In this document: piece after piece, positions 1 through 64,000 of the stretch | Position numbering within the stretch: the stretch's first letter is position 1 | How the letters are laid out: every line of letters starts with the position of its first letter | NCBI GenBank assembly: GCA_030062745.1 | Contig: CP099841.1 | Coordinates: forward strand, 2,108,001-2,172,000 | Direction of reading: 5' to 3' | Source of the DNA: Capitulum mitella | Taxonomy: Eukaryota; Arthropoda; Thecostraca; Pollicipedomorpha; Pollicipedidae | Length of the DNA: 64,000 nucleotides | Program-made: the position numbers and the translations under genes | Notes under the pieces: generated by a model | Seen by the model: only the letters and a program-made list of their open reading frames with translations | Databases searched by the model: none | Told to the model about the DNA's origin: nothing

Positions 1-454
1 GCTATTCAAAAGTAGCCAAAAAATGACGTGTGTTTTTTTAAAAAATCCACCTATGTCTGTTGCGAAGATTTCTTGGGAATATAATGTCATGGCTTTTTGC
101 ACTTCCTGGGTCGTCCGTGTGTCATCGGCACACTTTTGCCGCCCTTTGCCGACAATCGCTATCGTTGCCACAAGCGTACTTCGAGAAAGAACATGACACT
201 GGCAGAATCAGGCTGGAAGTAGATAGTCATACGCTGAAGTCCACAACGTGCCGCAACTTCTCCAATATGCGGCAAAGCGGGGGTGTATGAACATCCAGAA
301 GTATGCGGAGGGGGCGGAGACGTTTTCCCCATAAGACTAACGCAAGATTTCACCAGCAGAAGAGGGCATGGCTCCCGCCCCTTTCCCTGTTCCTACGCCC
401 ATGCGTCAAGGCAATGTTAATATGAAACAGGACACGCCAGCTGGCTCCGTGATG

Positions 455-1690
455 AATTCGGCACCGCCTGGGGGTGCCAAGTAGGGCAGCACCCCCTCGG
501 TTTTTCGTCAATAACTTCTGAATCGTTCCAGCTAGCCCAACGAAACTTTCCGTACATGTTTTACGATCAGCTTTACATATTTTGATATCAAAAACATTTT
601 CATGCCGGGTCAGATCATCGAGATACGACGTCATAAGTGAAACCTTGCATGCATGTTTTCGCCTCTTCGGGCGGTAGTGCGGCCATGCTCTTTTTTGAGA
701 ATATTCGCCAATATAACGCATGGATTATTTCAATTTACATAGGACACAGTCCCCAAAAGGATATACAACCGTGACCCTCCAACATTACAGGTCATGCTAG
801 GTCACATGCACGAAGACGATCGGACTGATTTCCATTATGGGTGACGGAAGTGGTTGCCGCCGAGCTTACCCATCGTTCAAGCCAGACAAGAAAATTTATA
901 TATGCGTCTTAGCAAGGCCCACCAAACATGAGGTCATGTCAGGTCACGCCATAGCTAGGTGTCAAAACGAAATGAAATACAGAATTGTCTGTGGAAGATC
1001 GTTTAGTAGCAGCAGAGAGCAATTATGGTTCCTAGTTAAAAAATGAAAAATGGCTATCTGTCCTGACCTCGTTTGACCTTGACCCGATAAAAAACAGACA
1101 GAGCAGACTTAATTATCACGAGAGGTCATTTCAGTTCTGCACTTGGCGCAGTTAGGAATCCCAGTGATTATTTACTGCTGTTTATCAGGAAGAGTGATGC
1201 AACCTTATCTGACCTGACCTAGGCCGACAATGAGTGGATAAAAACCAAGTAATGTAAACGTGATCATCAAAAGGCTTCACTTCCTTCATTTTTGTCACGT
1301 GGATCAAAACGGCTGCGAGTAAGTATCGATCTTTGGCATGCAAAGTAAGACCGATATTTCACGTGACCTAGGCTGTCTTTGACCAGACATTCTTTAACAT
1401 TATGACGTGTTTCTGATGCAGGAAATCGTGACCTTTCGTTTCATACTGACCTGAAGGTTCTAAGATCAGTATTGCCGATGACATGATGCACAAGTTTTTC
1501 CGACGTCGTGTTATACGTTTTATGTGACCTGTGGCATCGTCAGTTACGTAACCAAGGGTAACACAATATTTCCTGAATCGCAAGACTCAGGGCTAACGAT
1601 TGTTGGTAGACCGGTTCAGATCCCACGGTTAGATTCTGAGATAACAGGGGTTGCCGTTTTTGACACCCCCAGGCGGTCTCGGCTACAAAA
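455..1690. mobile_element. Highly diverged copy of the TTAA (piggyBac-like) non-autonomous element
   Basis: The two edges resemble the subterminal parts of the better copies at 19405-20624 and 46599-47812. At 455-500 a G-run and C-run hairpin is followed by CTCGGTTTTTCG. At 1638-1680 TCTGAGATAACAGGGG is followed by a C-run and GGCGGTCTCGG. Outer TTAA ends are not preserved, so the limits are approximate. The interior has no coding frame but holds repeated AGGTCA/TGACCT hexamers, including three direct repeats with 4-base spacing (789-804, 931-946, 1064-1079). Clusters are centred near 790, 939, 1073, 1215, 1372 and 1526. Membership is inferred from the edges plus the shared hexamer layout; primary sequence identity is low. 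Confidence 0.5.
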
Positions 1691-1716
1691 CAGGCAATGC
1701 GGTGCCGGGTAAATCG

Positions 1717-1762
1717 TACACACACACACACACACACATACACACACACACACACACACACA
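1717..1762. repeat. (AC)n microsatellite
   Basis: An almost perfect AC dinucleotide run with one T interruption near 1740. It makes a false open frame of alternating residues on the minus strand. Confidence 0.95.
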
Positions 1763-4080
1763 ACTTTTGAGTCAATCTGACAAATAAAAACTAAAAAAAT
1801 GCCCCCGATAGCTATTAGACTGGGAAAGGAAGGTGATGGTATCTTGTACAACATATCGTGTAATATTCCGTAGCCTAATACACGTAAGCCGGAGGTATTA
1901 CCTTTATAGTATCGTCACGTCCTTAGCTAACATTGCCTTTGTCCTTAACATTGCTTATGTCCTTAATCGCATTGGCGCTCTCGGCCTGTTCGGTCAAAAG
2001 ACACTGAAATATGTCCTTGTCGGGGACGTGAGCATTATGATAGCACATAAACGTCATTAAAATGATCTAGGAAATGTACAAATTGCCAAATCAATTACAC
2101 CAGTGTTTGGCTTCTTCGGCTCCAGCGGGGGCCTTAGTTTTCGAGGCCAATGTGCGTGATTCTCTAAATCTTATGTTTTATACGCAGTTGCCCAGGTGTT
2201 GCATGATGTTGTGACAAAGGCCCGATGCTGTCATTTGGATTCCAACCAACATGCTCGTTTTCAAAGCATGCAGGCTTCTGATTCGGAATTAGCTTTGAAA
2301 GTGCATCAGTTCCGCGAATGTCTTCATCCTGTAGGTATCACTGTCGCCCTCGACTATTATGTTACGTTACAAACAACTCCGTGCAATAGCGATGTGTACA
2401 GTTGCATTTGATGTTCTGCAGGGGCGTTTTGGATGCAGCTTAGCTGAAGGACTGTGCAGAGCAGGTGTACTTGTGCCATTTTTGTCAATTCATGTTCTGC
2501 CCGTACTGATTCACTTAGTTGTACGGAGCTTTTTGTTTTTCCAGGGATGATGGCTGGTCGCTTCGTATGTCTGCGACGTCTCTAATGGGTACGGATTTGC
2601 ACAGAAATATATTTGCGTCCAAAAATCTATTCAGACAATGAACTAAATTTCGAACTAACTTTTCGCTTTTTGCGAAAATCTTCGTATTTTTAACAATGGT
2701 GTCCGAATGCAGACAAAGACTTTTAGGTCCTGAGACTCGCGACAAAAGGGTCTAGAATGACTTATTGGTGGGTTAACAGAAGTCACCATTGGCAGCAGAA
2801 GGAAACATTCTCTGATTAGCCTAAGAAAGGCTTCAGTCACGCTTTATGGCCGTGGAAGCAGACCATCGCCAGGTGGCGGACCATAAACTCCACTCACAGA
2901 TCAGTCAGTAGGTGACAGAGTTATCGCGGAAACATTTCGCCGGCAACAACCGACGTAAAGCCAGCTCCGGCGGGCAACGCGAGTTTGCACTGGCATTGTG
3001 AGCATGTACTCAGTCCGGCCGAGCGCATCATAAAAGTCGGCGCCAAAAGCATGGGATGACGCAACCGAACGGCTCACTCTGAGGAACGCGCTGGCTGGCG
3101 CCGGTGCCGGGGCGCCGACGAACAATGGTCGCGGATGAGCGTCTCGCCAAAGCCAGATGACTCGAGGTGCTGGGCAGCCGTTTGTCGTTGCCATTAAAAG
3201 CGGCGCTTAGGTGTTTATGTCCGCTTCTTCCGGCTCTTGCAGTCGTTCGTAAACATGTGGAAATGTGACCTGCGTTTGTTATTGCTAGCCAGTATTTCAC
3301 ACTTGACCGTTCTTAAACATGAGGAAAGGTGGCCTGTTTTTATTCATTTCATCCAGTATTTCACCCTTGACCATTGCAGGGTGAAGACGGTGTGCGTAAA
3401 GTTATGTCAGTCTCCGTAGCGAAACCGATGGCCATTTTCGTGTGAAGAAGGCTGGTGCCACCGGTGGGCCGCCGGCCGCCGTCCCCTGAGCCGACTGGCC
3501 GGCGATGATGACCCTCTGGCCGCCTCCGGAGCCCATCATCGTGAGCGGCCGATAAATCGCAGCACGCTTGCGTAACGGCGGGTGTCTGCACGGTGGGCGC
3601 GCGACGGCCGGTCGCCGCGCGCCGACCGCCGCCACATCAGGGAGTGGTGCACGAGGAAGAGTGACGCGGAATTCGGCATACCGGCGGCCGCCGCGGCCAT
3701 GAAGCGTGCATTTCGCCCGCCGCGGTCCATGCTCGCGAGCGATGCGAATACATGCATCTCAATGAGCATTATCATCTGGTTTACGCCTGGGCTGCTTCAG
3801 GCGCGCTCAGTCAAAGTCCTCTGCAATTGTTGCTAAATATGGACGCGGTGCTGCCGTGCGACCTGGTGTAACCTGGCGCCAACAGCTGCACTCGTTCGTG
3901 CCACAATGGATGTTCTGTGACTAGTCATGTCAAGTGATCTTCTTGGCGTCACTGCGTCATAAGTCCGGGCTGGTACCGGTGGGCACCTAGGCTTTTGATG
4001 ATACGTAATGTAAACCCACTGCCGAAACCTTCACTTTACTGTTCCAACGCCCTTTGGAACTGCCATATCACCCGTGCATG
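1763..4080. other. No supported gene
   Basis: Unique-looking sequence of mixed composition. The open frames are all under 100 codons, overlap on both strands and show no recognisable domain. A GC-rich patch at about 3430-3730 contains short frames on both strands without family resemblance. Confidence 0.6.
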
Positions 4081-5350
4081 ATCTGAAGACAGCATGCGAG
4101 TGACACCCGCCCAAAACACTCGACTGAGGCGAGAACCACTGCCTCTCCGTTACCGGCGCGGCGCCGTCACCGCCGCTGAATCACCGCCTGGCGGACCACC
4201 GCGTGGGGGCGAGCCGGGCCGTCGGGGCTCCCATCAGCCGCCCACTGGACCCCCTTTGTCCAGCCGGCCGCACCGCCCCCGCCAGTTGCGACATCGGCGG
4301 TGCGCGGCGCGGCCGTTTGCGACACGGCCTGCATCTTCCTCATACCAGCGCCGGCCGGCTGTCAGCGGCCGGCCGACCGGCCTGGCCGGACGGGCCGGCC
4401 GCCGAGGGCCGGTCTCTCGTCTCCGGCCGGTCCGGAGACCGCGGTCCGGGTCCGGAGACCGCGGTCCGGGTCCGGAGGCCGCGGCCCGTGAGACTGCCGA
4501 CGGGCGGGGACCGCTGTTCTGGCTGACGGGCACGCCGCCGTCCTCGCCGGCCACCGAGCGGTCGCGCTGACCCGGCCGGCCGGTGCGAGCGAAAGTCCTT
4601 GCATCGTTAATGTAGCGCGCTCTGGGCCGCCCCACGACGAGCGACGCGCCCGTCTGAGAGGGCGGAAATACCGGCCGGGTCGCAGGCGGCTTCTGAGAAG
4701 CTGTCCGCTGGCCGGTGGGGCTGGGCTTCACGTGGCGCCATTGCCATCAGAATCGGCGCCGCGCCGGTCAACGGCTAATGAGCCGGGTCCTGATCAGACG
4801 TTACGTCATGGCGGTCCGAGGACCGACGGCGGCCGTGCCGCCGGCCGACTCCGCATCAGCGACGTACCCCTGCTGACGGCGGCCGGGTGTAAGGCTGAGA
4901 CCTACCCCCTGCTGACGGGGTGACGGGGTGTCAGGCAAGACACCCGGGTAACGACGACCGTGTGCCCGGCTGAGCGGCTGCCGACCGGCCGGAGACGGAT
5001 CGCCGCCTCGCGGCGCCGTCACCGTGGCCGCTGCGGCTCTGATATGAGCGCGGCCGCCGCGGGAGTCGTGTGTCATCCGCCGATCACGCGGCGGCGCGAG
5101 GGTCGAGGCGGGCCCGGCCTGCGACTCGGCGCGGCGCCGCCGCCCGCAGCGGCCGACCGTTTGTCAGAGGCGGCGGCGACGGCTGCCCTCCGAGGCCGCT
5201 GAGCACGTGCCGGCACCCCCCCCGCGTTCACCGCGAACCGGTCCCAGCACATTCCAACCTGGTCTTCCGCGAGAGCGGCCGGCATGCAGGCCGGCACCGA
5301 GACGAGCCGCGGCGGCCAGAGGCGGCTGGCGGGAGGGCGCCGACGGGGCG
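4080..5350. other. GC-rich, CpG-rich low-complexity region
   Basis: Composition is dominated by CCGG, GCCGGCC and CGGCGG words, which keeps several frames open on both strands (up to about 165 codons). None shows a domain, a signal peptide or biased codon use. It may be a CpG-island-like segment or a patch of GC-rich repeats. A three-copy 20-bp tandem repeat lies at 4430-4489. Confidence 0.55.
4430..4489. repeat. 20-bp tandem repeat, three copies
   Basis: Units 4430-4449 and 4450-4469 are identical (GTCCGGAGACCGCGGTCCGG). The third, 4470-4489, differs at two or three bases. Confidence 0.9.
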
Positions 5351-6591
5351 CTGGACACGTGCTAAACCCCGGGATTATTGACAGCTGAAAGTCAAGATGC
5401 CGAGTAATGTCAGTGGCGACCAGCGATGTGGAAACTCTCTTCAGAACTGTTCGCGTAACCTGGCCGCTTTAGATGCTTTACTAAGCATTCACCTCTTGCA
5501 AGTACACATGAGATGTATAAACGAACAGCGGTCCGCTACGTTTGTCTGACGACATCATCAACAGATGTTGCTCTCAATAGCGGGATCTCACGCATGACTG
5601 CGGGCCTGCCGAATGTTGCCATTCCCTGAAGACTCAGCGTGACTAACGAGCTGACGAACACGTAACATTTCTCAACGCCACTGTGAGAACACCGCGTCAG
5701 ACTGAAGTCCCTGCTGACTCCATCACCTGCTGGGAGACTCGGGAACAGAGAAGACAGTCGACTCACGACGGCGCCGCTCGCGTCACCTCTCCAGCCGCCG
5801 GCGCCCGGCATCTGCACACGGCTCTTTACACGTAATGAGCGGACATTTTTCAGCCGGTCCTGTTGCGATACTCATTTGCCTGTATTGTTGCAAGCTTCAT
5901 TAGTTTAACGACCGACTCGGCCGACATGAGCGGCCGCTCACGTGAGACTGCGGATTGCGAGTCGGCCGCCGGGGCTGCCTGCTGATCACCGTTGCAGCTG
6001 CCAACTACGCGGCGCAGAGCTCGCGTCACACCTTTGCGACGCTTCCTCTGTGGCGCAACAGGCGACACGTGACTAATGGTGCCCGCCCGAGTGACCTATG
6101 TGTGAAGCGCGGCGCCGTGTTGCCAGATCTGCACGCCGCGCGTCTCCTCTGCCGACCGCGGTCCGCGGCGCTGACCGTCACCGCCGGTCGGTAACTCAGC
6201 TGCCGGCGGTCCGTCAGGATTACGGGCCGTCCCCGGACGGCCGACGACTGTCCCGGACAGGCGGCCGCTGGTCTCCGGCCGGCCTCTGGTCCGCCTGTCC
6301 GCCTGTCCGCCCGCCCCGCCCACCCGGTCTCTCCACCCGGCCTGTCCGCTCGGGCTGTCCATCAGGCTTGGCCGTTCGCCCTATGCCCAGCGACGATGTC
6401 TTCACTCGGCACGTCTGCGAAGCCTGTGTGCTCTTCCTGTTCCCTGCGCATCTCTTCTCTCCCTATTCGGTTTTTAACCTTCTTCTATTGAATCCTGCAT
6501 GCCTTCCTTGCCTATCCCGGCCGCTATTCTTCCTGCCCGTACTCTTTGCATGTCCTGCCTCCGCCTGTCTTGTCCACGTACATCCTCTCTC

Positions 6592-6686
6592 CTGTCCGCC
6601 CTGCTGTCCTGTCCGCATATATCCCCTTCCCTGTCCGCCGTGCTGTCCTGTCCGCATATGTCCCCTTCCCTGTCCGCCCTGCTGTC
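6592..6686. repeat. 39-bp tandem repeat, 2.4 copies
   Basis: Units start at 6592, 6631 and 6670 (partial) with CTGTCCGCC(C/G)TGCTGTC. The period is a multiple of three, so it keeps frames open and produces a Pro/Cys-rich repetitive translation that should not be read as a gene. Confidence 0.9.
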
Positions 6687-8639
6687 TCCAGTCGGCGGAC
6701 GGGGAGCCGCCGGCCGCCGAGTCATTATTCAGCAGAGCCGCGGGGAGGTTTTGCAGAGGTGCCAGCAATCGAGGACCGCCAGAATGGCGTTCCGTGTCGG
6801 CCCGAGTCAGGCGACAGGACCGTGTCGCAGTCAGGCCGGCCTGCACAATCGGAGACCGCGTCAGAGGCGAGGCGGCGAGTCGGCGCTGCGTCGCCGCCGG
6901 AGAACAGAGCCGTACAGGCAACAAGAGGGCGCGGACCATGGCGGAGGAACAGGCTCCGTGTTGTGAAACAGTCCTAAATCGAGAACAGCGGCTGAGTCGG
7001 AAGATGGAGTCCGCGCCGGGAAACATGGCCTGAATAAGACTACAGGGTTCCCATCAGACCAGTCGGAGGTCAGCGTCTGAGTCAGATGGCAGGTCCGTGT
7101 CAGACGGCAGTATGCCAGTCTGGGGTCAGCGTCCGTGTCAAATCTCAGTGCTGATTCGGAAAACCCCATAAAAAGGGGAGTGCGCCAGGTAGCAAGCAAC
7201 GTGTCAGAGGCGAGTTCAGCGATCAGCCCAGCACCACCGGCCTGACGATCACCGGACGCACGCTCGAGTGCCACACTCATCATGCTGGCCCCGGGAAAGG
7301 TGGCCGCGAGCTGAGTTCGGCCACTGTCCGCCTCTGTCCGTGGGGCGCCATCAGCCTCGCCGTGCTGGGATGACGTCAGCACCACGTCACGGTCAAGGCT
7401 GCTCACTGACTGAGGAGGTGACAACGGCGCAGCAGGAGCTCTCAGCAATGATTCGTCGACCCATAGAGCGAGCGGTCATCGCGACCTTTCCCTATGTTTC
7501 CGGCATTTTTTTGCCTTTCTAGTGTTTTACCACAAATTTAACTTAATCAATCTTATATCAAAGGAAGCTTGTTTTGTTCTCCGACGAAGCGTTACAGCGA
7601 GACGTTTATAAGCGGATAGACCGGGAAAAGGAACGAAGGTAATGTCAAAGACCGGATTCCTGCCAAAGTTATCAATGGTACAGCGAGTATTGTGTCACAT
7701 AGCTGGCGTGTCAGATCATAGAGATCGTATCAAGGAGCAGAAACTGCATTCGAGAGTCGCCATTTTTTAACGACTTGTGCAGCAGCCGCACGGTGACCTG
7801 CTCCTCCGTGATTGTAGCTTGATACCAGATGCAGGAGCCCGAATGAAAGGCCTCGATAGTGACATTATGCCACATTAGCGATACAGCACGTTGCTACGAA
7901 TCTATCCGAGGTCCGGGAAGCTAACACAGCTGCATGCTCTGGGTAAGTTTTTGTATTATCTGTGCAAGAAAGTCATCCGCGCTGTTTGCAGAAAGAAAAG
8001 CTTGGGGCTTTCGGTGCTGGTCTCAGCCTGGTGTTGGCGTCGGCGGACCCATGCGCTAAGATAACCACAGCGTCACTGCCAGCCCACCGTCAGCACCGCT
8101 GCATGACAGCGTAGCACGCTGCGCTGCAAGCCTCCAGGCTGTGCCGCGTGCTTTGTCCGATTGCGACTGACCGCGGCGCGATGTTGCCCGCGCTGATGCC
8201 ACACTTGGCACGCCCCTCACCGCGCCGAGGCATCCTTCGAAAATGGACCTGCGCTTGCCCCACCGGACTCGCGCCATTCGCCGCCGACTGCGCCGCAATA
8301 TCGTGGCGTTATCGACTGTGCTGGCACTGGCGCACGGGAGGCGCCGCACAGACCGAATCGGGGGGCTACTCAAGACGCATCCGATTACGGGAGGCTGGCG
8401 CCCGGCGGCTGTGAAGACATCACGTCGGGTATCAGTGCCGGATTGGCCAATTGGGAGGGACATTTATCATGGCTGCCTGGCACGGCGACACAGGCCCCTG
8501 GCGCCGCTGGCCACCGTCACACCCGGTGGTGACATATCGGAAAAGGAGAGGAGCCGCCTGTCATTGCGGAAACGGAATGTAGCGAAATGCTTCGTCCCAT
8601 AATGTTTGCAATGAACGACTATAGGGGTTCCGAAAGACA

Positions 8640-8775
8640 AGAGCGTGCGCCAAGCATTGTATTGGAATTGGAAGTAGCGGAACTGAACCATGCCGGAATG
8701 ATTCAACAATTTTGGTGCCATGAATTCAACTGGGAATCATTCCTGGTGGATCGGAAAGATATTGGAATGATACCT
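8640..8775. repeat. GGAAT/ATTCC-rich dispersed repeat, copy 1
   Basis: Repeated GGAAT and ATTCC words, including TATTGGAATTGG and GGGAATCATTCC. A diverged relative is at 16835-17050. Both combine ATTGGAAT, GAATTC and GAATCATTC words in similar order and share TTGGTGCC-type words. Probably a degraded short interspersed element. Confidence 0.45.
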
Positions 8776-9115
8776 TTCGTTTTCGGGTTGAACAGGATTT
8801 AAAGTGGCCTCAGCAGGGTACAACTGATTGCCTGAGAGGCAACCGTTATTTTGTATCTACATGTTGACGTGTTATTGGAGATCCGGGTCGCCCGAAACGT
8901 TTCAGCTCCCGTTTGAGCGGGATTCCACTGTTATCTCTCTTTCCCCTCTCTGGAAGTGCGCGGCTCTATCACTGTTGCTGTGTAACGGCGAGACGCTGGT
9001 GAGGGCGGCGGAAGACATTTTTCACGATGGCCGGCTTTAACAGTCAGAGCGGAGATGTGAACTATGGGCGTTAAGGTTGGGGGGTGGGGGAGCGGGGGTC
9101 ACAGCCAATACTTTC

Positions 9116-10795
9116 TTAACCCTATTCCCGGAGGGCTAGACAGTATGGTCGATTCCCGGCAGGGGGGCGGATTCGGCCCCCCCTGAGATCTCGAGAACTA
9201 CTTGTCCGATTTCATCGCAACAAACGACAATCGATTTGCCGTAACGCGAACTACATTTTTATAGGAAGAAATTTTCAAAATTCTCAAATTTGTGGATGCA
9301 GGGGGGCAAAAATGTCAAAATGGGGGTACTTTTGGACTTCTTGTAACTCCGTTGTTTATAGATCGATTTCGATGAAACTGGCATGAATCGAGAGATTATA
9401 AACAGGGCTTTTGCCGCAAATCTGAAATTTTGAGAAAATTCATGGGCGTTCACAGGGTTTCAAAAATAGGAGGATTAATTTTCTAACAACTGAATGAACA
9501 AAAAAGATAAAAACACTTTTTTAGCTTCTGCTAGTCATGCTGTGCTAAAGAAGTAAAAATCGCATTACAATGTTTGTATAATGTTAGCATAGGCGGTGCC
9601 AGGGACATGAAAAAGGGGAAACTGTCATGGTCACACGTTCTTCACAACAACTTGTGACCTTTGACCTTAAATGACCTTCCAGTGACCTTGGGGTCACTTG
9701 GAATGATCTCGTGTGCATTTGATATTATCTGTAAACGTTTTCAATTATTTGAATTCAGTCTATTCCAAAAATTTCATTTTATGGCTATTGCGATATAGGG
9801 TACGCGCACTGACATTTTAGGTCATAGCTCCGTGACCCGACCTGATATCAAGTTGAAACTTGGTACACAAGTAGAGGGCACCTTTCTACGTCATATATAT
9901 TCCGGGTTTGGCATTTGAAAAAACGGCGCAGAAAATTATTACAAAAAAACAAATTTTGAATTTTGACCTTGACCTGACCTTGTAAAGTGATCCCAGATAA
10001 ACAAAATTTTGTGTGCACATTGCCCAACTATTTAGCTATACATCTATATAAAGCTTTAAGTTCTATCTTAAAACTCTGTTTTTGGCAGACTTTTTTCTTC
10101 TACCCTCAACATGGCCAAAAATGGCATGAGGTGCCTCCCAAAAACGTTGCCTGGTTCCGTCCCTGAGCAAAGTAGAACTGTGAAATTTTGGCACAGCGCG
10201 TGGAGAAAATAGCTAGGAAAAGCGATTAAGTTTCGTCAAGCTGCGTCAAAAAGCCTGGAATTGGCAATCAAAAAACCCGAGGGGGTCGGATTCAGCCCCC
10301 CCTGCCGGGGTAATTTTGTTTTACAAGCAGTAAGTCAAAAGTCAAAATTTGTTTTTTCAATAATTTCGGCACCGTTTTTTCAAATGCAAATGAATAATAT
10401 GACGTAGAAAGATGCCCTCTACTTGTTAGCAAGTTTAATATAGGTCGGTTAAGCTATATAAAATGTAGTGCCTACTATATAAAAAAAAAATGAATTTTGG
10501 AATAGAGTGAATTTAATCGATTAAAACGTTTACAGATAATACTGAATCAAAATCACAGGTACAAGACAATAAAATATTATAAACATTAAATTTAAAACAT
10601 ACACAAACTAAAAAGTTTGGCCCCTTTTTAACATTTTTGCCCCCTGTATCCACAAATTTTTTTTGGAAATTTCTTTTTATAAAAATGTAGTTCACATCAC
10701 GGCAAATCGATTGCCGTTTGTTGCGATGAAATGGATAGCTAAGAACCGCTGCCGGGAATCGGCCATACCGTCTAGCCCTCCGGGAATAGGGTTAA
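9116..10795. mobile_element. Composite piggyBac-like TTAA element with two right ends facing outward
   Basis: The left boundary is TTAA (9116-9119) followed by CCCTATTCCCGGAGGGCTAG, the right-end terminus of the family in inverted orientation. That copy runs to about 10309 and lacks its last ~12 bases. It abuts a second, 5'-truncated copy in direct orientation (about 10310-10791) whose right end closes the structure at TTAA 10792-10795. The unit is thus 1672 bp between two TTAA sites with inverted right termini. No transposase frame is present. The inverted copy keeps the AGGTCA-type array (9655-9688) and a triple TGACCT run (9964-9980); the short copy has lost both. Confidence 0.75.
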
Positions 10796-11286
10796 GGACG
10801 GGGGACTCAGTGAGAACTACAGTCCTACGAAACCACCTGCTGGGAATATTAAACAAGAGAAAAATGAGACGCGTAAAGAGGGCCGCCCCCCCTCTCTGAA
10901 TGCGCTGGTGTCCCCAATATTTTTTGCCGGTTTTAACGAAGGCAGTAAACAACAACAGCGAAAAGAACGGCTGCGATGGATGAGAGATAGGGAGTAAGGA
11001 TAGAACGGGGCATAAAATGGTCCAAACCATTTAGAAAAGAAATAATGGCAAATTTTGTCATCAAACTAACACACTTTTTCAGGGCATAGGTTTTTAAAGG
11101 CCTGGTAGTGCTAGGGGACTAACAATAGCTGTCCGAGCCATACCATTCCTCTTCTGGGCCTGACCGATGTTTTTTTCGAAAAATCTTAAATCACAATTGT
11201 ATTCAAAAAGGCAGTTGGAGTAAAGGATAAAAACAAGAGATACGAATTTAATATAACAGAGTGATAGTCCAGATAAATACATACCG
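10796..11286. other. No supported gene
   Basis: Mixed-composition sequence without a recognisable coding frame, bounded by the TTAA element on the left and a TA microsatellite on the right. Confidence 0.6.
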
Positions 11287-11289
11287 CAC

Positions 11290-11340
<51 letters not shown>
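11287..11340. repeat. (TA)n microsatellite
   Basis: A TA dinucleotide run with one C interruption, directly adjoining one arm of the 17-bp inverted repeat that brackets the Penelope-like fragment. Confidence 0.95.
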
Positions 11341-11345
<5 letters not shown>

Positions 11346-11357
11346 GCATGTTTTGTT
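11341..11357. repeat. Inverted-repeat arm flanking the Penelope-like fragment (left)
   Basis: TTCAAGCATGTTTTGTT, an exact reverse complement of 12253-12269. Confidence 0.85.
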
Positions 11358-11717
11358 ATATGCAAGGGCACAAATGCACTTAATTAGTTTCTTGCGAGTT
11401 TGTTGAATTGTGCGTATGATCTCTTTCGTCGGTTTCGATAGTCCAAAAATAAAGTCGTCATTCGTCATTATATTCGTATAGTTAACGTTTCAAGGAATAC
11501 ATTCCCCATTTTCAAACCGAGTGATATCGAGTTTTAAGCTCGTCGAATTCCATGTTACATAAAAATAGGATAGGGCTTTATGGGAAATAGTTTTCCGCGC
11601 ACTGTCAGTTTCCGAATACCATATACCAACGACAAAGGCATGTCAAAAGAAGATACATTTCATCACTTATTTCATCACTTATTCAATTGCCTGCACTGCT
11701 CATCTTCACATATTTGG

Positions 11718-12239
11718 TTACCCTGCCATGGGATGACTAAATAGCTTTACAGTTATGCACGACTTGACCTGCTTGTTCAACTCAGGCATCTTCTCCCGAA
11801 TAATGGTTGACTCGAGTGCCAGGAGTCGGCGTTTGTCAGAGCAATACTTTAATATCCGGGCGTTCTCGGTTAAGTCAGATCGTAGGAGGTTTGTACAGTG
11901 TACTTGGCGCATGTGCTGGTTTGGCACTCCCTCCTGTAGGTGCATGGTCATTCGCCGTGATGGTGTTGTTGTGGTCATGCCAATGCAATTGGAGCTACGG
12001 AGCCGGCAGTCTCCGTGTGGGCATGTAAACTCATAAACTGCATTGGTGCGTTTCAGGCTGTTTGTTTCTCCTGCGATGTTGTTACGCATAACAAGGCTAC
12101 TGACTGTCTTACTTTTGTAGTAGACGGTGAGCTTAATTTCTGGATTTTTGTCCGTTGGGTTGACGTTAGCGGTGATGATGTTTCGTAAGACCTTTTCGTC
12201 AACCTTGTGAGATGGTGACATTTGGTTGCGGTAAAACAT
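11718..12239 (-). pseudogene. Penelope-like retroelement fragment, C-terminal GIY-YIG endonuclease part
   Basis: The minus-strand frame (about 170 codons) resembles the extreme C-terminus of Penelope-like element polyproteins. It has a Cys-containing lead-in (FTCPHGDC), then an IGMTTTTPSRRMTMHL segment typical of the GIY-YIG nuclease of these elements, then a CSDKRRLLALESTIIRE segment with the conserved acidic residue, ending near LNKQ. The Tyr expected before IG is Cys here (NCIGM), so the nuclease motif is altered. The reverse-transcriptase domain is missing, so this is a 5'-truncated remnant. A perfect 17-bp inverted repeat (11341-11357 and 12253-12269) brackets it. The family call is strong; activity is very unlikely. 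Confidence 0.75.
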
Positions 12240-12252
12240 TTTTCATATAAAA

Positions 12253-12269
12253 AACAAAACATGCTTGAA
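12253..12269. repeat. Inverted-repeat arm flanking the Penelope-like fragment (right)
   Basis: AACAAAACATGCTTGAA, the exact reverse complement of 11341-11357, just upstream (minus strand) of the coding remnant. Penelope-like elements often carry inverted or direct terminal copies, which fits. Confidence 0.8.
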
Positions 12270-12305
12270 TGAAAACATACTGGCCAAGTACACCATATAT
12301 ATATA

Positions 12306-15300
12306 GGGGAGAGTGGGGTAAAGCGCACACCTTAAGGAAAAACGGCAATATCATATGTGGTCGCAATGCTGCAAAGGAATGAAGGGTACGGTAAGAAACT
12401 CTGATACATTGGCTAACTGTTGTTAAACACCTGCTTTGAAGGAATGATTCTAAAATAGATTAAAATCGTTATTGCCAAAGCGGTTTAAAATGGCGCTTTA
12501 CCCCCTATATGGGGTAAAGCGCCCGCTGGTGTGGGGCAAAACGCCCCCAACCAAAGCTCCGCCATAACCGCGAGATTCTGTACCTTACCCCGATATCATT
12601 TCTTTAAAAGGGTGAATGAGCAGTCACCATCTGTGTTGTTATTCCGAGCACACGTTTGCCAGCAAAACAAAGGAGTTATGAACCCGACGCGTGAGCAGTA
12701 GCACATCAGTAACTCTAGGCATCTCAAAACGGAAAGATCACCTAACTTGGACCTCTTCGATATCGAAAACCGGGGAATTCAGCAATGATTTTATTTTGAT
12801 TGCAAAATTTACTGTTATCGACGCCGCGTCGGCAACAGAAGAAAGACAAACCTGTTCTGTGTTGGCAAAATTGCACGCCTTTAAGTCATCCAGACGTAAC
12901 AGTGTGTATTTTTTGACAAAAGGTCTATCAGCAGGCATTTCTTGCAAAATAAACTTGCTAGAATACATACGTGCACGTAGAAACAAGGCCTGTACCCTTC
13001 AACTGCAGAAACGGAATGCCCAAAGGTTCTTCGCTCGCTACAACCTGAGAGGACAAGAACTCAATGTCGCGTTCCTCAGAAATGTACCAACGTATCTACC
13101 AAACAGAATCGTGGCTTCCCGCTGCCATCCGCCAGTCTTCAATCGTATATCACCGAAGAAGGACTGCCATATAAACGAAGAAATGTTAAGTTTTAGAACA
13201 AAATCGACCATGTTGTTTGCATGAGTGACTTCCACTGGTGGTTACAGCTGCTTTTGCAGGTTTAACGGCAGAAGTCACAGACGACTTCTGCTTTTCGTCT
13301 GCATCTGTGCACGGCTCGCAAGCCCAGGAGCTGCACTCCGTGCATTGGATCCAGCGCTCACAAGAACGCCTAAAGAGCATGCCACAGAGGAAGCAAGTGA
13401 TATCGTCACTCTTCTAGTTGCGAACTGTGCTTTCCTTGGCTTTCTTCTTCACTAATGGCACTTTCTTCTTCTCCTCGAGACGCCTCTTGTATGATGAAGA
13501 CGTGAGGAGTTCGGACTTCTCCGCCTTCCTCGTTCTCGTTCTGACCGCTGCTTTGACTGGCGAAAAGATGTCAGCTAAGCCTGAAGCTGAGGTGCTAGGC
13601 ATAGCCATTGACGCACAGAGCCCCGGGGCCTGCTCACAGGTCCTCTTCTCTGCACTGCTCGTAGTCGCCGAGTCTTGTACGGCATGCGCTGTTGCCTCAG
13701 CTTGCTGTCCTAAGACGATAAAATTGCTGCTGTTGGAAGCGTCCTGCTCTGTCTGGACGGCAGAAGACGTCCTAGTTTGTTGCGCACAAACACCCTTGGG
13801 ACCATCCGGACAGTGGGGATCTTCCTCTTCAGTTAGCATGGACGGAGCTAAGTCTTCGTCGATGAAGATGCTAGTGTCCAGGGGCCACAAACCCGTACAC
13901 CGGAACCCGCTGATAGCTTTCTCGATGGTGGCAGCTTTGCTGTAGGCAGCGCAGAAGATTTTCGCGACCTAGTCCTAGTAGTCCGTAATGCGCTTGCCAG
14001 GATGGCAGTGCATCCAACAATCTGCAGCAGTGTTGTAGGCACTTTTCAGTGCCTTGTAGATACTTGCGTCCAATGGCTGCATGCGATGGGTACAGTGAGG
14101 CGGAAGAGTAATTAATCATTACGATTCCGTGCTCTCTGACATAGTCGACTGCGACTAGTGACTTGTGGCTCTGGTGTCCACCTATAATGAGGATGTGTTT
14201 TCCTCTTCACTGGGTTTCACGACGCTTGCGAAGTGCCTGAGCCACATCAAGAACGAATCGCAATCCATCCAGCCGGAGGGTGTTACTGTGGCTATGAACC
14301 AGGCGGAGCACCTTTTGAGAGTGTTTCTACCATCCTCTTGCGCTGATAAATCAGCACGGGTGGGACGTACTGGCCGCACGCATTGACGGCGCACATGACT
14401 GTCACCGTCCTACCTTTCTCTGCGCTAATTACCTTGCCCACTCGGCGTTGTCCCCTGGTAGCCAACACAGAGTCTGGTTGCTGTACCGTCGTCAGTCCTG
14501 TCTCATAAGCCTTCCATATTCGCATCGGGCTCGCCTTGCACGCGTCGAGCTGTTCTCCGTAGATGTCAAATTATGGGCGGTTGAATCTTACAGCTAGAAG
14601 CCAAACTGGTCGCCTTAGGCTTCCGGATAGAGAGATCAGGATGGCGTTGAAGGAAACAACGTAGCCAGTCTCGCCCGGCCATCTTCTGCTCCATGTTAAA
14701 TCCGTGAGTGATGCCTTGCATCTGGGCGAGCTCGTAAGCAAGGCGCCGGACATCGGTAGTCGTTAGACCAAAGAATGTCTTCTCCATGTCCAAAATGTAA
14801 TTTTTAAGCTTCTCCTCAAATGCTTCATTGATGTCTGGCCTGAAACGTCCCAGCTTCGGACGTCCTGGAGATCGGACAACCTTGTCTCTATGGCGGCGGA
14901 GCGTCCTGCGAGGGAAGCTGTATCGGGTCGACACGCTTTTCAGCTTTTCACCGTTTCCTAGAGCAGTCAACGCAGCTTGTAGACTTTCAGTACTATAGCT
15001 TGCCCACGTAGTCTTCCTTACGTATTTTCGAGGTATGATATCTGCAACAGTACACCCCTGATATCACTGAAAGTTGGTGCATCAGTACAAATCAGCGCAG
15101 CCCTTATGCGTATCATTATACGCGAGGGGAGGGGCAGTATCATCCTGTACTAGGGTGAAGGTGATAGCTCTCACCAGTCTGCGTCACGTCATGCATTATT
15201 GTATTAGTAAAAAACAAGACCATACTTTGAAGCGGGGAGAGGGGGAAACAGTGTACTGACCTTCTACCCCTCGGTCAGTTTTGTCATAGTTACTTTCGCT

Positions 15301-15830
15301 CCATTGCCAACCAAGCACAGATTCTAACTCTTGACTTCCGGAATGCATATATGCAAGGATGTTTTTTTTTATTTGCATGAATGTGGGGTAAAGCGCCCAT
15401 CTAAGTGCGGTTAAAACGCCTACTGGGCGCTGTACCCCAACCCTGGGGGTGGGCGCTTTGTCTACAGGCGCCATTTGCAATTATTTCAAACGTGTCAGGA
15501 TGGCGAGACAATCACGACGCAAATAGATCATACCATACACATGCTCTTACACAAGGCTTTTTGCCACAATATGTTGCTATACGTAAGCTAACGGCCAGAT
15601 ACACACAAACGTGATCTTAACGTCTGTATTTTTGACATCGTAACGTACGAAAACAAACATCGCTTCGCCGTAACTACCTCAAACTCACCAGGTGCACCAA
15701 AATCCTCCCCGCCGCCTTTCCGAAAACCTTCTGCTTATCAAGAATTCTAAAATGGGGGTACGTCGTTTAGTTTCGCCGCTAGATGGTGGTGGGCGCTTTA
15801 CCCAAGTGGGCGCCTTACCCCACTCTCCCC
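12306..15830 (-). mobile_element. Tigger/pogo-type DNA transposon, 3.5 kb, inserted in a TA microsatellite
   Basis: The left end begins GGGGAGAGTGGGGTAA at 12306 and the right end is its reverse complement ending at 15830. Both sides are flanked by TA inside TATATA runs, the TA duplication expected of Tc1/mariner-pogo elements. Subterminal repeats of GGGGTAAAGCGCCC and relatives occur near 12508-12551, 15385-15470 and 15789-15815, in both orientations. The interior encodes a broken transposase on the minus strand (13186-14970). A plus-strand open frame at 12691-13224 inside the element has no recognisable domain. Confidence 0.9.
13186..14970 (-). pseudogene. Tigger/pogo-family transposase, frameshifted and catalytically dead
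   Basis: Read on the minus strand. The N-terminal part (14970-14566) has a psq-type helix-turn-helix and a CENP-B-type DNA-binding domain (KTFFGLTTTDVRRLAYELA, then AGRDWLRCFLQRHP). The DDE domain follows in pieces. At 14530-14292 comes ETGLTTVQ and GQRRVGKVISAEKGRTVTV, but the expected Asp just before ETG is Tyr (codon 14505-14507). At 14190-14107 HILIIGGHQSH has Gly (14180-14182) where the second Asp is expected. The frame then shifts, and HRMQPLDAS (about 14062-14090) retains the third acidic residue. KAATIEKAISGF and GLWPLD follow near 13880-13960. A PHD-like Cys/Trp C-terminus (WIQCTECSSWACEPC) ends it near 13320. At least three frame changes and in-frame stops make it a pseudogene. Confidence 0.88.

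Positions 15831-15892
<62 letters not shown>
15831..15892. repeat. (TA)n microsatellite
   Basis: A TA run beginning exactly at the right end of the Tigger-type element. Together with the TA run at 12294-12305 it looks like one microsatellite split by the insertion. Confidence 0.95.
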
Positions 15893-15895
<3 letters not shown>

Positions 15896-18062
15896 ATAAA
15901 ACAGCTATTGTCTATTGTCCAAATGTCCATTGGTCAAAACAAAGTGGTCCAAAGCCGATGAGAGCCCACATCTGGGGAAGGTTCACTTGTCAGGCCCTCG
16001 GCTCGGTCCCCCTTCCTCCCAATCATTTACGCAAGACCACACCCTTGGAGGAGTATTTTCACCTACAAAGCTGTGAGATGGCTTGGGCTGACAAAGCGCG
16101 GCGGCCCTTTGGATGCATTTTTTAAGGTGTCCGGCACATACGCTGGCGAAGGGCGAGTGTGCGAGCCTAAAATCACACGGGCAGTGTTATACTGGACGTA
16201 AAGGCTTTTGGCCTTTTCAGGCGACTACCGATGCGATACCCAGGCGTGATGCCTTAATGACCGCGGGTACCGAATCTGATACCCACGTAACGACGTACCC
16301 TGCGATAGCGCCGACGTAGTTTTGGAGCCATGGTTACGAACAGTGACTACCCGCAGTCAAATGATTGGAGGATGGCGCCAATGCCGCCAGTCGCTTTGTT
16401 GGAAATTCGTACTTAAAAATAATCTAACGTATAAAACCTATGAGTTACAAAAATGGAGGAGACCAATAATGGCTTCACGGGCGAAGTTAGTGACCCTGCT
16501 GGCCCACTAGATTGTCCATTGTAGGTATTTGTTAATGTGATGTCGCCGACATTTTCTGTCTTCGGTGACTGTCTGGGCACCGTGGGTAGAAGAAGCTTCG
16601 CCCTCTTTTGCCCAGGGGCCAATTTCCGGGGCTTGGAAGCGATGCCGTCTCGGGCGGGCTACGATGGTGACCTTGAAGCGATTGAATCCAGCGCAGCCAA
16701 GCCCGCTACCACGTATTGCACTACACGTTGTACCGGCTAATTACAGACTTTTTCGGCAAAGCCAGTGCCGGGCGAGGCGAGCATGGAATGTCGAGAATTT
16801 ACATACGTACTTAGGAATGCAGTTGCATGCCTTCCTTCGTATTGGAATCCGCATTTGTTAAACAATCATTTGGAATAAGGAATGAAATTTGGACTTTTTT
16901 TATCAAATGAGCTGGAATTCGAATCATTCTTTTTTAAGAAAACAACGAATCGGAGTTGGGTTCATTCCGTTTCGGAAGCAAAAAAATTCGGAATTGGAAT
17001 TATTCCTTTCATTTTGTCAAATTCCAATACACTGGTGCCAAGGAACTCGAAGTGCTGTAAGAGAGGCACCTCAAGTCTTTTTGTTTAGCTTATTCACCTA
17101 ATCACCCAGTCTCCTTTTCGGGAAAATCGTATTTTGTGCCATTTTCCATGCGAAGGTAAACATATTGTATCTTTCATGAAATATTTCGGTACAGCAACGG
17201 TCGATGAACATAGACGAAATTGATAGGGGAGAACAAGACATCCTTAGTAACAGATTTTTACGGCCTTCTACGCCTATGCAGATTTTCTCGTTTGTAAAGG
17301 GACGAAGGCACCGCAACAAACAAAGTGTAACAGGGTTGTTGACTGCGGTGTTAAATACGTTTCTGTCCATGCATCTACTGAAGATGTGGTGTAAAATTCA
17401 ATTTCAGCTGAGGGACTCTGAAGACGGTTTATTTACGCGGCAACGAAAACTTGCGAAATACTCAATTTCATTTTATGGATTGAAAAAGTCTAAAATTCTC
17501 GAGCGGCCTCGGTGGAAATATCAAATGAGGACAAATGAGCTGGAAATCTGGAAATGCTATCAAAAGAGAAAGGACTTGTGGCTGATTCGATAATTACGAG
17601 CCATTTGAAACGGGAGGAATGCATCGTCTAGCAGCTTCGTTCAAACCTTAGTCTGTGAGCGAACACATTGGCGGGTATTAAACGAATTCCTCAACGTGTT
17701 TCCAGCTGACTTTATCCCGAGCCAGAGCGTATTCGGGAGCAGATTCTACCATGCTGAGAACAAAAAAGAAAAACTTTGATCATATCTTAGCTTAGCCAGT
17801 TTCTTGCCTCAGTCTGACATCGGGGAGATGACCACGTCCCTGTTTTGACATGCGCTGTCTCCACTATTCGCGAGGTTCTAGATCGGCTTAGTGTCAGCTT
17901 CCGAGACATGTTTGGCCGGAGGCGCGAAACGTGACATACTTTCGATGTCTTGCTATGAGGCGATATCAGGAGCCAGTTCATTCTGCAGCCTTCTGTGTAA
18001 ATGTTTAAGGATTTTGATACGGTCCTGACGAGTACCTGACCATCGTGACAGAATGATATCAA
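15893..18062. other. No supported gene
   Basis: Short overlapping frames without domains. Contains the second GGAAT-rich repeat (16835-17050). Confidence 0.55.
16835..17050. repeat. GGAAT/ATTCC-rich dispersed repeat, copy 2
   Basis: Dense GGAAT and ATTCC words (for example ATTCGGAATTGGAATTATTCC spread over 16988-17008) and AATTCCAATAC at its right side, which matches the copy at 8640-8775 in reverse orientation. Confidence 0.45.
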
Positions 18063-18157
18063 AAGGGAGAGAGAGAGAGAGGGGGGAGAGGGGGGGAGAG
18101 AGAGAAAGAGGGAGAGGGGAAGGGAGAGGGAGAATGAGAGGGAGGGAGCAAAAAGGA
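18063..18157. repeat. Polypurine (GA/GGGA) tract
   Basis: About 95 bases of almost pure purine on the plus strand: GAGAGA runs interrupted by G-runs. Such mirror-like tracts can form H-DNA. Confidence 0.9.
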
Positions 18158-19404
18158 AATGGGAAAAATAGAGAAACCTAGTTAAGATAGATCAATACTG
18201 GCAGAAATGATCTTTCGGACCCAGGTAATGTTAACCATAAGCGACGTGGGTTTCCAGACACCCTGCCGGGCTGTCGACAGTGTTATCCTGCAAATCGGAG
18301 ACATCAGTCACCATTTTGTAAGCTGAGCACACACCGCCGTGTTAATGAACAAATGCTCATAAAAGTCATGCTCCGGCACTTGTTAGTCACTGTAATGCAT
18401 CGCTATAGCTTGTCGCCATGTCATTAGCGAATGTAAGCTCGAAAAATGTCATTATCCGACATTCAGTAGCATAACGAGCGAGCATGCTTCACGGTTTCTC
18501 GCGCTGAGGGACATTCCAGTTTGTCTGCGAAATGTTTGAGGTTCCTGTCGAACACACCCTCGGCGGAGCCACCGTCTGGCGGAACCGGACGGGCTGCGGG
18601 CCACTTCCTGACGTGACTGGTCGCCGGTGACGCGTCCGGCGATTTCATGGCATTCTCCGCGCGCGTCCGGCCCTTCTCTCGGGCCCCTGGCGGGCGAAAT
18701 GTCAGCCGGGTTCGCCGCAGCGCAGCGCTGATGGCGATGGACCTCGGCGTCCCACGTCGCGCCAGCCCCGCCGGCGGCAGCCGCCCGGCAGACGGGGCGT
18801 CTGACCCTCTGACCGTCTGGAGGAGGCTGGGAGCGGGGCGGGGAGGCGCCCCTCCTGCCGCCGTCACCTGAGGGCAGCCGGTTACGCCACGATCGGGAGG
18901 GTCCGGCCGGTGCTCTAAGGCCGGTCCTTACGCCACGGCGTGACTCTTGTCAAATGTCGCTGCGGCAATTCCAACATGCTTTTCTGAGTGGCAGAACACT
19001 GCACCTTCACATCACAGAGGTCACGGGATATGTTGCTAGCGTGAGCCAGCTGCACTTTGTGCAATGAGCTTTACAGCAAACTGCGCATGCCGAATTTATA
19101 TGACAGTAATGGATTGCCTGTCGGCCAAACGTCGGCAAATAAGGAACAAATGCAGACAAACTTTGCTTCCTGGGTTTGTGGACGCCACATGACCACGTAG
19201 TAGGAGCGTTCTATGCACAATCACACCCCTCCCCCCCACACACGCTAACCGGGTTTGATCTACCCTTGATCATAGTTGTCGCAAGAGTTTGGCCCGTGCC
19301 GATATTTTGGCGTTTCGTTTGGGCGGCCGAGCATAGACTGCTTACTCTCCTCTAGAAATTCCAATTTGTTGTCTTTTTATCGCTGAGAATAATTTAAATA
19401 GCAG
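18158..19404. other. No supported gene; GC-rich patch at 18550-18900
   Basis: The GC-rich patch keeps a 134-codon minus frame (18867-18463) and shorter plus frames open. None has a recognised domain or splice context. The remainder is unremarkable. Confidence 0.5.
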
Positions 19405-19733
19405 TTAACCCTATTCCCGGCAGGGGGGGCGGAATCCGCCCCCCCTCGGGTTTTTTGCTTGCCAATTCCAGGCTTTTTAACGCAACTTCACGAAACTTGG
19501 TGACTTTTCCTAGCTATTTTTTCTAAGCGCCGTGACAAAATTTCGAAATTCTATTTTGCTCAGGGGCGGAGCCAGGCAACGTTTTTGGGAGGAACCTCAG
19601 GTCATTTTTGGCCATGTTGAGGGTAAAAGGAAAATGTCTGCCAAAAACAGAGTTTTTAAGATAGAACTTAAAACTTTATATGAATGTATAGCTAAATAGT
19701 TGGGCAATTTGCATATGTAACTTTGTTTATCTG

Positions 19734-19763
19734 AGGTCACGTTACAAGGTCAGATCAAGGTCA
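19734..19763 (+). promoter_or_regulatory. AGGTCA half-site cluster with an extended TCAAGGTCA site
   Basis: AGGTCA at 19734-19739, 19747-19752 and 19758-19763. The last is TCAAGGTCA, the extended monomer site of FTZ-F1/ERR-type receptors. Spacings are 7 and 5. The motif is observed; receptor binding is inference. Confidence 0.5.
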
Positions 19764-20037
19764 AAAGTCAAAATTTGTTTTTTCGCAATAATTTCGGCGC
19801 CGTTCTTTCAAATGCCAAACCCGGAATATATGTAACGTAGAAAGGCGCCCTCTACTTGTGTACCAAGTTTCAGCTTGATATCAGGTTGGGTCACGGAGAT
19901 ATGACCTAAAATGTCAGCGCGCGTACCCTATATCGCAAAAGCCAAAAAATGAATTTTTGGGAATAGAGTGAATTCAATCGATTAAAAACGTTTACAGATA
20001 ATATTGAATGCACACGACATCATTCCAGGTGACCCCA

Positions 20038-20070
20038 AGGTCACTGGAGGTCATTTAAGGTCAAAGGTCA
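20038..20070 (+). promoter_or_regulatory. Tandem array of four AGGTCA half-sites (DR4-DR4-DR1)
   Basis: AGGTCA at 20038-20043, 20048-20053, 20058-20063 and 20065-20070 gives spacers of 4, 4 and 1. The same array recurs at 47231-47263 and, inverted, at 9655-9688. DR1 is the classical site of RXR/USP, HNF4 and COUP-TF type receptors. No binding evidence exists here beyond the motif. Confidence 0.55.
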
Positions 20071-20624
20071 CAAGTTGATGTGAAGAACGTGTGACCATGA
20101 CAGTTCCCCCTTTTTTATGTCCCTGGCAACGCCTATGCTAACATTATACAAACATTGTAATGCGATTTGTACTTCTTTAGCATAACATGACTAGCAGAAG
20201 CTAAAAAAGTGTTTTGGCCTCTTTTGTTCATTCCGTTATTAGAAAACTAATCCCCCTATTTTTGAAACCCTGTGAACGCCCATGAATTTTCTCAAAATTA
20301 CAAATTTGCATACCCATGGTAAAAGCCCTATCCATAATCTCTCGTTTCATGCCAGTTTCATCGAAATCGGTCCATAAACGACGGAGTTATAAGAAGTAAA
20401 AAAGTACCCGCCATTTTGACATTTTTGGCCCCCTGTATCCACAAATTTCAAAATTTTGAAAATTTCTTTTTATAAAAATGTAGTTCACGTCACGGCAAAT
20501 CGATTGCCGTTTGTTGCGATGAAATCGGATAATTAGTTCTCGAGATCTCAGGGAGGGGGGGCCGAATCCGCCCCCCCCTGCCGGGAATCGGCCATACCGT
20601 CTAGCCCTCCGGGAATAGGGTTAA

Positions 20625-21088
20625 GTGAGTGACATGCGATGTGGGTATGGCTGCTTTTGGTTATAGATTCCTTTTGGAAAGCTCTTTCCCATACAGTGGA
20701 GAACGGATGCCCTCAAAGGTTTGTGGCCTAACATTAAACCATTAAACACTAGCTACATGGATGCTGTGATCCATTAACCCCACAGCTGCTGTGGTATGCC
20801 GCCATTTCCCACGTGCTGGGGTAGTATGTCAGATCCTCTATTCAACAACGCCGCAACCAGTTTTGCGATTTGGCTGATTCGAACGGTAACGGATTGGCCT
20901 TGATAATACGACCTCAGTTATATTACCGTTTTGAGCCTCAAAATAGAACGTGACGTCAAAAGCCAGCATATGACCCAATTGGGGATACCGTTTCCTTTTG
21001 CACAAATCCAAAATTGCATGCAGCCTAAAGCCAATATACATGTAAACGTGTGAATAATTACCAATACGCGTCTGTCTCAGAAAATGGG
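20625..21088. other. No supported gene
   Basis: Short unique segment between two transposons. A 67-codon minus frame at 20838-21041 has no recognised domain. Confidence 0.6.
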
Positions 21089-21090
21089 TA

Positions 21091-22404
21091 GGGGAAGGTG
21101 GGGTAAGACGGACCAGCTAAGGTTTGAAGTCACATTTCTCGCTACCATGCTATCCAACCTCACATTGTTCATAGTCTTCTGAATGTTGATTCTTCCCTCT
21201 TTTGATACGTGCAGACGCTGGATTTGAAATTCAAGAAATTTAGGTGGTGCTTGCTCTTAAAGGGGGACGAGTCAAAATCAGCGACAAGAAAAAACGCGGG
21301 GTAAGATGGACCACAAGTGGTCCGTCTTACCCCAGCAGTGCCTGCTATCCATTTATGTTTGTATAACTTCTATACTCTTGTAAACCAAAGGAAAAAGAGC
21401 GATAAAATAACGTATATAAATATAAATATATAAATAACGTATATAAATATAAATATAATAATGGCACACGAAGCGCCACCTCCGGATGCCTGCGCTGGAA
21501 TCCGGCCAACCAGTCTTTTCCGGCGAGACCGCTCTCCTTGTTGAAGTTGTGAGTTATGTTATTCTTTTCCGCCATATGAAAGGCCAGGTATCGCACGTCT
21601 TTGGTTGTTAGTCCGAAAAACTTGCTCTCCATCACAAGGATGTGGTTTACCAGCTCCTTCTCCTGAGCTGGGCTAAACACAGTCATCCTGGAGCCTAACA
21701 GCTTATCAGTCCCCTTGGCACATTTGTTTTGATTTTTCACCCTTCGCTTCAGGGTTGTCCTGGGGACGCTGAATGCTCTGGCAGCTTTCAAAAAACCCAT
21801 CGATTTTGATTTCACAGCTTCAATGGCTAACGCCATTTTCTCCTCGTCCCAACTTCCACTATCGGTTTTATGCTCGTACTTGCGCGGCATCTGCAAAAAT
21901 ATTAAAAAATTAGCTTATTGAAATTTGTAGATACATAGGTACTTTAAACAAGTCACAGTGTTTTAGCGAGGTTTTGTATCTGTGGGGTAAAATGGACCAC
22001 CACGGGAAGACGGACCACTAGTGGTCCGTCTTACCCAAACCTAAATTTTGGAAACATCATGACGTAGATACTAAATAGCCCAACATTGCGAAAACTTGCC
22101 TGCCCTAACTTGTGCTTCTATCATTGCTCTTCACAGCAAAATACAAAGAAAGATTAATGATGCAAAAAACGCGTCTAAATTTAATCATTCTTAGACCTCT
22201 TACCTTAGATCAGCGGGACGAAAAATACCATTTTACTCAATAACTCAATATCCGTGCGTGCTGGAACCATTAGCCCAAGATGGCGACTGGCGCGAAGGAA
22301 AACAAAGGTAGTTAGTGTATAGTGTAGCAGATGGCAGCAGCGGTTCAGCCGGGAAGGCTGGTGGTTCGTCTTACCCCAGTGGGCCGTCTTACCCCACCTT
22401 CCCC
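21091..22404 (-). mobile_element. Internally deleted Tigger/pogo-type element
   Basis: The left end GGGGAAGGTGGGGTAAGACG starts at 21091 and its reverse complement ends at 22404, with TA on each side (21089-21090, 22405-22406). Only the N-terminal third of a transposase remains, so it is non-autonomous. Terminal-like motifs recur inside as palindromes at about 21299-21336 and 21983-22035 and as tandem copies at 22365-22404. Its terminal word differs from the element at 12306-15830 after GGGGTAA, so the two belong to different families of one superfamily. Confidence 0.88.
21470..21896 (-). pseudogene. Tigger/pogo transposase, N-terminal DNA-binding part only
   Basis: An intact frame starting MQMPRKYEHK at 21896. 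Residues 15-60 form a psq-type helix-turn-helix (AARAFSVPRTTLKRRV). Residues 75-140 are the CENP-B/Tc5-type domain (ESKFFGLTTKDVRYLAFHMA, GLAGKDWLAGFQRRHP). The reading then runs into an A/T-rich TATAAATA repeat and the DDE nuclease domain is absent. If expressed it could only bind DNA, possibly acting as a repressor; that is inference. Confidence 0.8.
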
Positions 22405-22406
22405 TA

Positions 22407-24362
22407 CATAGGCCAAGCTAGAAAATATTAAGAGATGGAAATATTTGCCATTTTTAAATACGCCTAAAACTAAAAAATGCCAGAAACTTAATTAGTATCA
22501 TAAACTCCATAACAGCTTCCAAGTACCCCTACTCGCACACGTGCGTTTTGAAAATGGCTGTCACCATGGCGTAAATTGACACTATTCGACGAACTTCAGC
22601 TGCTGCTACTGTTACAGTCACTGACAAACAGCCACAGCAGCAGTTACGGTTATGAAATTATGTTACGGTTATGAAGTCATGGTTACTGAAAGACCGCAGT
22701 TGTATAAATCCGACCCGTGATGACCTTTCGTGATGTCATACGTGGTCTTCGTTGACTTTTCATGACATTGCAACACATACTTCACCCTATGGACTATTTT
22801 GCAGCGTCAGTATGTCGACGGAGTGAATTAGAAAAAAACTGCCAAATTGTGAAATATCCCGTCCTTATAACGTCATTTCGGGATGACCTTACGACAACTT
22901 TTCGCCAAAATGCGTAAAACTGATACGTGTAAGGGTGCTAAAATTTGGCGACTGCGTCGCTTGATTACGCAGATATACGGCTGAGAAAAATTGGAGGTGT
23001 CTGACGCCTCTCCTTCCAATAAGTCGTTGCTGAGGAAAAAAATGACTTTCCGGCGGCAGCAGAGGTTTGCTTCAACGTGTTTCTCTGCAAAAGCCGCGCA
23101 GTTAGTGAAAAGCTTGGTGAAAAAGGCCTGGTAATTGCGAAACGCGCGGCATGAAAAATGAGACATACGTTTAACTTTTTCAGTACATCGAAAGAGAAAC
23201 TGGTTCTTGTCAGGTTCTGAGAAAACCGGTCCGTTATAGAGCCTTCCGCCAACGTTGCCAAGATGGCCATTAAAAGTGAGTTACGACCCAGAGCGGAGGT
23301 TGTACCACAGTGGACGCCGTTTATACCGCTTTGCTGGTACTTACCTACTGCATCACATATACATCAGTGCTGCTCTTAAACCACGCAGATTAACTGAAAG
23401 GTGTAATTATGCCACATTTCTTAAAAACAAAATATCTTGAGCCGACTGTGCATAGCACTAATGAAAACTGTCGTAGACAAATATAGGGTAGTGTTCTGCG
23501 TTTCAGGGAACGAGTAACATTCATTCCTAGAAAAAGGAAATAATCTTGTATATTGTTCTCTCCTTCTCAAATGTAATGTCGAGCCAAAAGGACGTTATTA
23601 TCCACTAGACAGTCGCAAATATTTGAAATAAATCTAGCTCCTGGAAGCGTATTAGTTTGGGTTTTAATCATTTTCAAACACATTCATTCCTGCCTGTAGA
23701 AGAGAGTAGCGTTCAGACTAAGGTGCATGCTAGGTCGAGTTGATACACGAACCCTGCCCCCTATCCAAGTATTCCGGAATATGGAGCATTTTTCCCAGGC
23801 ACGTGTTTTTCTTGCGCAGCGTTGAGTGTGAGCGCCAAATGCGCGCTGTCTCGGCTGGCGCCGCCGTCCTTCACTTGCCGCACGCCTGTCTCACTGCCAC
23901 GCAGCAGCTCTTCTCATACAGAGTCGCTGCCGCCTGGAGCAGGCTGCCACGGCACGTGACAGTGGCCGCCTCGCGGCGGCAGGTACTAGAGCGCCACAGA
24001 GTTGGACCCATCTAAGTCGGTGCTGTTGACTGTGGGGTCGAGGGTGGGCCCTCCGTCAGGGTGCTCGGGTGGGGCGGGAGTGGAATGCTTAGATAATGTG
24101 AGTTTTTTATGCAGTTAGAAACACTGACTGGGCCCTAAGAGCCACTGTGTGGAGGAGCCATGACGAATCAAAACGATCAAGTCAACCAGTGTTCTAAACC
24201 AGATGGCGCTACAGGATTTTTATCGTGTGGCGCAGTACAGAAATGCCACGCGGCGCGCCAGCGACTTCACGACCGTCTATTCTGAAGCGGAAATAAAATA
24301 TTTTAACAAGCAGAAGTGCCTGAAGACCATTACGTAAACAGCCAAGAGCGTCTGTCACTCTG
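22407..24362. other. No clear gene; possible LINE remnant near its end
   Basis: Open frames on the minus strand at 22873-23270 overlap each other in two frames and are not recognised. A plus frame at 23740-24015 is listed separately. Confidence 0.45.
23820..24015 (+). pseudogene. Possible non-LTR retrotransposon reverse-transcriptase C-terminal remnant
   Basis: The translation contains LFSYRVAAAWSRLPRHV, which resembles the motif (Phe-Ser-Tyr-Arg, Trp-x-x-Leu-Pro) found at the extreme C-terminus of many LINE polyproteins, and then stops shortly after. There is no upstream reverse-transcriptase core. The resemblance is short, so the call is weak. Confidence 0.3.
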
Positions 24363-24419
24363 GTAATCATGGGTGGAGAATGCCGTGGGACAGGTGTAGC
24401 CTCCACTCCACCAATTTCA

Positions 24420-24449
24420 AAAGTTGGTGTGGCATGCCACACCAACTTT
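24420..24449. repeat. Perfect 30-bp palindrome
   Basis: The arm AAAGTTGGTGTGGCA (24420-24434) is followed immediately by its reverse complement. A related imperfect hairpin lies 40 bp downstream. Confidence 0.9.
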
Positions 24450-24488
24450 AAGCAGTGAGTGTTTTTTTCTTCTTTTTTTTGTTGGTTC

Positions 24489-24516
24489 CATGCCACACAG
24501 AATTGGGTGTGGCATG
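24489..24516. repeat. Hairpin with the same core motif
   Basis: CATGCCACAC, an 8-base loop, then GTGTGGCATG. It shares GTGTGGCATG with the palindrome at 24420-24449, making four copies of the word in 100 bp. Confidence 0.85.
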
Positions 24517-24596
24517 AAACCATCCACACTCCAAATGCGAAATTGTGAAGTGCGAAATTAAAAATAAATCGCACAGAAGAGTGTATCTGAGTGTAT

Positions 24597-24637
24597 ATGA
24601 TATATATATATATAGTCATGATATGATATGATATATA

Positions 24638-24675
<38 letters not shown>
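24597..24675. repeat. (TA)n microsatellite with ATGATATG interruptions
   Basis: TA runs broken by GTCATGATATGATATGA. The surrounding 24590-24690 is almost pure A/T. Confidence 0.9.
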
Positions 24676-24677
<2 letters not shown>

Positions 24678-24762
24678 ATGTATATGAGTCATGAGTTTAT
24701 TGTCTCATGTGTCAAATATTCTTATTTTTTCATGACATTTTTTTTCCGGTCCCCAGGGCACT

Positions 24763-25212
24763 TTAAGCCTTCGCCGGACAGGACGGGGGATGGACGCCGC
24801 CCCCAAGCAGTGTTTCTGGGACCATGGCAAAACGGCGCACGACAACGCCGTGAAATTTAGTATGGCTGACGATACATGCACTGCGCATGTTTGGAAAAAC
24901 AGCGACCCAAGATCCTCAAGTCACCAGAGCTATGACGTCATTACGGAAGGCCCGCAGAGTGATTTTTACGAAAAATTTAGGTTTTTTGCCGTTTTAGGGC
25001 AATAGGCATGCATAAACGGCAGATGACGGGCATGAACTTGGTTCACAATGGTAGTCCACATGCGAACAGGCCACTTCAGACAGGTTAATGATCGTTTCGA
25101 TGCCAAACAAGGTCAATGACCTAGGATGCGACCTTTGAAGACGACGGGGTGCCTACCGCGTCACCCTCGTCATCAGTGCGAGTGAAAATCCGTCCCGTCC
25201 GGCGAGGGTTAA
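24763..25212. mobile_element. Small TTAA element (442-bp MITE) carrying a perfect ecdysone-type IR1
   Basis: TTAA 24763-24766 and TTAA 25209-25212 bracket inverted ends. The left end reads GCCTTCGCCGGACAGGACGG; the right end, reverse-complemented, reads CCCTCGCCGGACGGGACGG. TTAA plus the CC(C)T start suggests piggyBac-type mobilisation. The related terminus TTAACCCTCGCCGG is also at 31823. It contains AGGTCAATGACCT at 25110-25122. Confidence 0.75.
25110..25122. promoter_or_regulatory. Perfect inverted repeat AGGTCA-A-TGACCT (IR1, ecdysone-receptor type site)
   Basis: The 13 bases match the published ecdysone-response consensus (RGKTCANTGAMCY) at every position. The site lies inside the small TTAA element, about 9 kb upstream of cuticle gene 1. 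Presence of the motif is certain; use by the EcR/USP receptor is inference. Confidence 0.6.
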
Positions 25213-27537
25213 ACATACCTGTTGTTATTAGGAAAAGTGATAAAAGTAGTGGGCCTCTTTACTGTCAACATAGCCGAAACTGACCCACGGCCTCATACCT
25301 ATAGGCCCACTGTTACGAGTCGTCGGAGTTCCGTAAGCGCCCGCTTGCCATCATGCTTGAACATGATGAACTCAAGTCCTATGTGCTGCTGACCGCATGA
25401 GATATCGAGAAATACGTGCCTGTAATAAGCTTAAGAAGCGGAAAATGTAATAACGAACAGGAATAAATCAATAATAAAAATGAGGAAAAAACAGCAATAA
25501 GAATAGGAAAAAAAGAAACCAGAAAAAACCCAAAAGGTCAAGATTGAGACTAAAAAATCGAGCAGTACCAAGTTCAGAATGCAGATGGTGCACCGAAACA
25601 TGTTCTGTTTTTCATCTTCGATGCCTGAAGAGACGACCGAGAGCGCGGTTAGTGACGGGACGGTGACGAACGCTAGGCTAACGGACGTGATTTATTATAG
25701 TAGAAAGGTTCCTGGCGGAAGTCCTTTCAAGGTAACAGTCACCGACTTCTTGCGTGACTTTAGCACTATGATGCCATTGCAGACCACGGCATTGTGACGT
25801 CTAGCTGAAACTGTTCCCTTACAGTGGGTTTCGAGCATTGAGAACCCATGCAGACGCTCAGTAGTCGCTGTGAAATTGGTGGCAAATGAGACAGACTTTG
25901 GCGATGTGACTGTGGAGACAAATTCAAACTACGAACAGTCCAAGGTGCTGGTCTGGTTGGAAAAAGGATGCGTCAATCGTTCCATCTTCCCCGAGTTTCC
26001 AGTTTCCTGCAACAGTCGTTTGGGCGATCAACAGGAGTTTGGCTATTTTGTGTCGCCGCTCTGCTCTCTTAAATTATGGATCCACGGTAGAATCCATTCT
26101 TAGCCTTTTCAAGTAATATTGACTGCGGCTCCGTCAATGGCGTGGCATGATTCATTATGGTTGGAATGTCGCCAAGAAAGAGTTGCCGTTGTGCTGAGAT
26201 GCATCCAAGTCAACGGTTGCATCAAGTTCTTCAGCATGGTAACGACGCACTCCTTAGAAAGCATCCCTTTGAAAAGAGTGAAATGCGTTACACGCTCGAA
26301 ACAGCGAAGCACGCGAGATGTCATACGATAACTTCGCCACATCACTGCAACACGATAACTGCTCTGTCCCCACTGCACGATGTGACCTCTGGTCCAGCTG
26401 TGCGGCCGTCGTGATCCTTGAACGACACCATGATTGCTTTACTTCACAAACAACCTCATACTTGTGATACAGATCGGGAGTCGGTGTCCATGACCGGTCG
26501 CTGTGTTCCGATTCTGCGCGTCGCACACGTAGTGCATCCACTTGCTCAAGGATATGCGATAAAATAATGTTCTTCATGTGGCTAATTTCACCGGTGTACC
26601 TGGACAAAATATTCAGCATATTTTGTAGCACCACCTTTGTCTCTCGTCAGTAATCAAAAGCCACCGTCGATATAGGTATCGGCATCGGTCGGCTGGATAT
26701 GTTAACACGCCTTCCACCCGTCGTCCCGCCAATTTTCCAAGCATTGCAGTTTCCTGCTCCCGGTGGGATTTCCTTAGAGTGTCGACACCGCTCGCTCCAT
26801 TCCCGATCTTCCCATCAGGCCCGGTTTTATCTCCAAGCTTGTCTCCCATCGAACTTCATGACGACACTTCCTCTCGGAAGCGGTCTGGCCTAGCCTGGAT
26901 GGATCAAGATGGGAAAAACGGCCAGCAGTCCCCGAGGCAGGCCAGGCTGGACAGTTTTTCAATATAAGAGATACATACTGACGTGCTGTACTCAAAACAT
27001 TTCTAATGTTGCTTACAAAGGAAATATATGGCAGCATTTGGAGTGCTTCAGAACACATTTGGAAAAAGAGATGCCTCTTCGACGTCAAGTTGGCCATTCG
27101 CAAAGTTCCGGGCAGGACCCTGGTCCTTGTAAACACATATCGCGAACCGGACCAGCCTTTCGGCCACGTTCGGCCGTCGGTGATTGTGCTGCCACCCTAC
27201 GGACGGACCGGACTTGCGGGACATCCAATCAACACAGGAGATCCAGACTGCAGCGTTGCAGAGGGAAGCTGGGACACGAACAGTCTCATTCCTCTGTGGC
27301 GGCGTTCGTGAGGTGGCGAAAGGTCGTCCGTGTCTCGAGACTGTCCAGTGTGAGGAGGCCGTGGTCTGGGCCCAGCTTAACCAAATAAACATTCACCCAT
27401 TAGCTTTATCGGAGTCGGATCCAGAGGGGCAGCCCAGTCACAATGCCCGTTTGTTTATTACGTAATAAAGTATCGCATCGAATCGCATCGCAGAATAAAG
27501 TATCGCATCGCGTCTATCGCGGAGTCGTTACTCATGT
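25213..27537. other. No supported gene
   Basis: Several overlapping frames of 60-160 codons on both strands (for example 26254-26634 minus, 26909-27388 plus). None has recognisable domains or good splice context. Short tandem words (AATAAAGTATCGCATCG) occur at 27465-27520. Confidence 0.45.
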
Positions 27538-27612
27538 ATCATATGTTAGTGGACTGGTAAGGTTCTTGGTACTCATGCGGATGAGACGGGTTCGATTCCT
27601 GGCTACACAGGT
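27538..27612 (+). ncRNA. tRNA-like sequence with RNA polymerase III A and B boxes (SINE head or decayed tRNA)
   Basis: TAGTGGACTGG at 27547-27557 fits the A box, and GGTTCGATTCC at 27589-27599 is a near-perfect B box, at a spacing typical of tRNA promoters. Four of the five T-arm pairs form (ACGGG with CCTGG, including one G-T). A proper D-stem and acceptor stem do not form, so it is not a clean tRNA gene. The 3' boundary of any SINE body is not visible, and no second copy was seen in the window. Confidence 0.45.
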
Positions 27613-27757
27613 GGTATTTTCTTTGCTCGCGTGCGCTTTTGTTTCCCGCGTTTGTCCCTCTCCCTCGCTGGCCGGCTGACCCCTGACCACGTGATCCTAA
27701 CCTGATCTCTCTAGAGGGTCGGCAAACGCTGGGCAGTCGGCCTCCAGACTCGCTGCC

Positions 27758-27865
27758 GTGCGCGCTGGCTCAGGGCTACACTCTGAGGCGCACTCCTTGT
27801 TCTCCCCATACTTCCTGTGCGCGCTGGCTCAGGGCTACTCCCTGAGGCGCACTCCTTGTCTTTTC
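27758..27865. repeat. 59-bp tandem duplication
   Basis: GTGCGCGCTGGCTCAGGGCT begins at 27758 and again at 27817. The copies continue through CTGAGGCGCACTCCTTGT. Confidence 0.9.
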
Positions 27866-28171
27866 CTGACATCTCCTCGCACACTCCTTTCTCATTTTGT
27901 CTGCTTGCTGGTGGAGACATGTAGCCACAGATCTGTTTGTGGCAAGCCGGGTTCCTCCGTCGTTAAGTGTATTTCTGTTGGTCTGGTCGACTGAGGACAA
28001 TTACTAGAAGGCTCGTTTCTGAGATCCAGAAGGCGTTTTCAGCTGGCTTCTTGATGAGGTTCTGAGGCGGCAGGCAACGGTGGAACGTAACAATAGCTAA
28101 TTATCAGCCATTTTCCCGACCATCGCTACAGCACATTCCCTCTACGACGCGCACTGTGCACCGCGGGCCGA

Positions 28172-28440
28172 ACACCGCAGACCGTCCGGCGGACCATCCG
28201 GAGGACCGGACACCACAGACCGTCCGGCGGACCATCCGGAGGACCGGACACCACAGACCGTCCGGTGGACCATCCGGAGGACAGGACATTAGAGACCGTC
28301 CGGCGGACCATCCTGAGGACCAAACATCACAGATTGCCCGGAGGACCGAACACCACAGACCGTCCGGCGGACCATCCGAAGGACCAAACATCCCAGACTG
28401 CCCGGAGGGCCGAACACGACAGACCGTTCAGAGGACCGGC
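28172..28440. repeat. 38-bp minisatellite, about 7 units
   Basis: Units beginning ACACC(A/G)CAGACCGTCCGG start at 28172, 28210, 28248 and 28286, then diverge and shorten. The unit lacks stops in several frames, which creates long false frames on both strands (such as 28156-28641 plus and 28104-28391 minus). Confidence 0.95.
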
Positions 28441-28850
28441 CGCGCGGCGTACGGGAGCACCGTTCCGGAGGACCGCGCGGCCGGCGGTCCCGCTCGCCGC
28501 GCCCCGGCGCCGCTGCACGATTGCGCGCGAAATTCCCGCGCCAGATTGGCGGCACGCCGGAGGAATCGATCAGCGCCGGCTCAGCCGAGAGCAGCGTCCG
28601 GCGCCGGCCCAAGGCTGCAGCGACGCCACTTTCATCCTTGAGCAACGCCGCCGCCGCCAGGACGCGTTGCCTCACGGAGGATCCAGGGGAACAGCGTCCG
28701 GGGTGGCGGCTGACGGGCGTCCTGCGCGCCGCGACTGGCCGGCCCAGGGCCGCAGATGGGCCGAGCGGCGCGAGGCGCCGGCAGGGCGACGGCTTGCTGT
28801 CAAGGACATAGCTGCGCATCTGTTATTGGAGCGGGGGTATTAGGGCTGTA
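28441..28850. other. GC-rich low-complexity patch
   Basis: CpG-rich sequence following the minisatellite. Frames are open on both strands with no domain. It may be part of a repeat with the minisatellite. Confidence 0.5.
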
Positions 28851-30459
28851 TGTGCGTCTTTTGGCGTTTGATGTTTGATGTCTTGAAGTTGATGTGTTGA
28901 TCTTTGACAAAATTAGGAGACGGTTTCTTTTTTTTTCTTCCCTGGCAAAACCCTGTTTGGTGATTACAAGGTTGTTTGGCGTCGAGCGAACGGTTTTCAT
29001 GGAGCAGATTACTTCCTGCTGCTGAGGCAGAAGCCAGCATGACTGGCCAAACCATGGATATTTATACTACCAAGGGCGAAGGCAGTCAACAAAACTGGAC
29101 CGTAACTGATGCTATTCAGCTCTGAGGTAGGCTCTGCCGGGGTGTGCCGTACCACGGGCCCGCCGTGGGTCAAAGATTAGGAGAAGGATCGAGTTCCCAA
29201 GAATTTCTTTTCATGGAAGCAACATAGCCGTAGCATTAAATTCCTCCAAAGTAGGAGGAACTGGGCACTCTGTTCCCTTCTGGCGGAGTCCATGCCCCTT
29301 GTGATGAAGAAAGGATCTTCCACGGCAGTCTGAGCGTTCCCAAGCAAACGACGCAGTCATTCATGGCGTAAAATGACAGTCAAATGACAGCCTGGTGACA
29401 CTCATCATGACGGCAAACGTGTACAAACGCCGGAAACAATCAGCCTGTTCAGGGTTAGCCTATAAAGGACCAGATCGCGGATAGCAGCAGACAGTGGTGG
29501 ATTCAGGGAGGAGCGATTCCGGTCATGACGTCTTCCAAACGACAAAAGGGGAGGGCGAACATGTTCTTAAGCCCCCAGGCGCTCAGCTCCATGCAATATG
29601 TTTGATGTCATTCAAATGAAAACAATGATTTGCGATGGTTGCGGAAAGTGAAGTTTGCAGAAGGCGAAGTTAACACATTATGCCACACCAAAAACGAAAT
29701 AAAAGGGTATTCTTGTGCTCTTTCTGAACAACGGAATTTAACCTTCACTGAAGTAGACATTCTTACCTACGCACCGGAGGAGGAGGTAATTACAACCTCT
29801 CTCGCATTTCTCGCCTATCAAAACAGGTTCACGAAACAAAAACGATCGTATGGCACGCTTTTCGGGTTCAAATAGTGTAAGATTTGACTCGTTCAGCTTA
29901 GCGAGTGGCTTCCTGATTTTCTTGCCGCAAGGAAGGAGAGTGACTCAGCGTTTTCCGTTTCCGCTGTCATATCATGGTAGCTTTATATCGTTCCGGCCTG
30001 GCGAACATTGCTTTTGTGACAAAATAGTTTTCAAAGCGGTCAGTCGCTGGTGTCAGGGGTCGTGCTTTCTTCAGGCTAATGTCAGATGATTCAATGATGA
30101 TTCAAACAAATATTAACACAAAAACAGTCCGAAAAGTATGAATGAAAAAGAAACCGGCCTCTAACCTCGTCAGTCTAGGGGAAGAAGCCAAATGTGGCTT
30201 CGATCCAGAGAACAGGTTTCAGGCCCTCGAGAATGACTTCGTAGCTCGAAGGCCTGACATTACCAAATAATGTTTTTCTTTGCTGCTAAAAATATGCGGA
30301 AAGGATTTAAACGTTATTAAGGTTTACCGAAATCCGCAATGGCTGGCTGAAGTCAACCATTGCATATTTCAGTCTCTTGTCTGAGGCCTGATCGCCGACA
30401 ATCTGGGAAAACCTCATGGGATGGAAAGAGGGTGGCAACCACCCCTCGTCCAACAATGG
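28851..30459. other. No supported gene
   Basis: Mixed-composition sequence. Frames are shorter than 85 codons and lack domains. Confidence 0.6.
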
Positions 30460-31230
30460 TTAACCCTTTTCCCCTTTGGTGGAGGGTGCGCCAGAATCCC
30501 ACGTCCGTTTTTTTTTTGTTTTTGCTCCGCCATTCCCAGCATTTTTTTTAGCAATTTCACGACTTTTGCTGACTTTTCCTTCATATTCGTTTTACGTTCT
30601 TTGTCGATCTGTCAAAATTTCACTTTGTTCAGAGGCGGAGCCAGGGTAAGTTTTTGGGAAACTTCAGGCCATTTTTGGCACTGTCGAAGACAAAAAAAAC
30701 TTAGTTTAAAACTTTTTGACTATTGGGGGTGAACAGCTGGGAAAACAAATATATTTATATTGATATGAATTCACTTTGCAAGGTTAGATCAAAATTTATC
30801 CAAATTTTCGAGGAAGTCAAAATTTGTTTTTAAGTAACTTTTTCGCGATAATTTTCGAAATGCTAAATATGACATATATGATTTATCGCAGTGCACTCTA
30901 CTTGTGTTTTGAGTTTCAAAGTAATATCAGGTCGTGCCACGGAGCTATGACGCGTTCGCGCGCGTACCCTATATCACTAGTGCCATAAACAGAACGTTTG
31001 GAAATCTGGTCAGTTCAAATGATTTGATGCATTTTGAAGCATTATGAAATGGTCTAAAGGTCTTTTCATGTGAGTCTGAGGTTACTCGAGGTCATTTAAG
31101 GTCAAATGTCGTAAGCTGACCTGAAACACCGAGACCATTGCAGCTCGCTTTTTTCAAATCCCTATGCCGCCTATGCCAACATTACACAAGCGTTGTAACA
31201 GGATAATTAAGTGTAAATTTATTTTTAGCT
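30460..31230. mobile_element. Diverged, 3'-truncated copy of the TTAA element
   Basis: Begins TTAACCC at 30460 and follows the left-to-right order of the reference copy: GGCGGAGCCAGG near 30637, GTCAAAATTTG near 30818, CTCTACTTGTGTTTTGAGTTTC near 30896, GCGTACCCTATATC near 30962 and AGGTCATTTAAGGTCA near 31089. It fades out around 31230 without a right terminus. The first half of the hexamer array survives (spacing 4); the DR1 half has decayed. Confidence 0.7.
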
Positions 31231-31822
31231 TATACTGTAATTTAGTTGCAACTTGCTTGACATACTACGCAGCTATAATGCTTTCCAAAGTCATATACTT
31301 ATGTCATGTGCAACATTAGCCTGCATTAGTCTGCAACAGAAGAAAGACAAATTTGTGTCCTGGTATGTTTTGCGCAAAACCTGTTGAGTGGAACTTAGCC
31401 AACTTATAACTAATGTATAACATGTCTGGAGCTCCTGAGGGGATTGGAGAGTCCAGGCTTGCACTTTTCCGAGATTTCAACAGTATGCCTACGACAATGA
31501 CTGGAAAGAAGCTGCTTTAAATCCTATTCAATCCCCAAATTTTTTCCGGAAATATCCAGCCATAATTTATGGATAAACATTATTTATCTTTAATATTTGA
31601 AATCGTCAGGCACCCAAGAGAAATAAACCAACAGAAAAACGTGGCTGCGTCCATGTGAGGAACCATTTGATGAGCTCATCGTTTGGAAATCAATAAATGA
31701 ATCGAGCAATATATGAAACTGGCGATATACATTTATGTGAATTCATTTCATTTGAGTAATCCTTCTGAAAAGGGGGAATGGAATGACCGGAATCCAAGAC
31801 GGAAAAAGAATCTTAGGGTAGA

Positions 31823-33263
31823 TTAACCCTCGCCGGGCCGGCCTCCGGATCCACCTTCGCCGGTCCAAAGGAGAGCTCGTGAGAACCCCTCCCAAGATCT
31901 CGAGAATTATATATCGCACAGAAAAAGTAAAATTACCGCGAAACTAGAAACACCCACATTTGGTACAACCAGATAAAGTCTGAGGCTACCGGAGGCTTTT
32001 TTATGTCAAATCTGGCTCCAAAAATGTTGGACGTAAAACGAAGGTCTCTTTTACATACTTGCTGCAGTAAAAGAGCCCTTGAAGTCATATTTGGCCATTT
32101 CACTCAGAACTGAAAGTGGGGAAAAAATGTGATCTTTTTGTACAGGCAGGGATCGCATTTTTCTCTTTACAAGAGAACGTGGACTAAATCACGCCTCAAA
32201 TGCGTTCAGGACACGCATTAAGTGAGAAATCATCATACTAAGGTCAAACGAGATCAACCTAGATCAAAACTTTGACACATATAAGTCGGGAATTTCTGGT
32301 GTCTGTCGCATTATCTGACCGCGTCGTCATTGTTCATACACGGCACAGCATGAGATCCTACATCATTTCATGCAATGTCTCTTTACATCATGAAACCCAT
32401 ATTCCAAATCATTTCCTTAACGTCAGTCACACCGACACCGGGCGGCGGTCTCGGCTGCACTGTAAAAGCATAGTATTTGACAGGAAGTTATTTTAGCGAT
32501 GACCAGGGATTTTGTTTTGACAACCAGAAATAAGAGGACTGGGGCAGTAAACACTTCACAGAGAGTAAGCACCGGCTAAGTTCTTGTCGGCTGCGGCATA
32601 CAAAATGTGTATACGTTGACAACAAGCAGAATTTTTCAAAACGTCAAATAAGGTCAGCTTGGACTAAATGGTATTTAGTCAATCTTGGAACGTAGGGTTT
32701 TACCATATATCAGTGCTTCTAAAGCACATGTAGATACTGATAGACATTCAAAGACTGTAAACTGCATTCGGCTGCGAGTCTCAGATTTCCATATCAGACG
32801 TGACCTGACCCCAGGTCACTGGTGCAAAGGTGTACTTTCATGGGCGAAAGATGTGAGAAACGCCAGATAGTATATTCAAAGTCCAAAACCATCGAACTAG
32901 ACCCACAATTTCAACTGATGACTTGAAAAAGGCCGAAAGCTTGCGTGACCTAGGTTCACTTTGACACTTGCGAAAAATTCGAGATAGCAAAATTTTTGCA
33001 CCTGACGTTCGTTGTCAATGTAGCAAATTCTGAGTTAACTGATACATTTAGCCAAAGTTATGACACTACGTTTTTGGAACGTGGTGTTACTGGACCTGTC
33101 CTGGGTCACTGACCTGAGGCGACTCGAAGTTGAAAAGTTGGCAAAATGTGCAAAGCGATGCATAAAAAGGCAATCAGTTTTTCATGTCTCTGCGTCTCTT
33201 CATTTCCCTGCCATCCTCGAAAAACCAGAAGGGGGGTTTCTCAAGACCCCCGGCAAAAGTTAA
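31823..33263. mobile_element. Diverged long TTAA element with ~150-bp-spaced hexamer clusters
   Basis: The left boundary TTAACCCTCGCCGGGCCGG (31823) is followed by AAGATCTCGAGAATTAT, matching the right-end block of the reference copy in inverted orientation. The other end, at 33213-33263, has AAAAACC, a G-run, a C-run, CCGGCAAAAG and TTAA, matching the reference left end. Interior hexamer clusters are centred near 32500, 32653, 32810, 32955 and 33104. There is no coding frame. The boundaries are inferred from both ends together. Confidence 0.55.
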
Positions 33264-33979
33264 GTTTCGTGACCGAAATTCGGCTTCCGCCCCAAACTCG
33301 CCACCTCGATCCGCCAGTGGATACCGGTGCTTCCAGTACCTTGTTTTCATATTTCATTCATCCCGCGACAACAGCGAGGCAGTTGAAAGAATCAATTCAA
33401 CAAGATAAACATGACCTATGACGGGATTAACGTCCTTAACTCATAACGACGCTGCTTGCAATTTAGCAACTTCGTGGACAATACCCACCAATAGGTGATC
33501 CATCTGACATAGTACACAAGTGAATCAGAAATAATGCAAGGCGGTTTGGGCTGGCAGCCAGAACAAACTCCACGACGAAAACATTGCTGCAAACCATTAT
33601 GAACTAAAATCAAAATGAAACAGATACTCAATGGTCAGACTGCTGCCTGAGCGGTTTTTTTTGTGTCAAACACCACAGACGTTTTCTCCCTCAGGCTGTT
33701 CGCATGCCCTTTGGGTCCGCGTGTGTATAACACATTGGTTATCAGTAATTTATACGAGTATCTGTTGTCCATTTTGTTCAAGCTTTTGTTTCACCAGTGG
33801 AGGTAACCCCTTCAGGGTTTCCTGATTGTCTGTCAAGTTCCGGAAAGACGCTTGCCGCCATGATGGAGGGAGGATTTCGATCCACAGCCAGCGTTCATGA
33901 AACGAAAGTTGCTGCACTTAAACTAAGAACGGTCAGCGTAAAGGAGAGCCTCATCAACCTTAAGGATCAGGACCCCGCA
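33264..33979. other. Upstream flank of cuticle gene 1; no supported gene
   Basis: No recognisable coding frame. The proximal part probably includes upstream regulatory sequence of the gene transcribed from about 34206. Confidence 0.5.
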
Positions 33980-33992
33980 AGGTCATTGAACA
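33980..33992 (+). promoter_or_regulatory. Ecdysone-response-element-like IR1 upstream of cuticle gene 1
   Basis: AGGTCATTGAACA matches RGKTCANTGAMCY at 12 of 13 positions (the last base is A instead of C/T). It lies about 190 bp upstream of the TATA box. Cuticular protein genes are classically pulsed by ecdysteroids, which makes the site plausible; function is inference. Confidence 0.45.
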
Positions 33993-34171
33993 TGAGAGTC
34001 CTCAGTGTGAAGTAATTACACATTCGTGGTTGGAGCTGGCGAGCCGTTGCCTGGCGACCGGTTCAGACGACCGGCAGCGGCTCGTCCGAGGCACCCCGCG
34101 CCATCCCGCGCCGAAAGTAAAAGGGATGCGCTCGCCCCACGCTACTCCCAAAACTGCAGGGAAAGTATCTG

Positions 34172-34178
34172 TATAAAA
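34172..34178 (+). promoter_or_regulatory. TATA box of cuticle gene 1
   Basis: TATAAAA stands about 34 bp upstream of a possible initiator (ATTCAGG, A at 34206). It precedes an ATG-free, GC-rich stretch that ends in a consensus 5' splice site (ACG/GTAAGC at 34320/34321). This fits a noncoding first exon. Confidence 0.55.
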
Positions 34179-34205
34179 GTTTGCGCGCTGGTATGGCCAG
34201 CATTC

Positions 34206-34320
34206 AGGTCTGCACGCGCCGACTGTGCACAGTCGGGAGAAACGGAGGGCACTGGGACGATCACCAACGTGTTGTGCTAAAACCGTGCGTAGAGGGCGAG
34301 CCCGTCGGACCTTCCAGACG
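34206..34320 (+). other. Predicted 5'-UTR exon 1 of cuticle gene 1
   Basis: Starts at the putative initiator downstream of the TATA box, contains no ATG, and ends at GTAAGC. The next exon begins after TTTTTTCAG at 36020, six bases before the start codon, showing that an upstream noncoding exon must exist; this is the best candidate. The intervening 1.7 kb (34321-36020) is intron without other features. Confidence 0.5.
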
Positions 34321-36026
34321 GTAAGCGCAAGCTCCTGGATGGTGCCTCTCCCGGCAGTGGTGACAAGCAATTTTACGGGATATTCGTGGCATTCTTGTCC
34401 ATTAAACGTATTTGCGTAGCTGCCATTTGCCCTTCATGCTAACTTCCACAAGGTAAAGGGCATAGAGGAAATACGACATGTGATGGCTAGGGTGACTGAT
34501 CTGAGAAAAAATTACGGCCCGTAACGACGATACAAAGACTAATTAGCTTCTGTTACTTACTTCTGAAATTTTCCAGCATTCCGCCATCTTTCCAACCACG
34601 TTATGATCATTGCTTTGAGATTTTTTAAAGCAAGACGTAATTTTACGAATGTGTTAAAATCGTAGAAAGTTGTGCTTTAAATGATCAGTACTTGTCAAAT
34701 CAAACAAATACTCTTGAAGTATAAGGAAATGCAGCTCAAGTATGATTGTTATAGCGAAATGATTCAGATACCGCAGTCTCTGAGTTCCTAAACCTGGTCG
34801 TATTCATGTCATTGGTAGAAGAAATTTAAGCGCAATGATGACATTGTTTGGATGAGAAAGATAAACCAGATTATAATTTGTCGCAAATAAAAACAGGAAG
34901 ATATGTCTTTTTTAAAAAAAAAAAACATGCTTTTGCAATATGTTGTATTCTTAATTTTTTTATTTCATTTTGCGAATAATCTTTCAAATAGTCAAACGTT
35001 GCTTGTATTGTAACAAATACCAACAAATTTTTATCAATATTCTGAGCAGATGCCCATGAACGCACAGCGCGTGCAGTCAGACAGACCTTTTTATACTGAC
35101 GTTACCTTGAAAACTCGAATGTTAAATGCGAACAAGACGATCTTTTGCGATCTTATCTTTTGCGACGCATTTGTCAGTCATTTGGTGATACATTGTGCCT
35201 TACTGTTAATGAAGTCAGCAAGAAACCGAAAAATCCAAGACATTATCTTTGCCAATGCACCGTTTAAAGAAAGATAATACCGAGCGATCAGAAGCAAAAT
35301 TGGAAAAAATAGGATATAACAGTCCCTTATTCATTACTCTTGCCGTGCTGTGTGGACTGCAGTGCTGCTTTTCGATTTTCGTGATTTTTGCTTTGAATTT
35401 AGGCTGGTTTTCATTAGTTTAGAACGAAGTAAATGGGCCTCCTTACTACAAGTGGCCAAAATGTCTGACTGTTGCCCCCAAGTCAACGACGGTAATGACA
35501 TTGATTGCCCTGAGAGCTAGCTTGGTTCAAGATGAGGATCACAGGAAGCCATTCTGGTATGACAAACGATGGGCTGTGAATGTTCATACGGCATATAAAC
35601 CCATAAGTCACTTTTTCTGTGTGCCTCATTATTGCAATATTTCTCATGTCACCTGCTCTTGACAGTACTTTCCATCATTTCACTTTGGTGATGACCCAAG
35701 TTCCAATAACTGAAACAATCACATTTGTAGTACCGTAATATTGAAATATTGAGAGTCTGCCTGAGCTTTGTGCGCACCAAAAAACAACGCAATATTTCAG
35801 TCAAATTTTCAGTTGCTGCCTCAAGCGTGCGTGCTGCGTGCATGCAATTTAAGCACTCCGGTGTTGTATGGGATAAATCATGCACATCTGGCGCGAGATA
35901 TGAAATGTTATTGTGCTGTCTTCGTCATTTTAGGACATTACACTCTTTCATGGCTGCAAATATGCGAGGTGTATTTTCTGTTTCAGTATTAAGGTAACAG
36001 TTTTTCGTCCATTTTTTCAGGGCGGT

Positions 36027-36057
36027 ATGAAACTACATGCTGTCATCTTTTTGGCAG
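36027..36057 (+). CDS. Cuticle gene 1, signal-peptide exon
   Basis: The acceptor TTTTTTCAG ends at 36020; GGCGGT precedes the ATG. Ten codons and one base are followed by GTAAGATA. The short phase-1 exon mirrors the signal-peptide exon of gene 2 (45166-45196). Confidence 0.8.
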
Positions 36058-39000
36058 GTAAGATACCTTTGCATCATGACTATAAAGGCTAGATACCTCT
36101 CGCCTCCCCCCCCCTGCCGAGATGGGACGAGAATATTGGCGTTTTTACATAATTGTTTAAAATATGTTAATGTGAGCACAGCTTGTTTACCAATATACGA
36201 ATGAGGGTAAACTAATTTGACATATGTTTCCCGAGTTTAAAGAAATATGGAAATCAGCCATTCAAAGAGAGGAAATGCACCCCAGTCTGCCAATTCAACT
36301 TTTGTCCAATGCTCGTCGTCACTGTTTCAGGAGCGCTCCTGTCCCATAGACATTTCGTCGTTGGGGAACCCCAGGACGGCCAGCAGATCATCGCTCGGGG
36401 ATCCAACGTTTACGGAGCAGGAGCTGGATTCGACGAAAACATCAACATTGGAATTTCGCCACGCGATCAACCAATCCAGGGACAAACACAGGATCAGCCT
36501 CAGCTGCCTGTGGCTCGCCAGCCGGACTTCGCTCCATCCATCGGTGCGGCGCCGAATCCAGTCGCACCTCTGGCTCTGTCTGACCTTGTTCGCAGTCCAC
36601 AGCCCAATATCGCCAACCCAGCACCGAAAGATGAGAGGAAGACGATCGGTTTGGAGGAAGTTGACCTGCAGATAACAAGCCTCACAACTGGGGGTCAAGA
36701 ACAACCGGTGGCTAACAACGAGCTGGGAGCTGGTCCCACTGCTGCAGAGCAGCCAGCTCGGCCGCAGGTCATCGGAAGTGCTGGTCAAGGCCCTGCTACA
36801 CAGGGGCCAAGTCTCGACAACGTCTTCAACAGCCTACCGCCACAGGCGGCTCCAAACGTCGGCGCTGTCGGTGTAGGTGCTATCAACAGAAACCCGGAAA
36901 TTGTTGTGGGATTCGAGAGGAATAGTGCTCAGGCGGGCGGTGAATACGATGGTGTTCCTCTGCCGTTGAGTCCCACCGGTTATGGAGAGCAGGAACAACC
37001 GGAAATAGCCCGGGGTGGTGACACCTACGGCGCAGGAAGAAGCGTCGAAGTTCCGAAACCAAAGGTTGGCGGCGATCTTAACATTGAGCCCGAACAGCCG
37101 CGGACCAGGGACAGGGTTCTGTCGCAGCCAGCTCTGCCGGAGGAGGATGAGGCTCCTGCTGCGCCCGTCCGCAGCCCGGCACCCATCCCCAACGTGGATA
37201 TCGCACCGCAGCCGGCCACCCGTGCCGGCGAGGAACACCACATGGGAGGCATCGAGTGGCTGCCGGAATCCATTCCTGGCGAACCTCTGGTCGACTATCC
37301 AGTGCTTGTGAGGCTTCCCGCTTCAGGATTCGATTGCAACAACCAGGATTTTGACGGCTTCTATGCGGATACCTCCGAAGAATCCCGTTGTCAGGTATGA
37401 TGCCCTAGCCTAGGCGTGTAATGGTACGGCTTCATTGTCATGACAGCTCGACAAAGACATACCATTGCTCTCAACAAAGGTCTGAACAAAGAGGAACACT
37501 TCGGGCGACAATGTCGCGGACATTATGCCTTTTTAAATTAATTTGTGGCAGCCATCGTACACAGTGAAATCATATTTTGGTTTGCGTTTTAACTTTTGGT
37601 GTATTTATGGTAGAATCAAATAATTCCAAACCATAACGAAATAAAATACGAAGCTGTTCGGTACGTTTCATATACTATTTGGACCTTGACATGGCAACAC
37701 TATTACTTTGGTCCTGTGAAAATTGCTATCTTGGCGTCATTGCTCAAGGGTCTGCTCGAGGGAGATTACTAAAAGAGGTCCTAGTCAATTAGTTCAAATA
37801 CATCATCCTAACCATGGCATTCCACGTGCAGACGCACGTCTTACCTTGCGGCTGCCTGACAAGAAGTCTATTTCAGGCTTTCTGGGTGTGCCACAACGAG
37901 CAGCAGGACGGCTTTCTGTGTCCCAACGGCACGCTCTTCAACCAGCGCTACTTCACCTGCGACTGGTGGTTCAACGTCCGCTGCCAGGAGTCGCCCGACT
38001 ACTACGAGCTGAACAAGAACATCGGCGTGGTCGGCACGCGCATCGACACCCTCCCGGCCGGTGTCGTGGCTGCGGCGTCCAAGCTCCATCCAGTAAGTGT
38101 GCTTCCGGACGAGGGCTTTGAGCACGGGAGCTCCGATGACTTTGGGCAAGAAAACGACAGCGCCGGCATCGTCAAGTTTCTGTCTGATGTCTCCAAGTAG
38201 CTGACGTTAAGGCCGGATTTTAAAGCATGTTTCAGTGCATGATGCAGCGCGCACGGGCGCCAGCGGATGTGTCTTTCAGTTAGTGAGTAGTTGTTTCCGA
38301 CTCTTGTTCTTGTTACTTTTGCGTTCTTCCGAGTGCCTTGACATGTTTGTTTTCGTTTTAGGTATTCACCTTGTTAAGTGAGATGCTGCGCTATCCTCGG
38401 CTTCCTCCAGTGCCTCCTCCCGGTAAGATCCCATCCTCGAACAATCAGCAACTACCGAAATCACGTCAAACACAGGCACCAGCGGTGCAGTTCAAAGCCT
38501 CCGTGAACATTGGGGCAGGGGTCCAAGCACGTCCAGCGTCGAATGCTCATGCTCTCGAGCCAAGGCCACTCAACAGGGAGGCAACAACAGCAGTAGAAGG
38601 ACCACATGTTCCTTCTGCTTCAGACTCGCAGCGCTCTTCTCACCCAAAATCAGAGCAGTCTTCTGTAAACATACCTCGCATCAAGCCATTGTCCTCTAGC
38701 CAGCCGCATTCAGCAAGCTCCGTTCAAAACAACCGGCTGCATTCACCCAGTTCCGTTCAAAATAACCCAGCATCCTCGCAACCGGAGGAAACCATTGAAA
38801 TCGTATTGGGGGTAAATGAACGTCCAAAAATTTCAAGCGCGTCCGCCCAGACACCAAATTCGAATGACGCTGGTTCTAGTTTTCCGCGTCCCGGAAACAC
38901 CCAGTCCACATTTGCTGCGAAATCGAGGAGACACGCGGTGGGCAAAGTTCAGAAGCGTGTTGTAAAGAAACAAAGGGGCGTGCGGCCACGAAGACACCAC

Positions 39001-41856
39001 AGAGGGCATGCGGGGTCCGCCAGAAAGAGGAAAAATAGTCGGCGTTACGACTCGACAGCAAAAAATCGGCAAAAAGCAAGATCAGTGCCAGGTGGCCCCA
39101 ACATACCCCAACCTCAAAACATTCCCACGGCGTTCCAGCAGACCGTCAGCCCCGGGACCAACCAATCTGCAACCCAAAACGGCACGCAGCCGGCCAAATC
39201 CCAGCCAGTTTTTGAGGCTATCGAAAAAATCGACTTTCCTCTAACAGTCGATGGCAAATCTCCCCCTGAGTTTGAGGAAGACCTCAGTGTGTTGGAAAAA
39301 GAAGGCAACAAAACTTTGTCGTCCACCGAAAAAAAGATACCAATGAGTCTCCCCATGCCCGGCCAACTGATGCCTCCTGGGCAGACACCACAGAACGGTA
39401 GCAAGACAGCTGTTAGTCCCATTAATGAGACACAAAGTGTCGGAATACCTAGCGTTTCTCCGCAAAGTGCTTCAGGTCTCCCGAGGCAGAATGTTTCAGG
39501 ACCTTCTAACAATTCCAATGAATTGTCCGTGACCCAGGAGCGGCTCCAGTCAACGCCACATCCCGGAGGACCTCTTCAGGGGCAAACTTCTCAGATTAAA
39601 CCACAGGGACAGCCCACTCCAGTCTCTCTGCAGGGGCGGCCCTCAAAAACAAATCCTGTAAACCCACAGGGGCGGTCCACACTGCCCACGCCGCAGGGTC
39701 TCGCCCTGAATACTCCAGCGATGGGCCTGCAGAAGCCATCAAACGAAAGCCAAGGCCAGGCAGCTTCCAGGTCACCTTGGCCCCAAGAGCAAGCGTCTCA
39801 GCCTATTCTTCAGGCATCGGGGCCGCCTCCCCTCGGCATGAACCCAGGTCAGCCGTCATTACCGCCTCAGAACCAGCCACCTTCGCCTCCTGCTCCGACA
39901 AAACCGCCTTCCGTCCAGAGTTTGGCGCAGGGCACAGAGCTCGGAAACGTTCCCACCGGCACGTTGACGGGTCAGCCTCCTTCCAGTGCCGGTCTCACTT
40001 CCAATGTCGCTGGGCCAGGGCCGCCGCACGAAGGGCCTACGGGCGTCCCGTCCAATGGACAGCCCTCTGTTCCCGCTTCCCCGACACAGATATTGCCAAC
40101 AGGAGGAAGCAATGGTGTCAGTCAGGAGGATCAGGGCAACCGGCCCGCTGCGTCAGCCGCTAGTCCCCCACAGGGTGTGCAGGCTACAGGCTTGGGCCAG
40201 GCGCAGCAAGGCAACGGGGGAATAGTCGTCGATGAAGACGTGCAAATTGATGATGGTAGTTCCGCTGGTCCATTAGAGGAAAAAATGCATTATCCGCCAT
40301 TGCCAGGCACCGCTGTGACAAACAGTCAAGGCATTATCATTGAAAACCCCAACCCAGGAACACTGCAGCAGAGAAAGGAGGGCGTCGTTATCGACGAGGA
40401 TGTTAAGATTGATAAAGGCGGAGGATTACCTCCAGTTGAAGAGGACTTACATTTTCCTGCGCTTCCAAATGATACCTTAAACGCGCTGTCGGGAGATCAT
40501 AACAATCCCAGTGCTCCGTTACCTGGATCAGGAGTTTCCGGCCCTCACCGCACCACCTCTGGGCCCGTGCGGGATCCATCCGCACTGCATCACGAGATGC
40601 CATCGGAAACCGACCCTCCACTTCACCCCCCTCAAACCAAGACTTCTGATGCTCCTATGGATAATGGGGCAATGCACGGGGAGCAGATTCGGATCACTTC
40701 GAAATCCGTTGGCAAGATGATACGAAATCCATCAAAAACTCATACTATTCGTGATCCATCAGGTTTACAAGGGCCCAAGGCATCCCTGTCAGAAAAATTT
40801 GACAAGGGTCAGTCTTCCAGTCATGATGTAGGCTCTGGACCTACTTCCAAGGATTCTGGGACCCAAAAGAGGAATTCTTTCTTATCCCGCCGAGCGCGCA
40901 GAAGAAAGCCTCAAGAGGTTAATGAAATAAAGATAACAGAGGAAATCGACACCGAAAATCTGAATGATTCAAGTACTCCTGAACCCGACAAGAGTTCCGA
41001 TGACCACACAAATTACACAGAAGTAAGAATAATTGGAAGTTTAGAGCCCCCATCAAAAGGTGCTCCTCGTTCTAAAGTTCATAAAAAGGTAAATGCAATC
41101 GATGAAACACTGCGAATTCCTCTGAATGGGCGTCAGGACGGTAGCGTATCTGTGGACAAAGATTTCGACTCATCAGCACAAACCACAGACATGGATTCTG
41201 ATAGTATCTCGCGGGTCGCTTCCAGCAAGCCCCTGGGAATAAACCTAAAAGTATTCATCAATCAAGTTCCGGCAAATGCTTCGGCGCACGGAAACGCTGA
41301 GGTCAGCCGGCGCAGTGCAGGCCAGTTTGATGAGCCAACTGCCAAAAACCGGCGCAAAGTTGCACCAGTGGCGGCCAACCTAGCTGCAGACAAGAGTGAT
41401 CTAGAGGGCGCATCAAGCGATGACTACGACTACGATATATCGCAGCTCCCGTCTTGGATGAGAAGGAACGTTAAGCGCGGTGTGGTCCCCGCTCGGTCCA
41501 GCGGGTCCCCCCGGTCCGGTCGAGCCGCCCCGTGGCGTCAGTTTGCTGTCCGGCCACAGCGGGCATCCCCTCTGGTCAGAGCCCCACAGCGTGACGGGGA
41601 AAACGACATCCGTAGACGTGGTTCACTGGGCATGAAACGCGCCGTGTCTGTGGCCCCCATTCAGACAATATTTCGGTCGGCTCGGGAGCAGCTGATGGGC
41701 ATTTTGGGTGGTCCAAAGGATAGCCTCGATTCGGAAATAAACACTCTTCTTGAGGAGCCTTCGCCCGGAAAAGACAAACGGCAAAACGAAATGAAGCTGC
41801 GGTTTGATTCCAACAGTCTGACCTCTTATTCAGATAAGGACTCAAGCTGGTTTTGA
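36027..41856 (+). CDS. Cuticle gene 1: large CPAP1-type chitin-binding protein (1601 aa, four coding exons)
   Basis: Coding exons are 36027-36057, 36331-37394, 37877-38092 and 38362-41856. All have GT..AG borders and matching phases (1, 0, 0). Exon one encodes MKLHAVIFLAG, the start of a short hydrophobic signal peptide, so the product should be secreted. Residues ~20-340 are a Pro/Gly/Ala-rich spacer with a duplicated IARGxxxYGAG motif. Residues 346-401 are one type-2 chitin-binding (peritrophin-A) domain with six Cys spaced C-x17-C-x5-C-x9-C-x12-C-x7-C, including GTLFNQRYFTCDWWFNV, the CPAP1 signature. Residues 438-1601 are a disordered Pro/Ser/Gln-rich tail with a basic block (~624-680), two acidic repeats (VVDEDVQIDDG near 1057, VVIDEDVKIDKG near 1110) and the end DSSWF. 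CPAP1 proteins bind chitin in the exoskeleton. The tail is far longer than usual for the class, and its role is unknown. Confidence 0.88.
36331..37394 (+). CDS. Cuticle gene 1, Pro/Gly-rich exon ending inside the chitin-binding domain
   Basis: The acceptor CTGTTTCAG ends at 36330, and the exon ends at TGT CAG/GTATGA. It encodes the linker and the first two Cys of the domain (GFDCNNQDFDGFYAD...SRCQ). Confidence 0.88.
37877..38092 (+). CDS. Cuticle gene 1, second half of the chitin-binding domain
   Basis: The acceptor TATTTCAG ends at 37876. The exon starts with AFWVCHNE, carries Cys 3-6 and ends CTCCATCCA/GTAAGT. If the donor is ignored, the frame continues 36 codons to a stop at 38200, so a short intron-retaining form is conceivable. 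Confidence 0.9.
38362..41856 (+). CDS. Cuticle gene 1, giant terminal exon encoding the disordered tail
   Basis: The acceptor TTCGTTTTAG ends at 38361. A single uninterrupted frame of 1164 codons ends at TGA 41854-41856. Such a long stop-free frame with strong Pro/Ser/Gln bias, in phase with the preceding exon, is firm evidence of coding. Confidence 0.93.
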   Translation, partial: VFTLLSEMLRYPRLPPVPPPGKIPSSNNQQLPKSRQTQAPAVQFKASVNIGAGVQARPASNAHALEPRPLNREATTAVEGPHVPSASDSQRSSHPKSEQSSVNIPRIKPLSSSQPHSASSVQNNRLHSPSSVQNNPASSQPEETIEIVLGVNERPKISSASAQTPNSNDAGSSFPRPGNTQSTFAAKSRRHAVGKVQKRVVKKQRGVRPRRHHRGHAGSARKRKNSRRYDSTAKNRQKARSVPGGPNIPQPQNIPTAFQQTVSPGTNQSATQNGTQPAKSQPVFEAIEKIDFPLTVDGKSPPEFEEDLSVLEKEGNKTLSSTEKKIPMSLPMPGQLMPPGQTPQNGSKTAVSPINETQSVGIPSVSPQSASGLPRQNVSGPSNNSNELSVTQERLQSTPHPGGPLQGQTSQIKPQGQPTPVSLQGRPSKTNPVNPQGRSTLPTPQGLALNTPAMGLQKPSNESQGQAASRSPWPQEQASQPILQASGPPPLGMNPGQPSLPPQNQPPSPPAPTKPPSVQSLAQGTELGNVPTGTLTGQPPSSAGLTSNVAGPGPPHEGPTGVPSNGQPSVPASPTQILPTGGSNGVSQEDQGNRPAASAASPPQGVQATGLGQAQQGNGGIVVDEDVQIDDGSSAGPLEEKMHYPPLPGTAVTNSQGIIIENPNPGTLQQRKEGVVIDEDVKIDKGGGLPPVEEDLHFPALPNDTLNALSGDHNNPSAPLPGSGVSGPHRTTSGPVRDPSALHHEMPSETDPPLHPPQTKTSDAPMDNGAMHGEQIRITSKSVGKMIRNPSKTHTIRDPSGLQGPKASLSEKFDKGQSSSHDVGSGPTSKDSGTQKRNSFLSRRARRRKPQEVNEIKITEEIDTENLNDSSTPEPDKSSDDHTNYTEVRIIGSLEPPSKGAPRSKVHKKVNAIDETLRIPLNGRQDGSVSVDKDFDSSAQTTDMDSDSISRVASSKPLGINLKVFINQVPANASAHGNAEVSRRSAGQFDEPTAKNRRKVAPVAANLAADKSDLEGASSDDYDYDISQLPSWMRRNVKRGVVPARSSGSPRSGRAAPWRQFAVRPQRASPLVRAPQRDGENDIRRRGSLGMKRAVSVAPIQTIFRSAREQLMGILGGPKDSLDSEINTLLEEPSPGKDKRQNEMKLRFDSNSLTSYSDKDSSWF

Positions 41857-42137
41857 GCTTGCATAACATGATAATTATTGTCTTTCTCCCGTGGCTTCGA
41901 GATTATTCGAAACATTTTTTTCGCCCTCCCTTCAACATGTTGCTGTTTACGCCCCTGAATCATGTATCCTTACCACCCACTGCTGTCAGCTCTCAACAGG
42001 TGGATCTTAGAACGTCGTAACCCAGTGTGTGTTAAATGTTTGTTAAAATTTTGTTGTTGATCACTGATGAGAGTGATACCTGTTGTGCTGACCGAGATAC
42101 TCATGGTGTCTGATGCACGTGCCAGTGGTGTTGTTGC

Positions 42138-42143
42138 AATAAA
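42138..42143 (+). terminator. Polyadenylation signal of cuticle gene 1
   Basis: A canonical AATAAA 282 bp after the stop codon, followed within 30 bases by a TGTTTTGGGTGTG downstream element. It gives a 3'-UTR of roughly 0.3 kb. Confidence 0.65.
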
Positions 42144-42159
42144 CCGTTATTACCAAAAG

Positions 42160-43304
42160 TTTGTTTTGGGTGTGCTGCAATGGAAAAGACGGAGAGCAGA
42201 TCGTCACTGAAAATTGGTCTTCGTCTGGTCGAACACTGAGAACTGCAAACTCACGTATTCTGTCCGCCTCGCACATGCCCAGTTTGACTGGTATACTTGG
42301 TGCATGGTATACCTGAGCAAAATGTCACAACAGTCAAATGACTACGATTTTGAAATGATTCCTAGTTATGTCAAACGACATGAAAACGCTTGCAGCTAAT
42401 TGGTCAGCACTGCTCGAGAGGTACCACCCCGAACCTGGAACAGGACGAGACAGGGCCAGCTTCGACTCAGGCTTGCATTCATCTTTTGTGAGCTGAAAAC
42501 GGCTTCCCGCTTCATTTGGGGCGTGGCCAATGAAATGTCGCAGAATACGCAGCTTCAGAGTTCACGGAAAGACAGAGTCAAGTGACATAAGAATGACACT
42601 ACATGACTGGCATCACGGCAAGCAATGGCGTTTAACGTAAACACGTTGAACGAATGCTTAGTAATGGATAATATATTATATATCGCCACTGAGACAGAAT
42701 TTTACTGCCTTGAGGAAACTTGTGTGGATTTCTACATAGCTAGAAACGTGTCGTTTCTGTAAAACACTACGCGTCACCCACGCGCGTTCGACAACTAGCC
42801 CTACGTTTATCCAATGCACACCTAACTGCACTGAGTTTCTATATGCACGACGACCGTGCACCGCTGCGAACTACTGCACTCCCATGGATTCGGCACAGTG
42901 ACAGGCTACTGCGCTGCGGGATCAAAGTCAGCTGTTATGTGGAACCTACAATCCGGTGTAGAAACTGAAACGTGTTGTCATATAATTGAGCCATATTTCA
43001 TGTTGCTTACCATGCAGGTGACACAATGCGAAGGGTAATTAAATCAAATATGGTATCGACATAATAACTGCATTTACGAACAATAAATCGACATAATTCG
43101 AGGGCAGATTGGCGCACAGATATGGCCTGGTGAGTTGCTGAGAAAGATAGTCATGCATTTCACGGTTGCAGTTGCACAGCGTCGCGAACCCCTCGTGTTG
43201 GATGCCTTTCTCACCCGGCAAAAACATTCCGTAAGTGAAGAACCAGGACCAGACGGACCAGAAATGGCCGACTGACGAATAACAACTCCCGAATACCTCA
43301 ACCA
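42160..43304. other. Intergenic sequence, no supported gene
   Basis: Frames under 130 codons without domains lie between gene 1 and the repeats upstream of gene 2. Confidence 0.6.
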
Positions 43305-43850
43305 GACCACTGCACTGGTGACCGACATAGGCTGTACGAAATATTTGGCCTGTATCATTAGTAAACGACATCTGCTCCACGGAGTATCTCGCTTCTGTCA
43401 CTGGTAACCAGCACCAGCTCAATGTAATGTCTCGCTTGTATTACTGGTGACCGACATCGGCCCCACGGAACATCTCGCTTATGTCACTAGTAACCGGCAC
43501 AAGCTGAACAGAATATCTTGTTTGCGTCACTAGTAACCGGCGTCAGCTCTACAGAGTATCTCGCTCACATCACTGGTAGCGAACATTAGCTCTACAAAAT
43601 ATCTCGCTTGTATTACTGGTAACCGACATCTGCTCTGCAGAATATTTCCCTTGTATCAAAAGTAACCGACATTAGTTCCAAAGAATATTTCGGCTGTACC
43701 ACTAGTTACTGACGCCATCTCTACGGAATGTCACCCATATCACCAACAGCCGACATTAGTTCCACAAAACATCTCGCTTGTATTACTGGAGATCAATATC
43801 TGGTCTACAGAATATCCCGTTCATACCACCGGTAACCGAACCTAATTTAA
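43305..43850. repeat. 43-bp degenerate minisatellite, about 12 units
   Basis: Units follow CTCGCTTGTATTACTGGTAA, then CCGACAT(C/T)... and ACAGAATAT, with a period near 43 bases. Units differ by up to about 30%. It lies about 0.9-1.4 kb upstream of the gene 2 start codon. Confidence 0.88.
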
Positions 43851-44043
43851 GGTGGACAGATTGGAACGAAGTAGGGTTGTGCTGAATGGAGCAATGGCAC
43901 ATTTCGTAAAACATTTAGAATGCAACTAGTAATGATACTTAGCTGGAGAACATCAACATGGGGTCTGAATGTTTTCCATGCTTTGGCGGGCTGCCACTCT
44001 GACCGCAGGCTCCAGGAGCCTTGCACGTCACAGGAGGAAGCGA

Positions 44044-44335
44044 AACCCGTGCCGCAGGTCTGGTCACAGTGACCTCTCCTACGAATCTAATCACCGCAAC
44101 CTGCCCGAAGGGCCCGGTGACCGTGACCTGTGCCGGGGGTCTAGTGACCATGACTTGTCCCGCGGGTCCAGTGACTGCGACCTGTCCCCTGGGTCCTGTG
44201 ACCATGACCTGTCCCCTGGGTCCAGTGGTCATGACCTGTCCCCGTGGGCCAAGAGACCATGACCTGTCCTGTGAGTGCAATGACGGTGATCTGCCCCATG
44301 GGCCTTGTGATCGTGACCTGTCCTGCGGTCCGCTA
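44044..44335. repeat. 27-bp minisatellite with TGACCT in each unit
   Basis: Ten to eleven units have a core GTGACC(A/G)TGACCTGTCC. TGACCT or a one-base variant occurs at 44070, 44097, 44124, 44151, 44178, 44205, 44232, 44260, 44287 and 44314. The period is nine codons, so both strands carry long false frames (for example 43939-44700 minus). It ends about 400 bp upstream of the gene 2 start codon. Confidence 0.92.
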
Positions 44336-44730
44336 ACCGCGCCCCATCCCAGTCGATCCAGCGCCTCCTGCGGCGGCCGTGACTGACCAGCGTGCTCGCC
44401 AGTCACGAGCCCGGTCTCCGCTGACCCGGCCGGAGCTCGTGACCCGTGAAATTGGGGTCGGAGCCTCGCCGGCCGGGGTCTGCCGGTGAGACCGATATTG
44501 TACGGCCGTCTGTGGCTGAATGAGCTGACCGGCAGCGGGAGCGCAGCGGGTGAGACGGCCGATCCCGGAGGCGGCGGAGCGGTGAGAGACGAGAGAAAGA
44601 GCGGCGGCCAGAGAAAAACCACGGATCGAACGAAATCGGCCGGCGCCCTGTCGGCCTCTTCAGAGTGGGACCGTCTCCGGAGCAGGACGCAAGAGGACAC
44701 CGGTCAGCAGAGGCCGGACGTCCAACGGCC
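44336..44730 (+). promoter_or_regulatory. Probable promoter and 5'-UTR region of cuticle gene 2
   Basis: A GC-rich, CpG-rich stretch immediately before the first coding exon. No TATA box is visible. A TTCAGAGTG initiator-like word at 44659-44667 is one possible start. The exact transcription start cannot be set from sequence. Confidence 0.35.
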
Positions 44731-44736
44731 ATGAAG
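44731..44736 (+). CDS. Cuticle gene 2, first coding exon (ATG AAG)
   Basis: ATGAAG is followed directly by GTGAGC, a good 5' splice site. Tiny two-codon first coding exons are common in secreted cuticle proteins. Confidence 0.6.
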
Positions 44737-47700
44737 GTGAGCTCACACCACCTTAAGACGCCATCTGGTCTTGGACGCAGCTGCGGCCGTTCTAGCGAGC
44801 CAGTGCAGACAAAGACGCTGGAATGCAAGAGCAGACGCCAAATCCATTGACGCAACACCAGTCCTTACAAAAATAGAAGCGGGAATAGACGAGGGGCGAT
44901 CACTTCTCTCTCCTTATTGCCAAAGTCGACGGAAGCAATTGCCTTAAAAGGCAAACGAAGCATGCTTTTTGATTCAAACTAAACGTCACGCATTTTTGTT
45001 TGTAGTATGATTCACCTCATGGTGTGAAGGTTGCACTGAAGATGACTAGGTCAAAAGGTAGCAAAGTGAAAAATTCGCTGCTGTATATCAATGATAGTCT
45101 AAATTCCGAAACGCAGTAAAGTATACTGGAAACAACTGCCTTTAAACGCAACTTTGTTTTTTCAGGGCTTGATCTGGATACTCATTTTCCTGCAAGGTAT
45201 GTGATTGCGGAAGGCAGGAGCTATTTTCCGTAATTTTCCTTCCATAGTTTCGGCAGAAAAAAACATCCTGGTATTGCATGAAGTTATATCCAGTGAATAA
45301 AAAAGCGTTTCAAAGCTAAAAGTTGGCAAAAAGTGGCCTGTTCGGTTCCGGAGTTCTTTTGCTGGGCTTTTGTTGTGGCCTGATAATGTATCTGCTTCCT
45401 TTTTGAGTCTCTAATGGCAAATCGGTGAAATCGGTCATCATGCCCTTCTTATTGGCAGCTAAGATGAGACTGATTTTAAAACGCCCTCGCTTGGTCGATT
45501 CGATGCTTATCGGGACAGACTGGGATTCTGTCCATGGACCGAAGACTCTGAGTTTAATATTAAGCAGCTTTGGACATTTTTTCAAACGCAAATAAACAAC
45601 GCAGTTATTAACGATCCTAATGCGCTAAAATGGCAAGGAATCTCAGGGAGCAACAGTCATTGGATGCTGAATCAATAAATAGTTTTGCAGATAAATCTGA
45701 CGCGTTTTGTATGATTGTACATGATGTCTTGTTACACCCGCTATGCGTCACCGGACCCAACAGACTACGTGTTATTACTAAAGCAGATGTTGGTGCTAAG
45801 CAACAAAAACCGGCATAACACGCACACTGTTGGGGTGAAGAGTGAGGAACAATTGCTCTCCCCTCGCGCTTCTTGCACCAACCGTCACGATCACAATTGC
45901 AGAACCTCGAAATTTTGTCTGTCGTATGCTATACTCCTAGCACATCTCCAGTTCTTTAAATTCTTTGAATCGCAGCTTCTTCTCCCCGGCCTGGCGAAGT
46001 CGAGATGTCAGTCGTGCGGCCGATCCACGCGGCGGACGGCCAGACGCGTGTTGGGTCTTAGGACGACTACTGTGTCGAATATGGAACAGTTATCGGGCAA
46101 CCAGTTACAAAACGTTGTGGGCTCGTGTGATAAACGTGCAGTACAAAGGCATAGGTAGCCTGCATCAAGTCAATCAAAGTCAACCAATATCAAATAACTA
46201 TATAAAACACTGAGTATTTTTCCTACAAAACTGGTCTCATAACAAGATTAATATACGGATCTGCAGCCCTGCTCCACGGTCTCAAAAAAGCTTTGTGGGG
46301 AGTTAGTCCACAAAATGAACGTAATTCAGGCGACAAGGTTTGGTTAATTGAGGCTGGCCATGGTCAAGGGTTGGAAACGCAACATTTTGTTAATGACGCA
46401 TAAGGATTTTGGAGGACTTTGACTACATCATAAATGCAAATGTCCAGAAGCACAGACAAACAAGTTCATGTCAACTGAGGTTATTTAGTGCCAGTTATTT
46501 AAGCTGCAGCGTTCTGTTTTCTTCTTTAGACTTACCCAAATGGTCTTAATTAGCTGTCTGATATACGTGACTTTTCTACCTACTAACAACCCACCGGATT
46601 AACCCTATTCCCGGCAGGGGGGCGGAATCCGCCCCCCTCGGGTTTTTTGCTTGCCAATTCCAGGCTTTTTAACGCAGCTTCACCAAACTTGGTGACTTTT
46701 CCTAGCTATTCTTTCTACGTGCCGTGACAAAATTTCAAAATTCTATTTTGCTCAGGGGCGGAGCCAGGCAACATTTTTGGGAGGCACCTCATGCCATTTT
46801 TGGCCATGTTGAGGGTAAAAGGAAAATGTCTGCCAAAAACAGAGTTTTTAAGATAGAACTTAAAAATTTATATGGATGTATAGCTAAATAGTCAAACCAT
46901 GTGCAGATGTAATTTTGTTCACCTGAGGTCATTTTACGAGGTCAGGTCAAGGTCAAAAGTCAAACTTTGTTTTTTCGCAATGATTTCGGCGCCGTTTTTT
47001 TCAAATGCCAAACCCGGAATATATATGACGTAGAAGGGTGCCTTCTACTTTTGTACCAAGTTTCAGCTTGATATCTGGTCGGGTCACGGAGCTATGACCT
47101 AAAATGTCACTGCGCGTACCCTTTATCGCAATAACCATAAAATGAAATTTTTGAAATAGAGTAAATTCAAATGATTGAAAACGTTTACGGACAATATTAA
47201 ATGCACACGAGATCATTCCATGTGACCCCAAGGTCACTGGAGGTCATTTAAGGTCAAAGGTCACCAGCTGATCTGAGAAACGTGTGACCGTGACAGTTCC
47301 CCCTTTTTCATGTCCCTGGCACCGCCTATGCTAACATTATATGAACTTTGTTATGCGATTTGTGCTTCTTTAGTATAACATGACTAGCAGAAGTCAAAAA
47401 AGGGTGTTTGCCTCTTTTGTTTATTCAGTTGTTAGAAAACTAATCCTCCTATTTTTGAAACCCTGTGAACGCCCATGAATTTTCTCAAAATTTCAGATTT
47501 GCGGACCCATGGTAAAAGTCCTATCTATAATCTCTCGATTCATGCCAGTTTCATCGAAATCGGTCGATAAACAAGGGAGTTATAAGAAGTCCAAAAGTAC
47601 CCCCCATTTTGACATTTTTGCCCCCCTGTACCCTCAAATGTCAAAATTTTGAAAATTTCTTTTTATAAAAGTGTAGTTCACGTCACGGCAAATCGATTGC

Positions 47701-50700
47701 CGTTTGTTGCGACGAAATCGGACAAATAGTTCTCGAGATCTCAGGGGGGGCCGAATCCGCCCCCCCTGCCGGGAATCGACCATACCGTCTAGCCCTCCGG
47801 GAATAGGGTTAAATTATGCTCCATTTGCACAGAACGCAGCATTTCAAATGCTGACATATTTTGACCTCGACCCACCTGACTTAGTCCCAATCCACTTTAC
47901 GGTACGTAAGCCCATCATGCGTCCTGAGTTTTCGTAAAATTTAGTTGCGATGTGTTCAGTAAGTCTGAAGCACAGAAAGCCTGCTACTTATTCCGCATTT
48001 CACCTCGTATAAGCACGATTAATTTAACTTGGGGCATTGAGATTCTGAGAGTTTCATGATCACCAAGCACACTTCTAAAGACTTCGTTGCAATCTATGGA
48101 AGAGCTCAGTGACCACCAGTGCGCATAATTCTCAAAGGGCCACCAGCGCCTGTGCTACATCGTTTCCAGTGACGCATGATGGGCGGCTAACGATGTTGCA
48201 TTTACGAAACTACCAGAACAAATTACATATGACGAAATGAAATAATTAGAGACGAAGCAAGTCAAACTTCTATATGTGATAGATCAAAACATCCTATTTG
48301 ACCTCTTTTCTGTGTTATGCGAGGAGCCAGAGGGTTGATGGTGGTGTGTCCAACGCCTAAATCCATAGAGTTTAGCCACCACCACAGAAGTCGGAGGAGT
48401 TGCTTCTCATGTTGGCCGAATCGGGGGAGCCTTGTTTACCGAAAGTTGAGAGTTGTCCGTCGTGTCCCGTGAACATTATTAGAGAGGAACAGCGTAAAAT
48501 CAGGCGCCTTGGTTACACACTTCTCTGGACGTTTGTGATTGTCTGACAGCAACAATATGACAATGAGATGAGATAACTAGGTTTTATAGTGCTTACCCAC
48601 AATGCTCGCAGATATCCAATGTCTATAATTAACTCCGTCGGCTGTTATAGCAGGTGTTTCTGTTCAACTCAAGAACGAGGCGCTCGATATTGGACCCATT
48701 GTTATGTTTCTTTACTGGTAAATGGAATGGAGCCAGCATCAATGATCTAATAACTTCTGACGTAGGTTACACATCTGAACGAAATTCTCATGCTTCTATA
48801 AAGTTCTCTGGTACCTGAACGCTGCAAATGTGGCCAGTTTCACCACCATAAGTCGGTGTATTTTACGAATCATTCCAGATAATGAACTGATATTTGATTC
48901 AGGTCAGATACAAACGAAAAACGAGCTCGCGGAATTTTCGTCGGTCCCGAATAGTTTTAAAAATCGTCGTGGTCTGACGGGAGCGGGTCCAAAAGTTATG
49001 GTCAGCCCGGTCACCTGAGCGCGTTGGATTCCCCCACCGCTACCCGTTTACATGTTAAAGTGTTCATTTTCTCATCGCGACTGAATACTGGTCCGACGGC
49101 TATTATAGGTCGTGTAAGCCATCATAAGTTTGTAAGAAATCACAGGGTATTTGCGTGAATAAAACACCCTGTGTCCAAGATGTGGTAGAATTACGACTTG
49201 CAAACGCATCAACATTTTTGCTGTTGTTTCAAATGCCATCTGTCTCCATTACATTGTTGCTACGTTTAGCTGACGAGTACCGTGGCAAATTAAATTTTTG
49301 AGGCTCCTTTGTACCGAGTATGTACCGTAACACGACACCAGCATTGGTCAAGTCGGACGGACGTCAGATGCTGTCTCCGAAGGCGTGTCGCCGTACCTGT
49401 CAGCGCAGTGAACCAGTGACCATTGCGGCTGACCATTAAAAATCATGACGCTCTGAGATCTGCTGCGCTGCCACTTTCATTGGCCGAAATGAGCACCTCA
49501 GCGGTGCCGCCACCTTTCAGGGAACGGTGAAAGTGCTGATTCGGACGTTAGCGCTACATATGTGGGTCGTGGCCGGTTCGACCGCAACGCCATCTCTGGT
49601 GACCACTTTTGTGAAATTATCGCAGATGGCGTCACAGTGATGAGGAGTCGTCCAGGTTGCGATACAAAGAAGCACATTGAGCAAATTCAACATTTTATTG
49701 ATCCGTAAAAACTGCCGCGATTTCCGGTGATTATAGTTTTTTATGTGGTACTGGGAGTCGAAACAACGCCAATGATTGATGAAATCCCAGTGCCATTGAT
49801 GAAATGGCAGGTGTCCCATGGAGCTGGACACAGATTTCGGATGGCTTTCATTGCATGGAAGGCTGCAGCCCGAATGGCGAAGTGGGCCGGGAAAAGTGCC
49901 GAATAAGCTCCATATCAAGGAGACTCCAAGAGGTGTATCTGTTACAAACGGATTCAATCGCATAAAATCGCCCTGTGACCACTTGTAAATGACTGAATGC
50001 GGCCACTTTTAGCCCCAAACCTGATTTTTGTGCATTTGGGTGTGCAGCTATTTTGTGGAAAATGCAAATGTTTCCATGCCTTTTCCTTTGCCCGAACATT
50101 TTCCTCTGCATCCTGCATACCAAATGGAAAATTGGCTTCGGAACTCAGGCAACTTCACATTACTCTTTGACGCTATTATCGGTCTCGTGGGCTCAGCCGC
50201 CGCGCTCTTCACATACGTCATAAACGACTGTCCCTTCCACAGAAGCGTTCTCACTTATCACTACCATTAAACGTAACTTGTAAACTAACGAAATGCTAAG
50301 CTCTTTTCTTTGACATCGACGGCGGGCGACGAAACAAACCATATCTTTTCTTAAGATAATTACAGCCATGTTACAGTAATGGAGCCTTGCGTTAGAAATC
50401 TCCTCCATACATTCCAGAAAAAGAATCGATGAATTTATTGAGATCTGACATGAAAGACACAATGAACATTTTTAAGTTAGGAAAACGCAGAATCTGTGTG
50501 TCATCCTCACTGAATCTGCTGTATTCCCAGAAGGACATGGCCGGTTCCGCTACTTACCGGGGTATGAGAGTATGAGAGATAACTATCACCTCAGGCCGAG
50601 TGTTTCCTCTTTCAAGTACCAAAACAGATCAAACTTAACAGCCGACCCTGCCTAACCCAGCCCGTCCATACCGTTTTTGAAGGCTTGTTTTCCGTTACCT

Positions 50701-53700
50701 GGCAACCGCTTAACACTTAATCATTCATTTTTCACTCTTTTCAACCATTCATTCAATTACTTTTACCTTAAGATAATCCATTCCCTGGAAGGGTTTGTTT
50801 TTCCATTCGCAAAGTTTTAGCTTTCTAAATTTTTTTGTTAACTAAACTATTCTAATGATTATGTTCTTGCTCTCCATTTTTTCTTGAAGCGTGTTTTTAA
50901 ACCGCGCAGAAATTTTAACGACCAGTATCATTAGTGCGCGTGATATTTGAGTGTTCAATCTTCCGGGTGCGAAAACCTGGAGCAAAACGATTAAATCCGT
51001 TTGCATCATGAAATGGAACCAATAAAAAATAATTCGTCAAGGCAACTCCAAAAAAAAATTTCGGATATAAAGAGCAACGCAGTATTCCTCAGTCATCATG
51101 CGTTCAACAACGCATCTTGTTTGTTTTGTACAGCATCAAGATACAGATATGGAATGACACATGTGTGTATATTGAAGCCTTCTTTCCCAGCGATATCTCA
51201 ACATCTTTGACGCCATACCGCCGTGGCCAACGGTACAGAGGATCACAACGCGCGAGGTGAAACATCCCTGACACAAAAGTTGCGCTTCCCTTCGAGCTTA
51301 TTGCCGATCCTGTTCTCCCAGCTGCTTTCTTGGATAATGCCATTCAGTTTTTCTTGCGACTTTGTTTCAGAGTACTCCAGCCCGACCTGATGAGTCTGAT
51401 GCCGGGCATCTTCTGGGTGACTGTCAATCATTTTCGACAAAGCGATTGCACTCAGCGTCAGGGGCGTTGGAACGGATGGGCAGCTGCCCCCTAACTTTGG
51501 GCAACATTCAACATTAAGCTTATGGCGTTGTGTAGGAAGAAAGGAGGTAAAAATCGTGTTTGCCTCCCATTTCCACAGAGGCTTCATCGCTCCTGTCAAG
51601 TGTCCAGATAATCTTAGATACCAGATGATCTCGGACGCCACGACTTGTCACCGGCGCCAAAGTCCGGTGCCTGGACAACCCCGAGCTAGAAAGGCCAAAG
51701 CAGACATTGCCGCCTAGAGCGACGTCAGATTTGTGCCCGGAGTTGAACGGCCAGCGATAGAGCTTCAGGCGCTTATTTCTCCTTTGTTTCGTAGCAGGCC
51801 AGGTCACATTCCTGCTTTACGACCAATAAATACGGCTTCTGGCCACTTTATATTTTGTCGCTAAACTATTCAGGATACGCTTTCGATTTTCTGAAGTTTT
51901 TCCTTTCATTATTTTAGTTGATCCTTAAACATATCATCTCGCTCGTGCAAACAGGTGGACAGACAGAAAGCACTTCCTGAAAGCGATGTGCTGTGACTAT
52001 GCAGGGCCTATTTTAAGAGCAAATCACTGGGGGGGGGGGGATTTCGCCGAAATTATTGACAATATCAATACAAAATCTGGGTATTTCGCTGACCTTGTTT
52101 TTTTTGTCTGGCCTCGTCGGACATCAGTTTGGACGAGCTGGCATGGCGAGACGAGCGGTCGCAAGTGGTTGAAGCTTGACCGTCTCAGGGATTTGTTGGC
52201 ACAAATGTATTGTGCTAATGTTCGGGTTTCGGAACGTCGGGCTGGCGAAATCCGACGCATTTTCGAAAAAAACTTAGACGCAATCAGCTTCCGCGTGCTC
52301 CGTCTTGGAAACATCGTTTCCATGATGTTTCCATGATGGTTCGCACTGACACTAAACCGGGTGCGATCGACAAGGAATCGATTGGAAAATTGCATCGCAT
52401 GGAAGAGGCGGAGCCGGTACCGGCACGTGATACGTGCTGACCTCGGGAACACAAAAATGACTGTTTTGTAAGGTTTCAAAGTGGCGTTATGATCTCAAAA
52501 ACCGTTAAAGGTACGGGGCCGAGGACACTATGGCCAACCACAACAAGGTATCGGCAGGAAATCATTTAGCGGAGTCGACCTCATCCGCTGTACGGGGTAG
52601 CCGAGGCGCGCGCTCAAGGTGGTTTTTACTGTGGTTTCGAATGATAAAGCGCCAATGACTGACACGGAATTGGGACCAACGGGAAGCCCATTCTTTTATT
52701 ATTCCGATGGCGCCAAACACTAATTAGGTGTGCCGCTGCCGCTCCGGCCATGCGAAGCCATGCGAACAAATGCAGGAGGCAATTTCGACCACTTTTCGAC
52801 TGAGCTCGAGAGTATTGCCAACCGCCGACGCGACGTCCTTTCCGGTGGTTAATCGTCAACCGTGGTTCGCACCGAGACCAAATCTGGTTCGTTCAACAGA
52901 GAATCGAATGAAGAACAACATCATGTACAGCACTACGCGCGGGGACCAGCACGTGGCGCGTGCTAGCCACGGGAGCACTAAAAAGGCCGTTTTGCACGCC
53001 TTGCAAAATATGGTAAGGTTAAATTGAACCTTCATTTATAACAAATCGGCGATTATGTAGCCACACGTCACAAGGTACCAACTGCATATCATTCCACAGG
53101 ACCGGCCTCGTCCGCCAAAAGGGGTAACAGAGGCACGCGCTCAATGTGGTGGCATCTTCGGTTTTTGGGTTTTTTGTGTTTGCACTCTGATTAATCAGGT
53201 CAGAGTGTAAACACAAAAAAATGGAAAAAAATGTATGGAGGGTGAGATTGCTGGTGACATTAACACGAATGGAACAAACGGAGTTTCGTCGTTTTGACGC
53301 TGCCATAACATAATCATAATTCACCTAACTTGTACTACTATGGCGCATCAGGTGAACCGCTGCGAGCTATGGTTCTGCACCAAGTCGACATTTTCCCGAG
53401 ATTTTTGTGTTCGACTGAAGACTGTGGTGCCATCAGGAGCATACCGTTAAAAATGCTATCAGTTTGTTCTTCAATCAATGGTGAACATGCCAATATAAGC
53501 TGTCTGGTGTGTTTTGTTGTAGCTGGTGTAAAATAGTCTATATGTCGGGTGTTTCATGTTTGTTTTTTTGCCGATCCGGATTGAAAACCGGCTTCTCTTG
53601 CCCTTAACTAAAATTTGTATAATTCTATCGTGCTCAGTTTGACCTTGGCGCTACCTCTAATTTCGGGATTTCAGATATGTTACAAGATTAAAAATGTCGC

Positions 53701-56700
53701 CATAATAGACATATAGGTTCGGTTAGATTCAGAAGCAGATAGACAAACACAAACAGGGCTACACAGAGACGGACAGATATGGAAAGACAGAGACAGATAC
53801 AGGGAATGAGGCGAAGACAGAAAGAAGACGTAGAGATAGATAGAAACGAGTAACTGTGGGAAATTAAGAAAGACGTAGTAAATGTGGGGAGACTGAGGAA
53901 CGCCAAGGAGACCGGTAGAGAATGACAGAGATCGACGGACCGACGGACATTGACGGAAACCGGTGAAGAGCGGTGGAGACTGGTAAAGGCCAAAAGGAAC
54001 CGACGGAGACCAGCTGAGACCGACAGAGACCGATAGACATCAGACAAGATTTAGAGGAGCCGAAAGACTGATGGTGTGGCGAAGACCATGGGCGACGAAC
54101 AGAGATTTATGGAAATCGAGCTAGATCAAAGGATGTCGACTGAAACAGATGGAGATCCAGGGGCACCGAGGAAGACTTGCTGACACCGAGGGGGACAGAC
54201 AGAAGGCGAACGATCTTTACGTGAACTGGAGGCGGTGAAAATTAACGAAGATGGAATAAAAAAAAAAACATTTAGCACCTGTCCAACCGGGGCAAGAGAA
54301 AAGAGAGCAGGGATGTGGCAGTGGCTGCTTTACTGCTGCACCCCAGCGCGCTGCGTGAAGGGAAAATGAAGTGATAATATCTGTAGAAAAAGATTTTGGA
54401 CTGAAGCGCACTACGCCTTTTTTACATGACATTTCAAAAAGACAGCGTGACGTAGCGTGCTCGCAGCGAACGTGCATCCGTGCTCGAAGTGTGCGGACAT
54501 ACGGGAAGACCAAACGGCCGAAGGCAGTCTGTTTCCATGGAAGCCCGCAGCGCGATTGTAAAACGACACTGTGAGCAGCTGGATGAACCGTTCAACAGTA
54601 ACCAAACTGAAACGCGCAGGGCGATTGTCGAACTATGCTGGAGTGCTGGCTAGGAAATTTTGCGAAGACCAGACTGCCGACGTTTGGTGCAACAAACAGA
54701 ACCCGTTTTTTGGCGATGAAATGTGCAATGCAGGCCTGCAGGGTCCGGGGTCAATTTGATCAGTTCTTTGCTCGCAACTTGATTTGAATGAAAAAATTGG
54801 ACACGCAGAGGGCTGTAGATGCGCGGCGTGGCGAATGGCCAAAAAAAGCAACCGGTGCGTGCGAGAAAGGCTTCTGCGCCTTGTGTCGTGCATCGGGACC
54901 AAGAGGAGTCGCCTTTTGGGGGTTTCGTGGGTGGGGGAAGGCCAGTACAAAGGCCGTCGGCTGCCGCTTCTATATCTGATGGACCCGCCAACTGGATTTG
55001 CCGTATTTTTGCGCGGTCTGTTTTATCTCGTTTGCGATCGCAGCAGTTCAGGAACTTGAGCCAGTCAGAACGGAATCCAGCAGAATCGTCACAAGCATGA
55101 TGAGCCCTTCTTGGTTATCATACATCTTATATCCTATATATTATCCTTCCCTAATCTTTGCACTTATGTGTGCTCTACATAAGCACTAAACAAGCATAAA
55201 GAGTCCTTCTTGGCTTCCCTCTGTATTATATCGCATATATTATTTTTCCCTAATCTCTGCACTTATCTACGGCAATCAGATTCAGCTGACGAAATTTGGA
55301 ACCTGTCCGACTTTTTCTCCAAAAAAAAAAAAAACGACTGTGCGCTCATTTTCCGTTTTCACGTTTTTATTAACGGATAGCTGCTTCGACACGCATGTAT
55401 GCTAGGCACAGTCTGCCTGAAACGTGTCGAAGACCTGGTCGGGAGAACGCTGCTGGCAAAACAATGTTTTCACTGAGGGGGGATTTCGCTGTGTACTGGG
55501 GGGGGATTTGGCGGTCACTGGTGGGGACTGTCCTCCCCAGTTAACGTGTTAAAATAGGCCCTGGCATGATGTTAATAACTTGTATGCTCGACGTGATGCC
55601 GTTTGTGTAGGCATATTGCCATTGCTACTGAATGATCTCAACCGGTTTACAAAAATGTTTTCCTCAGACAATTTCACTGTATTCAATGACTGTACAACAG
55701 AAAATCTTTTACTAAGACGTAACAATTACCATCCCATATACTTTGTTTGTGTGTGAGGGGAGGGAAATTATTTATTTGCAAGCGTCATCTTTATTGCTGC
55801 AATATCAAAATGTTCCTTTTTAGTGCTCTTTACTCAGAACGGAGAAAAACTATCTCTTCTTTACAGGTTCGTTCATGAAAGCTTGGATGAGCGGATGTAG
55901 AATAGAGAAATTGGTAACCGTTTAACATTCGTCGCACCATCAGAATGCAGCATCAGACACGTAGCCAGGATTTTCCTTGAGGGGGGAGGGCATATGTCAA
56001 ATTTCGTCATATGCCGCTGGCATAAGACAAAATGTACGGGAAAAGCGGCAATTTCATGTAACCGATTTCATATTTGATGTATAGGAAAAACATAATGTTT
56101 GCTTTTGCATCATATAGATGATCATCATTCCGTATTCCTGCGATATGGCTAAATGTATAGTATAGACTAATTGGCTCGTGGGGGACATGGCCCTCATGCC
56201 CCCCTCGGGTATGTGCCTGTGCGGCATGAGACACCAGAAGGTCATTCTGACACTGGAAATCTTTGTATTTTTGCTGAATCCGCGTCATACGGTCGGGAAA
56301 CGAAACAACACTTTTTTATCCTCTACATGTATTTTTGATAGCCCTTCGCCAACCATTTCTCTGCGTGAGATATATTGCACGCTTAGCTATCAGTGCATTG
56401 TTTCAAAAGACGGACAATACTCATTGCGCAACATTCACGTGTGAGGGGATTAGGGGAAATATTGACTCATCTTGTTTTGTATTTTTGCAACTGGTATCAG
56501 GTATAAAAAGGTATGCCGAACCAGATATCATCGAACATAACAACTATTTCAAGCGGCGTCGAGTTGATGCCGATTGCGCAACGCCACAAAAAACTGTCGC
56601 TCAAGCAGAACAATAAATCTACCCTCCTCCGCCATTCTTCGTTCGATATCGACCGTCTGTTTAAACCTCCGATGCCGTGTTGATGGTGTTTGCCCTTCAG

Positions 56701-59700
56701 TATTCTCTCGTCGCGTAAAAATGGCGTCTCGTCTATGATCCGTCCTCTGCTGCTGTTCTGTTTGTGTCCTCTGAGCTGTCCTTCGTCGCCGTTCTGTTGG
56801 CGTCAGCCATCTGACGTTTGTCAGATGTCAGATGGCAATCGCTGCCGATTCGTTGACGTTTGCCCAGTGATTTTGATGACGACCTTTATTCCGCATTCTA
56901 CGACAGCTCTGATTTTATGCCCTCGTATGTCCCTCTTATGTCTTTTTATCCGTGCTTACCCTCCGATTTTCTCCCCGCCACCGTTCTGTTAACGTCTAAT
57001 CTGTCACTTTTCTTTTGGTGTCTGTTCCCTGATCTGCCCGCTGCCTTCGTTCTGTTGGCGCCCACCCCCAACCTGCTCTCCGTTATCATTCTGCTGGTGG
57101 CCACCTCCTGACATGCCCTCTGCCGCGTCCCCAGGCGCCTCCGGCCAGCCGGAGACCCCGAGAGCTCGACTGCGGCGTTCGCTGGCGGCGCAGGAGCCGG
57201 ACCTGAGCCAGCCGGATACAGATGTCGCCCCGGTCGGCGGCGCAGACGGCCCCGCCGTGACCGACGCTGGCGTCAAGGCCTGGCCACTGCCGCTGCTGCC
57301 CAATTCCAGGGCGCGAGCCGTAGCGGCGGGGCCTGTGGGGCCTCGTGGACCATCAGGCGGCGGCGGCCGTGAGGAGTCGTCGCCGGCGCTGCCCGAGGCC
57401 GACTCTGCCCCGCCGCGCAGCACGCCGTCAGCGCCGCCGTCTCCGCCAGCTCGGAGACGGACCGGCTCGGCCGCTCCTGGAGAGCCTGCGGTCGTGCCGA
57501 CCTCGGTGCGGTCGATCGGGCACGCGCCAGAGGCCGGGAGCGGCCAGCCGCAGCCGGCGCCGGACCCTGCCAGCCCGGAGCGTCGGCCGAACAGCTCTCC
57601 GGCCGACGCCGCAGCTCCAGCTGCGGGCGCGGCAACCGGGGTGGGGTTCCGCCATTTGGCAAGAGCAGTAGCAGAGCTTTCCTTCCTGTCCGCACCAGCA
57701 GCGATGCTTCCTTCCGTGTCCGCTCTGTCGACCGAACCTCCCTCCGCGTCCACATCACAGGCTGAGTTCCTGCCCCAGCTGGCGCCAGCAGCCGCGCGGC
57801 CTTCCCCGTCGCCCGGGGCTGAGTTCCCCTCGCTGTCGTCGGTGCCGGTCACGGGGTTCTCGTGCTCGGACAGGGACGGGCCCGGCTACTACGCAGACCC
57901 GGCCGGGCCGTCCTTCTGCCAGGTGAGCTCCTGCTGCCCCTTCACGGACGAGCTCCGCTCTGGTTACTCCGTTACAGTCTACGGCAGTCCTTAAAGTCTG
58001 ATGCAGTCCCTTTATCGGTCTGCCGCAGTCACTGCTTTGAAGCCTCGTCACTTTGCCGTGATCTATTGTCAGCCATCTGCGATCGGGCTTCCTCTATTCC
58101 ATCTTGATGCAGTCAGTCAGGCATTCTTTTTTTTTGACGCCGCACGGTGAAGCACATCCGTCTGGTCTTGGTCCAGTTTTTACGTTACGTTCCGCTGCAG
58201 TCAGTCGGATTCAGTTGTCTCGCTGTAACGATAATTTCCATCAGGCTCCGATGCCTTTCCTATGTTAGACCCTACTGCAGACGCTTTGCCGGTCCCTGAT
58301 GCATTCCGTCCGTTGCTGATCTACTGTCAGGTCATGTTCCGCTCATCCCCCCCCCCGACGGGTGCTGCTGTTGCCTCTCTGCCCGGTGCGCAACTTTGCT
58401 GCTTAGAAGCCCGGGAAGAGCTAAAATGCCTTCGCCGCTGCACCCCGAATCCCGCGGTTTCTGGGGACAGTCCGAGTCGCCGATGACGCCACCGGAATGC
58501 CGTTCTCCAGGATGGGATTAAATGCCCAGTGCAATTTGGCCGCGCCTCGGGTGACGCAGAGGCCCTCTGTCAAGTCATAAATAAAACGATGATATCACCC
58601 ACTGTGTCCTTGCCCGGCTAGGGACCAAAATTAATGCTTCCTGGACTCAACTACACGCCTTACCATTCCACGGCACCATGATCCCGTTGTACCTGCATCT
58701 GTATCTGATGGATGTGCTGGTGCATAGCCAGGAGTTGTGGGTGTTGCATGAATCGCGAAGCAGTGTACTAAATTGCACTGATTTAGTGCCTTATTGTTTC
58801 ATTATTATTCCTTTCACGATGCTACGACACATCAGACTGTTATCCCTTCATCATGGTAATTGTAACTTAGTTACTGCGTACCTATCCATGAGAAAGAACT
58901 ATTCAAAGCAGCTCCATCCTGCGCCAGAGTCGTGTTCACTATTGGCCTGTTGTTGTGAGACCATCGGACGATGACAGCAACGCTGATGGCCTCTCCTCTG
59001 TTTCAGGTATTCCACATTTGTCACGGACACGGAATGGATTCATTTCTCTGTCCTGTCGGAACTCTCTTCAATCAGAAGTATCTGGTGTGCGACTGGTGGT
59101 ACAACGTTGACTGCAGCACTTCTGCTTCCTTTTATTGGGTCAACAGAGTGGGCGGTAATGCTACTGAAGCCGACAGACAGTACGGCAGCAACAGAACACG
59201 GAGCTCTGCGTCATTATCTGGGAGGAAGCCTGCAGGAAGAGGCAGAGAGGTCTCCTCTACCTTGAAAGTACCAGACCAGATGACCGCAGTAAGTGCCATC
59301 GACACTGGAGAGAATCGCAACGAGTCAGAGCGTCACAATGCCTCGACACCGTTTTTCATCAGCGGTGGCGGCCATGAAACCGACTGGCCCACGACAGACG
59401 CAGAAAATTCCGCGCAACCGTCCACAAAGCACCTGGAGAAACCTGAATCACGATTTCCTGCGGGTCCTGACACGGAGACGAATATATCGTCGGTTCTCGA
59501 CGGAGATCGTGACGAGGATTTCGATCCGGACCACGTGAAAATGGCGCAGTGGACACGTAGCCAACAGGCTCGGCCAGGGCCACATCGGAAGGACGTTTTA
59601 AACTTAAGAGGCGAAATGGGAATGAAAAGGCCTGCAGGAAACCTGGAAACGCAACCAGCGGTAGACCCACCTCGACACAAGAACCTGGCACGTGAGAGGA

Positions 59701-59780
59701 GGACAGCAACCAGACAGACAACAGCAGCCGGATTCAGACATTATCATACCTGCCGACATGATCTTATTAGTGAATTGTAG
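44731..59780 (+). CDS. Cuticle gene 2: CPAP1-type chitin-binding protein (about 532 aa in the simplest model)
   Basis: Coding exons are 44731-44736 (ATGAAG), 45166-45196, 57135-57922 and 59007-59780, in phases 0, 1, 0. Exons one and two join to MKGLIWILIFLQG, a good signal peptide. The ~12-kb intron to 57135 is inferred from matching phase 1 and from the same layout in gene 1. Residues ~15-250 are Ala/Pro/Ser-rich. Residues 256-311 form a chitin-binding domain with Cys spacing 17-5-9-12-7, identical to gene 1, including GTLFNQKYLVCDWWYNV. A hydrophilic tail follows. A donor at 59288/59289 (GCA/GTAAGT) and coding-like sequence in other frames to 61039 mean the true C-terminus may differ. Likely role: extracellular chitin binding in cuticle. 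Confidence 0.65.
45166..45196 (+). CDS. Cuticle gene 2, signal-peptide exon
   Basis: The acceptor TTGTTTTTTCAG ends at 45165. GGC TTG ATC TGG ATA CTC then encodes GLIWILIFLQ and one base before GTATGT. It is 31 nt long and ends in phase 1, like its counterpart in gene 1. Confidence 0.75.
46599..47812. mobile_element. Complete piggyBac-like non-autonomous TTAA element inside gene 2
   Basis: TTAA 46599-46602 and TTAA 47809-47812 bracket 1206 bp closely similar along its whole length to the copy at 19405-20624, with the same CCCTATTCCCGG ends and G/C hairpins. It contains hexamer clusters at 46926-46955 (including a zero-spaced pair), 47081-47100 and 47231-47263 (spacers 4, 4, 1). No transposase. 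Confidence 0.87.
47231..47263 (+). promoter_or_regulatory. Four-hexamer AGGTCA array (DR4-DR4-DR1), intronic copy
   Basis: AGGTCA at 47231, 47241, 47251 and 47258, the same layout as 20038-20070. It lies in the predicted first long intron of a cuticle gene, a position where an enhancer could act. Inference only. Confidence 0.5.
47813..52001. other. No supported gene (intronic or intergenic)
   Basis: Minus-strand frames at 49517-49963 and 51243-51807 are the longest, about 90-150 codons. They show no domain and overlap one another. Confidence 0.5.
52002..52016. repeat. Left arm of a 3.5-kb-separated inverted repeat
   Basis: CAGGGCCTATTTTAA; the exact reverse complement is at 55549-55563. CAGGG is a common start of hAT termini, but no matching 8-bp target duplication is seen. 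Confidence 0.55.
52100..53155. repeat. Diverged tandem duplication, unit about 530 bp
   Basis: Corresponding words recur about 526-534 bp apart: TGGTTCGCACTGACAC (52336) and TGGTTCGCACCGAGAC (52862); CTCATCCGCTGTACGGGGTA (about 52571) and its variant near 53106; GAGGCGCGCGCTCAAGGTGG and its variant just after each. No coding content is recognised. Confidence 0.55.
53725..54205. repeat. Purine-rich degenerate (GACAGA/GGAGACC) repeat
   Basis: About 480 bases of purine-biased plus strand with recurrent GACAGA, GAGACCG and GACGGA words. It yields a Ser/Leu-rich false frame on the minus strand (53688-54047). Confidence 0.7.
55549..55563. repeat. Right arm of the inverted repeat
   Basis: TTAAAATAGGCCCTG, the exact reverse complement of 52002-52016. 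Nearby G-run/ATTTCGC words (52029-52046 and 55477-55490) are in direct orientation instead. Confidence 0.55.
57135..57922 (+). CDS. Cuticle gene 2, Ala/Pro-rich exon ending inside the chitin-binding domain
   Basis: The acceptor GCGTCCCCAG ends at 57134 and the exon ends TTC TGC CAG/GTGAGC. It encodes FSCSDRDGPGYYADPAGPSF and the second Cys. The GC-rich exon also leaves a 282-codon shadow frame open on the minus strand. Confidence 0.8.
57923..59006. other. Intron within the chitin-binding domain of gene 2
   Basis: Bounded by GTGAGC and TGTTTCAG. It interrupts the domain between Cys 2 and Cys 3, exactly as in gene 1 (37395-37876). Confidence 0.75.
59007..59288 (+). CDS. Cuticle gene 2, second half of the chitin-binding domain
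   Basis: The acceptor CTCTGTTTCAG ends at 59006. The exon starts VFHICHGHG, carries Cys 3-6 and reaches GCA/GTAAGT. The frame stays open to 59780 if the donor is skipped. Confidence 0.85.
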
Positions 59781-61039
59781 TGTTACTTCAAATGATTCAC
59801 GAGGGCATTCAAAGACAGATAAGGGTCGCTTTGCTGATTCTGAAGCCCAGCGGACACACCCTGACAACCACACCTTCGAAGGTCCTGACCGATCGTTTGG
59901 ATTCCAGCATCAGCAACTGCCTTCTCAGAAACCGAAGGAGGGACGTCAAATTCCGGAGACCTCACGTTCTGCAGTGCCGCATTTCCAAGGCCCCTTGCAA
60001 GGAAACCACAGAGGCACAAATACATCCATTGACCGTTTGGCAGTAAAACGGCCAACAATGGCGAGGCAAGCTTCACTCAGCGCATCTTCTTCATTCTCTG
60101 AAATCCCTGCAGATTCATGGCCTGCACCAGATCAAAGATCACAGATACAAGAAAAGCCAAATTCCACGGCCAAAGCTGTCGAGAATCCTCGGGCTGGCCA
60201 TGACGAGAACATTCATACTGAGCACAAAGCTGAAGCTGCGTACCAGCAAAGCAATGAGACCGAGAAGCCTCTGGCTACTCTCGAGGTCGAGAACGAGTCT
60301 CTCGCCGGGCTGCGGGCTGAGGAGAGGCTCCCTCCCACGGCGGCGGCTGCGCCAGATCACCTGGCCGGCGTGCAGGGTCCGTCCGTGTCTGGCGCCGGCT
60401 GCCCGCCGGGTGACGTGGCCGCGGCTGCCGGCGCCGCGGACGGGACGCCTGGCTGGCCGGGGATCTCGGCCGGCAGCCCGGCCGCCGCGACCGCATCCTC
60501 GAACTCCCGCAGCCAATTACCGGACCAGACGAGAAGCCCGGCCGCCAACACACGGTCCCGGACGTCGCCCTCCCTGCCGGCGGGCCGGGCGGAGGGCCCG
60601 GCGGACGGGCGGCCGTCGACGGTGGTGCTTCAGACCTCGCTGCGGAAGCTTGCTCCGCCCGCTCTGTCACCGCGGTCCGGCCCCGAGGCACTGGACGGCG
60701 GCGGCGGTCCGCCCCCGGCCGCTCCGGACTCCGTCCCCACTGGCCGACCCCCGTCTCCTCGCGAGAGCAGGGGACGCACCGGCAGGGCCTCAGGCGTTCA
60801 GCAGGTCACGGGACCCACCGGGAAGGTCTACCGTCGGACTTTCGGAGGACCATCAGCTGAGTACAGCGGAGGTGGAGAATGTCAGTGCGCTCGTGCGAGC
60901 CGCGAGAAACTATGAGCCCACGGTAGAGCAGACGTTCTACTGGCTAGGGTACGGAAGAAGAGTGGACGCGTCACCCTCCAGCTTTACACGATATCTGCGT
61001 CCGTGTGATTGTGAAGGCTGGGTACGATACAGAATGTGA
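59289..61039 (+). CDS. Cuticle gene 2, 3' coding region with unresolved splicing or frameshifts
   Basis: Coding-like, hydrophilic sequence occupies frame A from 59289 to about 59700 (DRDEDFDPDHVKMAQWTRSQ), then the next frame to about 60840 (HTEHKAEAAYQQSNETEKP, Pro/Ala-rich), then the third frame to a stop at 61039 (AEVENVSALVRAARNYEPT). Possible explanations: an intron from GTGAGA at 59692 to CAG at 59818 (phases fit), a splice from 59288 to 59929 (CTTCTCAG, phases fit, stop at 60915), or single-base errors. No clean splice was found for the second switch. Confidence 0.5.
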
Positions 61040-62712
61040 GATGTTATTAGTAGATCAGGTCAGATTGAAGCTAATAGTTCATGGATTTCACGTTCTAATA
61101 CGAGCTAACTGTGATTACCAATGAATCGGCCAGCCAGACTCTGCTTTCATATGTTCAGGCATGGATGCTCAGTGTTGTAAACACGCTTGTGCACTGTGGA
61201 ATGAACGTGGTCACGTGGAATGTATTATGGAACATCCAGGCACCTATATAGCCTTCTGGAATGTTTTACTTCGGAGCCATTGTGCTTATACTGAAAACCT
61301 CAATTTTCAAAAAAAAGGAAAAATGCAATACTACCGAAAACTGTCGTGTTGTGTTTCCTGCTCTCTAAGAGCGCCCCTTGTCACGAAACTGCCTTCTGTC
61401 ATAGACAACACTTTTCGAAGAATTTAGCTCGGGGTTTTTGGAACAACCGGCACTGGAAACGGCTTCAGTATTCAGAAATGGTCCCGACCTTGATTGAACC
61501 GCACCAAAAGCCCCAAACAAAGTCCCCAAAGTAGGCGGTTTTTGTTGGGGACGCTGCAGCAAGTGGCGACAAGGAAACCGAAGACGATGCTTATCGTTGT
61601 TTGAGCTAAACTTGTAGATGAAATTTACGTCACTGTTCTAGCACCGGTAAGAGGTCTGCATATTTCCGTTTTCACCTGAGGATTAACTTGGCAGCTTTGG
61701 GTGGTTTGGGATTTTCCGTTGATCATTCCAATCCCGTAGACTTAAAAGCCTCCAGAAATTCTTGGTGATACATACTGACTTCGTCGTGCAATGTAAGTTA
61801 ACTGTTCATGCCACAGAAACTTATCCAACGTAATTGCATTTAAATGCATTAACACTTAAAAGTAAAAAAGCATGTTGCTGGTGCATTCCAGGTAGTCGGC
61901 AGTGTCTTACTACGGAGCTGAACGGTGTCCCTGGTCATATATTTCACACAGGCAAAACATAGCTGTGTCATCAGATTTACATTCACGGCGATGTAAGATC
62001 ATATGATATGATCCATATGATCCACGATGCTTTTTGCAGTAAAATATCAACTAGTCTGCCTGGCGCGTCACATTAATTTCATAACACAGTTGACAAATGT
62101 CGAAAAGCCACATATGGTGAACAACGGTGCTGCGAGAACAGATTCATTATACTGATAAACACAAGCATTTGTGATATTTAATCCGTTTAAGGCGGACCAC
62201 ATAGTTAAGTCGCTTATGGTCGGTTCCGAGAGGCAATCAAACAACCATTGTCATAGGCCTCAACTGGAAAACAAAATGCGTCTGTCACTTTGAAGCATAA
62301 ATCTAACTGGTCTGTCAGTCAGCGACTGTTTCAGCTGTCGAGGTTCAACCATTGTGCAACGACACCCCATGCTTCTGCTGTAGCGCGACACCGAGGAAAA
62401 AGAATAAATCTCATCCTCTCAAAATCTGAGAACACTCTTCCAATGCGTGTTGTCTCGCTGAACTATGTCACATCCTGTGTTTAATAGAACACCCGATCAC
62501 ATACGTTTTGCGATAATGGTGGCGTAATCGGCGAACAGCAGCCACTATTTGCCGTCCCGACTGTCACAAAGTTCACGGTTGTCGTGACCGTTTTCGCTCG
62601 ACGTTTCACGCCGTAAACCGTAACGGAAGAGCCGGCGCAGCGACGCAGCTGCGATTAAGCGACTCCGATGGTGCGGCCCCCAGTTTTCGAATCGCCGCGG
62701 CGGCGCGTGCCG
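61040..62712. other. Convergent intergenic region between gene 2 and gene 3
   Basis: Frames below 90 codons. It should hold the 3' ends of both genes. AATAAA at 62403-62408 is on the plus strand but lies far from the gene 2 stop. Confidence 0.5.
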
Positions 62713-62937
62713 CTAGGCGTTGACGTCCGCCAGCAGGTTGCTGGTGAGCTCGGCCTTGTAGTAGAGCTTGTTGTCGACGTAGAACTCTGGCGCCTTCTCG
62801 CACTGGACGTTGAACCACCAGTCGCAGACGCGGTACTGCTGGTTGAAGAGAGAGCCGGGCGTGCAGAGGAAGGTGGACGGCCGGTCGCGAGGATCCGTGC
62901 TCTTCAGCAGGCTCTTCGGCGGACACACATGGAACAA
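62713..62937 (-). CDS. Cuticle gene 3: CPAP1-type chitin-binding protein, last coding exon (partial gene)
   Basis: On the minus strand the acceptor CTTCTCCGTAG ends just before 62937. The exon reads LFHVCPPKS, then Cys 4-6 with GSLFNQQYRVCDWWFNVQC, and ends in a stop at 62713-62715 after LLADVNA. Spacing from Cys 4 to Cys 6 (12, 7) equals genes 1 and 2. The Cys 3-Cys 4 segment is 19 residues instead of 9, a 10-residue insertion (LLKSTDPRDR region). The exon starts at the same domain position as in genes 1 and 2. There is no long tail, only about 28 residues after Cys 6. The exon with Cys 1-2 was not found up to 64000, so the gene continues beyond the window. Likely a secreted cuticle chitin-binding protein. 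Confidence 0.85.
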   Translation of the reverse strand: MFHVCPPKSLLKSTDPRDRPSTFLCTPGSLFNQQYRVCDWWFNVQCEKAPEFYVDNKLYYKAELTSNLLADVNA

Positions 62938-64000
62938 CTACGGAGAAGATGGTAGTCAGTGAAGTGGTCAGGCGAGCGTCACGTAGCAAGTAGTTCTGCA
63001 TGAATCAGTTCTTCTGAGAGTTGTGGAGAGGAAGCGGTATAACATGTCGATGCACTTTCCACATTTGCGCAAGTGCGATTGTAATGGGTTGTAAAATTTT
63101 TTTCCTGTGATGTATGGTGATTACACTAAAAAGACAGCATGACTCGCTAGATAGCTTGTTATCCACGACAAAACAAAACAAATCAGAGATATCACAAAGT
63201 TATTTATATTCATTCAGCGAAACGCAACGCCGTGCATTGCCACTGCAATCACTGTTTACAAACGATCAGTTGCGTGCGGGAGGAGCTTAAAGCACCGGGC
63301 TGCAAACACTCATTAGACCGGGGAAACGTGGAGGAAAACAAGCCTGACTCTTGTGTCGTCTCACGCTCGACCGTCGACGTAATTGAAAATCGTCAACACG
63401 TGCTCAAGACCGGACATGTGTTGAGGTCAGCTTGGATCTGATTGGCCTGGTGGATGCATTTGTCCCGCATCACGACGTTGTGCATAAACTTGCAAAAATC
63501 GTGAAGACGTCTATTGGAAAAAGCGTTTCGTTTGGAACGAACAGTACAGCGATGTGAACAACTTCTGATTGATGCTGCTTAGTCCTAAAACACTTGAATA
63601 TGTTTTATCCAGGATAAGAGCCTTGGACATTCCCCGGGTCTGAATGACTAAACATCAGGATGCAGGAGGGGAAGGGGGGGTGTCAACGGGCACAACGTCG
63701 TCTCCTACCAAAAACGTCGTGAAATCTTTCTGACCTGTCGGGTGTTTCGCATGTGCAGCAGCTAGTAATACCCTGTAATACCAGTACGGGACGGACGTCA
63801 CAGGCTCGGCACCCGGAGCTTCGTGATCCAGCCGCCATCCTTGAGGACAGGGATTGTCTTGTGTTGCCTAATGCTCGTCCAGGGACACTGCCTGTTGTTT
63901 TGGGCCGGTGGAGGTGGGCCATTCACGGTCTGCACTCATTTCCATGGAAGGCAAGTGACTGTGACTGATGTAACGATAACATTTTTTTTAGAAAGAGTTT
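62938..64000. other. Intron or upstream part of gene 3; nothing else supported
   Basis: No minus-strand half-domain exon (a Cys-x17-Cys block ending in a Gln before GT) could be found here. Other frames are short and unrecognised. Confidence 0.5.

Follow-up and report, generated by a model that had tools for sequence, protein, structure and literature searches.

The window, a 64,000-nucleotide stretch of Capitulum mitella DNA, contains at 19405..20624 (+) an element of 1,220 bp that runs from TTAA to TTAA, lacks any open reading frame of at least 180 residues and belongs to a repeated family termed here family A. Its terminal inverted repeats, both including the TTAA, read TTAACCCTATTCCCGG on the left (19405..19420, +) and CCGGGAATAGGGTTAA on the right (20609..20624, +). 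A G/C hairpin, with a T run after it, lies just inside the left end (19423..19447, +) and a second G/C hairpin inside the right end (20553..20577, +); folding of the consensus ends agrees. The interior carries four clusters of the hexamer AGGTCA (TGACCT on the opposite strand): a single hexamer at 19599..19604 (+), three hexamers at 19734..19763 (+; four in the consensus), a single hexamer at 19902..19907 (−) and four hexamers at 20038..20070 (+) with steps of 10, 10 and 7 bp. Another family A copy at 46599..47812 (+) has hexamers at 46926–46955, 47095–47100 and 47231–47263. The elements listed in the original prediction are all real, but three had been overlooked: a family A copy at 9116..10309 (−; hexamers at 9655–9688, 9819–9824 and 9964–9980), a partial copy at 10334..10795 (+) that adjoins it in the opposite orientation, and a copy of an older subfamily, A′, at 30460..~31198 (+), with 65–68% identity to A and a right limit that is the limit of the alignment. 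The two abutting copies at 9116–10795 resemble a compound inverted element, and inverted pairs are apparent also for some copies of family D (see below) elsewhere in the genome. A stretch similar to family E (46383–46552) lies immediately to the left of the copy at 46599.

The genome was searched over 477 Mb in 16 contigs. From 6,638 first-look candidates for family A, 40 were scored, including the window copy itself, and all 40 are near full length with 96–100% identity; the 20-nt left end is found 5,357 times in the genome as an exact match. A scan of the window against Rfam at gathering scores gave no match. Two other frames in the window were assigned by profile: 21345–21896 (−) contains HTH_psq and HTH_Tnp_Tc5 and is probably a fragment of a pogo/Tc5-type transposase, and 58971–59780 encodes a chitin-binding Peritrophin-A domain (CBM_14), consistent with an arthropod genome.

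The elements at 455–1690 and 31823–33263 had been taken for diverged forms of A; however, neither aligns with A, and they represent separate families, B and C, with genomic copies of their own. An element is indeed present at the first of these positions, although its real extent is approximately 453..1713 (+) and its TTAA ends have decayed. Its hexamer clusters are centred at about 797, 939, 1072, 1215, 1367 and 1528, with single hexamers at 1123, 1429 and 1447. The family C element (31823..33263, +) has exact hexamers at 32241, 32651, 32801, 32813, 32946 and 33110. Exact hexamers thus occur at or near every cluster position originally listed, except that at ~32500. The 39 other scored main matches of family B are 74–78% identical to the window copy, and the scored matches of family C are 68–73% identical to theirs. 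Alignment of A, B and C by blastn returned nothing. The three pairs were also compared on both strands with the hexamers masked and with 100 shuffles each: B and C (reverse) have in common a subterminal module of ~100 bp that lies beside the hairpin and extends as far as the first cluster (score 63, against at most 41 in the shuffles), and A and C (reverse) score 43 against a shuffle maximum of 49, which is not significant alone, although it is in register. A common ancestor visible along the entire elements was rejected, since only the B–C reverse comparison of the six beats its shuffles. The three families may descend from a remote common ancestor, and their independence is not proved.

TTAA is present at both ends in 20 of 21 family A copies, the other lacking it on the right. 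Within loose windows, 19 of 28 family B and 10 of 16 family C copies that reach the left end have TTAA near it, and 23 of 37 and 12 of 19 copies, respectively, have it near the right end. The termini are of the CCY type (CCCTATTCCCGG in A, CCCGGCACCGCC in B and CCCTCGCCGGGC in C), and in A and B the terminal motif seems to recur further inside the right end, an asymmetry recognized by eye and without a statistic. Inverted ends, high copy number and the lack of open frames of at least 180 residues in the window elements are MITE-like traits. MITEs are usually short, under 600–800 bp, and the consensus lengths of A (1,218 bp), B (about 1,276 bp) and C (about 1,497 bp) exceed this size. On sequence grounds, the three families are best read as probable non-autonomous, non-coding TTAA transposons of piggyBac-like type. 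The DDE_Tnp_1_7 transposase profile gave 118 matches in the genome, from 116 scored of 267 candidates. Each of 12 piggyBac-transposase loci that were examined holds 1–7 scattered hexamers in ~4.1 kb; ten have termini other than those of A, B and C at one or both ends and in two no termini were found. Among loci L089–L100 there are two or more groups of piggyBac loci, the majority of them with a long transposase frame; their termini are TTAACCCATTAACGCCCA or TTAACCCTTTAGTGCCCA. In L097 (387–4103), a piggyBac with a 613-residue open transposase frame lies inside an A copy that is split near consensus positions 804–823. It was considered as an autonomous partner and rejected, being a different piggyBac that has inserted itself into an A copy.

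The window contains 92 occurrences of AGGTCA/TGACCT against 28.6 expected, a count that none of 100 dinucleotide shuffles reached. Over the window and 19 other loci, the bases that match A, B or C hold 138 hexamers in 19,212 bases (7.18 per kb) and the remaining 123,411 bases hold 91 (0.74 per kb), so that the excess is mainly a property of the elements; outside the A/B/C bases AGGTCA ranks 68th among all hexamers, a modest enrichment. As the original prediction anticipated, hexamer density in the consensuses (built from 24 A, 40 B and 21 C rows) is far above that of shuffled sequence, with 10, 16 and 18 hexamers in A, B and C compared with means of 0.45, 0.70 and 0.87 and maxima of 3, 4 and 5 in 1,000 shuffles each. 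The window copies of B and C contain 13 and 6 hexamers, fewer than their consensuses, which indicates that copies lose them; the hexamers are ancestral in the elements. Exact AGGTCA occurs 44 times in the A–C consensuses against 2.1 expected, about 20-fold, whereas its 18 one-mismatch variants together occur 48 times against 34.4 expected (1.4-fold), with the largest excesses for ACGTCA (9; 1.5 expected), ATGTCA (9; 2.7) and GGGTCA (7; 1.9). This contrast is weaker in single copies of families E (13 exact and 12 near words) and F (9 and 13). Positions flanking the hexamers show little preference, neighbouring hexamers aside. With respect to strand, nine of the ten hexamers are plus in the A consensus; in B, from left to right, six of the first seven are plus and the last nine are minus (by halves, six of nine plus and then seven of seven minus); and in C the first half is plus throughout (8/8), with six of ten minus in the second half. 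Apart from the transposon arrays, a repeat at 44070–44319 has six TGACCT at steps of ~27 bp or multiples thereof, within an open frame with repeated peptide motifs, and resembles a minisatellite.

A pattern of three hexamers with the first two at DR4 has 14,685 matches in the genome, overlapping matches being counted separately, against 168 for the reversed pattern. The 100 matches listed fall at 67 places, 49 of them A-like and 18 others, and five of the 18 were taken, chosen without sight of their flanks. One proved to be A′ (L122) and one a lone cluster with no array around it (L121), and the other three represent additional repeated families, termed D (L123), E (L124) and F (L125). The pattern is also matched by a minisatellite with 5-bp tandem runs of AGGTC (G000:C1:111363-111683), a possible seed for clusters. 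At an E value of 0.01, what D, E and F have in common with A–C and with each other is confined to stretches of 16–29 bp that cover hexamer clusters (D with B and C, E with C), and family F has no stretch in common with A–E. The F copy terminates in TTAA and has G/C hairpins. The D consensus, from four copies, contains 20 hexamers (18 plus) in seven clusters over 1,061 bp, and E and F are represented by single copies trimmed to L124 561–1401 (which leaves out a hexamer at 16) and L125 483–1260.

The 40-bp rule by which hexamers were grouped into clusters and the ranges of 135–170 and 132–170 bp were set after A–C had been seen, and a scan with a 36-bp window was added. In the A, B and C consensuses and single copies of D, E and F, 20 of 31 cluster steps are 135–170 bp long, compared with a mean of 4.4 and a maximum of 14 in 3,000 null placements; the median step is 148 bp, and the best 36-bp window holds 22 steps against a null maximum of 16 (1,000 nulls). 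For the D consensus with E and F, families that were chosen regardless of spacing, 12 of 14 steps are 132–170 bp, a result that did not arise in 20,000 randomizations. The steps of the D consensus (148, 162, 141, 156, 145 and 149 bp; mean 150.7) are so even that one of 20,000 random placements equalled them. Family B is irregular, with six of eight steps outside 135–170 bp (186, 67, 80, 133, 60 and 106 bp), and family C has one misfit step of 174 bp and one gap of 416 bp. By these null placements, the regular spacing reported in the original prediction is non-random. At shorter range, 12 of the 22 adjacent same-strand pairs within 30 bp in A–C are exactly 10 bp apart, which is DR4 for AGGTCA half-sites. 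When D is included, a family found through a DR4-containing pattern, 19 of 33 pairs are at 10 bp, with 16 different linkers of four letters in these 19 pairs, and seven are at 5 bp, the two steps together accounting for 26 of the 33. The A–D consensuses each carry AGGTCA arrays with one to four hexamers per cluster, often at DR4, and clusters about 150 bp apart. Base composition around the clusters (GC 0.35–0.45, and 0.44–0.51 near clusters) gave no periodic or phasing signal. The description of this spacing as nucleosomal holds in that ~150 bp is near the length of the core particle, but it is a coincidence of length, in a composition without phasing.

An origin of the pitch from a ~150-bp tandem unit, one of two explanations first offered, is clear in family B, faint in A and D and not seen in C. 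Three ~150-bp units at offsets of 150 and 151 are present in B, with hexamer-masked scores of 60–72 against 23–24 for the reversed control. Masked family A scores 39 against 34, and its 44-bp repeat at lag 304 is built from hexamers; family D scores 36 against 28, or 30 against 27 after additional masking of one-mismatch words, with residual similarity at lag 293; and masked family C (28–32 against 29) shows no tandem unit. We read this as probable tandem duplication, at least in B, after which similarity was mostly lost but the word retained.

For the older subfamily, 20 loci were returned, eight with copies at 65–74% identity to A, and the A′ consensus was built from seven of them (L101, L103, L105, L106, L107, L111 and L117); the eighth, L112, which is nearest to A, was omitted. 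Overall identity between the A and A′ consensuses is 79.4%, with 96.6% at hexamer sites (59 positions) and 78.6% elsewhere (1,152 positions); one of 1,217 circular shifts reaches the same hexamer-site value, and eight of the ten hexamers are exact in both. Only four of the 16 best 20-bp windows touch a hexamer, and several non-hexamer blocks are equally conserved. Among individual copies, exact hexamers are retained at 0.96 in A, 0.53 in B and 0.37 in C, compared with 0.90, 0.44 and 0.34 for all non-CpG hexamers, a small excess. Hexamer divergence relative to a base-matched expectation is 0.48, 0.79 and 0.89, respectively (computed with a looser column rule, under which B has 18 sites), and values as low are given by 89 of 1,217, 61 of 1,450 and 191 of 1,531 circular shifts. 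Selection on inserted copies was rejected as weak at most, from this near-neutral decay. The observation that the hexamers persist while their surroundings diverge accordingly stands between the A and A′ consensuses and applies weakly among copies, with other blocks of A also kept. With the hexamers kept between the A and A′ consensuses but lost at a near-neutral rate in individual copies, selection appears to have acted on the replicating elements; the selection first proposed is thus supported for the replicating lineage, by exactness, varied linkers and A/A′ conservation, and for inserted copies is weak at most.

The reading that we favour, held at slightly less than even confidence, is that these are non-autonomous piggyBac-like elements with docking arrays for one or more host nuclear receptors. 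On this view a host protein with sequence specificity, most likely one or several such receptors, would dock on the array and open or organize the chromatin of the element in germ-line or larval cells, which would make the element more accessible to a transposase provided in trans. The regular pitch was probably set by ~150-bp tandem duplication, as is clear in B, and probably retained because the hexamers and their spacing mattered. Nuclear receptors bind DR4 and single AGGTCA words; the half-site assignment originally made stands as an identity of letters alone. The genome contains 49 matches to zf-C4 receptor DNA-binding domains, from 64 candidates. A transposon-borne receptor-like DNA-binding domain was considered and rejected, zf-C4 not being repeated in the manner of a transposon. 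Against a receptor, runs at 5-bp steps overlap and are unfit for receptor dimers, and the left–right change of orientation in B and C suits transposase sites. It is possible, although doubtful, that several families, independently or by remote ancestry, maintain exact AGGTCA/DR4 arrays because a host receptor bound at approximately nucleosome-core pitch provides access in the germ line, with thousands of hormone-response-like clusters seeded in consequence.

The same change of orientation fits an alternative that we consider unlikely, namely that the hexamers are sites for the mobilizing transposase or for another TE-encoded protein, with the unusually long internal array helping to bring the ends together. 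The TTAA and CCY-type ends of A, B and C and the B–C subterminal module that leads up to the first cluster would agree with such a role, for which piggyBat offers a precedent in the repeated subterminal motifs that its description places inside a transposase footprint of ~120 bp at the left end (PMC11707139). The clusters studied here nevertheless occur throughout the interior, far past a footprint of that size, and the arrays of A and D, with nine of ten and 18 of 20 hexamers plus, are not mirror-like. The 12 piggyBac-transposase loci, with their scattered hexamers and, in ten, other termini, also speak against it, although they need not be the partners of A–C.

That the arrays are functionless remnants of a decayed ~150-bp satellite-like tandem repeat that happened to hold AGGTCA is improbable. 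The three B units, the residual similarity in D and the hexamer-built repeat in A are what such a passive origin would leave, and oyster Helentron elements have central tandem units of 140–180 bp (PMC7492417). Decay, however, predicts many one-mismatch hexamers and common linkers, and the consensuses show neither; C retains no unit once its hexamers are masked, and the hexamers are conserved between A and A′.

We assign a quite low probability to the idea that the word was kept for DNA shape or chromatin mechanics and not for a receptor. The preponderance of 5- and 10-bp steps would fit, as would the cluster steps with their median of 148 bp and, in D, mean of 150.7 bp, but a requirement of shape should tolerate near-cognate words and the word is exact. 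Moreover, composition is not phased around the clusters, and 150 bp falls below the usual animal nucleosome repeat lengths, which exceed it. Chance or after-the-fact pattern picking, a concern because the word and spacing were chosen after the sequence had been seen, is refuted by the shuffles, by the control with the pattern reversed and by the families that emerged later, and is given a negligible probability.

Several known systems resemble these elements in part. The coral CMITEs are piggyBac-type MITEs with TTAA, CC[C/T]T termini and several families with different TIRs, and their conserved interior is unexplained and was suggested by the authors to possibly aid transposition (PMC2872659). 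They are ~100 bp long with one alignable interior of 75 bases (PMC2872659), whereas the present elements are 1.2–1.5 kb long and the interiors of the families have in common only the hexamer, the 10-bp step and the ~150-bp pitch. In Caenorhabditis, motifs within CERP2/CELE2 MITEs are read by a DNA-binding factor, HIM-17, and these MITEs seeded germ-line promoters (PMC9757741). HIM-17 is a transposase-related THAP-domain protein, and promoter function was demonstrated in that system (PMC9757741), in contrast to the receptor-type word and long regular arrays described here from sequence only. Alu repeats have likewise multiplied AGGTCA-type direct repeats as DR2 retinoic-acid response elements, but those sites came mostly from a non-consensus motif through deamination of CpG (PMC1785376) and the present ones are ancestral and decaying. 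Finally, the oyster Cg_HINE Helentrons and Pearl elements are non-autonomous DNA transposons with internal units of ~140–180 bp; their repeats are recognisably satellite-like (PMC7492417), unlike the units of the TTAA elements, which, where seen, are mostly dissimilar outside the hexamers. Titles and abstract openings in the open-access literature, among the matches listed, describe no such arrays; a description in print is still possible.

Should a receptor prove to be the reader of the array, this would be a case of non-coding transposons exploiting endocrine transcription factors by way of a defined geometry, and the 14,685 triple-hexamer matches would constitute a very large supply of potential hormone-response clusters with a datable origin. 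If instead a transposase reads it, the arrays would represent a new long-range architecture in a superfamily that serves as a gene-delivery tool. In both cases the combination of hexamer, 10-bp step and ~150-bp pitch amounts to a sharp, testable code.
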